Assembly: GCF_006376615.1 (NCBI RefSeq)
Contig: NZ_VEXQ01000001.1
Span: forward strand, 372,001 to 436,000
Direction: 5' to 3'
From: Buttiauxella sp. B2
GTDB taxonomy: Bacteria > Pseudomonadota > Gammaproteobacteria > Enterobacterales > Enterobacteriaceae
Length of the DNA: 64,000 nucleotides
Shown: one piece after another, positions 1 to 64,000 of the stretch
How the letters are laid out: each line of letters opens with the position of its first letter
Numbering within the stretch: the stretch's first letter is position 1
Notes under the pieces: model-generated
Databases searched by the model: none
What the model saw: only the letters and a program-made list of their open reading frames with translations
Told to the model about the DNA's origin: nothing
Position numbers and translations under genes: made by a program

Positions 1-119
1 AAACTCGACTTCAGACCGTTGATTGTGTCGGTTGCCGTTCGGAAGCTTTTGGCATCAACATCTAGCCCAAGTGATACCAGTAAGCTGTCCACAACATCCG
101 TTGCGCTGCCCTGTGCCAT
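1..119 (-). CDS. Tail tape measure protein, N-terminal fragment (cut by window edge)
   Basis: Only the first 39 codons are in the window. The start ATG at 119 follows a GGAGGG Shine-Dalgarno. The peptide begins MAQGSATDVVDSLLVSLGLD and continues with a region typical of tape measure N-termini (short hydrophobic-polar helix, then a 'LDVDAKSF' type stretch). Position directly downstream of the tail assembly chaperones G/GT is where tape measure genes lie in tailed phages. The protein would set tail length and be threaded in the tail tube. Its size and domains cannot be seen. Confidence 0.75.
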   Translation of the reverse strand, partial: MAQGSATDVVDSLLVSLGLDVDAKSFRTATDTINGLKSS

Positions 120-131
120 AATTCCCTCCAT

Positions 132-151
132 AAAAAAACCGCCGAAGCGGT
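132..151 (-). terminator. Rho-independent terminator after the superinfection-exclusion gene
   Basis: On the minus strand, a 5-bp GC-rich stem ACCGC/GCGGT closes a TTCG tetraloop and is followed by six or more T. It lies between the stop codon at 159 and the tape measure start at 119. It would end transcripts from the inserted gene, while the Q-modified late transcript should read through. Confidence 0.8.
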
Positions 152-158
152 CTTGTAT

Positions 159-578
159 TTACGTCTTGGTTAAGTCGCTATTACAGTATCGACATTTTAT
201 TGCATCGATTTTTATTTCCTCAGAACAAAAAGGACATATCTTAGTCGTCCATGTTAATGCGGATTTCTCCTTAACTTTATTCTTCCCCGTAAATGACCAG
301 ATAAGCGCAATTATCCACCCTAAGGCAGTCCACCCCAGAAACACGTTTAAAACCCATATAGCCTTGCTGTCTTTGTGGCCACGATTGGATGCATTTATTG
401 CCGGGTAAAGATAAGCAGCCAACATAAAAATTAAAATTAATACGCTCATTATATTCCCGTCAAAGTACTTATTCAGTACATCACGGAAAGGAAATATAAC
501 CAGTGAAAAACAGTAGGCCAGAACCAGAAATAGAAACACACCAAATAAAAATCGAAGTGCCATTTTAAGGTTATTCAT
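159..578 (-). CDS. Putative superinfection-exclusion membrane protein with C-terminal zinc ribbon
   Basis: 139 residues from ATG 578, chosen because GGAGGG stands 5 nt upstream; longer in-frame starts lack a ribosome site. The N-terminal half has two or three hydrophobic segments, and the stretch WVLNVFLGWTALGWIIALIW resembles the superinfection-immunity (Imm, PF14373-type) family that blocks DNA entry by related phages. The C-terminus has two Cys-pair knuckles (CPFC and CRYC) that form a zinc-ribbon. The gene sits between the tail chaperones and the tape measure gene, has AT-rich upstream DNA and its own terminator at 132-151. This is the architecture of a moron expressed from the lysogen. 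The function is inferred from family resemblance only. Confidence 0.7.
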   Translation of the reverse strand: MNNLKMALRFLFGVFLFLVLAYCFSLVIFPFRDVLNKYFDGNIMSVLILIFMLAAYLYPAINASNRGHKDSKAIWVLNVFLGWTALGWIIALIWSFTGKNKVKEKSALTWTTKICPFCSEEIKIDAIKCRYCNSDLTKT

Positions 579-681
579 ATACCCTCCATGTAAAAATATC
601 ATTTTCCAACTTTTTAACATCGAAAGTATAAATATAGTGTTAATGAGATATGGATTTACCATGTTGACATTAATTACTGAC

Positions 682-1235
682 CTATTTCCCATTTTTGCTC
701 TCGATGGTTGTCAGTATTTCATCAAGGGCATCGTTCATCTCCTGAACATCCTCAATGCTATAAGTCCCGTCCAGCATTTCGGACCAGGTGGCCAGCGGGG
801 GACATATCTGCCCTAACCCTGTACAAGGACGCCACAGGAACCAGTTCAGCGTTGATTTGCTGTCTTCTGGTTTCCCCCTCCTTTTTCTTCCGGTTTGAGC
901 TGCCAGAAAGGGCCAATGTTTTCTTCCACCACGCGTCCCAGTAACACAAGAAAGAGATGGATCTCATCCTGGAACATGTTCTCTGCTACCGGAACGGTAT
1001 CGGTACTACGAATGATCCCCCCTTTCCCGATTGCCAGTTCTGTCAGCCGTTGAGTCGCGCCCATGTTTAGAGTGGATAACGTGGCCGCAATAGTCATGTC
1101 ACCGACTTTTTTATCCATCAACGGTAAAAGACTATTCTGGCTGATGATATTCAGGATCTCGAGCTGGTCGCGGGCCGGTGCTGTGTCGCCGGTGTAGAGA
1201 ACATTGTTTACTGTAATTTCAATTTTTCGTGCCAT
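682..1235 (-). CDS. Tail assembly chaperone GT fusion made by -1 frameshift
   Basis: The upstream protein (846-1235) is read to codon 122 and then slips -1 at GGGAAAC (870-876), continuing for 62 codons to TAG at 682-684, giving about 184 residues. The extension starts PEDSKSTLNWFLW, contains WSEMLDGTYSIEDVQEMNDA and ends SKNGK. Tailed phages commonly make a minor long form of the tail chaperone this way, as lambda G/GT does; both forms coat the tape measure protein during tail assembly. The second frame has no credible start codon of its own, and its acidic helical C-terminus resembles known T domains. The slip is inferred from sequence and not measured. Confidence 0.8.
846..1235 (-). CDS. 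Tail assembly chaperone, short form (G-like)
   Basis: 129 residues, starting MARKIEITVNNVLY, which is typical of tail assembly chaperones of contractile phages of this type. It lies 3 nt downstream of the tube gene and upstream of the tape measure gene, the usual place. The C-terminus is a short hydrophilic tail (KGGGNQKTANQR) encoded over the purine-rich slippery region. The zero-frame product is expected to be the major form. It acts in the cytoplasm as an assembly factor and is not part of the finished virion in better known phages. Confidence 0.75.
   Translation of the reverse strand: MARKIEITVNNVLYTGDTAPARDQLEILNIISQNSLLPLMDKKVGDMTIAATLSTLNMGATQRLTELAIGKGGIIRSTDTVPVAENMFQDEIHLFLVLLGRVVEENIGPFWQLKPEEKGGGNQKTANQR
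870..876 (-). promoter_or_regulatory. Slippery heptamer G GGA AAC for -1 programmed frameshift
   Basis: Read on the minus strand in the frame of the 846-1235 gene, the codons are GGG GGA AAC, so the heptamer is G GGA AAC and fits X XXY YYZ exactly. Lambda uses G GGA AAG at the same gene boundary. The zero-frame stop is 7 codons further on and the -1 frame is open for 62 codons. Confidence 0.82.
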
Positions 1236-1238
1236 AAA

Positions 1239-1643
1239 TCAGGTTTCCTCGCTGTCTGCAAATTCAAAGGTAAAGGTTTCGTCACTGGCGCTGGTCTTGC
1301 CGCCACGGGTCATACTGCCGCGTTGTGTCATCACGCCGTCAAAGGCCGCGACATACTCATCCGTTCCGCGCTGGCGGAAGGTAAAGAAGAAATCCACACC
1401 GGACTTTTCTATCGCCAGTAGCTGGCGCACCTGAACACATCCCGGCATCAGGCTGATGGAGAGGCGTTTCGGACGGGTTGGGCCGTCGAGACGCACCGAG
1501 GTTCGCCCAATACCGCGTTTTAATGTTGCACGGGCATCAATATCTTCAATGGTGACCGGCGGGTCCGTATCCCCAAACTCATCAATTGGCAGGCCGTTGA
1601 TGGTCAGGTCAGCGTGGCTGGCGCCGTAGTTCTTCATTGCCAT
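1239..1643 (-). CDS. Tail tube protein (DUF3277 type)
   Basis: 134 residues. Sequence such as NYGASHADLTINGLPIDEFG at the N-terminus and the later RQRGTDEYVAAFDGVMTQRG fit the DUF3277 tail tube family of contractile phages. It lies 6 nt downstream of the sheath gene, the normal sheath-tube order. It forms the inner tube that is driven through the host envelope when the sheath contracts. No anomaly is seen. Confidence 0.85.
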   Translation of the reverse strand: MAMKNYGASHADLTINGLPIDEFGDTDPPVTIEDIDARATLKRGIGRTSVRLDGPTRPKRLSISLMPGCVQVRQLLAIEKSGVDFFFTFRQRGTDEYVAAFDGVMTQRGSMTRGGKTSASDETFTFEFADSEET

Positions 1644-1649
1644 AATCCG

Positions 1650-2903
1650 TTACTCCACGGTGACGTTCATTTCCGCGACATGACCGGCACGGGCCAGAAT
1701 GACGAGGATGGAGGTGGGCGGGAATTCACGTTTCTTGCGCTGCGCACTGGAGAGTTTCAGCACGTCCTCCGCTTTTGAGAGAATGACAAAACCGAAGTTT
1801 GTCGTTTTCTCATCACCGGTGGCTTCATCGATAAACGATCCCTGTCCCAGCACGCCGTTGTTATAGAAGCGCTTGAGGGTATTCGTGACGACGTTAAGCA
1901 ACCCTTCGTAGCCTTTCGGTGTCAGAGGGCGCTTGGTGCCCACGTTGGCGATGTAGTTATAGCCATCCACCTGCAGGTGATTCTTCAGCACGTCCAGGTT
2001 AATCACATCATCGATAAACTCCCCATACGAGGACATCGACTGGCTGTTGATCACCCGGCAGGAATCCATTTCCCCGGCCAGCTCAACGGGTGTGAAGAAC
2101 ACACCCTTTTTCGCTTTCAGCGCGTTGTAGCCGCTGGTTTTCAGCTCATCCCCATCGATGCCGGGCAATATCTGGTATTCCGCGGTAATGGCCGTGTTCA
2201 GGCCGTTGGGCCGGAATTTGTTGAATGCCGCAGCAACCTGCACCATGGAATAGGCCTGAGAGGGGTCTTCGTCGATAGCATCCTGCGCACGCCAGCCCGC
2301 GAACATATGACGATTGCCTTTGGCTTTAAGCCGGGACAGCACATCGCTTTTGCTCATCGGGTCCAGTGCGGCTTCCTCGCTGGTTGTGAACCAGACCGGA
2401 TGACTGGTCGCATCACTCCAGTCACTGAGCGCAATCACCGCCTCGGTCAGCATGTCGGCATTTTTGAAGAAGTAGTGATAACGCCAGGCCTCTTCATCGG
2501 CTTTACTGGCGGTGGCCACCAGGCTCTGATCGTCAGGGTTTTTCATCCATACGCTGAGTGTCGCCGGTCGGGGGATTTGAGCAAAGTAGCGCGTGGCGAT
2601 GAGGTACACGTCACTGTCGGTAGAAAAGTCCGCGCCCAGTTCAGTGACACCGGAGTAATCACGCCAGCTGTCGAAGGGAAACGCCTCGCCACGTAATGTC
2701 ATCGGTGACTCGAGGACGAGAACCTTATCCGCCTTTGTTTTCAGTTTTTTGCCGTTCTCCGCCAGCAGTGGCGTTTTACTGGGGTCAGATAACAGATCCG
2801 CCGCATCCGCAAACACGAAAGCACTGGAGAAATCTGCGTATCCAAGCCCGGTGGCGGTCAGGATGATATTGACCGGGATAATGTTGTCTACCGAATAAGC
2901 CAT
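1650..2903 (-). CDS. Tail sheath protein (DUF3383 type)
   Basis: 417 residues, of usual length for DUF3383 sheath proteins found in P2-unrelated myovirus-like prophages. The C-terminal third (ILPGIDGDELKTSGYNALKA, then a long region ending in LVILARAGHVAEMNVTVE) matches the part of sheath proteins that joins neighbouring subunits. Followed by the tube gene. The sheath contracts during infection; it is the main evidence that this phage has a contractile tail. Confidence 0.88.
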   Translation of the reverse strand: MAYSVDNIIPVNIILTATGLGYADFSSAFVFADAADLLSDPSKTPLLAENGKKLKTKADKVLVLESPMTLRGEAFPFDSWRDYSGVTELGADFSTDSDVYLIATRYFAQIPRPATLSVWMKNPDDQSLVATASKADEEAWRYHYFFKNADMLTEAVIALSDWSDATSHPVWFTTSEEAALDPMSKSDVLSRLKAKGNRHMFAGWRAQDAIDEDPSQAYSMVQVAAAFNKFRPNGLNTAITAEYQILPGIDGDELKTSGYNALKAKKGVFFTPVELAGEMDSCRVINSQSMSSYGEFIDDVINLDVLKNHLQVDGYNYIANVGTKRPLTPKGYEGLLNVVTNTLKRFYNNGVLGQGSFIDEATGDEKTTNFGFVILSKAEDVLKLSSAQRKKREFPPTSILVILARAGHVAEMNVTVE

Positions 2904-2909
2904 CCGGCA

Positions 2910-3449
2910 TTACTCCTCTGTAATGAGTTCAAGCGAGAAGCCGGCTGCGCGTAAAACCTGGCTGCTGACTTCCTGATTAATGAACATGAAAATGTCGGCC
3001 TGCCAGCGTGGCTGGATACCGGCCTGAAAGTGGGTGCTTAAGTTGCGGGGGTTGCTGACGTAGCGAAAGCCGAGCTGATTGAGGAAAAGGTAATCGCTGA
3101 CCGGTGAGCGGAAATTGGCGTTATGCAGCAACATAGCTGCCTGAGATGCGCCCTCGTTATAAAAGTTTACCGAGATCATAAACTCCATCGAGGTGGCGGT
3201 GATTTCCTCCAGGTCTTTCCAGTTCTCACCCAGCGCAGGGTCAAACGCCTCCAGCGCATCGATATCCTCCAGCCACTGCGAAGGTTGCCCGTAAGCACGA
3301 ACCGGTATCGGGTTATAGGTGGCGTAGAGACTGTTTCCTGCCGGTGGTGCACGGCCCTGATCGGCCAGCACGATCCTCTCTGTTCTGATACCCGAGCATA
3401 TCGACACCAGCTCCTGCAGCAGACAATGCAGCTCGCGGATATCTCTCAT
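2910..3449 (-). CDS. Neck/tail terminator protein (LIC_12616-type)
   Basis: 179 residues from ATG 3449, which overlaps the stop of the upstream gene as ATGA; this coupling decides the start against a longer in-frame ORF. The sequence MRDIRELHCLLQELVSICSG and the later GFRYVSNPRNLSTHFQAGIQ resemble tail-terminator or neck proteins encoded just before DUF3383 sheaths. It probably caps the head-proximal end of the tail. The assignment rests on position and modest sequence likeness. Confidence 0.6.
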   Translation of the reverse strand: MRDIRELHCLLQELVSICSGIRTERIVLADQGRAPPAGNSLYATYNPIPVRAYGQPSQWLEDIDALEAFDPALGENWKDLEEITATSMEFMISVNFYNEGASQAAMLLHNANFRSPVSDYLFLNQLGFRYVSNPRNLSTHFQAGIQPRWQADIFMFINQEVSSQVLRAAGFSLELITEE

Positions 3450-3865
3450 GGCACCGGCACCCTGATTATCTCCACCACAGCACGGCAGAAGTTGCGCCAC
3501 GGGCGATTATCCGCAGACATCACCCGCCAGCGCCTCACCGCCACCCCGTCGTTAAACTCCAGCTGGTCCCGATACTCACCGCTTTCATCCGGCATCAGAT
3601 AGTTCACGCCATCGTTAATGTGAATGGAGCGGAAATCAGACAGCGCAGCGACGCCCCCCTGACCCACTAATAACGTAATCTCGCGCCACTTTGCGGGCTG
3701 GACGTTCACGCGTTTCAACTCGGTACGCTCACCCTCCTGTTCCTGCCAGGTTCCTCCGGGGCCAGTGTAAGCACCGTCCATGTGGATGAGGAATATCCCG
3801 CCCTTTAATTTGGATTTAAACGTGGAATCGACATGGCCACGCATATCCAGACCATTTCCGAACAT
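3446..3865 (-). CDS. Head-tail joining or neck protein, unassigned
   Basis: 139 residues beginning MFGNGLDMRGHVDS. No motif gives a function. It lies in the connector cluster between the HK97 gp10-like gene and the terminator gene, spaced 3 nt from the former and overlapping the latter by 4 nt. Such a place and length fit a neck or head-closure component. The product is clearly a phage structural-region protein but its exact role is not readable. Confidence 0.55.
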   Translation of the reverse strand: MFGNGLDMRGHVDSTFKSKLKGGIFLIHMDGAYTGPGGTWQEQEGERTELKRVNVQPAKWREITLLVGQGGVAALSDFRSIHINDGVNYLMPDESGEYRDQLEFNDGVAVRRWRVMSADNRPWRNFCRAVVEIIRVPVP

Positions 3866-3868
3866 GGT

Positions 3869-4336
3869 TTAGTCCTCCACGACGTGGGTGATTTTGCTTC
3901 TCAGAATGCCTTTATCAATCAGTGGCGTGGCACTGCCCTTACGTTTGATGGTTGATGGCGCATTAGGTGGCGCAATACCGGTTTCGATAGCCTCCTGGCA
4001 GTAACCCACTGCGCGGGCGCCCATCTGGTCCAGCATCTGGAACGCAGATATCTCCCCCCGGACAACCTGCCGGGATAGCGCCGCGAATCCCTTTTTGATG
4101 TTGTCCGTATTCTGGCGAAGGGGTACCCGCAGGAATGAGCGCTCCGGGACGCGTCCATTGGCCGACCCGAACTCCTGCACCGCGCCGATGACCACGATGG
4201 GAACGCCATCGTCATAATTACCGGTGCCTGCAGGTAGCCCAATCAGCACACGCTTCTTGCTGGTCAGCCGGTCCTGGATCTGCTTGAGTTTCTTCGCGAG
4301 CTTTTCCCCACCGCGAACCTCAGTATTAATATTCAT
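3869..4336 (-). CDS. HK97 gp10-like neck/tail completion protein
   Basis: 155 residues. The N-terminal helical segment (GGEKLAKKLKQIQDRL), a central 'GAVQEFGSANGRVPERSFLR' region and a basic C-terminus ending LIDKGILRSKITHVVED are typical of the HK97 gp10/minor tail completion family, in which 'PERSFLR' and 'L..tG.L..si' are recurring features. It overlaps the preceding gene by 4 nt. It likely helps join heads and tails. Confidence 0.72.
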   Translation of the reverse strand: MNINTEVRGGEKLAKKLKQIQDRLTSKKRVLIGLPAGTGNYDDGVPIVVIGAVQEFGSANGRVPERSFLRVPLRQNTDNIKKGFAALSRQVVRGEISAFQMLDQMGARAVGYCQEAIETGIAPPNAPSTIKRKGSATPLIDKGILRSKITHVVED

Positions 4337-4800
4337 ACGATGGATGGCCCCGCACTGGCACGACTGCGCAGACGAAGGAACTCAACGCCGTACTGAGTCA
4401 TGGGTAAATCACCGTCACGCGTCAGGTCATTGGCCGTCACTGACGGCACAGCGAAGGACGTCGATTCATCCCCCACACTTTTAGACGACACGGCGTAGAG
4501 TGCCCCGGCGTCTTCTTCCTCTTCAGCCCGCTTCCACATGATTAACCTGTGAGCCGCATACGCGTACATGCCCCGCGCCTTAATGGTGGCTGGTTTAGCC
4601 CGGTACACTTTCCAGCGCGGCCCGGTTTCAGCGTCGGCTTCCTCCAGCGCCCGGACAATCAAATCATCTGGCCAGCGTGTGGAGTCGGCAAACGCCGGGT
4701 AGTAAGCGCGGAAGTTCGCCACAATCTCGGGGGTTATCTCGACAGAGTTACGCCCCGTACGTGGGGAAATGGCGTGCGGGGGGAAAAATGGGTTAAACAT
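4333..4800 (-). CDS. DUF4054-type head-tail adaptor
   Basis: 155 residues from ATG 4800, preceded by GGGAGAAAG; a longer ORF to 4860 lacks a good ribosome site. The sequence 'FRAYYPAFADSTRWPDDLIVRALEEADAE' follows the DUF4054 pattern (F...yP.F......v...i..A......). DUF4054 proteins form the adaptor ring under the portal in phages with DUF2184 capsids. The neighbours fit this. Confidence 0.75.
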   Translation of the reverse strand: MFNPFFPPHAISPRTGRNSVEITPEIVANFRAYYPAFADSTRWPDDLIVRALEEADAETGPRWKVYRAKPATIKARGMYAYAAHRLIMWKRAEEEEDAGALYAVSSKSVGDESTSFAVPSVTANDLTRDGDLPMTQYGVEFLRLRSRASAGPSIV

Positions 4801-4838
4801 TTTCTTTCTCCCAACAAAAAGCCCACCGGGTGGTGGGC

Positions 4839-5159
4839 TTAGTCTGCCTGGTGTTGCCACTCATCTATTTTTTTGAGCAGCGTCGCTTTACTGGTGTTGG
4901 CATGGGGCTTCTCACCGAAAATGTTCTGATAGCGAAGTCTTACGGCATCAATATCGTCTTCATCGTCATGCTGGCCACCCACTCCCCCGGTATCCTTCAT
5001 GCCGGTCCCGCCGATTTCCAGATAGCCGTTTTTAACCCAGGGATGCTCCGTCAGGTCACCATTAAACGACAGCGATTTGCCCGGTCGCAGCGTGATGCGC
5101 TTTTCATCATCGTCGGTCAGTACCACCGGTGATTTGGTCCAGTTAATGATTGTCTGCAT
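4839..5159 (-). CDS. Hypothetical phage head-region protein with SAP-like C-terminus
   Basis: 106 residues from ATG 5159, immediately after the capsid stop (TGA at 5161-5163). The middle is acidic and Gly/Asp-rich; the C-terminus 'RLRYQNIFGEKPHANTSKATLLKKIDEW' has the spacing of a SAP/HeH-like helix-hinge-helix found in small proteins next to capsid genes. No enzymatic motif. Function unknown; it could be a head-tail connector accessory. Confidence 0.6.
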   Translation of the reverse strand: MQTIINWTKSPVVLTDDDEKRITLRPGKSLSFNGDLTEHPWVKNGYLEIGGTGMKDTGGVGGQHDDEDDIDAVRLRYQNIFGEKPHANTSKATLLKKIDEWQHQAD

Positions 5160-5160
5160 A

Positions 5161-6123
5161 TCAGAGCCCATCCACATAGTGAGCCGCGGAAGGAATACGC
5201 CATTCAGTGCCACCTGAACGCGTAATGGCCGGGACTTTGAAATTGACGTTATCGGCGGTCGCCGGTGCCAGGAATTGCAGGGGCATCACATCGTGACCTT
5301 TGACCACTTCCATATCCTTACAGTAGGTCATCATGCGGTCGTCTTTCAGTGGCGTGTCCTGCGGGTTGCCACTGTCATCGAGTAGCGAGGCCGACAGCAG
5401 GATATCGTCGGTAAACGCCATGTCTTTGAAGTTCTCACGCAGGAACTGCAGCAGCGTGTAGTTCGAGGCGTTGTGGGTGGACAACATGGTGCGCTGCAGG
5501 AGCTGCATCTGCTCCGGAGGCAACACAAAATCAGACGGGCGATAAACGGTTCGGGTGTTATGCAGATACACCTGGTTATAGGCATTACCGAAGAAGTCGA
5601 TGATCGGCTGAGTCCCGTTCTTCGGAATATCTGCCACCAGGGCTTTCAGCGTGGCTTTTGCCGCCTCACGGGTCACGTTAGCACTGGTATACAGTCCTTC
5701 CCCCACACCACGGCCCCAGAGATAGGTTTTATTCAGACCCTGCTCGGTCACATCACGCACCGCGGTCGCCCGGCGCGCATCGAGGGGGACATCGTATAAC
5801 TGAGCACGACCAATTTCTTCGAGCGTATAGGTGTAACCCAGCGCAGCGGTTTTGATACCGTGCCAGCCCTGACTGGTGGCGATATCCACGGTCGGAACAT
5901 CAGTGGAGTTCGGACCAAAGAACTGCAGCTCACCACGAGCATCGGTGGACTGGAACATGACCACTTCCACCCAGTCTGCCGCAGAGTTGTCGAGCGGGAC
6001 CAGTTCGGTGTATTTCAGCTGCGGGTATTTCTTTTCGTAGACGTGCGATTCAATGTGCGCCGCCTGTTGCACCAGAAAGCCCAGTGCAGCGGTCGGGGAC
6101 ATATCCATAAAATTACGTGGCAT
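5161..6123 (-). CDS. Major capsid protein (DUF2184 type)
   Basis: 320 residues, the usual length of DUF2184 capsid proteins. The N-terminal MPRNFMDMSPTAALGFLVQQ, the central 'WHGIKTAALGYTYTLEEIGRA' and the C-terminal 'VKGHDVMPLQFLAPA' are characteristic. It is preceded by the decoration-type protein and the protease/scaffold gene, the canonical order. It forms the icosahedral shell with an HK97-like fold. Confidence 0.85.
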   Translation of the reverse strand: MPRNFMDMSPTAALGFLVQQAAHIESHVYEKKYPQLKYTELVPLDNSAADWVEVVMFQSTDARGELQFFGPNSTDVPTVDIATSQGWHGIKTAALGYTYTLEEIGRAQLYDVPLDARRATAVRDVTEQGLNKTYLWGRGVGEGLYTSANVTREAAKATLKALVADIPKNGTQPIIDFFGNAYNQVYLHNTRTVYRPSDFVLPPEQMQLLQRTMLSTHNASNYTLLQFLRENFKDMAFTDDILLSASLLDDSGNPQDTPLKDDRMMTYCKDMEVVKGHDVMPLQFLAPATADNVNFKVPAITRSGGTEWRIPSAAHYVDGL

Positions 6124-6148
6124 GGTGTTCTTCCTCTTCTTTTAAATT

Positions 6149-6688
6149 TTACTGTTCTGGTGGCGGCGGTGGAGTAGCGCCGGCTTCGACCGACAGCAGA
6201 CCGTGGACGCGAATTTCCCCCACAGAACCGGCTTCAACGTCATCCACCCAGCGCACCATGTTCAGCTCGACGCCCTTACCTCCGGCAGTCAGTCGGCCCA
6301 GGTTATCGTCTTTGGCATTCACAATGACTTCCACCACGTCACCGGCGAGCGCACCATCCACGCACAACATCTTGATGGGTCCGTCCTCAATGACGGAGGC
6401 AACAAAATCGACGCTGTAACCGCTGGCATAAATGGCCTGCTCGTTGGGCATCGTCGGGCTGGCCTGCGCCTGGCTGCGTACCGTGAAACCGATAATGTCG
6501 CTGGCGACTGTTTTCGCCGTCACCGGCGCGCAGCTGCGACGACCGGCACCACGAATGACTGCCCGGCCAAACGGAATAAAATCGCCCTCAACCATGCGGG
6601 AGATGATTTTGCACACCTCAATGGTGGCCACCTGCCCCTCAAAGGCGTTACTGCGGAAAATATCAAAGCTGTCCTGAGCAATAGCCAT
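6149..6688 (-). CDS. Head decoration/structural cement protein (Gp24-like)
   Basis: 179 residues. The sequence has repeated small beta-rich segments (ATIEVCKIISRMVEGDFIPF, 'GRAVIRGAGRRSC', 'GLLSVEAGATPPPPPEQ') like the structural cement proteins placed before DUF2184 capsids. Its start codon overlaps the stop of the upstream protease/scaffold gene. It would stabilise the expanded capsid from outside. The proline tail at the C-terminus (PPPPP) is noticeable. Confidence 0.68.
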   Translation of the reverse strand: MAIAQDSFDIFRSNAFEGQVATIEVCKIISRMVEGDFIPFGRAVIRGAGRRSCAPVTAKTVASDIIGFTVRSQAQASPTMPNEQAIYASGYSVDFVASVIEDGPIKMLCVDGALAGDVVEVIVNAKDDNLGRLTAGGKGVELNMVRWVDDVEAGSVGEIRVHGLLSVEAGATPPPPPEQ

Positions 6689-7863
6689 TACTTGTCTCCT
6701 GCTTTCTTGCCGTAGCGCTCATCCAGGAAATTCTGACGGGCGTTGACGCGCTGCTGATTTGCATCACCGGTGTTGCGGGTCATGGCGTTAGTCATGTCTT
6801 TTGCAAAACGGCGATGTGAGTCGTGGGTCTTGTTGTCGTTGTCGTCCGGATCTTCGTCCTCTTCCTTGCGCTCTTCTTCAGCATCGAACCAGGCCGACAC
6901 ATAAACATCCGGTGCTTTTTGCCAGCTGTCGTATTTACGGCATGTGATACCCGCCTCATCCAGCGCACGGCGTTTAATCACCATCGGGTTCATCGAGTCG
7001 CAGGCGAACTTCTTACCGATAATTCGGCTGGCACCGGTGAGCGCATCGACCACCTGGTCGACACGCGCCTGAATGGCAGCATCGGAGGTTTTTTCTTTTT
7101 CCTCCTCCAGTTCGTCGTCTTTTTTCTCCAGCTCAACGTCCAGACTGGCGACCTTTTTCTCCAGGTCCTCTTTTTCTTCATCGCGGGTGCGGATACGGCT
7201 GACCAGACTGTCCAGCGTGGTCTGAATAAGCGTGGCCGTCGCCTGGTCTGCGACGTCTACGCGAGCGCCGCTATCAAGGGTGATGTGTGGCATTGGGGGG
7301 TTCTCCTGTGGTGTTGAATCAAACAAACGCGCCATACGGCCAGCGCGGGCGCTGTCACATAACGCGATATGGTTGATGGTGATATCGGTCTGGATAAATT
7401 CGTAAGGGGTGCCGTCCGGCGCGATCCCCGTTTGCGGGAGGTACTCAGAGCTGTAGCCTGCCGAGAGTTCGGCGGTACCGGCATTAACCGCGTCAATCGC
7501 GTCCTGTGCCTTAATCAGCATGTCGACCACGACATACTCCCCGGACTGCCGCCCTGTGGACGTTGCATGACCTACCGACACATCTTTAAATGTGCTGGAA
7601 TCAACAAAATCATCAGGGTGATGGACGGTGATATCTGCGTTGTCATAGCTGGCGAGACTACCCGCCTTAAAAACTTCCTCCGGAGGGCGGTAGACATTAA
7701 TCAAAGTGTCAGGCGGTCTGTCCACTAACCCCAGCTCTGCCGCCGAGTACTGCTGAATGCCGGAACGGGCCACGCGGCCAGGAACCGACATATAGCCGTT
7801 ATCGAGGATAATTCGCTGAGAGTCGACGCGGAAAGACTGCCTGTCGGTAACCGTTGCCCGCAT
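6688..7863 (-). CDS. DUF2213 capsid maturation protease fused to scaffold
   Basis: 391 residues. Residues 1-190 contain the DUF2213 protease-like domain, with 'DITVHHPDDF' and 'ELSAGYSSEY' holding probable catalytic His and Ser. Residues about 225-265 form a highly charged coiled coil (KEDLEKKVASLDVELEKKDD), followed by a basic/acidic C-terminal tail. This layout, protease then scaffold coiled coil, is common in phages with DUF1073 portals and DUF2184 capsids. It would direct assembly of the procapsid and be cleaved out. Confidence 0.78.
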   Translation of the reverse strand: MRATVTDRQSFRVDSQRIILDNGYMSVPGRVARSGIQQYSAAELGLVDRPPDTLINVYRPPEEVFKAGSLASYDNADITVHHPDDFVDSSTFKDVSVGHATSTGRQSGEYVVVDMLIKAQDAIDAVNAGTAELSAGYSSEYLPQTGIAPDGTPYEFIQTDITINHIALCDSARAGRMARLFDSTPQENPPMPHITLDSGARVDVADQATATLIQTTLDSLVSRIRTRDEEKEDLEKKVASLDVELEKKDDELEEEKEKTSDAAIQARVDQVVDALTGASRIIGKKFACDSMNPMVIKRRALDEAGITCRKYDSWQKAPDVYVSAWFDAEEERKEEDEDPDDNDNKTHDSHRRFAKDMTNAMTRNTGDANQQRVNARQNFLDERYGKKAGDK

Positions 7864-7878
7864 GTCATTTTCCTGTGG

Positions 7879-8769
7879 TTATGGGTAATCGAGCCCCTGG
7901 ATTTGTGGGATGCCCACGCACCTGCAGTTGATGTGCGCACGCCCAGGGTAAAGATGAGTTTCGCCGTTGAACTGTGCGCCACGGGACCAGAAATAAACGC
8001 CCGGTCCGTAGCCCACATCAGCACGCGATATCACGTAGCATTTGATTTTGGCTTTAGGGTACTTCCCTGCAGGGTTGCCGCTCACCCTCGTATCCTGTGA
8101 CGTTGACCAGCGGAAGCGGTTGATACCGGCGCTACTCTGCCGCACGCGGTTGGTGTCGCTCTGAATTTTCAGCGTCTGGTCGCGGGCAATTAGCGCAGCA
8201 CGCTTGTAACTGGCACCGGTCACGCTTTGCAGGTTGCGCGTCAGGGTGGACAGACTGTCACCCCGTCGGATGCTTTCCATCACCTGCTGCTGAATGTCGT
8301 CAAAATAATCAGACGAGAGTGATTTAATCAGCCCGACGTTTTCCTCAACCGCGAGGTCGAAAAAATCGCCCAGCCCTTCCCGGGTGATCATCCCGCCAAT
8401 ATCCACGCCCATCGCCCGGTTGATTTGCTCAACGAACGCCGCCGAACTTTCCGACTCTGCCCGACTCACCACGCGTTCAGCCATCCGGCGCTGTTGGAAA
8501 CCAAACGCATCAGCATAGAAACGCTCAGCGGCGTGCAACAGCGTGGCCCGGATGAGGTCGGTCAGGAAACTGTCAGCGGTATAGCGTCGGGTTGAAACAG
8601 CATCACGGGTAACGGACTGATAACGTTCCAGCACCGGCACCAGTACATCCTGCACGCTGCTGGCCATCAGGCGGATCATGCCGCGCAGCTGGCCGTTATA
8701 GAATTTCTCTGTGTCGCTATTCAGTGCCACCGGCTGGAGCGGTCGGCGGTACTTTGACGTCTCCAGCAA
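7879..8769 (-). CDS. Phage head morphogenesis protein (SPP1 gp7/Mu F-like)
   Basis: The C-terminal 130 residues contain 'ALIARDQTLKIQSDTNRVRQ', 'FRWSTSQDTRV' and 'GRAHINCRCVG', the conserved features of the SPP1 gp7/Mu gpF minor head family, whose members enter the procapsid. The reading frame overlaps the end of the portal gene. The exact start is uncertain: no ATG with a ribosome site is present, TTG at 8769 is used provisionally, and the ORF is open to 8901. The N-terminal region around RRPLQPVALNSD appears to belong to the protein. Confidence 0.75.
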   Translation of the reverse strand: MLETSKYRRPLQPVALNSDTEKFYNGQLRGMIRLMASSVQDVLVPVLERYQSVTRDAVSTRRYTADSFLTDLIRATLLHAAERFYADAFGFQQRRMAERVVSRAESESSAAFVEQINRAMGVDIGGMITREGLGDFFDLAVEENVGLIKSLSSDYFDDIQQQVMESIRRGDSLSTLTRNLQSVTGASYKRAALIARDQTLKIQSDTNRVRQSSAGINRFRWSTSQDTRVSGNPAGKYPKAKIKCYVISRADVGYGPGVYFWSRGAQFNGETHLYPGRAHINCRCVGIPQIQGLDYP

Positions 8770-10135
8770 CCGTTGTTTCAGCTTCTCCGAGACTGAAGTG
8801 GAAATCCCCGTCTCGCTCTGCCTGTTCGTCCTGCTCAAGCTGGGTAATAAATTTATCGTCGATGGCATACTGGCCGCCTTCTTTGAGTTTTTTCGATACA
8901 ACGGAGCGCGGCACCACCTTCTGCTGAATACGCAGTTCGTCGGTCTGGGCTTCTGCCAGATTGCGGTCGGACACTTCGGCTTCAGTCGGAAGCGCCAGTG
9001 GGTTGAACTCGAATTTCACGTCATCGGGCAGGTCACCCAACGCGGAACGGATAATCACTTCATCCAGCGGACTGAAGAATTTGCGGTACTTACTTTCCTG
9101 CTCACCCCGGATGCGGTTGTAGTAGTTCTTTGAGTCACCCTCGCCGCTGTCACCAAGCCCTTTTGACTGCACGCCAAACAAACGGGTCATAGGCTGTCTG
9201 GCGGCGCCTGCGGTCCACTCCATCAGCACCGCGAGAATTTCCCCCAGACCGCCGAAGGAGATTTGTTTACGTTCGTAGGTTTCTTTGCTGTCCAGCAGCG
9301 CCAGGCGGAACAGCGACTTCATCATCCCGAAGTTAAGGAAGCGCGTCGTGATTTCCTCGTCCATGTCACCGGAGGACAAATCGGTACCGAGATTGTCCCG
9401 CGAGATAACATCGATGTTGGCTTCGCCAATCAGTGAGGCAATACCGCCTTTCGCCGCAGCGGAGTCCTTAATGTCTTCAAGAGAGCGCCGCAGAATGCTG
9501 TCATCCCATCCGGCATTCATTCCACGCAGACGCATAGGCAGTGCGGCACCCGAAGCCATGACAAAGTGGCTGTGGTGAATCTCCTGAGTCCCGGCGTTCA
9601 CGCGAAAACTTTCTGCCCGCATGTAGTTCTCTTTCAACGGGTCATTGAGGTTATACGTTGAGGGGGATATCAGGGTCCGGTCGAGTACCACCAGATTTTT
9701 CAGCGACCCCTTTTTGATTTTATCCCTCTCCAGCGGTTTGGCCGGGTCCTGGTCTGTCATCATCAGCACACCGGCCCCACCGTAAACGCCCGCCCAGGTA
9801 AATGCCTCCTGGGTTTTCTCCTGCAGCTCGTAGCGCTTTTCTGCGTCACTGATAGCTTCCGCTTTGCCCCCGGTAAATCGCCGCCATTCTCGTGTGGCAT
9901 CCTCGACCGGGTGATCCACAACGGCGCGGGCTATCCAGTTCTCCAGATAGGCAGCCTCCATTTCGAAGTAGTTATTGAAGTTGTTGAACGAACTGAGAGA
10001 GAAGCGGTTATAAGAGCGGCGGTCCCGGTCAGTACCCAGACCGGTTATCACGTTGGCCAGACCGTCGAACGTGGGAACGATGCTCCCGTCATTCATCATC
10101 TTCACGCGGGGTTTCCCGCCGTATTTATCTGTCAT
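8717..10135 (-). CDS. Portal protein (DUF1073 type)
   Basis: 472 residues from ATG 10135 (MTDKYGGKPRVKMMND), 4 nt downstream of the large terminase. The longer ORF to 10309 would run far into the terminase gene and was not used. 'YFEMEAAYLENWIARAVVDH', 'GVYGGAGVLMMTDQD' and 'ARQPMTRLFGVQSKGLGDSG' are hallmark DUF1073 segments. The dodecameric portal is the DNA channel of the head and the docking point for terminase. Confidence 0.87.
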   Translation of the reverse strand: MTDKYGGKPRVKMMNDGSIVPTFDGLANVITGLGTDRDRRSYNRFSLSSFNNFNNYFEMEAAYLENWIARAVVDHPVEDATREWRRFTGGKAEAISDAEKRYELQEKTQEAFTWAGVYGGAGVLMMTDQDPAKPLERDKIKKGSLKNLVVLDRTLISPSTYNLNDPLKENYMRAESFRVNAGTQEIHHSHFVMASGAALPMRLRGMNAGWDDSILRRSLEDIKDSAAAKGGIASLIGEANIDVISRDNLGTDLSSGDMDEEITTRFLNFGMMKSLFRLALLDSKETYERKQISFGGLGEILAVLMEWTAGAARQPMTRLFGVQSKGLGDSGEGDSKNYYNRIRGEQESKYRKFFSPLDEVIIRSALGDLPDDVKFEFNPLALPTEAEVSDRNLAEAQTDELRIQQKVVPRSVVSKKLKEGGQYAIDDKFITQLEQDEQAERDGDFHFSLGEAETTVAGDVKVPPTAPAGGTE

Positions 10136-10139
10136 GTCA

Positions 10140-11780
10140 CTAGTTCCATCCTCCGTAGCCCGCAGACAGGCCAGAGATAAGTTCGGTGTCGATTGCATCC
10201 ATAAAGGTGTCGAGCATGTCGTCGTTGGCGTGACTGTCGTCTGCTGAGAAATCAGCGCATTCAGCCAGCGCCGGTAATACCCAGTCGGTCCGCGCCGCCA
10301 TCGTGCCATCGTGATAGCGCACGTTATCGATTCGACGACCGTCTTCAGTCATCAGTGCAGGGATGAATACCCGACCTGTTTTAATTTCCGGGATGACGTT
10401 CAGGCAGCGCACCAGTTTGTTCTGGCCAGCGCCACGGGGAATTTCTAACAGCGGGATGCTTTTGCGTTTTTTGAGTGTGGTGATTAAGCCCTGACCGGCC
10501 TGTTTATCCTCGATACCCATCTGACGTAAGCGAGCTGGCTGGCGTGGATTGGTGGGCTTCCACTTCTCCCAGAGTGTTATCGCCTGCTGAAGCAGGTCTT
10601 CCGGGTCCCAGCGACCACGCACTGAATCGATGATGTAGAGATTGCCGTCTACTCCCACACCCACCAGCGTGAAGACGGTGTAATCGTTGTAGTCCTCAAC
10701 TTTGCCTGAGTTGGTGTCCACGTATATTGCGCGATGACGCAGCACCGGCAGCGTCTCATAACGCTGAAACCAGGCCGTATCAATCAGGCCACCAGACAGC
10801 GCCCGTGGGTTTTGCATGTACTGAGAAAGAAACGTGTACTCATCGCTTTCCCAGAGTTTGAGTAAATCCCCGATGTATTCGTTTTCTGGCCAGTACGACC
10901 AGTAGCGCACACCGGCAACCACCACTGACTCAGTATTTTTAACCTGAGCCCAACACAACGTTCGCCAGCGTTCCGGCAGACTGTCGATGTACTCTTCACT
11001 GACCAGCGCCGGGATCGCCACATGGTGAAAATCCACACCCATGCCGCCGCGCAGCATAAAGCCAGTGGCGTCGTCCATATGCAGGCGCTGTTGTATCGAG
11101 ACAAAAGGTGTGGGGTGAAACTGGGACTTATCACCACGGCGTGAGCGTATGGTGTTGACCAGCAGACGGTTGGCTGTATCGCGCCGGGATGCTGAGAACA
11201 TGTCATCAGCTTTGTTGTAGTCATCAAGAAGGACGAAACCGGAAAAATCAGGCCCGGCGTACCCTCCACGGCCACCCAGAATTTGTCCACCGCTGGAGCG
11301 GGAAACCGTCTGGCCAACATTGCGCAGTTTCTCGTTGACGATCTCCCATTCATCCGCCTGATTGATGCCGAACTTACAGGGCCAGAGCTCCTGATACTCC
11401 CTGCTGTTGATGATGTCCCGGGTTCGACGGCTGTTACGTTTTACCAGTGAGTCAGCATAGGAAATATTCAGGTTTCGAAAGCGGATAAGTTCTTCTGTCT
11501 GCACCAGCATATTGATGTAGGCGGGAAGGTGAATCGAAAAGAATTCGGTTTTGGTGCCACCCGGGGGGATGTTCACTATCAGGTTGCTCGGTTGCAGTCT
11601 GCCCGCAATCAGTTCATCTATCTTTGAAGCCATTAAGCGGTGATGCCAGTTAACCATCATCCGCTGACCGCCCAACAACTCAAACCACAACCTGGTAAAG
11701 TTTAAAAACGATTTCTCAGACCGGGTTTTAACAGCAACACGCATAGGAAAGTCTAAATCTTCCCACTCCAGTATTTTCAT
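10140..11780 (-). CDS. terL: Terminase large subunit
   Basis: 546 residues. The N-terminal ATPase has a Walker A-like NIPPGGTKTE (residues about 69-78) and Walker B 'FVLLDDYNKADD'. The C-terminal nuclease has 'IYVDTNSGKVEDYNDYTVF' and a late acidic motif in 'HANDDMLDTF'. The start overlaps the small subunit stop as TGATG. The enzyme pumps DNA into the procapsid and cuts the concatemer. The Walker A is a GGTKT variant of the common GxGKT/S form. Confidence 0.9.
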   Translation of the reverse strand: MKILEWEDLDFPMRVAVKTRSEKSFLNFTRLWFELLGGQRMMVNWHHRLMASKIDELIAGRLQPSNLIVNIPPGGTKTEFFSIHLPAYINMLVQTEELIRFRNLNISYADSLVKRNSRRTRDIINSREYQELWPCKFGINQADEWEIVNEKLRNVGQTVSRSSGGQILGGRGGYAGPDFSGFVLLDDYNKADDMFSASRRDTANRLLVNTIRSRRGDKSQFHPTPFVSIQQRLHMDDATGFMLRGGMGVDFHHVAIPALVSEEYIDSLPERWRTLCWAQVKNTESVVVAGVRYWSYWPENEYIGDLLKLWESDEYTFLSQYMQNPRALSGGLIDTAWFQRYETLPVLRHRAIYVDTNSGKVEDYNDYTVFTLVGVGVDGNLYIIDSVRGRWDPEDLLQQAITLWEKWKPTNPRQPARLRQMGIEDKQAGQGLITTLKKRKSIPLLEIPRGAGQNKLVRCLNVIPEIKTGRVFIPALMTEDGRRIDNVRYHDGTMAARTDWVLPALAECADFSADDSHANDDMLDTFMDAIDTELISGLSAGYGGWN

Positions 11781-12790
11781 CAGTCGAGATCCTTAAGACC
11801 ATCTCCCAGCTGTGTCTGGGCATTGCGGTAATCATTCGGGGAATAATCGGTCACGCCTCGTTTAGCGATCCCGCTACCAGTACCCGACTTTTTCGCTTCC
11901 AGCAGTTTCAGCAAATCTCGCCTCGCAGCTTCCTGGTTTGCCATGCGCATTTCTGTTCCATGCTGTGTTTGTTTGATACCGGCATACAGCCAACGTGCGG
12001 GACCATCGAGCTGTGTGGTGTCTGCGACAAACAGCTGCGCTTCCCCTTCTCCATTGCATTTAGGGCATTCGGGATTGGGGTACGCCGTCCCGACGAAACC
12101 GATACCGCCGTACTCGGGTTCATGCTTACCGTCTTCGCTGGCCTTTTCAGCCGCCTTATCAAACTCCTCAATGTCCCGCCAGAAATACAGATGCCGCTCT
12201 CCCCAGCAATAACGACAGTTAAGCCGCCGGTACTGAACAAGCTGGTTGGGGTCTGCGCTGGCAATGGAGGAGAGCTGATGAATGATTTCATTTTCGGTAA
12301 GCGACAACCGACGCTGGCGCTGGTCGCGAAGAAAGCGAACTGCGCAGCTAACCCTGGCATTTCTAAGCATCCGGGATGCGTTGGAGTGCGCAGTTGCACC
12401 CTCTCCCTGATAGCCTGCCAGGCGGTATGCTTCGACAAGAGCCTTGCCCTCTGCAATATACTCAGCGAATACTCTGTGACGCTCTGAGAGCCCCAGTTCA
12501 TCAGGGATGCTGGAGAAATTATTGGGTTCGTTAACAGTCGGCTTTACCGGGAGTTCGGGCTTGTCTTTTGGTGACCGTCCGGGGTTATCCGTACCTGTAG
12601 ATACTGCGCAGTTGCGCATTTTCTTCTGCGCAGTTTTTTGCGCACTCTGTGCAGCAGGTTTCTTGATGTATCGGCGAGCCGTTGCGTAATTCAGTCCCTG
12701 CGATTCACACCATTCGCTCGGGGAAATGTTCGTTCTGGCGTGGTCGGACAGGAACCGCTGCTGAAGAGCCCCCCAGTCCGGTTTTGCCAT
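11780..12790 (-). CDS. terS: Terminase small subunit
   Basis: 336 residues, long for this family. Residues 1-40 hold a helix-turn-helix (SEWCESQGLNYATARRYIKK), a basic linker follows, and residues about 95-170 match terminase small subunits ('AEGKALVEAYRLAGYQGEGA', 'RMLRNARVSCAVRFLR'). A cysteine-rich insert (RYCWGERH and 'PECPKCNGEGEA', near residues 195-255) looks like a zinc-binding element. It recognises the packaging site for TerL. Confidence 0.82.
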   Translation of the reverse strand: MAKPDWGALQQRFLSDHARTNISPSEWCESQGLNYATARRYIKKPAAQSAQKTAQKKMRNCAVSTGTDNPGRSPKDKPELPVKPTVNEPNNFSSIPDELGLSERHRVFAEYIAEGKALVEAYRLAGYQGEGATAHSNASRMLRNARVSCAVRFLRDQRQRRLSLTENEIIHQLSSIASADPNQLVQYRRLNCRYCWGERHLYFWRDIEEFDKAAEKASEDGKHEPEYGGIGFVGTAYPNPECPKCNGEGEAQLFVADTTQLDGPARWLYAGIKQTQHGTEMRMANQEAARRDLLKLLEAKKSGTGSGIAKRGVTDYSPNDYRNAQTQLGDGLKDLD

Positions 12791-12817
12791 AATTCTGTAC
12801 CTGAAGTTAAAACCATT

Positions 12818-12839
12818 AAAAAAGCCACTCGTAAGTGGC
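12818..12839 (-). terminator. Hairpin terminator upstream of terS
   Basis: GCCACT/AGTGGC stem with a four-base loop and, on the minus strand, six T. It would stop unmodified transcripts before the terminase operon, so late expression beyond it should need Q antitermination. Confidence 0.65.
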
Positions 12840-12901
12840 CTTTGTGATGACTATTGATTATTTTTCAAGCCAAGCGGATAGTCATTTAACACACACAAAT
12901 A

Positions 12902-13144
12902 ATGAGCCTTTATATGTCTATCAAGCTACCTATTAAGTTTGAAATTTTTAATTGCTGGTACACCCTTGCCACCGTATACACCTGTCTCACGGTGAGCAGA
13001 CAAATTGGGGACAACTATTTTGGGGGCTCAAATATTCCTTGGATATTTGGTGTGGCCTTTCTACTGGCTATATCCTGGCTGTCACGCGGTATGCTTCAGC
13101 TACTGAAGCAACACGTTTCAAGCGAACAAAAGTCGCCGCAGTAA
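12902..13144 (+). CDS. Small plus-strand membrane protein, unknown
   Basis: 80 residues, read against the direction of the late operon in the 395-bp space between the 61-codon gene and terS. Two hydrophobic stretches (about residues 18-33 and 47-62) suggest two membrane spans. No clear ribosome site precedes either ATG (12902 or 12914), which lowers confidence. Could be a moron expressed in the lysogen or a chance ORF. I do not recognise it. Confidence 0.4.
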   Translation: MSLYMSIKLPIKFEIFNCWYTLATVYTCLTVSRQIGDNYFGGSNIPWIFGVAFLLAISWLSRGMLQLLKQHVSSEQKSPQ

Positions 13145-13185
13145 ACCATTATCAAGCCCACCCGTAGATGAGCGTTGTAATGGCT

Positions 13186-13371
13186 TCAGGTACTGGCTTT
13201 TAAAGCAATCTCATTACCATTCACTTCAAAATCCAGCGTCTGGCTAGCATGCCCTTGTTCGTGGATGTAGAAATGCACCTTTCCGTCGCCCAGATAAACT
13301 CGAGCGTGAAGGTCGATATGACCTGCTTCAAAGGCTTTCTTCATGAAACTCTCAAGGGTTGGCTTTTCCAT
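13186..13371 (-). CDS. Small conserved-type phage protein, unknown
   Basis: 61 residues (MEKPTLESFMKKAFEAGHID...). It overlaps the end of Rz1 by 20 nt and follows it on the same strand. The composition (alternating hydrophobic/polar, HFYIHEQGHASQTLDFEV) predicts a small alpha/beta fold. No motif. Lies between lysis and packaging genes, where phages often carry small accessory genes. Confidence 0.6.
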   Translation of the reverse strand: MEKPTLESFMKKAFEAGHIDLHARVYLGDGKVHFYIHEQGHASQTLDFEVNGNEIALKAST

Positions 13372-13630
13372 CGTTCTTTTCCTGTTTGATTAACTCAATT
13401 TGACGGATATCCGCCTTGTCGCGATTGCACTGCCCCAGTGCTGCCAGCACGCTAACGTTTAGGTCAAGGCTTGCGCCCCATGTTAGCGGGTCAGGGATTG
13501 CGGGTTGTGGCGTCTCAGCGGTCAGGCTGGCTGGTAGAGGTACTGGTGGAACTGTTACGTAAACTGTCCGCGTAGTCGTGCAACCGCTTAGAAGCACCAG
13601 CAGGAACAGCACGGTTAGTGCAATCATCAT
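13352..13630 (-). CDS. Rz1-like outer membrane spanin lipoprotein
   Basis: 92 residues from ATG 13630 (the next codon is also ATG). A signal peptide MMIALTVLFLLVLLSGC ends in the lipobox LLSGC, so Cys17 would be lipidated, followed by a Pro-rich mature segment (VTVPPVPLPASLTAETPQPA). The gene starts inside Rz in another frame, the classic Rz/Rz1 nesting. Mature protein is longer (about 76 residues) than lambda Rz1. Together with Rz it fuses the inner and outer membranes at lysis. Confidence 0.85.
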   Translation of the reverse strand: MMIALTVLFLLVLLSGCTTTRTVYVTVPPVPLPASLTAETPQPAIPDPLTWGASLDLNVSVLAALGQCNRDKADIRQIELIKQEKNDGKANP

Positions 13631-13907
13631 TCGCAACAGCCACTTTGATATCAGCCTGGGCTCTCTGTGACTCCAGTGCGATTTGCTGCTTAGCATGCTG
13701 GTTTGCCTCCAGAACGGTGTTAGTAATAGCGACAATACGCAGAACGTTGGACGTGATAGCTTTGGCTGATTCCGCATCCTGAATAGCTTCATCAGCACGC
13801 TTCTTTTCGTCCTGATATTTGCTGTGGTAGTAGTCAGCTGAATAGACCAGACCACCGGCCAGACAAATCACGAATAGCGTGAGCAACAACTGGAAGCGCA
13901 TCTTCAT
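13515..13907 (-). CDS. Rz-like inner membrane spanin
   Basis: 130 residues with an N-terminal signal-anchor (LLLTLFVICLAGGLVYSADYY) and a periplasmic helical region rich in Ala, Lys, Gln and Glu. It overlaps the endolysin stop by 4 nt and holds Rz1 in an alternative frame. It would pair with Rz1 across the periplasm to disrupt the outer membrane. Confidence 0.83.
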   Translation of the reverse strand: MKMRFQLLLTLFVICLAGGLVYSADYYHSKYQDEKKRADEAIQDAESAKAITSNVLRIVAITNTVLEANQHAKQQIALESQRAQADIKVAVANDDCTNRAVPAGASKRLHDYADSLRNSSTSTSTSQPDR

Positions 13908-14419
13908 AGACCGTCCAGGCAGAGTTGTTTCTCCGCATCACGCCGCGTGACCAGCCCCGTCAATTTGACGCCCCCTGCATATACCCAGCGAGGAAACTGA
14001 TTACATGCATCCACATACTGGCCACTGCGCAGCATCTGGAAGATAGTGGACTTCTGCATTGAGCCACAGCCGGCATTGAACGTGATTGAAGTCACCGCAG
14101 AGAAAGTGTTGTCTGAAAGGTTTTTGCCGTTCCCGTAACCATTCACACAACGCTCAGCATCCTGGATGTTCTTTTCCCAGTCGCTGGCGATTTGCTTATC
14201 CGTTTTTCGGGTTCCCGGCTTCACATTGTGGGTGTTGCCAATACCGTCGGTACTGACACCTGCAGGGCAAACATACGGAGCACGGCGGCAGGATTCAGCA
14301 TTACCGATAAGCTCCAGTCCTCGCTCGTTTGTTCGGATATTCCCTGAGCTCAGCACAATGGCAATGATTGCCCCGACCGAGCAGACAATCCCGGTGGCCC
14401 CTACTTTTTTATTTAGCAT
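13904..14419 (-). CDS. SAR-type endolysin (GH24 lysozyme)
   Basis: 171 residues from ATG 14419 (MLNKKVGATG), inside the holin end. A weakly hydrophobic Gly/Ala/Ser-rich segment near residues 9-27 (ATGIVCSVGAIIAIVLSSG) looks like a signal-anchor-release element. The catalytic region fits E-8aa-C-5aa-T: the Glu in 'GNAESCRR', a Cys in 'YVCPAG' and Thr in 'VSTDGIGNTH'. Such enzymes are exported by Sec, stay tethered and are freed when the membrane is depolarised. It degrades peptidoglycan glycan strands. Confidence 0.85.
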   Translation of the reverse strand: MLNKKVGATGIVCSVGAIIAIVLSSGNIRTNERGLELIGNAESCRRAPYVCPAGVSTDGIGNTHNVKPGTRKTDKQIASDWEKNIQDAERCVNGYGNGKNLSDNTFSAVTSITFNAGCGSMQKSTIFQMLRSGQYVDACNQFPRWVYAGGVKLTGLVTRRDAEKQLCLDGL

Positions 14420-14726
14420 GGGTGCTAATCCTGTTAATGGCATCCGTTACGACCTGCACGCTCGATGGACGTTCATCAGGCGGGAGCTGTCGAACGTCCT
14501 CGAAGTATTTCTCCAGCAACTCAGTCCGTTTCTCATCTTCTTTATGGCGTTTGTGAGCATCCAGCCGACCAGAAATAAATGAAGCCAGTGAGAGAACCAC
14601 GCCGACCAGACCAAAAATCATGAACACGAGGTCCTGAGTTGACAGCCCCAGCGCTGCCGATAAGGCTGCAAGCCAGGCAAATAGCTGGGTTAAGGCATTA
14701 CCTGATTGTTCATTCATACGATGCAT
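14409..14726 (-). CDS. Holin
   Basis: 105 residues from ATG 14726, which has GGAGG 7 nt upstream. Two hydrophobic segments (about residues 11-27 and 32-50) and a highly charged C-terminal tail rich in Lys/Glu (RLDAHKRHKEDEKRTE) are typical of class II or pinholin-type proteins that precede SAR endolysins. A second ATG three codons later gives a 102-residue form. It sets lysis timing. Overlaps the endolysin by 11 nt. Confidence 0.78.
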   Translation of the reverse strand: MHRMNEQSGNALTQLFAWLAALSAALGLSTQDLVFMIFGLVGVVLSLASFISGRLDAHKRHKEDEKRTELLEKYFEDVRQLPPDERPSSVQVVTDAINRISTHAK

Positions 14727-14765
14727 GTCCACACCTCCGTTGTCGGGGTGCTGTGTGAAAGTAAT

Positions 14766-14789
14766 AAAAAGGCCCGCCGAAGCGAGCCT
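14766..14789 (-). terminator. Terminator between methyltransferase and holin
   Basis: Minus-strand stem AGGCTCGC/GCGGGCCT with one mismatch around a TTCG loop, followed by five T. It separates the methyltransferase from the lysis cassette and is probably suppressed on Q-modified transcripts. Confidence 0.7.
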
Positions 14790-14798
14790 GTGTGATTT

Positions 14799-15848
14799 TT
14801 ATGGTTTAACTACCCTGCCCTTAATTTCCTCAACTGTCTGGCTAAAGCGTTCCTCTTCAAGCTCTACACCAATAGCGCGTCGACCCAGCTGCATGGCAGC
14901 CTTTATGGTCGAACCCGACCCCATGAAGAAATCAGCAACAACATCGCCCGGCCGGCTGCTGGCGGTGATAAGTTGCTGCAGCATATCGGCTGGCTTTTCG
15001 CACGGATGTTTTCCCGGATAAAACTGAACCGGTTTATGTGTCCATACATCGGTATACGGCACAGCCGCCGAGACGGAGAACGGGCGTCGCAGCACCTTGT
15101 ATTCTTCCACCAGTTCGGAATATTTTCGGGTTAGCGCGTGGTACTCAACAACCAGTTGGTGGTGTGGAGTACTCAGCTCGTTGTGCAGGAATTTTTCCCG
15201 GGCAATCGAAGTGAACAGGCACTGAAGTTTTTGGTAGTCCGCTTCGCTGGGTAACTGCCACTGGCTGGCACCGAACCAGTGCGAAACCATGTTCTTTTTA
15301 CCCGTCGCTGAGGCTATCTGCGCCGACGTCACGCCCAACGCCTGGCGTGCATTGCAGAAGTAATCAATCAGCGGGGTCAGAATGCAGCGCTTTGTCTCGT
15401 CACACTTAGAGGAATAGCCATCCGGTTTATATGGTCCGGCGTAAGGTTCAGCAAACAGAATGCGCTCGGTCGCCGGGAAATACGCCCGGAGGCTTTCTTT
15501 GTTGCAACCATTCCAGCGACCATAAGGTTTGGCCCAGATGATGTGATTCAGCACGTTGAAGCGCTGTCGCATCAGCAGTTCGATATCAGCCGCCAGACGA
15601 TGGCCACAAAACAAATAAAGACTTCCGGCGGGCTTAAGAACGCGCCAGAACTCAACCAGGCAGCTATCCAGCCAGCGCAGGTAATCCTTATCCCCCTTCC
15701 ACTGGTTATCCCAGCCGTCAGGTTTCACCTTAAAATAAGGCGGGTCGGTAACAATTAGGTCAATTGAATTTTCGGGAAGTGAGGAAAGAACGTGCAGGCA
15801 ATCAGCGTTGAATAAATCAGCGCTGTTTATATTCACAGTATTTTTCAT
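14799..15848 (-). CDS. Phage DNA methyltransferase (beta-type, N6-adenine or N4-cytosine)
   Basis: 349 residues. The catalytic motif IV TDPPY is near residues 33-37 and the AdoMet-binding motif I 'VADFFMGSGST' near residue 310, the permuted order of beta-class amino-methyltransferases. The central part carries a target-recognition region. No restriction partner is adjacent, so it is an orphan enzyme, probably protecting phage DNA from host restriction or affecting gene expression. Target sequence cannot be read from the protein. Placed just upstream of holin, an unusual but known slot for phage methylases. Confidence 0.85.
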   Translation of the reverse strand: MKNTVNINSADLFNADCLHVLSSLPENSIDLIVTDPPYFKVKPDGWDNQWKGDKDYLRWLDSCLVEFWRVLKPAGSLYLFCGHRLAADIELLMRQRFNVLNHIIWAKPYGRWNGCNKESLRAYFPATERILFAEPYAGPYKPDGYSSKCDETKRCILTPLIDYFCNARQALGVTSAQIASATGKKNMVSHWFGASQWQLPSEADYQKLQCLFTSIAREKFLHNELSTPHHQLVVEYHALTRKYSELVEEYKVLRRPFSVSAAVPYTDVWTHKPVQFYPGKHPCEKPADMLQQLITASSRPGDVVADFFMGSGSTIKAAMQLGRRAIGVELEEERFSQTVEEIKGRVVKP

Positions 15849-15882
15849 GGATCAGTAAGCGTCCGTCTGCTAGGCTCCCCCT

Positions 15883-15898
15883 GCTTTAGCGCTAAAGC
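15883..15898. repeat. Perfect 16-bp palindrome in the gap before the methyltransferase
   Basis: GCTTTAGCGCTAAAGC reads the same on both strands, flanked by C-rich and G-rich arms that extend the symmetry imperfectly. It lies 35-50 bp upstream of the methyltransferase start, so it may be a protein-binding site or a leader hairpin of that gene. Confidence 0.5.
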
Positions 15899-16002
15899 GG
15901 TGGGCCCAGATTCGCTTGTGACCTCTTTACATGAGCGAATGACTGGTGGAATGCTACCAACATCCATCAGCCGCCCATTTCACAACAAGAAAGCCCCCTC
16001 AG

Positions 16003-16194
16003 TTACTGGAGGCGTGTGTAGCATCCCCTCTGGCAGTCCGATAACCCCGCCATCACAAGTTGAGTCAGGATCAGCTGACAACATGCCTGGGATAAATTCG
16101 TGTTCTGCGCAATTTCACCAACGCTCGCCGGTTCACTCGCCAGTGCGTTATAAACCTTCGTGGCTTTATTGGTCATATCCTGCTGATTTAGCAT
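16003..16194 (-). CDS. Small winged-helix type phage protein
   Basis: 63 residues from ATG 16194 (MLNQQDMTNKATKVYNALAS). The pattern 'YNALASEPASVGEIAQNTNLSQACCQLILTQLVMAG' is a helix-turn-helix of the winged type: helix, turn, recognition helix, then a short wing. Such mini-HTH proteins occur in lambdoid prophages between Q and lysis genes. DNA target unknown. A longer ORF to 16254 has no ribosome site. Confidence 0.6.
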   Translation of the reverse strand: MLNQQDMTNKATKVYNALASEPASVGEIAQNTNLSQACCQLILTQLVMAGLSDCQRGCYTRLQ

Positions 16195-16305
16195 GTTTTT
16201 GTTCCCGTCTACGTGTGTTGACACACATGTAACTCTTAACAAAACACCCAGCAAGAAATGAATGCAGGTTTGTGACCACCAGCGCTTTTAGTGAACGGTA
16301 AACGC

Positions 16306-16328
16306 AAAAAACCCGCACTTGGCGGGTT
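16306..16328 (-). terminator. Strong terminator after the DUF4209 gene, tR'-like
   Basis: Minus-strand stem AACCCGC/GCGGGTT followed by six T. It is the first terminator downstream of Q and the DUF4209 gene, as tR' is in lambda. It is expected to stop the late transcript unless Q acts. The late promoter itself could not be pinned down in the AT-rich 130 bp upstream. Confidence 0.75.
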
Positions 16329-16460
16329 TCTGTAACTTTGGCAACATATCAAAATTAGCCCTCACGATGTCATAATGTGTCGGATTTTGCAAGTGCTTAT
16401 GAGGTAGCATTTCGCAAGACAGCAGAACCTAGATACTATCAATTCACAACATAACTCCCA

Positions 16461-18239
16461 CTAACCTTCTGTATTATATTTCTCTTTCCACGAAGATGAA
16501 TAAGGAGCCATTATAATAAACAAAACCAACCACCAAAAATATGCAGCTGAAAAACCTCTGTAACTTGAAGATGGTGCATAGCCATGTGACATTTGATTTC
16601 TTAAATCTCCATATATCTTATCTAACAAGATGATCTTAAGCTCGCTAGTTAGATTAACTCCTAGCCGTTCAATTATGAAGGAGTGATTAAGCATTGCTTT
16701 AATCCCATCTCTTTCTTGCGACCCATCACCATGGAGTGTCGATGGTTCTTCTCCACTTTGCCTTACCAAATAGCGAAGCGAGTTTTCCACCTGCGGAATT
16801 AACAAGTGACATGCCGTCAAAAAATCTTTTTCAAATCCAGCTAACAGACCTTTGATAAAAAACTCCTGATGCCCATCAGGAATAAAAGGATGATTATTAC
16901 AAAAACACTCGATGCCAGAATGTGTAATGTAAAGCTTTTTATTTATCTCATTTAATGCAGGAATAATTTCCCCTTCAACAGAAAGTTGATGATGTATTTG
17001 TAAATTTTTCATCATTTCTTCCCAGCATTTACCACCAACGTCATCTTCACCAGGGCCTTCCCCACCAGCGACAACAGCAGTGGTCATACCTTGATGATCT
17101 AAGTGCTTAGAACCAAACATCCAAGTAAAGCTTGAGGGCATTCTCGTGAGCGTTTCATCTTTAAGACGGACCAAATCAACAGGCTGAGAAACAGTAGCAA
17201 ACCTGAAGATGATATCTTGAAAATCAACACCTTGAACCCTTTCAACCGCATATTCTACGAGTTTGGAGATATCTTGTTCTTCCGAAATATAACGACCAAG
17301 ATGGTTGAGAGATTCAACCTGGTGCTCTCTCATTTCTTCATATAATTCTAAGCGCTGTTTTTTAGTCCCAGGAACTTTAGCAAGGGCATCAATTGCTTTC
17401 AGCAGTCGCCCCGAAGTAATTAGCCCTGTTTGTTCATTTTTAGCATATTTGACATGGCAATCTGATAGGGCTTTCCAACAGGAATTTTCTTTTTCCTTAT
17501 CACGTAACGACAACGAAACATCAATAGCTATTTCGTAAGCACTAATTGCGCCATCAAACCCGCCAGCCTTTTCAGCAAACTCAGCTAGCAAAATTAATTG
17601 TTCATAGTTCCATTCATCAGAGTTAATCCCAAAATTATTACATAGAGCAAGTAGTTTTAGGGTGTAATAAAAATTACCACCCGCCTTACTCAATTCAAAC
17701 TCATGAAGTAACAATTCCGACACCTTATTAAATAAATCTGGCCTTTGTTTTTCTCTGCGAAACATATTACTTAGGCGTAAAGCTCGTTCAATACGTTGAA
17801 ATGTATAACCACATGATTCAGAACTAGATGCTAGCTTTTTTGCTGATTCCAAGTATGAATCAATTGCAACATATGCATTAGTAACTCCGCCAGTTTTTGT
17901 GACCCACAATATATCTGCCAAACGAGCTCGTAATTCAGCATTTTCTATTTTTATATAATATTCATTTAGAATCTGAAGTTGTTCTTCTCTGAAATCTTCT
18001 GGGAGTATCCCTCTGCGTCCTTCAAAAACAAACTTTGGTTTAAATGGAGATTGAGGAAGAGATGAATCAAAATATATTGAACATGCAACCCTAAGCAAGC
18101 AAAGTTCGGGATTTTCCTCGTAAGCGGCAAGTGTCATCTCTATTTCTGTAAACAGCCCGCAATTTGTTCCAGACAGGATTTTATTCAAATCAAGATGTTC
18201 AAACCCATCCAGTGAAACTTCAATCTCTTCTAACCGCAT
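16461..18239 (-). CDS. DUF4209 protein with HEPN-like RNxxxHG motif
   Basis: 592 residues. The C-terminal 150 residues match DUF4209: 'FIKGLLAGFEKDFLTACHLL' followed by IPQVENSLRYLVRQSGEE and the signature RNQMSHG near residue 556. RNxxxH is also the catalytic motif of many HEPN ribonucleases, so an RNase role is plausible but inferred. The N-terminal 400 residues are helical and repeat-like. A hydrophobic stretch (YFWWLVLFIIMAPYSSS) follows the motif and may anchor it. The ATG shares one base with the Q stop codon (TAATG), so the two are translationally coupled. The gene is markedly more AT-rich than its neighbours, a sign of separate acquisition. Candidate phage-borne defence or exclusion gene. 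Confidence 0.8.
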   Translation of the reverse strand: MRLEEIEVSLDGFEHLDLNKILSGTNCGLFTEIEMTLAAYEENPELCLLRVACSIYFDSSLPQSPFKPKFVFEGRRGILPEDFREEQLQILNEYYIKIENAELRARLADILWVTKTGGVTNAYVAIDSYLESAKKLASSSESCGYTFQRIERALRLSNMFRREKQRPDLFNKVSELLLHEFELSKAGGNFYYTLKLLALCNNFGINSDEWNYEQLILLAEFAEKAGGFDGAISAYEIAIDVSLSLRDKEKENSCWKALSDCHVKYAKNEQTGLITSGRLLKAIDALAKVPGTKKQRLELYEEMREHQVESLNHLGRYISEEQDISKLVEYAVERVQGVDFQDIIFRFATVSQPVDLVRLKDETLTRMPSSFTWMFGSKHLDHQGMTTAVVAGGEGPGEDDVGGKCWEEMMKNLQIHHQLSVEGEIIPALNEINKKLYITHSGIECFCNNHPFIPDGHQEFFIKGLLAGFEKDFLTACHLLIPQVENSLRYLVRQSGEEPSTLHGDGSQERDGIKAMLNHSFIIERLGVNLTSELKIILLDKIYGDLRNQMSHGYAPSSSYRGFSAAYFWWLVLFIIMAPYSSSWKEKYNTEG

Positions 18240-18928
18240 TATAAGCCCTCTTGATAATCAGCAATTTTTTTATAACACTCACTAACAGTGAGTTCTACTT
18301 CGCACAACGCCTCCATATCAAGTGAGCGTGCTAATTCCTTTAACACAGTCCAGGCAGAAGCAAAGTTGGTGTACCAAGTGTCACGATGCACACTCATTAA
18401 ACTGGCTAATGTAGTAGCAGCATACTCCTTGTATTGGACATTTTTGTTTTTTGCTGCAACATCTTGAACGGCCAGCCATGTAAGGGCTGCAAGACATTTT
18501 CTCAGCCTAGGTGTGTTTTTACTACTATTAAGAGCGTGATATTTACTCCACAAATGTTGGCAAATTATCATTTGATGTGAATAACTTAGGTCATTACCAT
18601 AACAATACATCACCCAAGATTTTTTACTCTCATTTAATTTTAAAATTGCTCGTCGCCAAGTGCATAAAGCAAACTCATCTTCACGCATTGGCGGAGAGGG
18701 CCGGCGGCGACTGCGGGTTTCCATCACATACAAAGCTGAGTTATCCGCCTTTACTTTGCGCCCCCCTTCCAGCTCAACTTTATGCATGAATTGCCGTGGG
18801 TAGATATTCTTATCCGCAGGTGGATGTTCCGCAAAAGCTTCAAGCTGCCCTTTCGTTCCTCCGGAATAGTCTGCCAGCGCACTGGTGAGTTCAATTCGCG
18901 CATACTCGAGTAACTGTGAGTTGATCAT
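18239..18928 (-). CDS. Q: Late antitermination protein Q (phage 82 type)
   Basis: 229 residues from ATG 18928, coupled by ATGA overlap to the Ref-like gene. The central 'ALCTWRRAILKLNESKKSWVMYCYG' region and 'LTWLAVQDVAAKN' follow the PF06323 antiterminator family exemplified by phage 82 Q. Q loads on RNA polymerase at the late promoter and lets it pass terminators, switching on lysis and structural genes to the left. Position at the end of the replication operon is canonical. Followed directly by the DUF4209 gene rather than by the late promoter. Confidence 0.85.
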   Translation of the reverse strand: MINSQLLEYARIELTSALADYSGGTKGQLEAFAEHPPADKNIYPRQFMHKVELEGGRKVKADNSALYVMETRSRRRPSPPMREDEFALCTWRRAILKLNESKKSWVMYCYGNDLSYSHQMIICQHLWSKYHALNSSKNTPRLRKCLAALTWLAVQDVAAKNKNVQYKEYAATTLASLMSVHRDTWYTNFASAWTVLKELARSLDMEALCEVELTVSECYKKIADYQEGL

Positions 18929-19215
18929 ACGTCGACTCCCAGCTCTGCATTCATCTGCTTGAGCAGGCTCCGTTCGGTACCGAAGTTCGATTCCCATGTG
19001 CGCTTTCCGGCATGGATAGCAACACCATGGCCGCCGGTGCGGTGATGAGGATGACATAGTGGGATCGAAGAATAGTTATCGGCACGTTGGGACATACCCT
19101 GACCGCTACGAACGTGGTGAATTTCAGCCGGTGTTTCGCCATAGCCCAGATTGCGGCAGACGATACAGCCTGTGGAGGCTATACGGGAAAGGTGTTCGCG
19201 TTCTGCTTTTCTCAC
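18925..19215 (-). CDS. Ref-type RecA-dependent HNH nuclease
   Basis: 96 residues. 'CIVCRNLGYGETPAEIHHV' and 'SIPLCHPHHRTGGHGVAIHAG' form the HNH core with zinc-binding Cys and catalytic His residues, as in the Ref/RecA_dep_nuc family first known from phage P1. P1 Ref cuts DNA at RecA filaments. This version lacks the long N-terminal arm of P1 Ref, as lambdoid versions usually do. It overlaps Q by 4 nt and probably acts in recombination during replication. Confidence 0.83.
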   Translation of the reverse strand: MRKAEREHLSRIASTGCIVCRNLGYGETPAEIHHVRSGQGMSQRADNYSSIPLCHPHHRTGGHGVAIHAGKRTWESNFGTERSLLKQMNAELGVDV

Positions 19216-19364
19216 TGTTCACCCCCATGGGCAAACACTGAACGCAAAAATACACTGGCGCCAGAATACGTCAGTGACAGGAATACTAGGTTTCTTTGAT
19301 AGTGCGCCATCTCGGTCTCCGATGGCGCGATAAGTGTTGTCAGTTGTTCAGGCTGACCCCTGCA

Positions 19365-19544
19365 TTATACTTGATACCAGTCCTTGTTTGCAGCGTTCTC
19401 GCTAACTATCTGTCTATTGGATTCAACACTCATGAGGATGTAGCCGACGGGTATGGGGAGTACAACATAAGTGCCATCAGGGCGGGAATAGACTTCGTAA
19501 CGTCCAGGAATACGGATAGCGTTTAGCACTTTATTCTCATTCAT
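19365..19544 (-). CDS. Small hypothetical phage protein
   Basis: 59 residues from ATG 19544 (MNENKVLNAIRIPGRYEVYS). It lies between the Ref-like gene and the plus-strand HTH gene, 149 bp upstream of the former. A longer start at 19568 is possible. Short beta-rich sequence (YEVYSRPDGTYVVLPIPVG) with no known motif. Weak ribosome site. Not recognised. Confidence 0.45.
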   Translation of the reverse strand: MNENKVLNAIRIPGRYEVYSRPDGTYVVLPIPVGYILMSVESNRQIVSENAANKDWYQV

Positions 19545-19809
19545 AACCAAAACCCAGATAACAATCAAGAACCATGACGAGATACTAAATTTAAACTCTA
19601 CGATAATTTATTTATTCAGGATTTTATCTCGCCAGCATGGATTGCATTCTTACCCTGTGACTCTGGTTTGTAAATTGACACGCGTCAAATAACGCCAGGT
19701 TGCGCAACATATGCGCATAAAGCCTCTTTTCGAGGCCAAATTGTTTGATACATACACATTCCCTCCCAAGATGCCCTGAAATGCTCAAATGCCTTACGAG
19801 GTAACTCTC

Positions 19810-20145
19810 ATGCACCCTGCGGTAAAACTAATCAAATCAGAAATGACTAAACAGAAGATTACGCTTCTCCAAATCGCCCATCTAAGTGACATATCCTATA
19901 ACCGGGTAAGAAACTTAATGTCCGGACGAACGGCAATGACGCTCAAAGAGAGAGATAGCATCTGCACTATTCTGGGTGTGTCACCGATAAACTTTCTCAT
20001 TACTCGATCAGATTTAATTCGCGGAGTGGATGAGTTATATCTCGATATAAGCTGGATGGCTCCAGAGCTTCGATGTACTGCTATCTCATTTTACAAAGAG
20101 CTCAGAAGACAGTTTGAACTGAATGCCATGGACAGTAACAGTTAG
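19810..20145 (+). CDS. XRE-type HTH protein, lone plus-strand gene in the replication-to-Q region
   Basis: 111 residues from ATG 19810 (MHPAVKLIKSEMTKQKITLL). Residues 14-60 form a Cro/CI-type helix-turn-helix ('QIAHLSDISYNRVRNLMSGR' covers the turn and recognition helix). The C-terminus is helical without a known domain. It faces against the flanking minus-strand operon and has its own hairpin after the stop (20153-20173), which points to an independent promoter and expression in the lysogen. Could be a second regulator or an antitoxin-like protein. Confidence 0.7.
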   Translation: MHPAVKLIKSEMTKQKITLLQIAHLSDISYNRVRNLMSGRTAMTLKERDSICTILGVSPINFLITRSDLIRGVDELYLDISWMAPELRCTAISFYKELRRQFELNAMDSNS

Positions 20146-20152
20146 CGATACA

Positions 20153-20173
20153 GCCCCGGTCGTAGGCCGGGGC
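20153..20173 (+). terminator. Hairpin after the lone HTH gene
   Basis: GCCCCGG/CCGGGGC stem of 7 bp with a 7-nt loop, followed by ATTTG. The T run is short, so termination may be partial. Confidence 0.5.
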
Positions 20174-20236
20174 ATTTGCTGAGTAATCGGGCAGAGACTC
20201 ACGCACTAACTAACCCCCAGCCCGTCATATCAATGG

Positions 20237-20452
20237 TCACCCACCTACTCCCATGTCGTTGTTCCATTCCTGAATGACCGCTGCCCGGGCTTTTGCTTTA
20301 TCCGGACGACTGTCGTTGTGTATTTTCGCCACGCGATGGCAACCGCAGTTGCACTTCAGGATAATCTGGCGCCTTACGAGCCCACCGGCGCGACGCTCAG
20401 TGAAAAAAGGCCGGGTCCCTTTCGGGCATAATTGAATATCAGCATCGGTCAT
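20237..20452 (-). CDS. Small Cys-rich phage protein, Lar-like
   Basis: 71 residues. 'RRQIILKCNCGCHRVAKIHNDSRPD' with CNCGCH and the C-terminal 'AVIQEWNNDMG' follow the pattern of small phage zinc proteins related to Lar (restriction alleviation), where a Cys pair is followed by a 'A...WN' end. Overlaps the DUF1627 gene by 4 nt (ATGA). The second Cys pair of Lar is not obvious, so the assignment is weak. Confidence 0.5.
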   Translation of the reverse strand: MTDADIQLCPKGTRPFFTERRAGGLVRRQIILKCNCGCHRVAKIHNDSRPDKAKARAAVIQEWNNDMGVGG

Positions 20453-21165
20453 TCAAGTAATCCCAAAGAGCGTTGCAGGCGAGCCTGATTGATGACTGCA
20501 ACACGAAGTTTTTCGAGCTGCACTAACCGGCATTTAGTTTTACGGATTTCACTGGCCACAACTTTGGGTGTCATAACCATTAGCTGCTTTTTCTCGTGAA
20601 GCAGCTGCGGTATGGAATCAACGAACGAACTGGTTTTCGCTGCATTCGTCGCGACTGGCAGAGTGTCGGTTTCGGTAGCAGTTTCGACAGTTTCTTGTTC
20701 TACCTGAGTACCATCGTTGCAGCTGAGCGAGAAGTGAAAGACACTCCCTTTTTTCACTCGCGTAATTCTCCCTTTGTTAACCCCTCTCGCTAGTGTGGAC
20801 GCCACCCCCCTTACCGTTGTGCCTGTTAGCGCGGCCATCCTCTCCGTAGTCAGAGCACCATGTTCATTCATCAGCGCGGCCAGTATGGTTTCATTGATTT
20901 TTATGACAACTGGGGCCACTGTCGGCTCTGTGGTTTTTACCCGTTTCGGATACGATCTTTTAGGCGCGTTTACAGGCGTGTCGCTTTGCTTCACACCACT
21001 GTCAGCCGTCAGTTGCCAGTATCCGTTAACCTGACTAACTTCTCCGCCGTCTTGATGTTCGCGGAGCATATCCAACAACTCCCTCACATCGATTTTCAAG
21101 CAAGCAGCCATTTCGCGTGCCGTGGCTTTCCCCATTTTGCTAAGTGCTTCAAGAATGTTTTTCAT
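20449..21165 (-). CDS. DUF1627-type phage protein with winged-helix N-terminus
   Basis: 238 residues. The N-terminus 'KATAREMAACLKIDVRELLDMLREH' is a winged-helix-like module, and a second HTH-like stretch lies at residues about 100-135 (LTTERMAALTGTTVRGVAST). Matches the DUF1627 family found next to replication genes in lambdoid prophages. Overlaps the replication gene by 4 nt. It may take the place of a helicase loader partner, since no DnaC-like or DnaB-like gene is present; this is inference. Confidence 0.7.
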   Translation of the reverse strand: MKNILEALSKMGKATAREMAACLKIDVRELLDMLREHQDGGEVSQVNGYWQLTADSGVKQSDTPVNAPKRSYPKRVKTTEPTVAPVVIKINETILAALMNEHGALTTERMAALTGTTVRGVASTLARGVNKGRITRVKKGSVFHFSLSCNDGTQVEQETVETATETDTLPVATNAAKTSSFVDSIPQLLHEKKQLMVMTPKVVASEIRKTKCRLVQLEKLRVAVINQARLQRSLGLLE

Positions 21166-22214
21166 ACTCGTTCCTGTTGAATTCGCTCCGATTGATCGGC
21201 CCAGATCCTGTTCCAGACCCGCCTCGATGCTTCTGGTGAAAGCTGGCCGGCATTTGAAAGTGATGCCTGTTTTCTGACATTGATTTCGAGGACAGTTTTT
21301 ACGATCAGATCCGGACTCTGCCCCAAAAATCGCCGGTAGGCCTTGTCCCGTTCTTCGTGGTCAATGTCGGGCACATTTCGTGGCGGGCGCCCTTCTGTTT
21401 CCCATTTGCGCGCCAGCGGCAGGTAACCCTCGAAATTCTCCAGATTGAACATGGTCGACGGTCGGAGGTATTGGCCCATCTTTGGGTCGCCGTCCCAGCA
21501 GTCGGTCAGATAATCCGTCACCAGGATTAACTCCCTCGCAACGTATTCGCCCTCCAGCAACCCGGTAATAAATCCCATCGTCGTTTTCCCCTCCTGGAAC
21601 TCAGACCGGGTCGTTCTATTCAGGTGACTCAAAACCAGCAAGGCCGGATCATCAAAATCGTCAGGCTGCTCGTCTGCCTGACAATCTCTCTGTGTAGTCT
21701 CTTGTGTATTCTCTGAGTAATAACCTGTAGGAAAGTTTGCGGGATCCCCGCAAACCTGTTCGGGGGATCCCGGCATACTTGTTTGCGGGGTTGCCGCAAT
21801 CTTGTTTGCTGGAATCCCGCATACTTGTTTGCGAGGTTGCCGCAATCTAGTTTGCGGGGTTGTCGCAATCTGGCGTGTTTCCTCGGTTAGCTCGATGAGA
21901 AGAGCTTCGAGACGGTCAGAATCTATCCGGTAATGCATGGTGGCAGGCACACCTTTGAGGCTCTCCTCAAGAACGCCAATAGAAACTAGCCGTTTGCGTG
22001 CAGTTTCCTGCTCTGCACGACTCAAACCCGTTTCACGTGCAATCTCGACCTGCGTTTTATAAAGCCATTTACCATCCATTCTGTTGTGCCAGTAGACGAA
22101 CTGGGAAAGCAGAACCGCACCTACCGGACCCACTTTGATATTCCCTGCACGCAAGCGGGCAAAAGATGGCTGGTAAGCGATAGGCCTGTCGAGCAGCTGA
22201 ATTAGTGCGCCCAT
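21162..22214 (-). CDS. Phage replication initiation protein (O-like, conserved C-terminal domain)
   Basis: 350 residues. Residues 1-115 hold a winged-helix DNA-binding region ('WLYKTQVEIARETGLSRAEQ'). Residues 130-180 are encoded by iterons (see 21736-21873) and are low complexity (Thr/Pro/Gln/Arg). Residues 190-275 carry the phage C-terminal domain 'LSHLNRTTRSEF...MFNLENFEGYL'. As in lambda O, the origin lies inside the gene. It would bind the iterons and recruit the host replicative helicase. No P-like gene follows. Confidence 0.85.
   Translation of the reverse strand: MGALIQLLDRPIAYQPSFARLRAGNIKVGPVGAVLLSQFVYWHNRMDGKWLYKTQVEIARETGLSRAEQETARKRLVSIGVLEESLKGVPATMHYRIDSDRLEALLIELTEETRQIATTPQTRLRQPRKQVCGIPANKIAATPQTSMPGSPEQVCGDPANFPTGYYSENTQETTQRDCQADEQPDDFDDPALLVLSHLNRTTRSEFQEGKTTMGFITGLLEGEYVARELILVTDYLTDCWDGDPKMGQYLRPSTMFNLENFEGYLPLARKWETEGRPPRNVPDIDHEERDKAYRRFLGQSPDLIVKTVLEINVRKQASLSNAGQLSPEASRRVWNRIWADQSERIQQERV
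21736..21873. repeat. Six tandem 23-bp iterons, probable phage replication origin
   Basis: Units begin at 21736, 21759, 21782, 21805, 21828 and 21851. Each is near TTTGCGGGnTnnCCGCAAnCTTG, an imperfect palindrome. Because 23 is not a multiple of 3, the repeats are read in three frames and the protein shows a 23-residue periodicity every three units. The location in the middle of an O-like gene matches lambda's ori. Confidence 0.85.
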
Positions 22215-22236
22215 CTAAGCCTCTCAAAAGTCACAA

Positions 22237-22476
22237 TCACTCCCGAACCTCTGCGAATTTCCGTTTGAACTGTTCGCGGCTTAATTCACAGATCTCCCCA
22301 TAGCCCTCGAGCATGTACATCACGGCCTTAATGGTTACAGCGTGGACCTTAACGACATGCCCGTAGTGGTTTTGGTAACACTGTCCAGGCAGCGGATTAG
22401 ATTCACTTGCTGCAGGGACATGGGCTCGAGTATCTCTCTGTAAAACGCTGCGAAAGCGGTCCTGCAATCTGTTCAT
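22237..22476 (-). CDS. DUF4222-type small phage protein
   Basis: 79 residues from ATG 22476, with GGAG 6 nt upstream. 'GQCYQNHYGHVVKVHAVTIKAVMYMLEGYGEICELSREQFKRKFAEV' is the DUF4222 pattern (D/NhyG..v.v..v....v.y...gy......l....F...F..v). The family is frequent in lambdoid early operons; role unknown. It lies 13 nt after the YdaT-like gene. Confidence 0.75.
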   Translation of the reverse strand: MNRLQDRFRSVLQRDTRAHVPAASESNPLPGQCYQNHYGHVVKVHAVTIKAVMYMLEGYGEICELSREQFKRKFAEVRE

Positions 22477-22489
22477 ACCCATCTCCAGA

Positions 22490-22921
22490 TCAGTGCAAAA
22501 TCTCTGCTGCCCCATTGGCGACATAACCACTGGAATAGTGATTGACCACATCAACAACTGTGGCTGCAACATAAGCATCCGCCGCATCATCCAGGGCCGT
22601 TCTGGCCATTTGGATCGCACGGAACTCCATTGAGTTGGCCAGCACCAAACGTGCACTAAGCTGTCGAGGTAACGCATTAAGGATTGCGGGCAACAGCTGG
22701 CGAACCTTCGCTTTTGCTTTGTCCGTGTCACTATCCAACCAACGAAACAGGTTTTGCTGGTTAACATGGCCAGCACCGGGTTCGTTCACCGGCAGCAGCC
22801 GAAGATCTCCGCCCCCAAGGAGAAAATATTCAGTTGCTACAGCGCGCCCAACATTTTCACGATTGATACCAACTGCCCATGTGCGAATAACATCACGAAC
22901 CAATTCATGTTTGATTTGCAT
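22490..22921 (-). CDS. YdaT-like regulator/toxin, CII position
   Basis: 143 residues beginning MQIKHELVRDVIRTWAVGIN. It resembles the YdaT family of the Rac prophage, whose members follow the Cro-like YdaS and occupy the place of lambda cII. YdaT is toxic or filamentation-inducing when expressed in E. coli. Located 10 nt after the Cro-like gene and upstream of replication. Both the toxin and transcription activator views have been proposed in the literature; sequence alone does not decide. Confidence 0.65.
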   Translation of the reverse strand: MQIKHELVRDVIRTWAVGINRENVGRAVATEYFLLGGGDLRLLPVNEPGAGHVNQQNLFRWLDSDTDKAKAKVRQLLPAILNALPRQLSARLVLANSMEFRAIQMARTALDDAADAYVAATVVDVVNHYSSGYVANGAAEILH

Positions 22922-22931
22922 AACTCAGTCC

Positions 22932-23177
22932 TTAAACGTTCGCAGCGTTATTCTGTGATTCAGATGGCAGGCCCGAGGTTGGTGTGGGATGAAGATCCGG
23001 TCTCAATTCGTGAGGTGTAACGCCGGTAGCTCTGTAAATCGGCAATATCCAGTCAGCTGGAACTACACCCTTATAGCGAATGACCCATCGATTTACCGTC
23101 TGTGGCCATGTACCTATGAGCTTTGCCAGTTGACGTTGGTTTTTAGCGACTTTAATCGCCGCTTCTAATCCGTTCAT
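22932..23177 (-). CDS. Cro/YdaS-like HTH regulator
   Basis: 81 residues from ATG 23177 (MNGLEAAIKVAKNQRQLAKL). The HTH 'NQRQLAKLIGTWPQTVNRWV' and the following 'GVVPADWILPIYRATGVTPHELRPDLHP' are typical of YdaS/Cro proteins. Divergent from the repressor across a 106-bp operator region. It would shut off the repressor gene during lytic growth. Confidence 0.82.
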   Translation of the reverse strand: MNGLEAAIKVAKNQRQLAKLIGTWPQTVNRWVIRYKGVVPADWILPIYRATGVTPHELRPDLHPTPTSGLPSESQNNAANV

Positions 23178-23206
23178 AAATAACCCTAGTATTGACAACG
23201 AAAACA

Positions 23207-23236
23207 ATCATAAGCATTTTGCTTATAAAGTGTCAA
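23207..23236 (-). promoter_or_regulatory. pR-like promoter of the cro/replication operon
   Basis: On the minus strand TTGACA (23236-23231) and TATGAT (23212-23207) are 18 bp apart. Operator O1 (23210-23226) lies between and over the -10, so repressor binding would block it. Confidence 0.75.
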
Positions 23237-23274
23237 CACATTGCGAATTGATGGAGTGTAAACACATTGTTTAT
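23210..23274. promoter_or_regulatory. Three-operator array controlling the lysogeny switch
   Basis: Three 17-bp 7-3-7 inverted repeats: O1 23210-23226 (ATAAGCA-TTT-TGCTTAT, perfect), O2 23232-23248 (GTCAACA-CAT-TGCGAAT, weaker) and O3 23258-23274 (GTAAACA-CAT-TGTTTAT). Centre spacings are 22 and 26 bp. O1 covers pR, O3 covers the -10 of the repressor promoter. The arrangement parallels lambda OR. Confidence 0.78.
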
Positions 23275-23277
23275 ACT
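23248..23277 (+). promoter_or_regulatory. Repressor maintenance promoter, probably giving a leaderless mRNA
   Basis: TTGATG (23248-23253) and TATACT (23272-23277) are 18 bp apart. The predicted start point is about 23283-23285, at the repressor ATG (23284). No Shine-Dalgarno precedes the ATG. Lambda cI from pRM is also leaderless. Confidence 0.65.
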
Positions 23278-23283
23278 TTGCGT

Positions 23284-23670
23284 ATGAAAACTATCGATAT
23301 GAATGATGTGCCGCTCATCACCCAAAGGCTTAACGAACTCGTAAAGAGCAAGGGTGTCTCGAAGGCCGAACTTGCCAGAGTGGCAGGGGTGAGCCCGCAG
23401 TCAGTCAATGGCTGGTTTAAAAGAGGCAGCATCAGTAAAGAAGCTGCTGCCAAACTGTCTGCTGAATACGATGTATCGTTATCCTGGCTGCTGGGAGAAG
23501 GTAAGCAGGAAGGGGAACTCACAGCTGAAGAGCAAAGACTACTCAAAGTTTTTAATCAGTTCCCTCCCATAGAAAGAAACAACATGCTGCTTGCTTTTGA
23601 AATGAGACTTCAGGAACTACGGGAGTATTACTCCAAATACGTTAACCCTGGCTCCGATAAAAAAGACTAA
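23284..23670 (+). CDS. CI-type repressor lacking the autocleavage domain
   Basis: 128 residues from ATG 23284. Residues about 8-65 are an XRE helix-turn-helix ('SKAELARVAGVSPQSVNGWF' and 'LSAEYDVSLSWLLGEG'). The C-terminal 60 residues are a helical tail with no S24 peptidase Ser/Lys dyad, so RecA-stimulated self-cleavage as in lambda CI is not expected. Similar short repressors (RacR, DicA) control Rac- and Qin-type prophages. A terminator follows at 23690. Two longer in-frame starts (23230, 23254) lie upstream of the promoter and are unlikely. Confidence 0.85.
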   Translation: MKTIDMNDVPLITQRLNELVKSKGVSKAELARVAGVSPQSVNGWFKRGSISKEAAAKLSAEYDVSLSWLLGEGKQEGELTAEEQRLLKVFNQFPPIERNNMLLAFEMRLQELREYYSKYVNPGSDKKD

Positions 23671-23689
23671 CTCCCCCACATCTCTCACA

Positions 23690-23712
23690 AACCGCCGTCA
23701 GGCGGTTTTTTT
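23690..23712 (+). terminator. Terminator of the repressor gene
   Basis: AACCGCC/GGCGGTT stem with GTCA loop followed by seven T. It ends repressor mRNA before the pL-like promoter. Confidence 0.9.
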
Positions 23713-23767
23713 ACGCCTAAAATTCAACAACGTAAGTATTAACCTTAAAATTAATGACAGCTTTTTA

Positions 23768-23796
23768 TTGATAAATATAAGCACGGTGCTTATAGT
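23768..23796 (+). promoter_or_regulatory. pL-like promoter with operator between -35 and -10
   Basis: TTGATA (23768-23773) and TATAGT (23791-23796) are 17 bp apart. The perfect operator ATAAGCA-CGG-TGCTTAT (23777-23793) fills the spacer, with the same 7-3-7 form as O1. It would drive the plus-strand operon through to xis/int and be shut by the repressor. Confidence 0.85.
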
Positions 23797-23886
23797 GACC
23801 ACATCAAGCAACGCGATAACAACGGCGCGATAAGTGTTAAACGTTCAGCCAGCCTGGCTTAAGGGCAAACAAGGGGGGGGTACGTG

Positions 23887-24033
23887 ATGAGCAAGAAGGA
23901 GCTGGTAGATGTATTCATACGTCAGACAGCCGCCAATTGGGAAACGGCGTACCGCTACATGGAAGAGGCGAACTGGAGCTTAAGCAATGCTCTGTGCTTT
24001 TACCGATGTGACCAGAACGAAAAGCGGAGCTGA
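23887..24033 (+). CDS. 48-residue early protein with UBA-like helical pattern
   Basis: Starts MSKKELVDVFIRQTAANWET at ATG 23887 (a GTG lies one codon upstream), with a run of G as ribosome site 6 nt before. First gene of the pL-like operon. The pattern W-E-x-A-x-x-Y-M-E-x-A-N-W-S-L-x-x-A-L resembles the three-helix TAP-C/UBA fold ('NWD...A' helix turn). No function can be given. Too short for most gene callers. Confidence 0.72.
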   Translation: MSKKELVDVFIRQTAANWETAYRYMEEANWSLSNALCFYRCDQNEKRS

Positions 24034-24034
24034 A

Positions 24035-24352
24035 ATGAAAATTCTGACTATCAGAGTGGCCGATTACTTTTTCTGCAGATTGTGTAGTGAAGAAATAGAC
24101 AGGAAAAGGAAGGCTCTATACGAAGCGCTGTTACCTTCGCTTCAGGCGGCCTTCCCTGCAGAAGCTGATTTACTCAGCGTCTTTAACAGCCATTTTTTTG
24201 CTGAACTCAAAGACTACATTTTCTTCGATCACTTCGTGGCAATCAGCACAAGACATCAGCCGTATACCCTCAGGGGAATAGTCTTGGGTGAAAAGTTTAA
24301 TACGCTTACCACGGCAGTTAGGGCAAATGGGTATGATTTTGTCAGTCATTAG
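24035..24352 (+). CDS. Possible plus-strand ORF overlapping an antisense zinc-ribbon gene
   Basis: 105 codons from ATG 24035, with GGAG 6 nt upstream and the previous stop 2 nt before, so translation is possible. However, the right half lies opposite the convincing 59-codon zinc-ribbon gene 24170-24349, and the peptide has no recognisable motif. The two cannot both be strongly constrained. I favour the minus-strand gene and list this one as doubtful. Confidence 0.3.
   Translation: MKILTIRVADYFFCRLCSEEIDRKRKALYEALLPSLQAAFPAEADLLSVFNSHFFAELKDYIFFDHFVAISTRHQPYTLRGIVLGEKFNTLTTAVRANGYDFVSH
24170..24349 (-). CDS. 59-residue zinc-ribbon protein on the opposite strand of the pL operon
   Basis: MTDKIIPICPNCRGKRIKLF at the start, then a middle segment and SCADCHEV, ending VKDAE. 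Two Cys pairs (CPNC and CADC) 27 residues apart form a zinc ribbon. AAGGA stands 8 nt upstream of the ATG at 24349. The gene runs against the early plus-strand operon, so it needs its own promoter and may be expressed in the lysogen, or be an antisense to the operon. Such small zinc ribbons are frequent in lambdoid prophages. Confidence 0.68.
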   Translation of the reverse strand: MTDKIIPICPNCRGKRIKLFTQDYSPEGIRLMSCADCHEVIEENVVFEFSKKMAVKDAE

Positions 24353-24439
24353 TTTTCCTTACTTGGTTTGAACTCCCGTAAGGATACCACCGAGCCTGAA
24401 GTGATAAAAAGACAGGCACATCAACCAAAGGAGAAACTC

Positions 24440-24580
24440 ATGGTTAAGCCCTATCAGGATGTGAAAGTTCTCGACCTACAATACCTGCACGACCAGCACA
24501 GCGCCGAGACTGTATGTGATGCTGACAAACAACAAGCTGAAATTGACTCTGAATCTCACGAACATCTAACAACCTGGTGA
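24440..24580 (+). CDS. Small acidic phage protein, unknown
   Basis: 46 residues from ATG 24440 with AAGGAG 6 nt upstream. The sequence (MVKPYQDVKVLDLQYLHDQH) is acidic with a His-containing C-terminus and no motif. Sits 3 nt upstream of the DUF1482 gene in the same operon. Longer in-frame ATG at 24368 lacks a ribosome site. Confidence 0.55.
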   Translation: MVKPYQDVKVLDLQYLHDQHSAETVCDADKQQAEIDSESHEHLTTW

Positions 24581-24583
24581 TTT

Positions 24584-24775
24584 ATGACCGGAACATTATT
24601 CGCATTAGTTTTAACGACGTATTTAACCACTGGAGAGGTGCAGGAGTCGGTCATTGATGTTTACCCAACTTATTCTGAATGCATGAAATCATCCAACGAA
24701 CTGCATATTTCGGGAAATTGTTACCCGGTAGACGGCATAGTTAATATGAATGGCGAGGTACCAGCGAGGTTATAG
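24584..24775 (+). CDS. DUF1482-type phage protein
   Basis: 63 residues. 'ALVLTTYLTTGEVQESVIDVYPTYSECMKSSNELHISGNCYPVDGI' follows DUF1482: a hydrophobic start, a Tyr/Cys-containing middle and the 'ISGNCYPV' end. The N-terminus looks like an export signal (FALVLTTYLTTGE), so the protein may be periplasmic with a disulfide between the two Cys. Common in the pL operon of lambdoid prophages; role unknown. Confidence 0.8.
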   Translation: MTGTLFALVLTTYLTTGEVQESVIDVYPTYSECMKSSNELHISGNCYPVDGIVNMNGEVPARL

Positions 24776-24910
24776 ATGGACTTGGACACAGTGAAATTAA
24801 TTGCAGGGAATGTCTGCACCCTATTATTCCTTGTATATATTTACTTCATCGGCTTCTTTATGCTGGAAGTTGATTCCTGTGATGATGAGTCTGATAACCG
24901 CATAGAGTGA
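24776..24910 (+). CDS. 44-residue single-span membrane protein
   Basis: ATG 24776 directly follows the stop of the DUF1482 gene. One hydrophobic segment (CTLLFLVYIYFIGFFML) and an acidic C-terminal tail (EVDSCDDESDNRIE). Translational coupling is likely because the two genes are adjacent with no gap. Function unknown. Below the usual length cut-off of gene callers. Confidence 0.6.
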   Translation: MDLDTVKLIAGNVCTLLFLVYIYFIGFFMLEVDSCDDESDNRIE

Positions 24911-24982
24911 TTTACCCAATTTAAATTCATGCCATTTATTTGGCAGGGAATTCCGCAACCTGAACAAAGAGAATGATATATT

Positions 24983-25312
24983 ATGAAAAAACTAAACCTG
25001 TTAATTGAATTGCATCTTGAGTGCGTTATTAAATCACCAACTAAGGATGTTATTGAAGCTTCAATCGGTGACACTATCCTTGGCTTTATTTCTATCGAAA
25101 AGGACAATGATGCCGATGTGCATTGCGTCACCCCCTTTACCAACAATGGATTAATGGATGAGGTCCATTGTGTTAGCTGTGCGCTGAAAGACTTAATGCA
25201 GCACTATTCTGGGCTCGAAAAATCTAAAATCGACTTAGTTGAAACCGAAACTCGCAGTTCCAGTTCTTTCGCTGGAGTTCTGGCCGCAACTGCCTTTATG
25301 ACATCGCGCTAA
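24983..25312 (+). CDS. Hypothetical phage protein
   Basis: 109 residues (MKKLNLLIELHLECVIKSPT...). Predicted as alpha/beta with four Cys, including 'VHCVSCALKDLMQHY'. The last 20 residues (SSSFAGVLAATAFMTSR) are small-residue rich. ATG 24983 follows a weak purine stretch. It sits in the pL operon and is followed by a GC-rich hairpin at 25320-25336. Not recognised. Confidence 0.6.
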   Translation: MKKLNLLIELHLECVIKSPTKDVIEASIGDTILGFISIEKDNDADVHCVTPFTNNGLMDEVHCVSCALKDLMQHYSGLEKSKIDLVETETRSSSSFAGVLAATAFMTSR

Positions 25313-25319
25313 ACCTTGC

Positions 25320-25340
25320 GCCCCGCGAAGCGGGGCATTT
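25320..25340 (+). terminator. Hairpin between two pL-operon genes
   Basis: GCCCCGC/GCGGGGC stem with a GAA loop followed by ATTTAT. It could cause partial termination in the operon before xis/int. Confidence 0.55.
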
Positions 25341-25395
25341 ATCAGTATGTGCACTTACGTAGTGTCCAGACTGATAAATCAAACCAGGAGCGATG

Positions 25396-25644
25396 ATGTT
25401 TAATCCAGAAGTCTTCACGTTAAATCTAATTACCGGAAATGTAGCCGAGGTTATCACATGTGAAAACGTGTTTGCGTATGTAGCTTTTGATAATACGGGT
25501 AACGCACAAGTTAAATTCCCGGAAGGGATCACGCATGAAAAATTCGAAACTAATGGAGCTGCTTTAAATGAAATAGCTCGAATTTGGTTCCTTATTTTAG
25601 ATGCAGAAGAGTTATCTAAGAAACGAATTGAGGTGCATAAATGA
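25396..25644 (+). CDS. Hypothetical phage protein
   Basis: 82 residues from ATG 25396; the ATG at 25393 is too near the AGGAG. Beta-rich N-terminus (PEVFTLNLITGNVAEVITCE) and helical C-terminus. Overlaps the next gene by 4 nt. No motif recognised; likely a conserved early-region protein. Confidence 0.6.
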   Translation: MFNPEVFTLNLITGNVAEVITCENVFAYVAFDNTGNAQVKFPEGITHEKFETNGAALNEIARIWFLILDAEELSKKRIEVHK

Positions 25645-25838
25645 AATATTGCTCTAATTGTAATAAACAACATGACGAATCAGAAATGCTTTCATGTCAG
25701 GAGCGCGGTCGAATGGGTTTTCACACCAAATATTTTTGTCGCGACACCAACTGTTATAAAGAGCATTTAAGAAAAAAATCAGTGCGTTCAGTATATCGTA
25801 AAACTATTTACGCTCGCGCCGGAATCTCTCGCTACTAA
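25641..25838 (+). CDS. Small zinc-binding type phage protein
   Basis: 65 residues. CSNC near the N-terminus, then CQERGR and 'YFCRDTNCYKEH', with further basic residues at the C-terminus. The spacing suggests one treble-clef or zinc-ribbon site using CxxC and CxxxxC pairs. ATGA overlap with the preceding gene. Basic C-terminus (KKSVRSVYRKTIYAR) suggests nucleic acid contact. Not recognised beyond that. Confidence 0.65.
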   Translation: MKYCSNCNKQHDESEMLSCQERGRMGFHTKYFCRDTNCYKEHLRKKSVRSVYRKTIYARAGISRY

Positions 25839-25855
25839 CATCAAAGGGTAATCAA

Positions 25856-27331
25856 ATGGAAGTTTTTTCTTATCTAATCAAAGCAAAGAAAACTAGCGGC
25901 AAAAAACATCTCTTTATCTGGATTGAGGCCAAGAATGAATTAGCCGCAGAACGCAAGGTTATGGTTATTCTGGATGATGCTGATATTGAGACGGGTAAAG
26001 GTGGAGACTATTTCTCTCCAACTCGTACGGAATATTGCGCATTTGATGATATGCCTCTGGCAGAAGTGTTGGATGATACCTGGTGCGACCGTTACCAGTT
26101 GGGTGAAGATAATATTACGTGGAACCTGCTCCAACCCAGTGTAAGCGGCGAATGTTCAACAGCAGTCGAGACAGTCAAGGAATCCAGCCCCCCAGTCTTA
26201 AAAACAGTCGCGACACTCTCCTTTCGTCATCGTGTGCTGGCTCATTACATCAGCACAGGATATCAATATCATGTGGATCAACAGCAACTGACCGCCATCG
26301 TTGCTCTTGAGATGGATACAGATAATAAATTCACTCAAAACCTGATGCTGGCTTGTGAGAATACCAATGAGCTGAAGGACTATAGCGACTTCAATCTTTT
26401 CACCATCATCGATAGCGTTAAAACCATCTTCCCTTCTGATAAGCCAGCTCCACCATTCAATGACATGCTCACTTTCATGAAGAAGTACGCTAGTACTGAA
26501 CACATCGATCGTAGCCTGATGATGCAAGCCTGGATAAAGGGGAACCGCGACTTTAAATCAGAACAAAAATTGACGTCCCCGGATGCTAAAGGCCTGAATA
26601 AGACAGATCGAGGCACGGGATTTACCATGACTCATGACATTTTGGCACTTGAAGTTGCACTCGGGCTCCTCGGCCGAACAATGGATTTTGATATTTACAA
26701 CTTGCCCGGCAGCATCGTTAACCGCGCACGTGAAATCATCAATACAAAAGAGAAACCCTTTCCACAGTGGCAAGACGCGTGGCGCAACGTGCCAGAATGC
26801 CTGCAGTATTCTCGAGCCTCCGTCATCCAGTCAGTTAAATGTGCTCCGGAAGGTCTACCACTTGCCCCGGGCAAACTGATGCACTACCTAAACAAAACAC
26901 TCACTGAAACCGATCATGAGCATCCTGCAGCAGGCATCGTTGCAGCAGCGTGCGGCATCGAGCAAATACAGACAGCCAGTAATGATCCAGCACTTTCTAC
27001 AGGAACAGCGGTTGAAGAGCTTAATGCTGGCCCTGATAAAACCGCTACGGTTATTGAAATGGACCAAACTGGCCAGAGTAGCGCCCCTGCGGACAAGAAA
27101 CAGGTAAATGGCAACCAAAAGGAGCCAAAATCCGGCAACGTGATACCAGTATTTCCTACCAGCACACCAGTTACTGTAAATATGGCCACCTTATCTTACC
27201 AGCAGCAGTTAACCATCGCGGCTTTGAAGGGCTTATGTGCTAACCCAGCTTGTATCGGTACTTTTGATGATATTGCCGCCATGGCTATGACCCTGGCTAA
27301 GTCGATTGGGAAGGTCGAGGCAAGCGTATGA
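25856..27331 (+). CDS. RecE N-terminal-domain homologue without the exonuclease domain
   Basis: 491 residues. Residues about 190-370 align by eye with the N-terminal half of Rac RecE (exonuclease VIII): 'KTIFPSDKPAPP', 'LMMQAWIKGNR', 'LNKTDRGTGF', 'DFDIYNLPGS', 'LNKTLTETDHEHP'. Rac RecE continues for another 450 residues with the PD-(D/E)xK nuclease, which is absent here; instead there is a Thr/Gln/Pro-rich linker and a 50-residue helical end ('YQQQLTIAALKGLCANPACI'). So this protein should not act as RecE exonuclease. No recT follows. The role of the RecE N-terminal region is unclear even in Rac. Confidence 0.8.
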   Translation: MEVFSYLIKAKKTSGKKHLFIWIEAKNELAAERKVMVILDDADIETGKGGDYFSPTRTEYCAFDDMPLAEVLDDTWCDRYQLGEDNITWNLLQPSVSGECSTAVETVKESSPPVLKTVATLSFRHRVLAHYISTGYQYHVDQQQLTAIVALEMDTDNKFTQNLMLACENTNELKDYSDFNLFTIIDSVKTIFPSDKPAPPFNDMLTFMKKYASTEHIDRSLMMQAWIKGNRDFKSEQKLTSPDAKGLNKTDRGTGFTMTHDILALEVALGLLGRTMDFDIYNLPGSIVNRAREIINTKEKPFPQWQDAWRNVPECLQYSRASVIQSVKCAPEGLPLAPGKLMHYLNKTLTETDHEHPAAGIVAAACGIEQIQTASNDPALSTGTAVEELNAGPDKTATVIEMDQTGQSSAPADKKQVNGNQKEPKSGNVIPVFPTSTPVTVNMATLSYQQQLTIAALKGLCANPACIGTFDDIAAMAMTLAKSIGKVEASV

Positions 27332-27693
27332 AAATCTCAAGCAAGCACGATGCAGCTACAGCAATTTTGCTGGCCCTAACTGACAAACCGCAAACGCTAA
27401 CGGCAATCTCCAGGGTGACCTGTCTTTCGATCAGCTACCTGGAGCAGTTGGCATCCGATTTACGCAAGGCAAAACTCATCGTTCCTCATCGCGGCCCGGG
27501 TGGTGGGTATACCCTTTCCCGCCCACTGTCTGAAATTACTGTTGCGGATATTTTTTCAGCTATGGACACCGGCTCCCAACGTAAAAGTAGCGGCTTATTT
27601 GCTGAAATAAGGCGCCGTGTGGCGCTTGTAGTTTTAAGTGATTTCAGTGCCGGGGATAAATGCAACGCTGAAGCTCAGCCATGTACAAAGTAA
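27328..27693 (+). CDS. Rrf2/IscR-like winged-helix regulator
   Basis: 121 residues, ATGA overlap with the RecE-like gene. 'AISRVTCLSISYLEQLASDLRKAKLIVPHRGPGGGYTLSRP' is the Rrf2 recognition helix and wing, nearly as in IscR, with the GPGGGY turn. The effector region is short: Cys at about 112 and 118 only, not the three-Cys iron-sulfur site of IscR. It may therefore bind DNA without a cluster. Prophage-borne Rrf2 proteins are uncommon but known. Confidence 0.8.
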   Translation: MKISSKHDAATAILLALTDKPQTLTAISRVTCLSISYLEQLASDLRKAKLIVPHRGPGGGYTLSRPLSEITVADIFSAMDTGSQRKSSGLFAEIRRRVALVVLSDFSAGDKCNAEAQPCTK

Positions 27694-27866
27694 CCGCGAC
27701 AATCTTAAAACCGGGTGGTCTGCCTGTCACATGGACGCACATGACGAAGGAACGGCTGACGAGCGCTCAGTGTGAAAAGATGCTTTCCAAAGGGAAAGAG
27801 GCAGGCAAGACCGCCGGTGAGATAGTGAAAGTTTCTGACTTTAAGTGCGTGAGTGATTTTCAATAA
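27681..27866 (+). CDS. DUF1187-type phage protein
   Basis: 61 residues (MYKVTATILKPGGLPVTWTH). 'ATILKPGGLPVTWT', a central helix with 'SAQCEKMLSKG' and the end 'VKVSDFKCVSDF' fit DUF1187, small proteins that precede xis in lambdoid prophages. Overlaps the Rrf2-like gene by 13 nt. Role unknown. Confidence 0.75.
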   Translation: MYKVTATILKPGGLPVTWTHMTKERLTSAQCEKMLSKGKEAGKTAGEIVKVSDFKCVSDFQ

Positions 27867-27918
27867 TCAGATTTAAACCGGCTCAGCTTGTAGAGTTTGA
27901 GTCGGTCATGAGGTGAAT

Positions 27919-28188
27919 ATGTCTAAATACGTTTCTCTGATTACCTGGGCTGGCATGTACTACGAAAATCCTCCAAGCCGGGACACATTGCGCCGCTGGG
28001 CGCGTAACGGAAATATTTACCCGGCTCCTGAATTACAGGGAAGGGAATATCTGGTTTTACCGGAAGCTTTTTACATCAAACCGAATAAATGTGCGATAAG
28101 GCTGGAACAGCATCAGCCTAATGGTCGCATCGGTAGAAAAAGCTCGCTGCTGGAAAAGTTGATCAATGAGTCGGAGAAAAAACTATGA
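27919..28188 (+). CDS. xis: Excisionase
   Basis: 89 residues from ATG 27919 with AGGTG just upstream; a GTG two codons earlier is in frame. 'LITWAGMYYENPPSRDTLRRWARNGNIYPAPELQGREYLVLPEAFYI' is the excisionase wHTH of the HK022/Gifsy type, with the recognition helix 'RDTLRRWARNG'. The C-terminus overlaps the integrase start by 23 nt. It binds attP arms to favour excision. Confidence 0.88.
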   Translation: MSKYVSLITWAGMYYENPPSRDTLRRWARNGNIYPAPELQGREYLVLPEAFYIKPNKCAIRLEQHQPNGRIGRKSSLLEKLINESEKKL

Positions 28189-29245
28189 CGCCAATTTGCC
28201 GAGAAATCTTACCTATCGGGCTAAATACAAAGCTTACTACTGGCGAAATCCTCTGACAAAAAAGGAAATTCCTCTTGGCCAAATCTCCCGCCGCGACGCG
28301 GTTACTCAGGCTATAGAAGCGAACAATTTCATTGAGCAACAATTTACGCCGGTGGCGTTGATGGAAAGGCTAACGGGTGAGCACGAATTTACTCTCACCG
28401 AATGGCTGGAACGATACGAGGCTATCCTGTTACGCCGTGAGTTGGCTGTTAACACGTATAAAGTGAGATCGGGACAAATCAAAACTATCGGGGAAAAATT
28501 GGGGGATATGGTGTTATCGAAGGTCACGACTCTACATGTCGCAGAATTTCTAGAACCATGGATTATTGAAGGGAAGAAAACGATGGCGGGGGCTATGCGT
28601 TCAGTTCTTTCTGATATTTTCAGAGAAGCCATTGTGGGGGGACGAATTACCATAAATCCGGTAGAGCCCACTAGAGCACCGAAAATAACAGTGTCGCGCC
28701 AGCGACTTTCGCTTGAACAATTCCAGGCTATTCGGCATGCAGCTGAGCACCAACCAGCATGGTTTGGCCTGGCAATGGATCTGGCGCTGGTAGCCGGGCA
28801 GCGGCGTGAGGATGTTACAAAGATGAAGTTCAGCGACATTTACGATGACCGGCTGCATGTAACTCAGGTTAAGACCGGAGCAATGATCGCCATTCCGCTA
28901 TCACTGACGCTGAATAGCGCAGGATTAAAACTCGGCGCCCTGATTGATTGCTGTCGCCTGGCCAGCCGCAGTGAATTTTTGGTCAGTGCCGGAATCCGGA
29001 AAAACAGCCCAGATGGTTCCGTTCACCCGGATAGTTTGACCAAAGGTTTTGTCAAAGCGCGCATTAATGCCGGAATAGAATTAAGCGGCACACCTCCAAC
29101 ATTTCACGAGATCCGCAGCTTGTCCGGACGGCTTTATGAGAAAGTATTTGGAAAGGAATTCACTCAAAAGTTGTTAGGACATAAGTCAGAAAAAATGACT
29201 GAAAAGTATTTGGACTCGAGGGAAAAAGCGTTTACATTGCTTTAA
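28166..29245 (+). CDS. int: Tyrosine-recombinase integrase
   Basis: 359 residues. N-terminal arm-binding region with 'YRAKYKAYYWRNPLTKKEIP', a core-binding region near residues 85-160, and the catalytic domain with Arg in AGQRREDV, 'HEIRSLSGRLY' (His and second Arg), 'LLGHKSEKMTEKY' with the nucleophile Tyr. All catalytic residues are present. It carries the phage in and out of the sdsR/sraC locus whose repeat lies 5 nt downstream of the stop codon. Confidence 0.93.
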   Translation: MSRRKNYDANLPRNLTYRAKYKAYYWRNPLTKKEIPLGQISRRDAVTQAIEANNFIEQQFTPVALMERLTGEHEFTLTEWLERYEAILLRRELAVNTYKVRSGQIKTIGEKLGDMVLSKVTTLHVAEFLEPWIIEGKKTMAGAMRSVLSDIFREAIVGGRITINPVEPTRAPKITVSRQRLSLEQFQAIRHAAEHQPAWFGLAMDLALVAGQRREDVTKMKFSDIYDDRLHVTQVKTGAMIAIPLSLTLNSAGLKLGALIDCCRLASRSEFLVSAGIRKNSPDGSVHPDSLTKGFVKARINAGIELSGTPPTFHEIRSLSGRLYEKVFGKEFTQKLLGHKSEKMTEKYLDSREKAFTLL

Positions 29246-29250
29246 GAGGG

Positions 29251-29350
29251 AAAAAGACCGAATACGGGATTTCGTGGATTTTTCGTGTAATTTCGTGCAT
29301 CAGGCAGTAACCATTTGATTTATAAGAAGAATAAAAAAAGACCGAATACG
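29251..29350. repeat. Two copies of the 16-bp att-like repeat at the prophage right end
   Basis: AAAAAGACCGAATACG occurs at 29251-29266 and again at 29335-29350, 84 bp apart. The second copy is the 3' end of sdsR including its terminator. The DNA between holds three direct ATTTCGTG/TTTCGTG boxes (about 29269-29300) that could be integrase arm sites. Normally one core copy sits at each prophage end, so two at one end is unusual. Confidence 0.65.
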
Positions 29351-29436
29351 ATTCCTATATTCGGTCCAGGGAAATGGCTCTTGGGAGAGAGCCGTGCGCT
29401 AAAAGTTGGCATTAATGCAGGCAAACATCGCCTTGC
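29333..29436 (-). ncRNA. sdsR: SdsR (RyeB) small RNA
   Basis: About 104 nt on the minus strand, starting GCAAGGCGATGTTTGCCTGC and ending at a terminator whose stem is GACCGAATA/TATTCGGTC with a T run. Sequence and length agree with SdsR of E. coli and Salmonella. The -10 region TATTCT preceded by C at -13 suits sigma-S, which is known to drive sdsR. SdsR is an Hfq-dependent stationary-phase RNA that represses porin and mismatch-repair mRNAs. The gene remains complete after prophage insertion. Confidence 0.92.
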
Positions 29437-29527
29437 CTTCTAAGAATAGATTACCGGAGCAGGTTTTCCAGTCCGGCGCAAAAGTGTTCGGAAAAAAACC
29501 GCGTTACAGGTGACATTTTAGAAAAAG

Positions 29528-29566
29528 ACCGCAATGCCCGTACTACGGATATTGCGGTTTTTTATT
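29528..29566 (+). terminator. Terminator of SraC
   Basis: ACCGCAAT/ATTGCGGT stem of 8 bp with a 15-nt loop followed by six T on the plus strand. Confidence 0.85.
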
Positions 29567-29589
29567 ATTGATGAATAGCTTAGCGCGTT

Positions 29590-29931
29590 TTAACTACATA
29601 ACTTCTCTGCACGTTCAATAAACGGAGTAAGACTCATTTTTTGCCCTGGCTGCTTAGGATCGTCTATTTGAATCACAGAAATTGGCTGGCCAGTCGTTTT
29701 GCCGCTGCTAACTTGTTGCTGGGCTGCATCGTTCAACGGGTATTGCATCAGCGTACTAGGGTTGATCGCAAATAATGCATGTCCCGGACGGCAACTTAGC
29801 ATCACCTCTTCACGGTTAAATGCCCAGTTATCTTTACCCATTTCAAAACGGCTAACAGTGATAATTTGTGGTGCTGCCAATGCACTACCCGCACAGGCCA
29901 GCAATAACAACGTCAGAATACTTTTTTTCAT
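29590..29931 (-). CDS. yebY: YebY family secreted protein
   Basis: 113 residues from ATG 29931 ([20 protein letters not shown]), the E. coli length; a longer start at 29952 is not used. A Sec signal peptide ends near Ala20 (SALAA). The mature domain is a DUF2511 family protein with Cys in '[10 protein letters not shown]' and at the C-terminus (EKLCS), which may form a disulfide. Downstream of copC-copD in one operon, so a link to copper handling is likely; YebY has been reported as a copper-related periplasmic protein. Confidence 0.9.
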
Positions 29932-29957
29932 GAATATCTCTTGAGCTAACAACGCCT

Positions 29958-30830
29958 TCAGTACGGTTCCCAGGTAGCGAATACGCTAACCGCCATGAGT
30001 ACCAATGCTGACAAAATAACTTCCAGCCAGGTCAACTGGATAAACTGTTTTGTTGCCGTTGGCGCCCGGTTAAATCGTGGCACCAAAAAATAGCGGTTAT
30101 AGAGTGCGATGATAACCATCATTGCGACAAAGACAACTTTCACGCCCAACAAGCGAACGTAGTTGCTTTCCATTGGCAATGACCAACCCAGAATCATCAA
30201 GCTATTAATTAATCCGCTCAGTAATACGGCAGCAACGGCTATATGTCCGTAACGAGAAAAGCGCATCATTGCAGTAATAGCAGCTCTCTGCCAGCGTGGT
30301 TTTCTCGCCATACGCATACACATCAGCAACGGCAATAACCCCCCCACCCACCAGCCTGCGCTAAGAAGATGTACGGCGTGGTTCATTCGTTGTAAACCGC
30401 CAACAGTCCCTTCTCGCATCGCAGCATGCCCTACACCCGCCAGCAAAATCAGTTGCGCGGCCGCAAGAATGAGTAGCATCGCTTGTAAAGTTCGCGGTTT
30501 GAGCAGTAACACCACAACCGTCACCACACCGAGCAATATCTGCCATAGCCAAACTGAGCCAAAACGCGTGCCCAGGACTGCCTGCCAAATTTGCGGGTTG
30601 ATTGCATCGTGCCATCCGCTCCCCATTATCCCGGCCTGAGCACATAACAGCAAAGTTGCACTCAGCATTGTCATCCACACGGCAGAGTGCCACAACCATT
30701 TCAGCCTGCGAATGAGTACCGGTTTAAACGCTTGCGGGGCTAATAATGAGCAAGCTATGGTGCTACCCAGCAGCACCATGAGAGCAGTGAAATGAATGAA
30801 TCGCAGCGCGATATAGAAACCAGATAACAT
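29958..30830 (-). CDS. copD: Copper homeostasis membrane protein CopD (YebZ)
   Basis: 290 residues with eight predicted membrane spans, matching the CopD family ('[20 protein letters not shown]', '[18 protein letters not shown]', '[18 protein letters not shown]'-type end). It contains conserved His (RFIHFT, HAAMREG, '[13 protein letters not shown]') that may pass copper across the membrane. Lies 5 nt after copC. In E. coli the yobA-yebZ-yebY cluster is conserved next to holE as here. Confidence 0.9.
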
Positions 30831-30835
30831 TCGGT

Positions 30836-31210
30836 TTATTTCACCGAGAAGTGATACTTCCCTTTAGTTTTGTGGCCATCAACAGACACCACATGCCAGT
30901 TAACCTGGTAGTCACCCGGTTTCAGAGGTTCTTCAACCGGAACAATAAGTTGTTTTTCATCTTTCTCATTACGCTTTGCTGTACCGGTTTTCACCGCAGC
31001 TTGCTGTGGCCCGGTAAGCGTGAGTCCGCTAAAATTCGCCTCAACACCTTCGGAGAAATTAAGGGTAATAGCCTGTGGTGACGCGGTTACCGCAGCATCT
31101 GCCGCAGGGTATTGATGCTTTAAATGTGCGTGTGCAATAGCGGAGCCGGAAGCTGTCAGAGCGGTAAAGAGTGTAGCGATGGTAAAGAGACGAGAGCGAG
31201 TGAAAGCCAT
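30836..31210 (-). CDS. copC: Periplasmic copper-binding protein CopC (YobA)
   Basis: 124 residues. Signal peptide ends ...SAIA, giving mature N-terminus HAHLKHQYPAADA. The first His, the later Asp/His in 'SVDGHKTKG' form the type-2 Cu(II) site of CopC proteins. Beta-barrel with the 'LNFSEGVEANFSGLTLTG' central part. First gene of the operon with copD and yebY. Confidence 0.92.
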   Translation of the reverse strand: MAFTRSRLFTIATLFTALTASGSAIAHAHLKHQYPAADAAVTASPQAITLNFSEGVEANFSGLTLTGPQQAAVKTGTAKRNEKDEKQLIVPVEEPLKPGDYQVNWHVVSVDGHKTKGKYHFSVK

Positions 31211-31473
31211 ATCAACTATTCCTTTTTCTTATTCGAGACGGCAAAAGGATAACCTTGAGTCCTGGCTAAGTCGAGATGAGAACAGCTATCAATGAATGTC
31301 TATCCTAAATAATTTACATTACGACAAGGGGGCAAATCACCAGAAGCGACTTTAGTCACTGATTGGGTTTGTGAGTGCAAACAACGCAGCGGCAACTTAA
31401 AATATGACGGGTATAAAGACTTGTCATCAACGGCATCACAAAGTACCTTTGCGGCACAAAACGGGAGGCCAAT

Positions 31474-31704
31474 ATGAATCACAACCTAGCTGAATTACCC
31501 CAGGACGAAATGGATAAGATCAATGTGGATCTTGCAGCGGCAGGCGTCGCATTTAAAGAACGCTACAATATGCCAGTCATCGCCGAAGTGGTGGAACGCG
31601 AGCAGCCAGCTCACCTGCGTGACTGGTTCAGAGAAAGATTGATTGCGCATCGTTTGGCATCGGTCAATTTGTCGCGTTTACCGTACGAACCTAAGGTTAA
31701 ATAA
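31474..31704 (+). CDS. holE: DNA polymerase III theta subunit
   Basis: 76 residues, E. coli length. [20 protein letters not shown] at the start and the C-terminal '[28 protein letters not shown]' are characteristic. Theta binds and stabilises the epsilon proofreading subunit in the polymerase core. GGGAGG precedes the ATG. Divergent from copC across a 263-bp gap that contains no other gene I can see, only a short repeat-like stretch near 31386-31416 also resembled at about 40868. Confidence 0.92.
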
Positions 31705-31833
31705 ATTTCTGCAGCATTAAGTTTCCTTACATAATTGATGTTAAGATTTTTCTAGGTTTTAGATAAAAACACAGAATTATCTGTTACGTCCATAGGATGA
31801 TGGCCGTTGGGTTGACTGATTAAGGAAGAACGT

Positions 31834-32565
31834 ATGCCTGTCTGGAATATTGCCGCGGCGCAGTATGGCGCCACGCAAAATGACCTCGATGCAAACATTT
31901 TGCATCATTTAGATTTTGTTCGTTGTGCAGTTGCTGAACAAATAGATCTCCTGATTTTTCCCGAACTTTCTCTCTCCGGTTTCAACACAGAAAATCACCA
32001 CGATTGTGCTCTTGCCTTCACTGATGAACGTTTAAATCCCCTGCAAAATGCCGCTGTTGAGCACCATATGACTATCGTCGTAGGATTGCCTTTGCGTTGC
32101 GAGAAAGGGGTTTCACCAGGCTCTGTAGGCTTTTTGCCTGATGGTTCCCGAGTTGCCTGTTGTAAACCGTTTAGTTTTGATATGGATGCTCCAGTGCAAC
32201 ACACTCCGCTGGTCGGGCTGCATAATCGCAGTGTCGCAATGGGTTTTAGTACCGGCAGTGATGAAGAAACCTGGCCACGAAGTGCCGCCGAAATGGGGGC
32301 CAGTCTTTATGCCACCGGAAAATTCATCAACGAAATCAGTTATCAGCATGATGAAATGTATCTGCAACGTTGGGCCCATAAATACAATTTACCCGTTTTG
32401 CTGGCTAATCATGCCTACTCCACAGGGAAATACCGTTCGGCCGGGCGTAGTGCATGCTGGGATGATCGCGGCGAATTAGTGGTGCGCGCCGATCATGGCG
32501 AGTTATTAGCTGTTGGCAGGCGTGATGAGAAAGGTTGGCACGGCGAAATCATTCCATTACGCTAA
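31834..32565 (+). CDS. yobB: YobB, nitrilase-fold protein without the catalytic Cys
   Basis: 243 residues, carbon-nitrogen hydrolase fold. The Glu of the triad is in 'FPELSLSGF' (about residue 44), the Lys in 'ACCKPFSF' (about 108), but where an active nitrilase has a Cys ('ICYD'-type motif) this protein reads 'VAMGFSTGSDEETWP'. So it should not cleave amides. E. coli YobB is likewise degenerate. Upstream of exoX and downstream of holE as in E. coli. Possible sensor or structural role. Confidence 0.85.
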   Translation: MPVWNIAAAQYGATQNDLDANILHHLDFVRCAVAEQIDLLIFPELSLSGFNTENHHDCALAFTDERLNPLQNAAVEHHMTIVVGLPLRCEKGVSPGSVGFLPDGSRVACCKPFSFDMDAPVQHTPLVGLHNRSVAMGFSTGSDEETWPRSAAEMGASLYATGKFINEISYQHDEMYLQRWAHKYNLPVLLANHAYSTGKYRSAGRSACWDDRGELVVRADHGELLAVGRRDEKGWHGEIIPLR

Positions 32566-32603
32566 CGCATTAATAAAACCCGCGAAGGTGAGATGGAGTA
32601 AGT

Positions 32604-33266
32604 ATGCTGCGCATTATTGATACGGAAACCTGTGGCTTGCAGGGTGGCGTGGTGGAAGTTGCGTCTGTCGATATTGAAAACGGCAAAATTGTGAATCCGA
32701 TGAGCGACCTGGTGCGTCCGGATCGCCCAATTAGCCACCAGGCCATGGCAATCCATAAAATTACCGAAGCTATGGTGGCGAATAAGCCGTGGATTGAAGA
32801 TGTCATTCCACGTTATCACGGCAGCCCATACTACGTTGCCCACAACGCCAGTTTTGACCAACGGATGTTACCCGACTTGCCCAACAGTGAATGGATTTGT
32901 ACGGTAAAACTGGCTCGCCGTTTATGGCCCGGCATCAAATACAGCAATATGGGTTTGTATAAATCACTCAAGCTGGAGGTTGAAACGCCAGCGGATCTTC
33001 ATCACCACCGCGCGTTGTTTGACTGCTATATCACTGCTGCCTTGCTGCTGCGTATTATGGAAGAATCAGGCTGGACACCAGACCAGATGGTGACAATTAC
33101 CGGCCGTCCGGCATTAGTGAGTACCATGGCTTTTGGCAAATATCGCGGTAAACCTATTTCCGAAATCGCCGAACAAGATCCGGGTTATTTACGCTGGATG
33201 TTAAACAACATCAAAGAATTAACACCGGATCTCAGAATGACGTTGAAGCATTATCTCGAAGGATAA
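32604..33266 (+). CDS. exoX: Exodeoxyribonuclease X
   Basis: 220 residues. DEDDh 3'-5' exonuclease: 'RIIDTETCG' (Asp, Glu), 'HKITEAM' region, 'YYVAHNASFDQRML' (Asp) and 'HHRALFDCYITAALLL' (His, Asp). A C-terminal DUF3820 segment ('FGKYRGKPISEIAEQDPGYL'). Acts in mismatch repair and degradation of single and double strands. Same place as E. coli, 38 bp after yobB. Confidence 0.93.
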   Translation: MLRIIDTETCGLQGGVVEVASVDIENGKIVNPMSDLVRPDRPISHQAMAIHKITEAMVANKPWIEDVIPRYHGSPYYVAHNASFDQRMLPDLPNSEWICTVKLARRLWPGIKYSNMGLYKSLKLEVETPADLHHHRALFDCYITAALLLRIMEESGWTPDQMVTITGRPALVSTMAFGKYRGKPISEIAEQDPGYLRWMLNNIKELTPDLRMTLKHYLEG

Positions 33267-33282
33267 AAACAACGAATCCCGA

Positions 33283-35343
33283 TTACCCTGGCAAAGTTCC
33301 TTGAGCCAGGGCAATCAAGAAAGCAAATTCTAGCGCGACCCCCTCGTAAGATTTGAATCGCCCCGATTTCCCTCCATGCCCCGAATCCATATCGGTACAC
33401 AGCAACAGCAAGTTATCATCAGTACGCATTTCGCGCAGTTTCGCCACCCATTTTGCCGGTTCCCAATATTGCACCTGCGAATCATGCAACCCGGTCGTCA
33501 CTAAAATATGTGGATAATCCTGTGCCGTGACTTGATCGTACGGACTGTATTGTTTGATGTAATGGTAATACTCAACATCTTGCGGATTCCCCCACTCCTC
33601 AAACTCGCCAGTAGTTAACGGAATTGACTCATCAAGCATTGTGGTGAGGACATCAACAAACGGCACCTGGGCTACCACACCGTGGAATAGTTCAGGTCGC
33701 ATATTGATTGCCGCCCCCACTAATAACCCACCGGCGCTACCCCCCATCGAATACAGCAAGTTTTCGTCACCATATCCCAGTTTTAGCAAACCATCGCAGA
33801 CATCCAAATAGTCATTGAAGGTATTCATTTTTTTGAGGTATTTTCCGTCTTCGTACCATTGTTGGCCGAGTTCACCGCCTCCACGAACATGCGCAATAGC
33901 AAAGACAAAACCACGATCTAACAGGCTTAAACGGCTGCTGCTAAAATCAGCATCCATGCTACTCCCGTATGAACCATATCCGTAAACAAGTAACGGATTT
34001 TTCCCACGCTGGAAATGTTCACGATGATAGACCAGTGAAACGGGTACCTGCACACCATCACGTACCGTAATCCATAAATGTTCGCTGCGATAATGGCTGG
34101 CATCAAAACCCGCTACTTCAGTTTGTTTAATGACGCGCCGCTCGCCAGTATCCATATCCAGCTCAAACAACGTATCGGGCGTTGTCATTGACGAGTAACC
34201 ATAGCGCAGGCGAGAAGATTCTGGCTCCGGGTTGTGGCCAATCCAGGTTACATAGGCAGGGTCATCAAACGCAATACCCGTCACTTCGCGGGTTTTGCGA
34301 TTAATTTGTCGTAAGCTGGTTAGCCCTTGTTGGCGTTCCTGTACAACCAGCCAATCAGTGAACAGCGTAAATCCTTCCAGCATGACCTGTTCGCGCGGAG
34401 CAATCAGCACTTCCCATTGATTTTCATCACGCACTTTAGAGCGATATAAACCAAAGTTTTTGCCATCACGATTAGAGCGCAGGTAGAAATTGTGTTGGAA
34501 ATGATCGAGAGTATATTCGTGATCTTTGCGGCGCGGTGCAAAACACTGCGGCTGTGCATCCACCAGTTCGGCGTCCATCAATAGCACTTCGCTAGTCGTG
34601 GAGCTGCTGAGGTAAATTAAAACGAAGTGTTTCGAGGTGGTTTTATGAACGCTGACGTAAAACATTTCGTCTTTTTCTTCGTAGACAAGCTGATCCTCGG
34701 AGGAAGGATACCCCACGGTGTGTCGCCAGACCTGGTATGGCAACAACGTCTTAGGATGTTTACGGACGTAGTAAAGTGTGGCGGAATCATTCGCCCAGAC
34801 AAAACTGCTGGAGACATTTTCCAGAACTTCCGGATACCAGTTCCCGGTCTCCAGATTACGGAAACGCAAACCGTATTGGCGACGTGAAAGAAAGTCTTCC
34901 GCCAGCGCCATTACCGCGTTGTCCGGCGTAATGCTCATACCACCCATGGTGTAAAACTCGCTGTGGGCGGCTCGGTGATTGCCATCAACCAGCGTGCTCC
35001 ACTCTTCCCACTCGGATAACACTACGGACTGGCGTTGATAAATGGCGTATTCATTACCTGTTTCAAAAATCTGGCGGTAGCGGTAGCCATTTTGTGTAAA
35101 GGGCGCGGAGATATCGCGTTGAGGGATACGGTCGATCATCTCTTTGAGCAGACGTTCTTGTAGTGCCTGCTGCGAACTCATCACTTGGCGACCGTAGTCA
35201 TTCTCCTGATGGAGATAATCAAGTACCTGCGCATCAGCACGATCATCATCGCGCAACCAATAATAGTTATCGATGCGAGTATCACCATGCACGGTCATGG
35301 TATGCGGAATTTTTTTGGCTTTTGGTGGCATGTCGATTTTCAT
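33283..35343 (-). CDS. ptrB: Protease II (oligopeptidase B)
   Basis: 686 residues from ATG 35343, equal to E. coli; a longer in-frame start at 35391 seems unlikely. N-terminal propeller, C-terminal prolyl-oligopeptidase-type domain with the catalytic Ser in GGSAGG, Asp in '[13 protein letters not shown]' region, His in '[13 protein letters not shown]'. Cuts after Lys and Arg in short peptides in the cytoplasm. Convergent with exoX. Confidence 0.92.
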
Positions 35344-35424
35344 TTTTGAGTTAACACCCTGTAAGGGTGGCAAATTCAGACAGCCTTGCAAGCGAAACGT
35401 GGGATTTTGGGGAAAAAGCCGGGT

Positions 35425-36105
35425 TTAACCCGGCAGGTTGAGTTTTTGTTGCTGGATATCTTGTTCAATACCTTCCTGCACATCTTGAGGGATTTTTAGA
35501 GCATCGCCCAGTGCGTTTAAATAACTGCGTTCCATGAAGTGGTCGATATCGATTGCCGCACAGCTCAGGAAATAAAGCTCCAGAGCTTCTTCTTCGTTAT
35601 TAACGCCTTGCACCAAACGTTGCGGGTCGAGTGGTTGGTCAATTGCCTGCTGGATAAGGTTGCGTCCAGGCCCTTCAATCCCCGCATCACGCAATTGCTG
35701 CTCGATAACCTGGCGTTCTTTGTCATCAATGTGACCATCACTTTTAGCGGCAAATACCAGTGCCGTTATCAAACGTTGTGTACGCACATCAACTGGTGTC
35801 TGTTGTTGGCCAAACTGCGGTTCGCCTTGATGGGCATCGCGTACGCGATCTTTATATTTGTTCCACAACACGCTTCCCGCTACCGCTCCGCCGCCCACCA
35901 ATAGAGCACTAGTACCATATTTAGTTAGCAATTTACGGGATGATTTACTTGCCAGCAGCAAACCTGCCAAACCACCCAATGCGCCGGGAACCAGCAATTT
36001 ACTCAGCCCCTGAGGACTATTCCCTTGAGGGCTGCCAGAAGATTGATTTTGACCGGATTGCGTCGCTTGTCCCAACATGGATTGAAGCTGCTGTAACCAA
36101 TTGCT
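35425..36105 (-). CDS. yebE: YebE, inner membrane DUF533 protein
   Basis: 226 residues from ATG 36105 ([20 protein letters not shown]), slightly longer than E. coli because of a Gln/Ser/Asn-rich stretch. A hydrophobic Gly-rich segment ('[14 protein letters not shown]' and '[14 protein letters not shown]') and a C-terminal TerB-like domain ('[17 protein letters not shown]'). E. coli yebE is induced by envelope stress via CpxR. Function unknown. Confidence 0.88.
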
Positions 36106-36225
36106 CATAAGACACACCCTTTATTAGGTACTTAACATCTGAGATTAAGCTAAAGGCTGTCAAGAAGTGTCTGATCAGGCTAAAGATGGGAAAAGAATCG
36201 CGCCGGGGATCCGACGCGAAAAAAC

Positions 36226-36576
36226 TCAGGCGGCCTTGGTGCGCTTGCGTGGATGCTCAGCAACTTTATCGTCGGATGCGATCTCTTCGGTGTTCACGTC
36301 TTCAGCGACGGTTGCATCAACAGTCTCGGTGTTTTCCAGCTCAGGCAGTTTGCCGCTTTTCAGCACGGTAGAAAGCACATCTCTATTTTCTGCCATCCAC
36401 ATCGCCAGTACATCATTTTGCCCTTCCTCGAGAGCAACAGGGCTATGAATAAGCCACTCACTCAGCACTTCTGCCAGGTCGAGCATTTTGTCATAGGCGT
36501 CTGCATCCTTCTTATTTGCGAATGACATTTTTTCTTGCCCCTCTCGTACTACGACGTATTTGATTTCAACCGCCAT
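36226..36576 (-). CDS. yebG: YebG, SOS-induced DNA damage protein
   Basis: 116 residues, about 20 more than E. coli because of an acidic Thr/Val/Glu-rich C-terminus. 'YVVVREGQEKMSFANKKDADAYDKMLDLAEVL' is the conserved YebG core. LexA box directly upstream at 36593-36612. Expected to be induced by DNA damage. Confidence 0.92.
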   Translation of the reverse strand: MAVEIKYVVVREGQEKMSFANKKDADAYDKMLDLAEVLSEWLIHSPVALEEGQNDVLAMWMAENRDVLSTVLKSGKLPELENTETVDATVAEDVNTEEIASDDKVAEHPRKRTKAA

Positions 36577-36592
36577 TTTGCAGCTCCGATTT

Positions 36593-36612
36593 AACTGTTT
36601 ATTTAAACAGTA
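36593..36612 (-). promoter_or_regulatory. LexA (SOS) box of yebG
   Basis: CTG-N10-CAG within TACTGTTTAAATAAACAGTT, one of the closest matches possible to TACTGTATATATATACAGTA, 17 bp before the yebG ATG. Confidence 0.92.
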
Positions 36613-36655
36613 TAATGATATTACCCCTGCACCGCAAGCGGGAAAACCACTGCGA

Positions 36656-36671
36656 ACGCAAACGTTTTCGT
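36656..36671 (+). promoter_or_regulatory. PurR box of purT
   Basis: ACGCAAACGTTTTCGT, one base from the PurR consensus ACGCAAACGTTTGCGT, 44 bp upstream of the purT ATG. The downstream TATAAT (36673-36678) is probably the -10 of the promoter. Confidence 0.88.
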
Positions 36672-36714
36672 TTATAATCCGCCAGTCTATTTTCTCCGTT
36701 CGGGTATACAGATT

Positions 36715-37893
36715 ATGTCAATTTTGGGAACAGCGCTTCGTCCTTCAGCTACACGTATCATGTTGTTAGGTTCAGGCGAATTAGGAAAAGAAGTGGCTAT
36801 CGAATGCCAGCGTCTTGGTCTGGAAGTGATTGCCGTAGACCGTTACGCCGATGCCCCTGCGATGCATGTCGCACACCGCAGCCATGTCATTAATATGCTG
36901 GACGGAGCTGAGCTTAAAAAGCTGGTTGCCGCTGAAATGCCAGACTTCATTGTTCCCGAAATTGAAGCCATTGCTACAGATATGTTGGTTGAGCTCGAGC
37001 AGCAAGGCCAGTGCGTTGTGCCTAGTGCAAGAGCCGCGAAACTCACCATGAACCGTGAAGGCATTCGCCGTCTGGCGGCAGAAGAATTATGCATTCCAAC
37101 GTCCAGCTACCGTTTTGCTGATAGCGAAGAAGCGTTCTTGCAAGCGGTTGAGGAAATAGGACTTCCCTGTATCGTTAAACCGGTCATGAGTTCTTCTGGC
37201 AAAGGGCAGAGTTTTATTCGCACGGCGGATCAACTGGCGCAAGCCTGGGAATACGCACAAATGGGTGGCCGCGCAGGTAAAGGACGTGTGATTGTCGAAG
37301 GTGTGATTAATTTTGATTTTGAAATCACCCTGCTGACCATTAGCGCTGTCGATGGCGTGCATTTCTGTGACCCAATTGGCCATCGTCAGGAAGATGGCGA
37401 TTATCGTGAATCCTGGCAACCGCAAAAAATGAGTGATGCTGCACTGACTAGTGCGCAAGAAATCGCTGCAAAAGTGGTAAAAGCGTTAGGGGGTTATGGA
37501 CTGTTTGGTGTCGAGCTGTTCGTATGTGGCGACGAAGTCATTTTTAGTGAAGTCTCCCCTCGTCCGCACGACACTGGCATGGTAACGCTGATTTCTCAGG
37601 ACTTGTCAGAGTTCGCATTGCATGTTCGCGCTTTCCTCGGCCTGCCAATTGGCGATATTCGTCAGTATGGACCGGCTGCTTCTGCGGTGATTCTTCCTGA
37701 GTTGGTCAGTGATAACGTGCAGTACAGCAATGTGGGTGCAGCGCTTGGCGCAGGTTTACAGGTGAGATTGTTTGGCAAACCGGAGATTAATGGCAAACGT
37801 CGAATGGGTGTGGCACTGGCGACAGGGACGAGTGTGGAAGATGCTATTGGACGTGCAATTGCGGCAACAAAAGCTGTGAGCGTCAAAGGATAA
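36715..37893 (+). CDS. purT: Formate-dependent GAR transformylase PurT
   Basis: 392 residues as in E. coli. ATP-grasp fold with '[21 protein letters not shown]', '[16 protein letters not shown]' (phosphate loop) and '[28 protein letters not shown]' (metal ligands). Converts glycinamide ribonucleotide with formate and ATP to formyl-GAR in purine synthesis. PurR-controlled. Confidence 0.95.
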
Positions 37894-37921
37894 AAAACCG
37901 CTCCCTTTTTAGGGAGCGGTT
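37892..37921 (-). terminator. Terminator shared by purT and eda
   Basis: AACCGCTCCC/GGGAGCGGTT stem with a T-rich loop. Minus-strand side has six T (eda), plus side only a short T run. Confidence 0.85.
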
Positions 37922-37926
37922 TCGAA

Positions 37927-38568
37927 TTACAGTTTTGCGCCTTCTACAGCTTCACGAGCAAGCTTGGTGATACGATCATAATCACCTGCTTCCAGTGCGT
38001 CTGCCGGCACTAACCATGAACCACCGATACACAGAACACTTTTCAGCGCCAGGTAGTCACGGTAGTTAGCAGGTGAGATGCCACCAGTTGGGCAGAAACG
38101 AACCTGAGAGAATGGGCCTGCGATAGCTTGCAGTGCTTTGGTACCGCCGTTCGCTTCAGCCGGGAAGAATTTGAATTCCTTCAAGCCGTAGTCCAGACCC
38201 AGCATCAACTCAGAAACAGTGCTGATACCTGGGATCAATGGGATAGAGCCTTCGGTTGCTGCTTTCAGCAATGGTTCGGTCAGGCCTGGGCTAATTGCGA
38301 ACTGTGCACCAGCTTCGGTAACTTCAGCCAATTGTTGTGGATTCAGAACAGTACCCGCGCCGATAATCGCTTCAGGTACTTCTTTAGCGATTGCACGAAT
38401 TGCGTCCATCGCACATGGAGTACGCAAAGTCACTTCCAGAACTCGCACGCCGCCAGCAACTAACGCTTTAGCCATTGGTACTGCGTGTTCCAGTTTGTTT
38501 ACTACGATAACCGGAACGACCGGTCCTGTTTTCAGGATCTGTTCCGCAGTAGTTTTCCAGTTTTTCAT
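37927..38568 (-). CDS. eda: KDPG aldolase
   Basis: 213 residues from ATG 38568 ([20 protein letters not shown]), matching E. coli. Schiff-base Lys lies in '[20 protein letters not shown]'; catalytic Glu in 'RVLEVTLRT'. Splits 2-keto-3-deoxy-6-phosphogluconate to pyruvate and glyceraldehyde 3-phosphate in the Entner-Doudoroff path, after Edd. 64 bp after edd. Confidence 0.95.
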
Positions 38569-38632
38569 CTTAAGAGCCTCTTCAACCAACTTTATAATTC
38601 GTTTCCAGTGCAGCAATTGCTACGTCCGGTCC

Positions 38633-40444
38633 TTAAAATTTAATGCAGGTCGCGCCTTGTTCCGCGCCAGATAACTGTTCGCGTAACGCGCTAAATAATT
38701 CACGGCCTGTTCCAACGCGATCTGCGCTGAGATCCGGGTGGTATGCAGTGCGTTTTGCAAGCTCAGCATCGTCGACCAGCAACATCAATTCACCCGTTTG
38801 ACCGTTCACGCGAATCATATCGCCATCACGGACTTTTGCCAGCAGCCCACCATCATAAGCTTCTGGGGTAACATGGATTGCAGAAGGCACCTTACCTGAA
38901 GCACCCGATAGTCGTCCATCAGTCACTAACGCAATTTTGAAACAGCGGTCCAATAATACCCCAAGTGGCGGCATAAGTTTATGTAATTCTGGCATGCCGT
39001 TCGCTTTTGGCCCTTGATGACGCACAACAACGACGCAATCACGGTCAAGTTTGCCCGCTTCAAACGCCGGTAAAACATCGTGCTGGCTTTCGAAAATGAC
39101 GGCTGGGGCTTCAATGATTTGATTTTCTTCCGGCACCGCAGAGGTTTTCATCACTGCTCGGCCCAGGTTACCGCTGAGCACTTTAGTGCCGCCGTGTTTG
39201 GAGAATGGTTTTTCGAATGTCGCGATAACGTCGCTATCCAGCGCGGTGGTTGCACCTTCACGCCATGCCAGCTGGCCGTTATCCAGCCACGGCTCCATGG
39301 TGTAGTGATGCAGACCAAAGCCCGCGACGGTATTCACATCTTCATGCAGCAAACCACCTTTGAGCAATTCGCGCATCAACACGGGTACACCGCCCGCAGC
39401 CTGGAAGTGGTTAATATCGGCCGGACCATTCGGATACAGACGCGCTAACAATGGCACCACATCAGACAGGTCAGAGAAATCATCCCAGTTGATAATAATG
39501 CCCGCCGCACGTGCCATTGCCACCAGATGCATGGTGTGGTTGGTTGACCCGCCGGTCGCCAGCAATGCAACAATGCCGTTTACCACAACTTTTTCGTCAA
39601 TCATTTTACCGATTGGCATCCACTCATTACCGTTTCCGGTAAGACGAGTCACCTGGCGTGCTGCCGCGGCAGTCAATTCGTGGCGTAATGGTGCATCTGG
39701 ATGAACGAAAGAAGATCCGGGCAACTGCATGCCCATAAACTCAACCACCATTTGGTTGGTATTGGCTGTGCCGTAGAAAGTACAAGTACCCGGTGCATGA
39801 TAAGACGCAGCTTCCGATTCGAGCAGCGCCAGACGGTCAACTTTACCTTCCGCATACAGCTGGCGAATTCGCACTTTTTCTTTATTTGGCAAGCCACTCG
39901 CCATTGGGCCTGATGGCACAAAGACCGCTGGTAAATGGCCGAAGGAAAGTGCTGCCATGGTCAGGCCTGGGACAATTTTGTCGCACACCCCAAGATATAG
40001 CGCGCCATCAAACATATTATGTGACAAGCCAATCGCCGTAGACATCGCAATAATTTCGCGGCTCAGCAGTGACAACTCCATCCCATCCTGCCCCTGAGTC
40101 ACTCCATCGCACATCGCAGGCACACCACCAGCGACTTGCCCTACCGCGCCAACAGAGTGCAATGCTTTACGAATCTGGTCAGGGTAATACTCATATGGCT
40201 GATGAGCAGAAAGCATATCGTTGTAGGACGTGATGATCGCAATGTTGTTACGCAGCATGCTTTTCAGCGCGGCTTTATCTTCAGGCTGACAAGCAGCAAA
40301 ACCATGAGCCAGATTCCCGCAAGCTAACTCTGAGCGATGGACGGTTTTGGTCTTCGCTTTTTCAATGCGTGCCAGATAATTTTCGCGAGTCTGGCGGGAA
40401 CGTTCAACGATGCGTTTTGTTACGCGTAACAAATTAGGATTCAT
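38633..40444 (-). CDS. edd: 6-Phosphogluconate dehydratase
   Basis: 603 residues as in E. coli. Iron-sulfur IlvD/Edd family with Cys ligands in '[20 protein letters not shown]' and '[20 protein letters not shown]', and '[17 protein letters not shown]' near the end. First enzyme of the Entner-Doudoroff path. A GntR-type operator is at 40639-40654 and a terminator-like hairpin lies in the leader (40570-40607). Confidence 0.95.
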
Positions 40445-40569
40445 AACAAGTCCTCAAAAAGTGGCTGCCGTCGCTTTGGGCAGGTGGTCGACGTTACCGG
40501 CTCTATTTTCTTCTCAGGAGGCGGCAATCCGTACCATCAGGGCATAATCGCTTCAGCTAGTGTAAATAA

Positions 40570-40607
40570 AAAAGCCCCGCTGGTGAATCCAGTCAGGGCT
40601 TTTAAAT
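40570..40607 (-). terminator. Terminator-like hairpin in the zwf-edd space
   Basis: Minus-strand AAAAGCCC...GGGCTTTT stem interrupted by small bulges, followed by TTTTTT. It lies between the GntR-type site and the edd ATG. Either the end of zwf mRNA or an attenuator in an edd leader. Confidence 0.7.
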
Positions 40608-40638
40608 TAAAAAATTTACACCACTTTGGTGTTAGATC

Positions 40639-40654
40639 ATGTTACCGGTAAAAT
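40639..40654 (-). promoter_or_regulatory. GntR-type operator upstream of edd
   Basis: ATGTTACCGGTAAAAT on the plus strand, against the GntR consensus ATGTTA-N4-TAACAT (one arm base differs). GntR represses edd-eda in E. coli in absence of gluconate. Confidence 0.7.
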
Positions 40655-40699
40655 ACAAACCTTTTGTTACACGGTTTTTGCACAATTACACCGATTTCA

Positions 40700-40890
40700 T
40701 CCGCTAAATCATTCGTGTTGCATTGAGGCCGCGAAGCAGTGACAAATTCGTCGGGAACGAATTTGACCAGCCAAAGGCTGGCCTCCGGTGAGAGACAGGA
40801 GTCTCTCATTAATTCCCAGGAGCTTACATTAGTAAGTGACTGGGGTGAGCGAGGAAAGCCAACAAAGAGGCAACTCGAAGGATGACACGG
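40700..40890. other. zwf-edd intergenic stretch with repeat-like hairpins, no gene
   Basis: This part of the 447-bp space holds several short inverted repeats (AAATTCGTC...GACGAATTT-like at 40743-40765, CCAGCCAAAGGCTGG, GAGAGAC...GTCTCTC) and a tail (GTGAGCGAGGAAAGCC, GGCAACTCGAAGGATGAC) resembling dispersed intergenic sequences of enterobacteria. A 93-codon minus-strand ORF here has no likeness to a protein and was not called. Confidence 0.45.
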
Positions 40891-40891
40891 A

Positions 40892-42367
40892 TTATTCGAA
40901 CTCATTCCATGAACGCCCATCACGGGTGATCATCGCAACTGATGCTACTGGGCCCCAGGTGCCGGCCTGGTAAGGTTTAGGTGCATCGTTGTCTGCAGCC
41001 CATGCTTCGGTGATGGAGTCGACCCATTTCCATGCTTCTTCTACTTCGTCACGGCGCACGAACAGTGCCTGAATACCACGCATAGTTTCCAGCAGCAGGC
41101 GCTCATAAGCATCTGCCAGATGTGTTTCATTGAAGGTTTCGGAATAGCTCAAATCCAACTTGGTCGTTTGCAGATTGTGCTTGTGTTCAAGCCCTGGCAC
41201 TTTGTTGAGCACCTGAATATCCACGCCTTCGTCCGGTTGCAGACGAATGGTGAGCTTGTTTTGTGGCAAATCTTGCCAGGAGTCTTTAAACAGATTCAAT
41301 GGTGGGCTTTTGAAATAGACCACAACTTCAGAGCATTTGGTCGGCAGACGTTTACCGGTACGCAGATAGAACGGCACACCCGCCCAACGCCAGTTATCGA
41401 TATCAACACGGATAGCGACAAATGTTTCGGTGCTGCTGTTTTTATTTGCACCTTCTTCTTCCAGGTAACCAGGGACTTTTTTGCCCTGGGCGAAACCAGA
41501 AGTGTACTGACCACGAACGGTTTTCTCGCGAACATTGCTGCGATCAATACGACGCAGTGATTGCAGCACTTTTACTTTCTCATCGCGGATATGATCAGCA
41601 GTAAGGTCAGATGGCGGGGACATCGCAATCATGCACAGAATTTGCAGCAGGTGGTTTTGAATCATGTCGCGCATCTGGCCGGCCTGATCAAAGTAACCCC
41701 AACGCCCTTCGATACCAACTTCTTCAGCCACGGTGATTTCCACATGATCGATGGTTTTGTTATCCCAGTTATTCGCAAACAGGGAGTTAGCAAAACGCAG
41801 CGCCAGCAGGTTCAGTACAGTTTCTTTACCTAAGTAGTGGTCAATACGATAAACCTGACACTCTTCAAAATACTCGCCAACCTGGTCATTAATTTCCTGA
41901 GATGTCGCGAGTGAAGTACCGAGCGGTTTTTCCATGACAACACGAGCAGGTTTAGCGTTCAGCTTCGCCTTGCCCAGGCCTTTACAGATTGCGCCAAACG
42001 TACTTGGTGGCATGGCAAAGTAATTAATGGTGACGCGATTTTGCTGGTCGAGCATCTTACCGAGTTTGGTAAAAGCTGCGGTGTCGTTAACATCCAGGTT
42101 GCAAAAATCGAGACGGCCGCTCAATTTATCCCACAGGCTTTCATCGATCTTTTCCTTCATGAAGGTTTCAATCGCTTCACGCACCACTTTGGTGTACGCC
42201 TCTTTATCCCAGTCTGCGCGGCCCACACCCAAAATGCGTGTATCAGGGTGGATCTGCCCAGCCTTTTCTAACTGATACAGGGATGGCAGCAGTTTCCGGC
42301 GCGCAAGGTCGCCTTTTGCACCGAAAATCACCAGGTCACATGCCTGAGCTGTCTGTGTTACCGCCAT
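40892..42367 (-). CDS. zwf: Glucose-6-phosphate 1-dehydrogenase
   Basis: 491 residues from ATG 42367 ([20 protein letters not shown]), E. coli length. NADP site '[14 protein letters not shown]' and the catalytic RIDHYLGKE motif near residue 177. Starts the pentose phosphate path and feeds Edd/Eda. A HexR-type box is in the promoter at 42414-42428; hexR is divergent. Confidence 0.95.
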
Positions 42368-42413
42368 TTTTGTCTCCTCGTTTCGGATGTCCGGGATTCT
42401 GCACCGGCCCGTT

Positions 42414-42428
42414 TGTAATTTTATTACA
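42414..42428 (-). promoter_or_regulatory. HexR-type operator of zwf
   Basis: TGTAATTTTATTACA, a near-perfect inverted repeat with arms TGTAAT/ATTACA, fits the known HexR site TGTAATTAAATTACA. It lies 47 bp before the zwf ATG. Bound HexR represses in the absence of KDPG. Confidence 0.75.
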
Positions 42429-42591
42429 GAACAATGTACTGCTTTTGATGAATCCTGGTAAACCACTGCCCATTATTTGATCGCTTTGGTGCGCAGCATT
42501 TGCCCGTCAGTGCCACTTTTAGCGATGAATCGTGGAATTCTCTGACGTTTTGTAGTCGATGTATATCATGCCTAAAGTTAGACACTGATCA

Positions 42592-42619
42592 TGTAATGAA
42601 AAAAAACAACATCATTACA
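42592..42619. promoter_or_regulatory. Inverted repeat upstream of hexR
   Basis: TGTAATGA (42592-42599) and TCATTACA (42612-42619) are exact inverted repeats separated by 12 nt. Each arm contains TGTAAT, the HexR half-site, but the spacing is not that of a single HexR box. Possible pair of half-sites for autoregulation. Confidence 0.4.
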
Positions 42620-42726
42620 GCTGTTAACTTCCCCTTTCGTTTATGGGCAAGCGTATATTCTTGCTAAATCGTGCCACGATTTCTCCATTTGTTGAAATCG
42701 ACAAAATCCATGAGTGCCGGACACCT

Positions 42727-43596
42727 ATGAATATGCTGGACAAAATCCAGTCTCAACTGGAACACCTTAGCAAATCAGAACGTAAAGTCGCAGAAGTGAT
42801 TCTTACCGCACCGCAAGATGCCATTCACTCAAGCATTGCCACGCTCGCCCGCAGTGCTGACGTTAGCGAACCGACAGTCAACCGTTTTTGCCGCCGCCTT
42901 GAAACCAAAGGCTTCCCTGATTTTAAATTACATTTAGCGCAAAGTCTGGCGAATGGCACTCCCTATGTAAACCGGAATGTTGACGAAGACGATAGCGTTG
43001 AAGCTTATACCGGCAAAATCTTCGAATCCGCCATGGCAAGTCTGGACCAGGTTCGGCAATCACTGGATATGGCCGCAGTCAATCGCGCGGTAGATTTGCT
43101 AACCCAGGCCAAGAAAATTGCCTTTTTTGGTTTGGGTTCTTCTGCTGCCGTCGCCCATGACGCAATGAACAAATTCTTTCGTTTTAATGTGCCGGTTATC
43201 TATTCCGACGATGTTGTTTTGCAGCGCATGAGCTGTATGAATTGCAGTGAAGAAGATGTCGTTGTGCTCATTTCACATACCGGGCGCACTAAAAATTTAG
43301 TTGAACTGGCACAACTGGCCCGCGAAAACGATGCCATTGTGCTGGCAATAACCTCAGAAGGCTCACCGCTCGCCCGCGAAGCAACGCTCTCTTTATTACT
43401 TGATGTGCCAGAAGATACCGATATTTATATGCCGATGGTGTCACGCCTTGCGCAGTTAACGGTGATTGATGTGCTGGCAACTGGTTTTACTTTGCGTCGC
43501 GGAGCGAAATTCAGAGATAACTTGAAGCGAGTCAAAGAAGCACTAAAGGAATCGCGTTTTGATAAGGACCTGTTTATCTCGCTCGATAAACCTTAA
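42727..43596 (+). CDS. hexR: HexR, RpiR-family regulator of central carbon metabolism
   Basis: 289 residues from ATG 42727 (MNMLDKIQSQLEHLSKSERK); the longer ORF to 42643 is not used. N-terminal HTH ('SIATLARSADVSEPTVNRFC') and C-terminal SIS sugar-phosphate domain ('KIAFFGLGSSAAVAHDAMNK', 'VLISHTGRTKNLVELA'). Controls zwf, edd-eda, pykA and others and responds to KDPG. Between zwf and pykA as in E. coli. Confidence 0.93.
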   Translation: MNMLDKIQSQLEHLSKSERKVAEVILTAPQDAIHSSIATLARSADVSEPTVNRFCRRLETKGFPDFKLHLAQSLANGTPYVNRNVDEDDSVEAYTGKIFESAMASLDQVRQSLDMAAVNRAVDLLTQAKKIAFFGLGSSAAVAHDAMNKFFRFNVPVIYSDDVVLQRMSCMNCSEEDVVVLISHTGRTKNLVELAQLARENDAIVLAITSEGSPLAREATLSLLLDVPEDTDIYMPMVSRLAQLTVIDVLATGFTLRRGAKFRDNLKRVKEALKESRFDKDLFISLDKP

Positions 43597-43727
43597 GACT
43601 TTATAACAAAGCTGTAACTTTTTAGGTCATTCGGTTAAGTTGTTGCTTTGCGTTTTTCAGCGCATCCTGATTTACCGAATCTTTTGTTAACACAACACCA
43701 AAGTTGTTTCAGTCAACGGAGTAATAC

Positions 43728-45170
43728 ATGTCCAGACGGCTACGTAGAACCAAAATCGTTACCACTTTAGGCCCGGCTACCGATCGCGACAATAATCTGG
43801 AAAAGATTATCGCAGCTGGCGCTAACGTGGTACGTATGAACTTTTCCCACGGTACCGCAGAAGATCATCAGATCCGTGCTGACAAAGTTCGTGAAATTGC
43901 TGCGAAACTGGGTCGTCATGTCGCTATTCTGGGCGATTTGCAAGGACCAAAAATTCGTGTTTCTACCTTCAAAGAAGGTAAAGTTTTCCTTAACATCGGC
44001 GATAAATTCCTGCTTGATGCCAACATGGGTAAAGGCGAAGGCGACAAAGAAAAAGTCGGTATCGACTACAAAGGTCTGCCTGCTGATGTCGTCACCGGTG
44101 ACGTCCTGTTACTCGACGATGGCCGCGTACAGTTAAAAGTGCTCGACGTTCAGGGTATGAAAGTCTTTACCGAAGTCACTGTTGGTGGCCCGCTGTCGAA
44201 CAACAAAGGTATCAATAAGTTGGGTGGTGGCCTTTCTGCTGAAGCGCTGACCGACAAAGACAAAGCGGATATTCTGACTGCCGCGAAAATCGGTGTTGAT
44301 TATCTGGCCGTTTCCTTCCCGCGTTGTGGCGAAGACCTGAACTACGCCCGCCGCCTGGCGCGTGAGGCAGGCTGTGACGCTAAAATCGTCGCTAAAGTTG
44401 AGCGTGCTGAAGCAGTATGCAGTGAAGAAGCAATGGACGACGTTATCCTGGCATCCGACGTTGTGATGGTTGCACGTGGTGACCTGGGCGTTGAAATCGG
44501 TGATCCTGAGCTAGTTGGTATTCAGAAAACCCTGATTCGTCGTGCTCGTAAGCTAAACCGTGCGGTAATCACCGCGACTCAGATGATGGAGTCAATGATT
44601 ACCAATCCAATGCCTACCCGTGCTGAAGTAATGGACGTGGCGAACGCCGTTCTGGATGGTACCGATGCAGTAATGCTTTCTGCTGAAACTGCAGCAGGTC
44701 AATACCCGGCTGAAACCGTTGCCGCAATGGCACGTGTTTGCCTGGGTGCTGAAAAAATCCCAAGCATCAACGTTTCTAAACACCGTCTGGACGTACAGTT
44801 CGACAACGTAGAAGAAGCGATTGCAATGTCTGCAATGTATGCGGCAAACCACCTGAAAGGGGTAACTGCAATCATCACCATGACAGAATCAGGTCGTACC
44901 GCGTTGATGACTTCACGTATCAGCTCCGGTCTGCCGATTTTCGCCATGTCTCGCCATGAACGCACACTGAACCTCACCTCTTTATATCGTGGTGTGACGC
45001 CGGTGCACTTTGACAGCTCAAGCGACGGCGTTGCCGCAGCAAGCGATGCTGTGAATCTGTTACGTGATAAAGGCTACCTGGTTTCTGGCGATCTGGTTAT
45101 CGTTACCCAGGGCGATGTGATGAGTACTATTGGTACAACCAACACCACGCGTATTCTGTGTGTTGAGTAA
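43728..45170 (+). CDS. pykA: Pyruvate kinase II
   Basis: 480 residues as in E. coli. '[18 protein letters not shown]', '[12 protein letters not shown]', 'ARGDLGVEI' and '[14 protein letters not shown]' are the pyruvate kinase signatures. AMP/ribose-5-phosphate activated isozyme. Terminator follows at 45188-45210. Confidence 0.95.
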
Positions 45171-45187
45171 CTCATCTGCATGATGAC

Positions 45188-45210
45188 AAAGGGGCCAGTC
45201 GGCCCCTTTT
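45188..45210 (+). terminator. Bidirectional terminator between pykA and lpxM
   Basis: AAAGGGGCC/GGCCCCTTTT stem with a three-base loop; T run on both strands. Confidence 0.9.
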
Positions 45211-46185
45211 CTATTTCTTCGGATACAACTCTTTGCGTCGGTAAGGTTCAGTCTCCCCTTCCTTGCGCGTTTTGAGCAGTTTAAGAATCCAGGTGTATTG
45301 TTCAAGATTCGGCCCTACCAAAATCTCAACTTCTTCATTCATGCGCCGGGCTATGGTCATGTCATCAGCGTCGGCTAAATCGTCCATCGGTGGGCGAATA
45401 TGAATATCCAGACGATGCGTCTTGCTGTTATAAACCGGGAACAGTGGTACGACACGAGCTCTCGACACTTTCATCAATCGGCCAATCGCAGGCAATGTCG
45501 CTTTGTAAGTGCCGAAGAAATCGACGAACTCACTGTGTTCAGGGCCGTGATCCTGGTCTGGCAGATAATATCCCCAATACCCCTGACGGACTGAGCTGAT
45601 AAACGGTTTAATCCCATCATTACGTGCATGCAGGCGGCCACCAAAACGGCGACGCACTGTATTCCACATGTAATCAAATAGCGGATTGCCCTGGTTATGG
45701 AACATCGCAGCCATCTTCTGGCCCTCTGATGCCATCAGCATTGCAGGAATATCCACTGCCCAACCATGGGGAACGAGAAAAATCACGTTTTCTTCGCGCT
45801 GCTTTAGTTCATCGATAATTTCTTTACCGTGCCAGTCAACGCGCTGCATGATCTTTTTCGGATCTTTAATTGCCAGCTCAGCCATCATCACCATCGCTTG
45901 AGGCGCTGTGGCAAACATCTCGTCGATAACGGCTTCACGGTCGGCTTCCGGCATATCCGGGAAGCAATACAGTAAGTTAATTTGCGCACGACGACGGGCA
46001 CTTTTACCCAAACGCCCGGCAATACGCCCCACTTTACCCAATAACGGGTCTCTTAATGATGGCGGTAGCATCGCGAGGCCTGCAAAAGCACCCACACCTA
46101 ACCAGGCGCCCCAAAACTTCGGGTGCAAGAAGACCTTTTGAAATTCAGGAATGAACTCACTGTGACTTTTTTTTGCTTTTTCCAT
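45211..46185 (-). CDS. lpxM: Lipid A biosynthesis myristoyltransferase LpxM
   Basis: 324 residues. Inner-membrane acyltransferase with the HX4D motif in '[15 protein letters not shown]' and '[18 protein letters not shown]'. Adds the secondary myristate to Kdo2-lipid A. One residue longer than E. coli. Convergent to pykA; divergent from none; mepM lies upstream on the same strand. Confidence 0.95.
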
Positions 46186-46265
46186 GCATATTCTCAGTAC
46201 AGCATCAAATCATTGATGACATGAATTTGTAAGTATCTTAGCGGGGTAATGCTCATCAGACAAAG

Positions 46266-46296
46266 AAAAAGCCGGTAACTGAGTACCGGCTTTTTT
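46266..46296 (-). terminator. Terminator of mepM
   Basis: AAAAAGCCGGTA/TACCGGCTTTTT stem of 12 bp with a six-base loop; runs of T on both strands. Confidence 0.9.
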
Positions 46297-46308
46297 CATA
46301 AGACTTAA

Positions 46309-47631
46309 TTAATCAAACTTAAGCTGTGGTGTGACTTCACGAACCTGCGCCAGGTAATCGGTACGGTCCGAGCCAGTCAGCCCTTCGGTACGTGGTAATT
46401 TCGCATTTAACGGGTTCACCGCTTGCTGGTTAATCCACACTTCATAATGCAAATGCGGCCCAGTCGAACGCCCTGTGTTGCCTGAAAGTGCAATACGGTC
46501 TCCACGTTTAACTTTCTGGCCTGGTGTTACCAGTAATTTCTTCAGGTGCATATAACGAGTGGTGTATGTGCGACCGTGTCGGATAGCAACGAAATAACCC
46601 GCAGCCCCGCTACGTTTTGCCATCACAACTTCGCCATCACCCACTGCCAGTACCGGAGTGCCCTGTGGCATCGCAAAATCCACACCTTTATGTGGTGCAA
46701 CTCGCCCGGTTACCGGATTCAGACGGCGCGGGTTAAAGTTTGAGGAGATACGGAATTGTTTGGCTGTTGGGAAGCGCATAAAGCCTTTCGCAAGACCGGA
46801 ACCGCTGCGATCGTAGAATTTGCCATCTTCCGCGCGAATTGCGTAGTAATCTTTACCGCTGCTGCGTAGACGAACACCCACCAATTGGCTCTGTTCGCGT
46901 TTGCCTTCCAGCATTTCACGAGACATCAGCACCGAGAATTCATCGCCTTTCTTCAGCTTACGGAAGTCCATTTGCCACTGCATCGCTTTAATCACTGCGC
47001 TGATTTCGGCACTGGTCAATCCTGAATCTTTTGCGCTGCTGACAAAGCTATTACCCACCGTGCCTTTGAGCACGTTGTTCACCCACTCACCTTGCTGCAT
47101 TTCGCTGCTGAGTTTGAATGTGCTACCTGAACGGTCATAGGTACGCGTTTCGCGGCGCGACATTTCCCATGTCAGACGCTGTAATTCGCCGTTATCGTTC
47201 AACGTCCAGGAGATCTGTTGGCCTATTTTCAGGTTACGTAGGTCTTTATCCACGGCGGCAAGCTGGCTGATATCACCCATATCAATGCCGTACTGGTTCA
47301 GAATGCTGCTAAACGTATCCCCTGTAGACACGACATATTCGTGAACGCCCGTTTCACCGGCTGTTTTATCATCCAGTTCATCTTGTGGAATAGTGTCGTC
47401 TTCGGCGTCAGGAGATTGATCCAATGGTTCACTGGCTTCAGGAAGTAACGAATGAATTTCGCTTTTCTCAAGCTCAATGGTTTTAATAATGGGGCTGGCT
47501 TCAGGATGATAGACGTACGGTCGCCAGACAGCGACCGCAAGTGTAAGAACTGTAAGAGACCCCAACATAACGCGATGGGGTCGGGACAAATTGTCGAATG
47601 CCAGGGCGACAGAGCGGGCTATCTGTTGCAC
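46309..47631 (-). CDS. mepM: Murein DD-endopeptidase MepM
   Basis: 440 residues as in E. coli. N-terminal membrane anchor (residues 20-42), LysM region ('EYVVSTGDTFSSILNQYGID') and C-terminal LytM domain with zinc ligands in 'VAPHKGVDFAMP' and 'STGPHLHYEVW'. Cuts DAP-D-Ala crosslinks to allow wall growth. Upstream of lpxM and next to znuA, as in E. coli. Confidence 0.95.
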   Translation of the reverse strand: MQQIARSVALAFDNLSRPHRVMLGSLTVLTLAVAVWRPYVYHPEASPIIKTIELEKSEIHSLLPEASEPLDQSPDAEDDTIPQDELDDKTAGETGVHEYVVSTGDTFSSILNQYGIDMGDISQLAAVDKDLRNLKIGQQISWTLNDNGELQRLTWEMSRRETRTYDRSGSTFKLSSEMQQGEWVNNVLKGTVGNSFVSSAKDSGLTSAEISAVIKAMQWQMDFRKLKKGDEFSVLMSREMLEGKREQSQLVGVRLRSSGKDYYAIRAEDGKFYDRSGSGLAKGFMRFPTAKQFRISSNFNPRRLNPVTGRVAPHKGVDFAMPQGTPVLAVGDGEVVMAKRSGAAGYFVAIRHGRTYTTRYMHLKKLLVTPGQKVKRGDRIALSGNTGRSTGPHLHYEVWINQQAVNPLNAKLPRTEGLTGSDRTDYLAQVREVTPQLKFD

Positions 47632-47646
47632 GTATTCACTTCCTCA

Positions 47647-48591
47647 TTAATCTCCTTTCAGGCAGCTTGCATATTGATTCGCAAGCCCGCTCAAAAACTG
47701 CATATAGCTGTCTTTGCCGAGCTTAATGTCAATCCCCAGCGGGTCCAGCGTTCCGGAACGAACGTTAGTACCTCTGGCAACGGCATTAATTACTGCTGGC
47801 CTGAACTGTGGTTCAGCAAATACGCACACGGCTTTTTGCTCAACCAACTGTGTTCTGATGTCATGTAAACGCTGCGCGCCGGGCTGGATTTCAGGGTTAA
47901 CGGTAAAATGACCGAGTGGCGTTAGACCGTAGTGTTTTTCAAAGTAGCCATAAGCGTCGTGAAAAACGAAATACCCTTTACCTTTTAGCGGCGCGAGCAC
48001 GCTACCAACTTGCTTATCGATGTTGGCTAATCCTAACTCGAAAGTTTGCAAGTTGGCGTCAAGTTTGGCTCTATTTTGGGGCATAAGTTCCACTAATTTA
48101 TCGTGGATTGCAACCGCTGACAGGCGCGCTACCTCTGGCGAAAGCCAAATATGCATGTTGTATTCACCGTGATGGTGATCTTCGTCACTATTTTCGCCTT
48201 GATGGTCATGTCCTTCATGGCCATGATCGTCGTCATCCACCCCCTTCATGAGCAACGGTTTCACACCTGCAAGTGCAGACAATTGTACTTGTTTTTGTTC
48301 AGCTAATTGATGAACCGACTTCTGCATGAAGGCTTCCATTTCTGGTCCGACCCATACCACTAAGTCCGCGCTTTGTAAGCGTTTTACATCAGATGGACGA
48401 AGTGCATAATCATGCTCAGAAGCACCATCCGGTAACAAAACTTCGGTTGGCGTGACACCCTCTGCAATTGCAGCGGCGATGAAACCCAAAGGCTTGATAG
48501 AGGCAACCACAGCGGCTTGAGCCGGGGTGACAGAAGTGCCTAAAAATGCAGTTGTTAAAGCTGCGCAAAGAAATGCGTTTTTATGTAACAT
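47647..48591 (-). CDS. znuA: High-affinity zinc uptake periplasmic protein ZnuA
   Basis: 314 residues from ATG 48591 ([20 protein letters not shown]); another ATG at 48606 is in frame. Signal peptide ends near 'TPAQA'. Cluster A-I metal-binding fold with His in '[17 protein letters not shown]', '[11 protein letters not shown]' and '[13 protein letters not shown]', plus a His/Asp-rich loop ([12 protein letters not shown], then DEDHHHG) that concentrates zinc. Divergent from znuC, with a Zur box between. Confidence 0.95.
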
Positions 48592-48620
48592 AATGCGACT
48601 TTTCATCGTTATGAATTCGA

Positions 48621-48641
48621 GATGTGTGATATTATAACATC
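48621..48641. promoter_or_regulatory. Zur box between znuA and znuCB
   Basis: GATGTGTGATATTATAACATC fits the E. coli znu Zur operator (GAAATGTTATAATATCACAC-type) read on either strand. Zn-bound Zur would repress both transcripts. Confidence 0.88.
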
Positions 48642-48670
48642 CGCTAACTTCTGCAACCCCTGAAATTGTC

Positions 48671-49426
48671 ATGACTAATCTGGTATCACTGGAAAATATT
48701 TCTGTTTCATTCGGACAACGCCGCGTGCTGTCTGATATTTCTCTCGATCTTAAGCCGGGCCGAATTTTGACGCTGCTTGGCCCAAATGGTGCTGGGAAAT
48801 CAACGCTGGTTCGCGTGGTGCTTGGCCTGGTAGCACCTGATGAAGGTGTTATCAAGCGTGACCGCAATTTGCGTATTGGCTATGTCCCGCAAAAATTGCA
48901 TCTGGACGCCACTCTGCCGCTAACCGTTAGCAGATTTATGCGCCTTCGCCCAGGTGTGAAGAAAACGGATATTTTGCCCGCACTCAAACGCGTGCAGGCA
49001 GCCCATCTTATTGATGCCCCAATGCAAAAACTCTCCGGTGGTGAAAACCAGCGTGTGCTGTTGGCGCGTGCGTTGTTGAACAACCCGCAACTGCTGGTAC
49101 TCGATGAGCCAACTCAAGGCGTTGATGTCAACGGTCAACTAGCACTCTATAACCTAATCGATCAGCTGCGCCGCGAGCTTGATTGCGCGGTGATGATGGT
49201 TTCTCACGATCTGCATCTGGTGATGGCGAAAACCGACGATGTGTTGTGTCTCAATCACCACATCTGCTGTTCCGGCACGCCGGAAGTTGTTTCAATGCAT
49301 CCAGAATTTATATCGATGTTTGGTCAGCGAGGCGCCGAAGAGCTGGGTATCTATCGCCATCATCATAACCATCGTCACGATCTTACTGGACGTATTGTGC
49401 TGCGCAGAGGGAATGGTCAGTCATGA
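48671..49426 (+). CDS. znuC: Zinc ABC transporter ATPase ZnuC
   Basis: 251 residues. Walker A '[10 protein letters not shown]', signature '[16 protein letters not shown]', Walker B '[12 protein letters not shown]' and switch His in 'VSHDLH'. Ends with a His-rich tail ('RHHHNHRHD'). Overlaps znuB by 4 nt. Confidence 0.95.
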
Positions 49427-50208
49427 TTGAATTGTTGTTACCCGGTTGGTTAGCCGGGGTTTTGCTGGCCTGTGCGGCTGGTCCGCTGGGTTCGTTTGTG
49501 GTCTGGCGTAGAATGTCCTATTTTGGTGATACTTTAGCTCACGCTTCCCTGTTGGGTGTGGCGTTCGGCTTGTTGCTGAATGTAAATCCATTTTACGCAG
49601 TGATCGCCGTTACGCTGATGCTGGCGCTTGGGCTGGTGTGGCTGGAAAAACGCCCTCACCTTGCGATTGATACTCTGCTTGGCATTATGGCGCACAGCGC
49701 GTTGTCGCTCGGCCTGGTCGTAGTGAGTTTGATGTCCAACGTACGCGTTGATTTAATGGCGTATCTGTTTGGCGATCTACTTTCCGTCACCTTTCCCGAC
49801 ATTATTTCTATCGCTCTTGGCGTAGCCGTGGTAATTGGCGTGCTGGCATGGCAATGGCGCAACTTGTTATCGATGACGATAAGCCAGGATCTCGCCCACG
49901 TTGACGGCGTTAATATCCAGCGCACCAAAATGCTGTTGATGCTGGTCACCGCGCTGACTATTGGTGTGGCGATGAAGTTTGTTGGCGCACTGATCATCAC
50001 CTCATTACTGATTATCCCCGCAGCAACTGCCCGTCGTTTTGCCCGTACTCCGGAGCAGATGGCCGGTGTTGCCGTTATTGTTGGGATATTAGCGGTCACC
50101 GGCGGCCTGACTTTTTCTGCGTTTTACGACACGCCAGCCGGCCCTTCTGTTGTGCTGAGCTCGGCCGTGCTGTTTGTCATGAGCATGATGAAAAAGACAG
50201 CAAGCTAA
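49423..50208 (+). CDS. znuB: Zinc ABC transporter permease ZnuB
   Basis: 261 residues with eight hydrophobic segments of the ABC-3 family. '[21 protein letters not shown]' and '[10 protein letters not shown]' are typical. Forms the membrane channel with ZnuC. Confidence 0.95.
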
Positions 50209-50216
50209 TCTTTAAC

Positions 50217-50246
50217 GTCGGAATAGCCCTTAAAGGTTATTCCGAC
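50217..50246 (+). terminator. Hairpin after znuB
   Basis: GTCGGAATA/TATTCCGAC stem extended by GCC/GGT inside. There is no T run after it, so it may protect the 3' end or pair with rho-dependent ends. Confidence 0.5.
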
Positions 50247-50524
50247 GACTCCTCGATTAAATCCCGTTCATCTATTGAATTGTGGGTTTTATCCGCGAAT
50301 ATTATTGGTATTACCGGGCAACAAACCTCTTCACTTATGAGTTTATGCCAGCATATTTTGCCAATACGTCATGTTGCACACCCAGTCGACCTCAATAAAA
50401 TAACCGAGTCTTTTTCTATTTCATGGGTGTTTGATTATATTTATCTGTCATTACTAAAAGAGAATTACAGTGCAGATTAACTGTGATGACATTCAGAACC
50501 TGGCGTTACCAGGCCCTCAAATAA
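50247..50524. other. Gap between znuB and ruvB, no convincing gene
   Basis: In E. coli znuB and ruvB lie almost end to end; here there are 316 bp, AT-rich. A plus-strand frame 50250-50480 stays open without ATG/GTG start except TTG 50280 or ATG 50337, giving a peptide with no motif. It may be a decayed gene or untranslated DNA. Confidence 0.4.
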
Positions 50525-51538
50525 TCACATCGGTGTGGCTGGAGGAATTATTCCAAAGTGCGTCCACGCTCTTGGCGTGGCGATACGTCCACGTGGAGTC
50601 CGTTGCAGGAAACCTTGTTGGATAAGAAAAGGCTCCAGCACGTCTTCAATGGTTTCACGCTCTTCACCAATTGCCGCCGCCAGGTTATCCAGCCCTACTG
50701 GGCCGCCGAGAAACTTATCGATAACCGCCAGCAACAGCTTGCGGTCCATATAGTCAAAGCCTTCGGTATCGACGTTGAGCATGTCCAGCGCCTGCGAAGC
50801 AATATCGCCATTGATCGTGCCATCATGTCGTACTTCCGCAAAGTCGCGCACACGACGCAATAAACGGTTGGCAATACGTGGCGTACCGCGCGCGCGCTGG
50901 GCAATCTCAAGCGCACCCTCTTCGCTAAGCTCCAGTCCCAATACACCAGCGCTGCGGCCAACAATGTGCTGCAAATCCGCAACCTGGTAAAACTCAAGGC
51001 GCTGCACGATACCGAAACGATCGCGCAACGGTGACGTCAAAGACCCCGCACGCGTAGTGGCACCAATCAAGGTAAAGGGTGGCAAGTCGATTTTTATCGA
51101 ACGCGCCGCAGGGCCTTCGCCAATCATGATATCCAATTGGTAGTCTTCCATTGCTGGATACAGCACTTCTTCTACAACCGGCGACAGACGATGGATTTCA
51201 TCAATGAACAGCACGTCATGCGGCTCGAGGTTAGTCAGCATTGCCGCCAGATCCCCAGCCTTTTCGAGCACCGGACCGGACGTAGTACGCAGATTCACGC
51301 CCATTTCGTTGGCGACAATGTTTGCCAACGTGGTTTTACCAAGCCCTGGTGGGCCAAAAATTAACAGATGATCGAGCGCATCCCCACGCAGTTTCGCCGC
51401 CTGGATAAAAATCTCCATTTGCGAGCGTACCTGCGGTTGGCCAACATACTCCGCAAGAAGTTTTGGGCGAATCGCCCGGTCAATCAATTCATCTGGAGTA
51501 ATGGTACCTGGCGAAACCAGGCGGTCTGCTTCAATCAT
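50525..51538 (-). CDS. ruvB: Holliday junction helicase RuvB
   Basis: 337 residues. AAA+ ATPase: Walker A '[15 protein letters not shown]', Walker B '[11 protein letters not shown]', sensor and arginine finger '[16 protein letters not shown]'. C-terminal winged helix ('[17 protein letters not shown]'). Drives branch migration with RuvA. 8 bp after ruvA. Confidence 0.96.
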
Positions 51539-51546
51539 CCTTTACC

Positions 51547-52158
51547 TCATAACGCCGCGCGGAGCGCTTCACGGATCAGGGTTTCACAATCGGCACCGGC
51601 ACGGCCCACTTTGCTGATCATACGGCTGGCTTCCTGTGGTTTATAGCCCAGTGAAACCAGTGCAGCAACCGCTTCTGATTCTGCATCGTCTGTTACGCCG
51701 CTTTCCGGAGCCATCAGTACCAGGTCAGTTGCAGGGGTAAACAGATCACCATGCATACCTTTGAAGCGGTCTTTCATTTCGACAATCAAGCGCTCAGCGG
51801 TCTTTTTACCCACACCCGGCAACTTAACCAGCGAACCAATTTCTTCACGCTCGACAGCGTTCACAAACTGTTGTGCAGACATACCAGAGAGGATCGCCAG
51901 CGCCAGTTTCGGCCCAACACCATTCACTTTGATAAGCTCGCGGAACAACGTGCGTTCTTGTTTATTGTTGAAACCGTAGAGCAATTGCGCGTCTTCACGC
52001 ACCACAAACTGGGTAAAGACTACAGCTTCTTTACCGATTTCCGGTAACTCGTAGAAACAGGTCATTGGCATATGAACTTCGTACCCTACGCCACCAATTT
52101 CCATTAATACCAGCGGCGGCTGTTTTTCCAGAATGATGCCTCTGAGTCTTCCAATCAC
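51547..52158 (-). CDS. ruvA: Holliday junction binding protein RuvA
   Basis: 203 residues. OB fold '[20 protein letters not shown]', two HhH motifs ('[15 protein letters not shown]'-like and '[19 protein letters not shown]'), C-terminal domain III that contacts RuvB ('[20 protein letters not shown]'). SOS box upstream. Confidence 0.96.
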
Positions 52159-52205
52159 GTTGTGCCCCTACGGTTATGCAAAAATTTTGCCTATCATATA
52201 AAAAA

Positions 52206-52225
52206 GGCTGGATGAATATCCAGCC
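52206..52225 (-). promoter_or_regulatory. LexA (SOS) box of ruvAB
   Basis: GGCTGGATGAATATCCAGCC holds CTG-N10-CAG, near-identical in form to the E. coli ruvA box CTGGATATCTATCCAG. It lies between ruvC and ruvA, so ruvAB but not ruvC is SOS-controlled, as in E. coli. Confidence 0.88.
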
Positions 52226-52229
52226 CTAT

Positions 52230-52751
52230 TTATTTTAATCTTCCCCGCGCCAGATTGAGCCTCGACTCACTCATCTGCATTGAATTTTGCGTAACGTGGC
52301 AATGCGTGATGGCAATTGCCAGTGCATCCGCCGCATCAGCTTGCGGATTTGCAGAGAGTTTAAGCAACGTGCGCACCATGTGCTGCACCTGGCTTTTCTC
52401 CGCGCTTCCGATACCGACAACCGTCTGTTTGACCTGACGGGCAGCATATTCGAAAACAGGAAGGTCATGGTTTACTGCCGCAACAATCGCAGCACCACGA
52501 GCCTGGCCGAGTTTAAGCGCAGAATCGGCATTCTTTGCCATAAACACGGATTCGATAGCGAAATACTCAGGCTGAAATTGGGTAATGATTTCGCTCACCC
52601 CCGCGTAGATAAGCTTCAAACGCGAGGGTAAGTCGGTAACCTGAGTACGAATACAGCCACTTCCCAAATAGGTTAGCTGCCGACCAGTCTGGCGAATAAC
52701 GCCGTAACCGGTAACGCGTGACCCCGGATCAATGCCGAGAATAATCGCCAT
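52230..52751 (-). CDS. ruvC: Holliday junction resolvase RuvC
   Basis: 173 residues from ATG 52751. RNase H fold with acidic residues Asp in '[12 protein letters not shown]', Glu in 'YFAIESVFM' and two Asp in '[16 protein letters not shown]'. Cleaves symmetric junctions. Downstream of yebC, 78 bp before ruvA. Confidence 0.96.
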
Positions 52752-52794
52752 CACGCGTCTCCCTTATACAGGTGTACGGTTTCAGACAACGCCA

Positions 52795-53538
52795 TTACAG
52801 CGTCGCCGCCACCTCGTCAGAGATCTCACCGTTGTGGTAAACCTCTTGCACATCATCACAATCTTCAAGCATATCAATAAGACGCATTAACTTCGGTGCT
52901 GTTTCTACGTCCATATCTGCTTTGGTAGATGGGATCATAGAAACTTCTGCTTCGTCGGCTTTCAGACCCGCAGCTTCCAGTGCGTCACGCACGGCACCCA
53001 TTTCTTCCCAGGCAGTGAACACGTCGATTGCGCCGTCGTCGTAAGAAACAACATCTTCGGCACCGGCTTCCAGAGCAGCTTCCATCAGGGTGTCTTCATC
53101 TTTGCCTGGAGCATAAGAGATGACGCCTTTTTTGGTGAACAGATAGGCTACCGAGCCGTCAGTACCCAGGTTACCGCCACATTTGTTGAACGCGTGACGC
53201 ACTTCTGCCACGGTACGGTTACGGTTGTCACTCAAGCATTCAACCATCACAGCTGAACCGCCAGGACCGTAACCTTCATAAATGATGGTTTCCATGTTCG
53301 TGTCTTCATCACCACCCACACCACGTGCAATCGCACGGTTTAAGGTGTCACGTGTCATGTTGTTGGATAATGCTTTATCAATCGCTGCACGCAAACGTGG
53401 GTTAGAACCCGGATCACCGCCGCCCAAACGGGCAGCTGTGACCAGCTCACGGATAATTTTGGTGAAAATTTTACCGCGTTTGGAATCCTGTGCTGCTTTA
53501 CGGTGTTTCGTGTTGGCCCACTTACTATGACCTGCCAT
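52795..53538 (-). CDS. yebC: YebC/PmpR family protein
   Basis: 246 residues from ATG 53538 ([20 protein letters not shown]), E. coli length; an upstream ATG at 53550 is less likely. Three-domain YebC fold with '[20 protein letters not shown]'. Homologues help ribosomes move through proline stretches or act as transcription regulators. Between nudB and ruvC. Confidence 0.95.
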
Positions 53539-53561
53539 AACAATCTCCAAAAGCGCCCTTT

Positions 53562-54005
53562 TCAGGCGACATCAATTACAAACTCTTCTATCGCTTGCCG
53601 GTTGCTCCACGATTTAGTCATAGCAGCCGCAATCTTTGCGTCTGTCCACTTCCAGGCCAGATGTTCCGAAATGGTAATCTGGCGTTCGTGAGGCAGCGCA
53701 AGGCAGAACCAATATTCTGTATTGCGCGTGATGCCCGGTGCATAGCGATGACGCAAATGTGTAAAAATCTCAAACTCCACACAACGTTGGCAGTCCATCA
53801 AGGTCAGTTGCTCTGAGACAACGTCAATATCAACCTCTTCCTTTACTTCACGTTGTGCTGCGTGCAACGCGTTTTCACCTTCTTCCAGGCTGCCGGTAAC
53901 CGACTGCCAGAAATCAGGATCGTCACGCCGCTGTAACATCAGCACCCGCCCGGTGTCCTGGGCAAAAATAACTACCAGTACCGAAACGGGACACTTATAG
54001 GTCAT
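53562..54005 (-). CDS. nudB: Dihydroneopterin triphosphate diphosphatase NudB
   Basis: 147 residues. Nudix box '[23 protein letters not shown]' in pieces G-x5-E-x7-REVKEE, with the last small residue replaced by Asp. Removes pyrophosphate in folate synthesis. Starts within the aspS stop (TAATG). Confidence 0.93.
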
Positions 54006-55777
54006 TATTCTTTCTCAGCCTTTTTAATTACGGCTACACCCAGTTCAGCCAGAGCCGTTGGGTTAGCGAAGCTTGGGGCTTCTGTCATCAGACATGCTGC
54101 TGCTGTTGTTTTCGGGAAGGCGATAACATCACGGATGTTGTCGGTGCCGGTCAACAGCATAGTCAGACGGTCCAGACCAAATGCCAGGCCCGCGTGTGGC
54201 GGAGTGCCGTATTTCAGGGCATCTAACAGGAAGCCAAATTTCTCGCGCTGATCTTCTTCGGTAATGCCCAGAATGCCAAACACGGTTTGCTGCATCTGGC
54301 CGTTGTGGATACGTACAGAACCACCACCCACTTCGTAACCGTTAATAACCATATCGTAAGCGTTCGCAACAGCCGCTTCTGGATCTGCCGCCAGTTGCTC
54401 TGGGGACATATCTTTAGGCGCGGTGAACGGATGGTGCATCGCGGTCAGGCCACCTTCGCCATTTTCTTCAAACATTGGGAAGTCGATAACCCACAACGGA
54501 GCCCACGCTTTTTCATCGGTGATGCTCAGATCTTTACCGATTTTCAGACGCAGTGCGCCAAGCGCATCGGCAACGACTTTCTTATTGTCTGCACCGAAGA
54601 AAATCATGTCGCCATCTTGCGCACCGGTACGGGCCAAAATAGCTTCAACGATTTCTGCATTCAGGAACTTAGCAACTGGGCTGGTGATACCTTCGATACC
54701 GTTAGCACGCTCGTTTACTTTGATGTAAGCGAGGCCTTTCGCGCCGTAAATCTCAATGAACTTGCCGTAGTCGTCAATCTGTTTACGGCTGATTTGTGCG
54801 CCACCCGGCACGCGCAGTGCTGCAACGCGGCCTTTAGCATCATTTGCTGGGCCTGCGAACACTTTGAACTCAATGTCTTTAAGCAGATCAGCAACATCCA
54901 CCAGCTCCATTGGGTTACGCAGGTCTGGTTTGTCAGAACCGTAACGGCGCTCTGCTTCTGCAAAAGTCATGATTGGGAAATTGCCCAGCTCAACGTTTTT
55001 CACATCAAGCCACAAATCGCGAACCAGTTTTTCCATCACTTCACGCACTTGAGGTGCAGTCATGAAGGAGGTTTCGACGTCGATCTGAGTAAATTCAGGT
55101 TGGCGATCGGCACGTAAATCTTCGTCACGGAAGCATTTAACAATCTGATAGTAGCGATCAAAACCAGACATCATCAGCAACTGTTTGAACAGCTGTGGGG
55201 ACTGCGGCAACGCGTAGAACTTACCTTTATGAACGCGGCTAGGTACCAGATAGTCACGAGCACCTTCTGGTGTTGCTTTGGTCAGCATTGGGGTTTCAAT
55301 ATCAAGGAAACCGTGGTCATCCATAAAGCGACGCACAAAGCTGGTGATTTTAGCGCGAGTCTTCAGGCGGTTCGCCATTTCAGGGCGACGCAAATCCAGG
55401 TAGCGGAATTTCAGACGCGCTTCTTCAGTATTGACGTGGTTAAAGTCAAGCGGTAATGCTTCAGAACGGTTGATGATGGTCAGGTCGGTTGCGAACACTT
55501 CCACAGCACCAGTAGCCATATCTTTGTTGATGTTTTTTTCGTCACGCGGGCGCACGGTCCCGGTGATTTGAATGCAGAACTCATTACGCAGTTCGGAAGC
55601 AAGCTGGAACGCGTCTTGACGATCCGGGTCGAAAAACACCTGCACGATGCCTTCGCGATCGCGCATATCAATAAAGATAAGGCTACCGAGGTCACGACGA
55701 CGATTGACCCAACCACACAGTGTTACTTGTTGTCCCACATGGGATTGATTGAGCTGCCCGCAATATACTGTACGCAT
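54005..55777 (-). CDS. aspS: Aspartyl-tRNA synthetase
   Basis: 590 residues as in E. coli. N-terminal OB domain, class II motif 2 '[20 protein letters not shown]' and motif 3 '[15 protein letters not shown]', with the bacterial GAD insert. First gene of aspS-nudB-yebC-ruvC. Divergent from yecD. Confidence 0.97.
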
Positions 55778-56037
55778 GAGATATCCCTTAAATTAGCCGC
55801 ACACTGTCTGTTACCTGCAACGGTGGCCACTATTTTGTATGTCACATTTGGATGAAAAAAGGGGGTCATTATACTGGAAATAATGCCCGGAGATAAGTCC
55901 GTTACGCCTGACTGGCGCGTTTCAAAGCGCCTTGTTTGGCTTATTCTCACAAAAATTAACAAAATTTGTAAACTGCAGTGCTCCAGTTCCATCGTAAGGT
56001 ATTACCCGATAACCTAATTTTGATCTGGAGTCACCGA

Positions 56038-56604
56038 ATGTTAGAACTGAATACTTCCCGTACAGCACTGGTAGTGATTGATTTGCAGGAAGGCATTTTG
56101 CCCTTTGCGGGTGGCCCGCACAGCGCACAGGATGTGGTGGCTCGTTCTGCAAGGCTTGCTACTAAATTCCGCGAAAATGGCTCACCAGTCGTCATGGTTC
56201 GTGTTGGTTGGTCAAAAGACTTTGGCGATGCGCTCAAACCACCGGTTGATGCACAACCCGCGGCACATGCATTGCCTGAAAACTGGTGGGTTTATCCGCA
56301 AGCACTGGGCAAAAAAGACAGCGATATTGAAGTAACCAAACGCCAGTGGGGCGCCTTCTACGGCACAGATCTGGAATTGCAACTGCGCCGCCGCGGTATC
56401 GACACCATCGTGCTATGCGGCATTGCCACCAACATTGGCGTGGAATCCACCGCCCGTAACGCCTGGGAGCTGGGTTTTAATCTGGTTATTGCAGAAGATG
56501 CCTGTAGTGCCGCAAACGGCGAACAACATCAGGGTAGCATGACGCATATTTTCCCGCGCATCGCCCGCGTACGTAGCACTGAAGACGTCCTCTCCGCGCT
56601 GTGA
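56038..56604 (+). CDS. yecD: YecD, isochorismatase-like hydrolase
   Basis: 188 residues from ATG 56038 ([20 protein letters not shown]); a 20-residue longer frame upstream has no ribosome site. Catalytic-type residues: Asp in 'VIDLQEG', Lys in '[12 protein letters not shown]', Cys in '[14 protein letters not shown]'. Substrate unknown. Overlaps yecE by 4 nt. Confidence 0.92.
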
Positions 56605-57419
56605 TATACGTTGGACTTCCACAATGGTCGCACCCGAAATGGGTGCGCCTTGGCATCACTTCTCTTGAGGATTACGCCCGCCATTTCAATTGCGTGGAAG
56701 GTAACACCACATTGTATGCCTTGCCAAAAGTGGAAACCGTGTTGCGCTGGCGCGAAATGACCGGCGACGATTTCCGTTTCTGCTTTAAATTCCCAGCAAC
56801 AATCTCCCACAATGCAGCGCTGCGCCAATGTGGTGATTTGACCACCGAGTTTCTCGAGAGAATGTCTCCGCTGGCAAATCGCATCGGCCAATACTGGTTA
56901 CAGCTTCCGGCCTCGTTTGGCCCTTCCGATTTATCAGCTTTGTGGAATTTCCTCGACTCTTTGCCGAAAGATTTCAGCTACGGCGTGGAAGTCCGCCACC
57001 CTTTTTTCTTCAATAAAAGTGCCGATGAACAAGCTCTCAATCGCGGCTTATATGAACGCGGAGTCAATCGAGTCATTCTCGATAGTCGCCCCGTTCATAG
57101 TGCAAAACCCGACAACGAAGCCATTCGCGAAGCACAACGTAAAAAGCCCAAAGTACCCGTTCATGCACTTGTCACTGCCCACAATCCGCTGGTGCGTTTT
57201 ATCGGCAGCGACGATATGCAACAAAACAAAGCATTGTTTGATGTCTGGCTTAAGACATTACCCAAATGGGAACAAAACTCTACGCCCTACCTGTTTTTGC
57301 ACACCCCAGATATTGGACATGTGCAGGATTTGGTTCATACGCTCTGGCCTTCACTACAACTGGCATTTCCCGCGCTAGGCAACGAACCAGCTATCCCAAA
57401 ACAAAACTCCCTTTTTTAG
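56601..57419 (+). CDS. yecE: YecE, DUF72 protein
   Basis: 272 residues, as in E. coli. '[13 protein letters not shown]' and '[15 protein letters not shown]', '[10 protein letters not shown]' are DUF72 features of a TIM-barrel-like fold. Role unknown. Coupled to yecD. The yecE gene is a phage insertion site in some E. coli but is intact here. Confidence 0.92.
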
Positions 57420-57489
57420 GAATAGCGACAGCTTATAGGTTGCGCTGCTATCATATGCAGTGCTGGAACTATCTCTAAAGGATGTGAGT

Positions 57490-57885
57490 ATGGTAAGCGC
57501 GCTCTATGCCGTTTTGGGTGCTTTGTTGCTGATTAAGTTCTCTTTTGATGTTGTTCGTATGCGTTTGCAGTACCGCGTCTCGTATGGTGACGGTGGTTTT
57601 AGTGAACTTCAGAACGCAATCAGAGTTCATGGTAATGCGGTGGAATATATTCCTGTCGCGTTACTGCTTTTATTGCTGATGGAAATGAACGGAGCCGAAA
57701 CCTGGATGGTTCATGTTTGCGGACTTCTACTGATTGCCGGGCGCCTGATGCATGCTTATGGTTTTCATCATCGTTTAATCAGCTGGCGCCGTTCAGGAAT
57801 GAGTGCCACCTGGAGTTCTTTAATCCTGATGGTGCTGGCTAACCTATGGTATATGCCATGGGAGTTGGTTTTCTCGCTGCATTAA
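57490..57885 (+). CDS. yecN: YecN, MAPEG family membrane protein
   Basis: 131 residues from ATG 57490. Four hydrophobic segments; 'AIRVHGNAVEYIPVALLLLLLM' and 'GRLMHAYGFH' are MAPEG marks with Glu/Tyr/Arg of the glutathione site type. Inner membrane. Function not established. Confidence 0.92.
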   Translation: MVSALYAVLGALLLIKFSFDVVRMRLQYRVSYGDGGFSELQNAIRVHGNAVEYIPVALLLLLLMEMNGAETWMVHVCGLLLIAGRLMHAYGFHHRLISWRRSGMSATWSSLILMVLANLWYMPWELVFSLH

Positions 57886-59636
<1,751 letters not shown>

Positions 59637-59647
59637 ATTCTCTTAAT

Positions 59648-59668
59648 AAGGCCACACTTTGTGGCCTT
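59648..59668 (+). terminator. Hairpin between cmoB and fumD
   Basis: AAGGCCACA/TGTGGCCTT stem of 9 bp with a three-base loop, then TTCGTTATTT. It could end both converging genes. Confidence 0.75.
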
Positions 59669-59670
59669 CG

Positions 59671-59883
59671 TTATTTCGCTGCAAAACCCAACGCGCGAAT
59701 GACTTTTTCCATTGCAGCACTTGTTAGCTCCGAACGCTGAATTTTACTGTTGGCAGACATTGTCCTGACCACACCAGCTATCACAACGTGTTTCGGCTCC
59801 TGGCCAAGGTCACGCATCTCAAGCACTACCTTTCCAACAATACGGCACATCTCATCGTAAAGCTCTTTGTCTGATATGTTCAT
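59671..59883 (-). CDS. fumD: FumD-like fumarase D
   Basis: 70 residues from ATG 59883. 'LYDEMCRIVGKVVLEMRDLGQEPKHVVIAGVVRTM' and 'IQRSELTSAAMEKVIRALGF' are very close to E. coli FumD (YdhZ), a small protein with reported fumarase activity. In E. coli fumD lies near pykF; here it follows cmoB, marking the start of an accessory block. Confidence 0.85.
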   Translation of the reverse strand: MNISDKELYDEMCRIVGKVVLEMRDLGQEPKHVVIAGVVRTMSANSKIQRSELTSAAMEKVIRALGFAAK

Positions 59884-59962
59884 TTTGCTCTCCGTTATTT
59901 TAAGGGAGCCTAACACGTTTAATTCATCAATTTAATAAACCTGATTGTGGTTGTAGGTTTCA

Positions 59963-60355
59963 TTAGAGTTTGAAATCAAGCACTGCATTCTTGAAAACAT
60001 CATAGATCTTTTGATTCGGAGGGGCAGGAAACTGATTCACCGCAGTCGTTGCAGAAATGGCCGCCTGACAAAGTTCGGGGTCGCCCTCTTCAGATTTGAC
60101 ACCCATCAGCATACCATTTGGGGCTAATTTCAAACGTAACGTGCAGTGCTTACCGGCATACGATTTTTTGTAATTGAACTTACTTTCGATGTTCGAGCTT
60201 ATTAGCTTTGCGTAATGGGTGATATCGGGGGATGGGTCCGTTGTAGGGGATTTAGTCATCGGATGCGGTTTTACACATCCAGTTAATGGCAATATCAGCG
60301 CAATGAATAATAAAAACTGCGCGCTTGTCTTAGAATAAAAATGAATTTTTCTCAT
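59963..60355 (-). CDS. Lipoprotein carrying a free-standing TolA domain III
   Basis: 130 residues. Signal peptide with lipobox LTGC, so Cys27 is lipidated; Val at +2 suggests sorting to the outer membrane. The C-terminal 90 residues resemble TolA domain III: 'YAGKHCTLRLKLAPNGMLMG', 'GDPELCQAAISATTAVNQFP' and 'IYDVFKNAVLDFKL', with both disulfide Cys. TolA III is the docking domain for filamentous phage g3p and group A colicins. No TolA I/II helix or transmembrane anchor is present. Could be a decoy or a TolB/Tol partner. Confidence 0.82.
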   Translation of the reverse strand: MRKIHFYSKTSAQFLLFIALILPLTGCVKPHPMTKSPTTDPSPDITHYAKLISSNIESKFNYKKSYAGKHCTLRLKLAPNGMLMGVKSEEGDPELCQAAISATTAVNQFPAPPNQKIYDVFKNAVLDFKL

Positions 60356-60434
60356 ATTCCCTCATCCTTGAAATAGTTGTAAAAATTAATAATTAATCAT
60401 TCAAAGTAAATTTTTGTAGACTTAAATCATTTTC

Positions 60435-60620
60435 TGTACATCACATTGTATTTACTCTGTTTTCTACTTTATAGCAGAGAAAGAACTCCATGAGAAAAAT
60501 ACTTTCACGAATGCTCCCCAAGCTAAAGCAACTCTTGAACAATGTGATCCTCGGAATGTGCATCTTTGGACTGAAGAATTAAGCAAAGCTTATTTAGACG
60601 GATATCATGGAATCGAGTGA
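60435..60620 (+). pseudogene. Remnant of a plus-strand gene (C-terminal part only)
   Basis: A frame from 60435 to TGA 60618-60620 reads ...AEKELHEKNTFTNAPQAKAT, 'LEQCDPRNVHLWTEELSKAY' and 'LDGYHGIE'. It looks like a real protein C-terminus (aromatic and acidic conserved-type residues) but there is no ATG, GTG or TTG start and the frame is closed by TAA upstream. Probably a decayed accessory gene. The rest of the 328-bp space between the TolA-like gene and dltC is AT-rich promoter-like DNA. Confidence 0.5.
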
Positions 60621-60644
60621 TCCCGGCGTGACGAAAATATAGAT

Positions 60645-60669
60645 AAAAAACCCCGGTAAAATACCAGGG
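60645..60669 (-). terminator. Terminator of the dlt-like operon
   Basis: Minus strand: CCC-TGGTA/TACC-GGG stem with one bulge and an ATTTTA-type loop, then six T. It lies 15 bp after the dltC stop. Confidence 0.8.
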
Positions 60670-60683
60670 CCAATTTTTTAGGT

Positions 60684-60902
60684 TTACGCGTTTTCTTCAA
60701 GCCAGGCCGCTAAAGTTGCTGGTGTTTTCAGGACACTTGCCACTTCTGTCGGTGGAATAGCGCACCCGAATTCCGCCTGCACTTCCAGTACAACATCAAC
60801 GGCTGTAATAGAATCGAGAATATCGGATTCGATCAACTCATCGTTAAAGGCAACTTTGCGCGACAAGACATTTTCAAATAATGCTAAAACTTTCTGTTCC
60901 AT
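60684..60902 (-). CDS. dltC: DltC-like D-alanyl carrier protein
   Basis: 72 residues. Acyl-carrier fold with the phosphopantetheine Ser in 'ESDILDSITAVDVVLEVQAEF' (DSI near residue 31). Last gene of the operon. It would be charged by DltA at the pantetheine thiol and deliver the group to DltB. Ends at terminator 60645-60669. Confidence 0.85.
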   Translation of the reverse strand: MEQKVLALFENVLSRKVAFNDELIESDILDSITAVDVVLEVQAEFGCAIPPTEVASVLKTPATLAAWLEENA

Positions 60903-60920
60903 TTTTTTGCCCTTAGATGA

Positions 60921-62357
60921 TTAGCAGGTACGGGCCTGCGCATCGAGTAATTTACGGTCAATCTTCCCGTTAGGGTTGAGAGGTAATGCGTCCATGATGA
61001 CAATCTGAGATGGCACCATATAAGACGGTAAAGTTTGTGTGAGATTAGCTTTGATCTCTTTTTCAGAAAGCTTTGATGTGCAAAACGCGGCCAGGCGTAA
61101 AACGGCGCCATCTTTTTTAGTCAGCGGTAACACAACCGCTTCACTGATGCCCGAAAGCGCTAACAGACGGTTTTCTATTTCATGGATTTCAATACGGTAA
61201 CCATTCATTTTGATCTGGCTATCGTTACGCCCCTGGCAATAAAGATAATTAACTCCGATGCGTCCCAAATCACCGGTTTTATAGCCGCGCAATTGTTTGT
61301 TTTCATCCCATAAAAGTTTTTCAGCATTCTCTTTGGGCAAACCGAGATATCCGCGCATAACATTTTTTCCCCAGATAATTAATTCATTATCTGCGGTAAC
61401 TTCCATTTCTGAATATGGCATCATGTAGCCTATCGGTAAGAGATCACATGCTTCATTCAGTATTTCGTCACTGATTTCTACCACCGTTGTTGCAACTGTC
61501 GCTTCGGTTGGACCGTATGAATTCAGTATTTTCGCCTCTGGGAATAAACGGCGCAGATGTTTTACCAATGTTTTACTGAGCACCTCACCGATAAAAATAA
61601 ATACTTTAAGATCGGACAAATAATCTGCTCTAAATTCTGGTAGCAATAATTTCTGATAGGCAAATGAGGGTGTAGAAACCCATACAGAGACTTTCTCTTG
61701 CTTGAGTCTTGCTAACCAGTTTTCGGCTGTAATATCTTCTTTTGCATTTAGAATAAGATGCCCAGCCGTAACAAGGTTTCCGAGCAGTGGAATTAATGAT
61801 AAGTCGAAACTGAATACGGCATGGTTCATCAATACCGGGTTTGCTGGCAGAGAGAAATCAGAACGTAGCCATTGCATGAAATTCCACACACTTTCCCGGC
61901 CAATTTGGACACCTTTAGGTTTACCTGTACTACCAGAAGTAAACATAATGTAGGCAAGATTCCTTTGTTCCAGTTGTTGTGCAGGAATACCCGTTGCTAC
62001 AAAACAGCGCTGCTGTACGTCGTAGTAATAAGGTGCGCTGGATAATTCGCAGATCTCTTTCAAACGCTCTTCCGGATAGATATTATCGACCGGTATATAA
62101 GGAATGTTGTGCAATAAGCAGCTGTAAATTGCGCAAGCAAACTCAGCTTGCTGGTGACCATAAAGCACCACTGGAACGTTAGGTGCCAAATTTAATGCTG
62201 AAAAACATTCCACCCAATTAAGAACTGCAGTCCTGGTCTGCTGCCAGGTCAGACTGGTGTCACTACCAGTGATTGCCAGTTGTTGGCCATTTTGTGGGTC
62301 GAGCAACATCGCTCGCAGATAATTATTGAGTTGCTGTAGTTCAGAGTTAATAGTCAT
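60921..62357 (-). CDS. dltA: DltA-like D-alanine:carrier protein ligase
   Basis: 478 residues. Adenylation domain: 'YIMFTSGSTGKPKGVQIG' (A3), 'AKILNSYGPTEATVATTVV' (A5), 'LRGYKTGDLGRIG' (A7), 'RNDSQIKMNGYRIEIHEIE' (A8) and 'PLNPNGKIDRKLL' with the catalytic Lys (A10). Overlaps dltB by 4 nt. It activates an amino acid as adenylate and loads DltC. D-Ala specificity is by analogy with Gram-positive Dlt. Confidence 0.87.
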   Translation of the reverse strand: MTINSELQQLNNYLRAMLLDPQNGQQLAITGSDTSLTWQQTRTAVLNWVECFSALNLAPNVPVVLYGHQQAEFACAIYSCLLHNIPYIPVDNIYPEERLKEICELSSAPYYYDVQQRCFVATGIPAQQLEQRNLAYIMFTSGSTGKPKGVQIGRESVWNFMQWLRSDFSLPANPVLMNHAVFSFDLSLIPLLGNLVTAGHLILNAKEDITAENWLARLKQEKVSVWVSTPSFAYQKLLLPEFRADYLSDLKVFIFIGEVLSKTLVKHLRRLFPEAKILNSYGPTEATVATTVVEISDEILNEACDLLPIGYMMPYSEMEVTADNELIIWGKNVMRGYLGLPKENAEKLLWDENKQLRGYKTGDLGRIGVNYLYCQGRNDSQIKMNGYRIEIHEIENRLLALSGISEAVVLPLTKKDGAVLRLAAFCTSKLSEKEIKANLTQTLPSYMVPSQIVIMDALPLNPNGKIDRKLLDAQARTC

Positions 62358-63475
62358 ACAGGTGACATTCCGCTAAAAATATAAAGAGAGACTGCGGCAC
62401 TTACCAGCGTCAAAATACGCCCTACAAATGAAATAATCGGGTTATTTAACCATAAGGTCATTACCGGACTGCGCTTTGCAAGCCAAAGAATCATATTATG
62501 AATAACTGAAATTCCGCCAAACAGAGCTCCGCTAACAACGTAATTGAGCTCCAACCCGTTCCACGCACCCATACAAAATAAAGTGCAAAAAACACCGATA
62601 TTTTGTGCGGTAGCTTTGTGGCTCCTGAAGAAATCCACCTTCATCAAATTCATATAAATTGGCATGAAAACCACATCACGCAACCACTCAGAAAGACTAA
62701 TATGAAATCTGCGCCAGAAATCCTGTGGATTTTTTGCCAAAATAGGCAAGTTGAAATTAGCAGGTAAGTTAAGGCCAAATAAACGCCCTGCACCTATAGC
62801 CATATTACTGTAACCAGCGAAATCGAAATAAAGATAAAAGCTATAGGCTAGTGACATCACAATGCCTACGGTCATTGTAAAAGGACGGTGACTCCAGTGA
62901 CTGATAATAAAGTTATCAATCAACATCGCAAACAGGAATTTTTGCACGATTCCATAAAAGATTTGTTCCATAGATTGCAAGAACACATCAGTCGTTAAGC
63001 GAAAATTGGGTTTAGTAATATCCTGAACCCAATTTCTCCAACGATACATCGGCCCTGCCAGTATAATAAAAGGCAAAAAGAGATAGCTGAAATACTGGAA
63101 AAAATCACGGGAATCCTTCTTGTTGCGATAAAGTAAAACATCCACCGCCCTGAAAGTCATAAAAGAAAGACCCAACATACCCCAATGATTATTAAGGTGT
63201 AACTTCACCAGAATTAGAGGCAACAAACTCAGAATCACCGACTGCCAGGTTTTAATCCAGGTTTTGTCTTTTAACGTGGCAATGCTGTACAAATAAACAA
63301 ACATCAGCAATGGGATAATTATCTGACTTTTGAAAATGTATCCCCAGACAGCAAACATCGCAAAAGCAGAAAACAGTGATGCATAGGTCAACCGGTTCCC
63401 CACCAGGCGATTAAGTCCGGTGAAAAGTAGCGAACAGGCAAACAACGCAGCGAAAAAAGGTGCACTTGTATACAT
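62354..63475 (-). CDS. dltB: DltB-like MBOAT acyltransferase with a WNG in place of WHG
   Basis: 373 residues with about 10 membrane segments. MBOAT core: 'FSYLFLPFIILAGPMYRWRN', 'YFDFAGYSNMAIGAGRLFG', 'FWRRFHISLSEWLRDVVFMP' (first conserved His present) and 'LFCMGAWNGLELNYVVSGAL'. In MBOATs the last motif is normally WHG with the catalytic His; here the codon is AAC (Asn) and the later HG is FG. Transfers an acyl group from DltC across the membrane if active. 11 nt after dltX. Confidence 0.85.
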   Translation of the reverse strand: MYTSAPFFAALFACSLLFTGLNRLVGNRLTYASLFSAFAMFAVWGYIFKSQIIIPLLMFVYLYSIATLKDKTWIKTWQSVILSLLPLILVKLHLNNHWGMLGLSFMTFRAVDVLLYRNKKDSRDFFQYFSYLFLPFIILAGPMYRWRNWVQDITKPNFRLTTDVFLQSMEQIFYGIVQKFLFAMLIDNFIISHWSHRPFTMTVGIVMSLAYSFYLYFDFAGYSNMAIGAGRLFGLNLPANFNLPILAKNPQDFWRRFHISLSEWLRDVVFMPIYMNLMKVDFFRSHKATAQNIGVFCTLFCMGAWNGLELNYVVSGALFGGISVIHNMILWLAKRSPVMTLWLNNPIISFVGRILTLVSAAVSLYIFSGMSPV

Positions 63476-63486
63476 TATCTTAGCCC

Positions 63487-63606
63487 TTAGAACTGCTGAT
63501 ATTCAAAGTGCAGCTTTAAATTCATACTGTTATCAATTGATGACCAGGCGATTACCGTTGTCAGCAAAAACAAATAGAGGAAAAAAAGTCTGATTGCTTT
63601 TTTCAT
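63487..63606 (-). CDS. dltX: DltX-like transmembrane microprotein with C-terminal FxYxxF motif
   Basis: 39 residues: MKKAIRLFFLYLFLLTTVIA at the start, one membrane span, a short extracytoplasmic segment and the end 'LHFEYQQF'. The last six residues F-E-Y-Q-Q-F match the FxYxxF 'acyl shuttle' end reported for DltX in Gram-positive bacteria, where the Tyr carries the acyl group. ATGA overlap with the upstream dltD-like gene (ATG 63606-63604). Too short for standard gene callers. Function by analogy. Confidence 0.78.
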   Translation of the reverse strand: MKKAIRLFFLYLFLLTTVIAWSSIDNSMNLKLHFEYQQF

Positions 63607-64000
63607 TTGTTAAATGCCTCTGCTATATAACGATCCATTGCAACCCACGCCACTTCAGTTGGATGAAGACGATCCCAGTTCCATCCCTCCTGATATTTTT
63701 GGCTATACATATCAAAGTATGGCGTGTCGTATTTTTGTAATATCAACTGAATGTTGTGGTCAGTCTTTGCAAATTTATCCGTATGCTTTAATGCCCACGG
63801 ATTAAGAGGATCGATGATGACAACCACATTGACCTTGCGCTCATGCAACAGCTTCATCATGTCATCAAATGCCTGCATTTCCTGCAATGACGGTGGAGTT
63901 GAATACCATTCATCCGCTGTTTTATCATCGTCAAATACTTCTTTATCCATCCATAATGTGGCTGCACTTTCATGACGTGCACGATTAAGTTGCCGTGCCT
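63603..64000 (-). CDS. dltD: DltD-like transferase, C-terminal part (cut by window edge)
   Basis: The frame is open to the window end, so the protein is longer; 132 codons are visible. 'VNVVVIIDPLNPWAL' and 'GWNWDRLHPTEVAWVAMDRYI' hold the Asp-x-x-His pair of SGNH-type DltD proteins; the catalytic Ser lies beyond the edge. First visible gene of the operon. In Gram-positive bacteria DltD hands D-Ala to lipoteichoic acid; here the acceptor must be a Gram-negative envelope polymer. Confidence 0.75.
   Translation of the reverse strand, partial: ARQLNRARHESAATLWMDKEVFDDDKTADEWYSTPPSLQEMQAFDDMMKLLHERKVNVVVIIDPLNPWALKHTDKFAKTDHNIQLILQKYDTPYFDMYSQKYQEGWNWDRLHPTEVAWVAMDRYIAEAFNK

Follow-up and report, generated by a model that had tools for sequence, protein, structure and literature searches.

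A dltDXBAC cassette that moves among enterobacteria, with probable envelope D-alanylation and likely activation by the host RstBA system, in Buttiauxella sp. B2

What would a complete set of Dlt-like genes do in an enterobacterium, how did it come to be there, and what switches it on? These questions are raised by the right-hand end of a 64,000-nucleotide stretch of Buttiauxella sp. B2 DNA (hereafter the window), where an earlier note had proposed a tightly coupled Dlt-like D-alanylation operon, possibly a transferred envelope-modification system. We confirm a complete dltDXBAC operon on the minus strand of the chromosome, and our main reading, to which we give a probability of about two in three, is that it is a moving cassette that probably D-alanylates the envelope and is most likely switched on by the RstBA system of its host. 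The name dltDXBAC reportedly derives from a 2016 paper; our literature search returned no occurrence of the term.

A complete operon between cmoB and cutC

The minus strand carries all five components, arranged as first described, dltD-dltX-dltB-dltA-dltC. The full dltD (contig L002, 7604-8743) encodes 379 residues, among them S75, D360 and H363, and is followed by dltX (63487..63606), for a membrane microprotein of 39 residues with the acyl-shuttle motif FEYQQF (Y36) at its C-terminal end, by dltB (62354..63475), for a 373-residue MBOAT protein with catalytic H258, by dltA (60921..62357), for a 478-residue amino-acid adenylating ligase that retains D185 and K465, and by dltC (60684..60902), for a 72-residue carrier protein with its phosphopantetheine serine at S31 (LDS). 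The N-terminus of DltD, the loss of which had been raised as an argument against function, is missing only because the window edge cuts the gene (63603..64000 holds the C-terminal part); on L002, which extends past the window, the 379-residue frame is open. The proposed 4-nt overlaps are likewise present, dltD and dltX sharing ATGA and dltB and dltA sharing 62354-62357; among 84 loci, with mechanically chosen starts, the spacing is -4 in 72 for the B/A pair and in 64 for the D/X pair. There is also the expected terminator-like stem-loop of 10 pairs with a T tail, 3' of dltC (60649..60671, minus strand; L002 4672-4650), although the scan as a whole found 5 sites against a shuffle mean of 4.7, such that only its position after the last gene lends it added weight.

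A search for further operon genes upstream of dltD found none, cutC being next after an interval of about 0.4 kb which contains the promoter region. The location after cmoB stands with a small correction, in that a DUF2767 gene and a TolA-C-domain gene also intervene, and E. coli K-12 indeed carries other genes, torZ-torY, in the cmoB-cutC gap. The operon is as AT-rich as had been noted (41.3% G+C, as opposed to 49.1% for the remainder of L002), and no Rfam element reached its gathering score.

Residues were compared in an alignment of 43 of the 84 loci and three Gram-positive sets. The amino-group Asp and the A10 catalytic Lys of DltA, the phosphopantetheine Ser of DltC and the catalytic His of DltB are each present in 46/46 rows, and the DltX Tyr and, by alignment, the Ser, Asp and His of the DltD SGNH fold in 45/45; the Buttiauxella DltX fits FxYxxF, a motif described as the acyl shuttle in the available part of PMC12148441. 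By sequence, the features of a Dlt-type MBOAT-SGNH acyl relay are found in all five components. Relatives of DltB have solved structures (6bug, 8jem), and a phmmer search of PDB sequences with DltD gave no match. The cassette shares all five components, the catalytic residues and the FxYxxF shuttle with Gram-positive dltXABCD, and differs from it in gene order, in a gate residue of DltA considered below, and in its family scores: the four longer genes all have Pfam and NCBIfam assignments, yet none reaches the NCBIfam equivalog cut-offs for Gram-positive Dlt (DltA 368.7 against 476 and 356.2 against 559.85; DltB 205.8 against 375; DltC 28.7 against 68 and 22.9 against 52.35; DltD, window part only, 30.5 against 150). 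Identities to two Lactobacillales sets are 33-34% for DltA, 27% for DltB and 17-18% for DltD.

If the relay runs as in published Gram-positive work, which is the basis for the chemistry of each step, DltA would adenylate a small amino acid, for which D-alanine is the likeliest candidate, and load it onto DltC; DltB would move it across the membrane onto the DltX tyrosine; and the DltD serine would take it up and, presumably, esterify an acceptor of the envelope in the periplasm. Such esterification would be expected to lower the negative charge in Buttiauxella, and we propose that less cationic peptide would then be bound. To this scheme our analysis contributes the genes with the residues they conserve, the pattern of mobility, and the promoter box with its positive controls, while the polymyxin phenotype comes from a published Dickeya dltB mutant. 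As the accessible text of PMC3544676 relates, the dlt genes of Dickeya are known and the dltB mutant survives polymyxin less, while its killing of aphids is not significantly slower; the same text identifies no dlt substrate and does not fully account for regulators. The dltDXBAC of Dickeya and Pectobacterium has the same five genes, order, shuttle motif, gate isoleucine and promoter RstA box, and the soft-rot DltB and DltA are 72% and 69-70% identical to those of Buttiauxella, which differs in its own diverged branch, its cmoB-cutC site, its AT-richness and an asr-like promoter layout. Bordetella dra, likened to Dlt in a citing description (PMC9858536, in part), similarly incorporates D-alanine in a Gram-negative envelope.

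The dltD promoter and its regulator

In the 400 bp upstream of dltD, read on one strand in 63 distinct regions, the RstA box TACATNTNGTTACA occurs in 60 at two mismatches or fewer and in 56 at one or none, whereas control tiles of the window gave 7/318 and 0/318, respectively. With both strands of 43 regions considered, 38 carry it at one mismatch or fewer, compared with 2/430 shuffles. The box of Buttiauxella sp. B2 itself, TACATTAGGTTACA (G000:C1:436874-436887, equivalent to L002:8875-8888), has one mismatch to the published consensus, lies 874 bases past the window end and starts 145 bp upstream of the dltD ATG, in a promoter layout that resembles asr. When five dlt genomes were scanned for exact matches to a relaxed pattern, 14 sites were found against 5 in a reversed control; of these 14, 5 precede dltD (in all five genomes), 2 precede asr and 2 precede csgD. 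The latter two genes, both known RstA targets, are marked in two of the five genomes. In the Buttiauxella genome, allowing the relaxed pattern one mismatch leaves no enrichment (47 sites, 65 in the reversed control). An RstA ortholog (74-83%) was found in 19 of 22 dlt genomes tested, that of Buttiauxella sp. B2 being 79% identical to E. coli RstA. In E. coli and Salmonella RstBA stands under PhoPQ and is associated with low Mg2+ and acid. Since the promoter that the cassette brings with it holds an RstA box, we consider host RstBA most likely to activate dlt, with RstA most likely acting through the box.

Several smaller searches bear on this promoter. The sigma-70 scan called no promoter here (10 found in the region, 13.4 expected). 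A motif search found no asr near rstA, and a whole-genome search found two asr copies; the asr search expression missed the gene in 5 of 10 loci, and the resulting asr table is partial. A literature search on RstA together with dltB returned no related report, as judged by titles.

It is possible, if doubtful in our estimation, that the main control is exerted by another regulator, either a different OmpR/PhoB-family protein acting on the box or PhoP, PmrA or ArcA acting directly. In one genome, G217, both dltD and asr are preceded by a perfect box, yet no RstA ortholog was found; the other two genomes without RstA, both of genus g412, also lack the box, which argues for RstA. PhoP-like sites are in excess, both at two mismatches or fewer (33/43 upstream regions, 84/430 shuffles) and at one or fewer (11/43, 4/430), but many of those in the main clade form a single block between the candidate -10 and dltD (some 43-59 bp before the gene), a position unexpected for an activator, and six of seven Buttiauxella regions have none at two mismatches or fewer (the seventh has one). 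PmrA-like sites with one mismatch occur in 5/7 Buttiauxella, as against 20/430 shuffles, but over all regions at two or fewer they are rarer than in shuffles (14/43, 181/430). ArcA is said to have been named as an activator in a 2016 Dickeya study. Because the PhoP-like sites and the PmrA-like sites of Buttiauxella exceed chance, RstA need not be the sole or even the main regulator. The RstA box, however, fits the published consensus and is placed as in E. coli asr; as sites go, the PhoP-like and PmrA-like ones appear weaker than it, and we reject neither as a possible added input.

The amino acid carried by the cassette

The earlier note took the amino acid to be D-alanine, and here its claim divides: a transferred Dlt-like envelope modification holds, while the identity of the amino acid becomes a matter of likelihood, as the residue which selects D-alanine is altered. 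In Gram-positive DltA a gate Cys enforces D-Ala over L-Ala, according to the available portion of PMC8972799. At this position (residue 256) Buttiauxella has Ile, as do 41/41 cassette rows of the alignment, whereas all five other rows have Cys, so that this Gram-positive mark of D-Ala specificity is absent from the cassette; in a second pocket change, Met is replaced by Ile in the methyl-holding cavity. The Cys is retained in the operon of genus g412 (G1017, G1074), which has the same five genes (DltB 49%, DltA 45% identical) in the order C-D-X-B-A, lacks both the RstA box and RstA, and gives Pfam DltD scores of 235-237 bits, compared with 87.

As the DltA pocket is altered, the ligase could have been re-specified for another small amino acid, glycine being the obvious one, and the operon would then be a glycine or mixed-amino-acid transferase; we regard this as unlikely. 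AlmEFG of Vibrio employs another transferase and is not known to have the MBOAT-DltX-DltD relay. It nonetheless offers a precedent, in that it provides the envelope with an amino acid against cationic peptides, placing glycine on lipid A under CarSR, alias RstAB (PMC9178039, as far as its available text goes). The amino-group Asp and catalytic Lys are retained, however, DltA models rank first in NCBIfam, albeit below cut-offs, and a bulky Ile would still shut out L-Ala, such that selection for D-Ala may persist by other means. D-alanine is, in our judgement, the most likely amino acid. Rather less probable still is a distinct, re-specified aminoacylation system belonging to an RstA-switched acid/low-Mg2+ regulon with asr and csgD, in which the altered DltA pocket would select another amino acid in place of D-alanine or alongside it, and DltD would pass it to an acceptor shared by the many hosts. 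Such an acceptor would be something other than teichoic acid or phosphoglycerol-glucan, LPS and the glycerol head group of phosphatidylglycerol being examples.

Distribution, mobility and the acceptor

The operon is present in 12 of 154 sampled Enterobacteriaceae genera, and no dlt was found in 5,426 E. coli genomes with two queries in the near search (the single match being 59 bases of cmoB) and dltB in the distant one. Among 398 genomes of the phylum, DltD gave 7 matches, one of them weak, all within the taxonomic order and none outside it; DltA is unusable as a class-wide marker, with 182 of 185 genomes matching, swamped by NRPS domains. The order D-X-B-A-C is kept in 72 of the 84 loci read (duplicates counted).

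In the genus itself, 9 of 12 genomes have dlt, and the five mapped loci share one site, the cmoB-cutC gap. Two dlt-negative Buttiauxella (G008 and G011) have this site empty; the segment missing from them begins at the left with 59940..60640 (strand not assigned), which holds the TolA-C-domain gene (59963-60355, minus strand), and ends about 1 kb past the window, near 65025. That gene was found at 0/83 other dlt loci. Klebsiella and Enterobacter also harbour dlt on plasmids, three in all, of which two are typed as conjugative; these copies are 99.2% identical to Phytobacter DNA over 4.4 kb spanning the operon. DltB is 91% identical between Kosakonia and Pectobacterium and 72% between Kosakonia and Buttiauxella, whereas the RstA proteins of Kosakonia, Pectobacterium and Buttiauxella are 80, 75 and 79% identical to that of E. 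coli; in the tree, Buttiauxella dlt forms a separate diverged branch, and relations cut across families. No flanking gene recurs throughout the 31 loci compared, as a linked acceptor gene might, though the flanks are not wholly unrelated: some pairs of groups have one to three neighbours in common (52-95% identity), Pectobacterium and Pluralibacter, for example, both being flanked by three transport-like genes. Weaker flank matches are also seen, between families of common genes.

With its constant order, mostly differing flanks, empty sites and plasmid copies, dltDXBAC behaves as a cassette. An old family operon, passed down vertically and since lost from the majority of genera, would agree with its presence in most Buttiauxella genomes, at one site where mapped, and with the separate Buttiauxella branch; this we hold to be improbable, as identities cross family lines, sites differ between most genera, dlt-negative Buttiauxella have empty sites, and the plasmid copies are near-identical to Phytobacter DNA. 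The idea of a transferred system is thus supported by the family-crossing tree and identities, the two empty sites and the plasmid copies, in a cassette whose catalytic residues are kept.

Among Gram-negative structures, polyglycerol-phosphate lipoteichoic acid has its closest analogue in the phosphoglycerol that OpgB places on periplasmic glucans. Despite this chemical analogy, and OpgB matches in 14 of 26 dlt-positive genomes searched (Buttiauxella included), it is very improbable as the acceptor, since the other 12 (every tested genome of g7, g373, g302 and g412, and 2/3 of g308) have no OpgB match, by which phosphoglycerol-glucan is ruled out as a common acceptor.

The dlt genes of Dickeya and Pectobacterium and the polymyxin phenotype were already known; the cassette behaviour, the RstA box, the gate Ile of DltA and the absence of OpgB from those 12 of 26 genomes are new. 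The OpgB result takes away the most obvious acceptor, and the gate substitution points to the amino acids worth testing. The promoter element common to dltD, asr and csgD provides a concrete candidate regulator, RstBA, and with it a growth condition (low Mg2+, acid) in which the modification may be sought. As dlt is carried on three Klebsiella and Enterobacter plasmids, two of them conjugative by type, knowing its function would be of some practical use.

The dlt operon of Buttiauxella and its distribution

The five genes lie on the minus strand at the right end of the window and run leftward from its edge as dltD (379 aa, about the last third of which falls inside the window), dltX (39 aa), dltB (373 aa), dltA (478 aa) and dltC (72 aa). 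We assign the window to a Buttiauxella chromosome on the basis of DltB, which is 88–91% identical in six named Buttiauxella loci, versus 73% or less in the next genera, save for one partial 81% match to a decayed copy. The earlier note had raised the concern that the N-terminus of dltD might be missing; this was purely an effect of the window edge, since the contig has an uninterrupted reading frame for dltD. The 4-nt overlaps it described between dltD and dltX and between dltB and dltA are real, and the AT-richness of the operon is borne out by a G+C content of 41.3% versus 49.1% in the remainder of the 19-kb locus. As for the terminator, a terminator-like hairpin is indeed present 3' of dltC, although the hairpin scan as a whole performed no better than shuffled sequence. 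Between DUF2767 and dltC lies a gene with a TolA C-terminal domain (59963–60355), which was found at none of the 83 other loci searched.

Within the genus, Pfam model PF04914 finds DltD in 9 of 12 Buttiauxella genomes. Across the family it matches 37 of 392 genomes (12 of 154 genera), across the order 11 of 394 (three of these being weak and at loci without a dlt operon), and across the phylum 7 of 398 (one weak, again at a locus without the operon), none of these seven lying outside the order. No dlt was found in 5,426 E. coli genomes at the sensitivities used. Among the 84 loci read, which include duplicates of the same genomes, 72 carry the full set arranged D-X-B-A-C; the 12 exceptions comprise a plasmid locus truncated where its record begins, six with broken genes, two with the order C-D-X-B-A and three distant MBOAT genes. 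The C-D-X-B-A loci (L094 and L095, genus label g412) represent a second type of Dlt operon in the family, with a DltD nearer to the Pfam model and the selective cysteine of DltA retained, and with neither an RstA box nor RstA. A lone dltB was also seen on a Ligilactobacillus murinus plasmid (L134), directly 3' of a gene of the bactofencin A bacteriocin family.

Machinery, substrate and acceptor

Residues were compared in 43 of the 84 loci together with three Gram-positive loci, giving 45 or 46 rows per protein. The MBOAT histidine of DltB, the phosphopantetheine serine of DltC, the Ser-Asp-His set of DltD, and the amino-group Asp and A10 Lys of DltA are invariant in the aligned rows, and DltX ends in FEYQQF, with its tyrosine present in 45 of 45 rows. 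In a published study, the tyrosine of such an acyl-shuttle hexapeptide carries the acyl group from the MBOAT protein to the SGNH enzyme (PMC12148441). Given this chemistry, the conserved residues and the DltX tyrosine, a stepwise relay from DltA through DltC, DltB and DltX to DltD may be proposed. Scored against the Gram-positive equivalog families, the proteins fell outside them, and as judged from sequence the system is a diverged branch that would function like Dlt. Among the long proteins, divergence is greatest in DltD: two Gram-positive DltD sequences are 17–18% identical to that of the cassette, and between the Buttiauxella, g11 (a genus label) and main (Pectobacterium, Dickeya and relatives) branches DltD is 46–58% identical versus 69–72% for DltB.

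The amino acid selected by DltA merits some caution. Gram-positive DltA selects D-Ala by means of a cysteine that clashes with L-Ala (PMC8972799). In the B. cereus enzyme, whose structure is solved, we take this cysteine to be that of FLFCGEVL, where the DltA of the window has FIFIGEVL. All 41 cassette rows have Ile at this position, and the remaining five of the 46 (three Gram-positive, two g412) have Cys. A neighbouring residue of the methyl cavity is likewise Ile in 41 rows, where the Gram-positives have Met and g412 has Tyr. The pattern F[IV]FIGEV was present in 77 of 81 loci with a dltA match, the remaining four being two broken genes and the two g412 loci. D-Ala is still the likely substrate of DltA, and the substitution should be regarded as a warning rather than as proof of another substrate.

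The nearest enterobacterial analogue of lipoteichoic acid is the phosphoglycerol on periplasmic glucans, which is made by OpgB. It is excluded as a common acceptor by the absence of an OpgB match in 12 of the 26 dlt genomes given to the search, namely all nine genomes of g7, g373 and g302, two of the three from g308 and the single g412 genome included; one further genome of the 26 has only a 35% relative. No further gene was observed to accompany the cassette throughout, and one would therefore expect an acceptor that every host makes.

An RstA box before dltD

In the promoter alignment TGTACATANCGTTACA is the one block that survives between branches, and by eye the Buttiauxella, g11 and remaining branches have little else in common upstream of dltD. 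It fits the box TACATNTNGTTACA of RstA, a regulator that lies under PhoPQ and up-regulates asr and csgD (PMC4117788). Among 63 distinct upstream regions the box is matched exactly in 3, with one mismatch in 53 and with two in 4, at 113–186 bp upstream of dltD, apart from one decayed copy with a distance of 300 bp. It is not matched in three regions, the two g412 loci and another decayed copy. These counts are of non-independent events, the loci being of common ancestry. On one strand, 318 overlapping 400-base tiles of the window gave 0 matches at one mismatch and 7 at two, and with both strands 38 of 43 regions matched at one mismatch versus 2 of 430 shuffles.

An exact scan of five dlt genomes gave 14 sites for the relaxed pattern TACATNNNGTTACA versus 5 for the reversed control. 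Of the 14, five lie before dltD (one per genome), two before asr and two before csgD (all four in two of the genomes), and five are unassigned. The Asr assignment agrees with the annotated E. coli gene, and the other is presumably CsgD. In Buttiauxella sp. B2 both asr copies are preceded, at slightly more than 100 bp, by TACATNNNGTTACA with one mismatch. What speaks against this is that at one mismatch the genome as a whole shows no enrichment (47 sites versus 65 for the control). The box of E. coli asr is exact and lies 118 bp upstream of the gene start; in asr of both E. coli and Kosakonia TATAGT begins 42 bases after the box, as spaced by eye. A weak -10-like hexamer stands at the same 42 bases in 6 of 7 Buttiauxella species, whose dlt promoters also have in common with asr a ACCAATCACTCA-like stretch (62–77% identity over 26 nt; 0 of 100,000 shuffles for the one pair tested). 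The main clade has a TATAAT-, TATAGT- or TAGAAT-like sequence 32–33 bases after the box, and g11 such a sequence at 21 bases in three of four loci; we note simply as an observation that these spacings differ by steps of about one helical turn.

Of the 22 dlt genomes searched, 19 have an RstA ortholog (74–83% identical), and the two g412 genomes have neither RstA nor the box. One genome (G217) has the box before both dltD and asr with no RstA found, which counts against a simple reading of RstA control. Further regulatory inputs are possible, since sites of two other kinds also occur above chance: PhoP-like ones in the main clade, many of them forming a block close to dltD and 3' of the candidate -10, and PmrA-like ones in Buttiauxella (5 of 7). 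The block is a conserved AACAAATTTTAAACA-like stretch some 43–59 bp before dltD, PhoP-like on the other strand, between the candidate -10 and dltD.

Movement of the cassette

Neighbouring genes differ among most groups and none recurs throughout the 31 loci compared. Some pairs have one to three flanking genes in common (Pectobacterium and Pluralibacter three, g9 and g360 two, Cedecea and Kosakonia oryzendophytica one), and therefore sites or neighbours have sometimes been carried along. In two dlt-negative Buttiauxella genomes (G008, G011) DUF2767 and cutC stand close together, and the B2 genome matches them up to about window position 59940 and again from about 65026. The cmoB–cutC gap looks like an insertion hotspot: a third dlt-negative Buttiauxella (G007; L145, G007:C27:155000-172000) has a run of phage-like genes, recognised by eye, beside cutC, where E. 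coli has torZY in the gap and B2 has dlt. E. coli has an annotated small RNA, MicL, at the end of cutC (L194:5942-6248), and dltD of Buttiauxella lies 3' of cutC on the same strand, the insertion falling just downstream of the equivalent place; no Rfam match was found at the end of cutC in the B2 locus (L002).

In a tree of DltB and DltA, 30 rows from Pectobacterium, Dickeya, Kosakonia, Phytobacter, Cedecea and Pluralibacter cluster together (support 95/100), and Buttiauxella and g11 fall outside this cluster; 23 of 42 inner branches are well supported, and the program gave a long-branch warning for the Gram-positive rows. DltB of Kosakonia shares 91% identity with that of Pectobacterium but 72% with that of Buttiauxella, whereas the identities of RstA to E. 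coli are 80, 75 and 79% in Kosakonia, Pectobacterium and Buttiauxella, respectively. One genome (G761, locus L031), titled Serratia marcescens 1001295B, has the genus label (g308) and dlt branch of Symbiopectobacterium, and the title may be wrong.

The operon is also carried by at least three plasmids. On a conjugative Enterobacter cloacae plasmid it lies between inverted copies of IS1 that are 95% identical, and is 99.2% identical to Phytobacter diazotrophicus DNA over 4.4 kb; on a Klebsiella electrica plasmid, typed as non-mobilizable, IS elements flank it on either side. On the conjugative K. pneumoniae plasmid NZ_CP063883.1 it spans the start of the record (L207:3867-5125, L013:574-4265), with dltD and dltX at the end and the end of dltB, dltA and dltC at the beginning, and lies near a gene annotated as pmrD, a polymyxin resistance protein. 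The plasmid DNA search returned at least 5,000 records; among the matches listed nearly all were short, at about 1% of the query.

The operon is of a kind already known, as dlt genes have been published in Dickeya, Pectobacterium and Photorhabdus; they are induced in aphids, and a dltB mutant is polymyxin-sensitive without significant loss of virulence in aphids (PMC3544676). No relevant paper joining RstA and dltB was found in literature mostly outside subscription journals. A Dickeya paper of 2016 reportedly names dltDXBAC operons. What the present analysis adds is the RstA box, the substitution at the selective position of DltA, the exclusion based on OpgB, and the cassette pattern.
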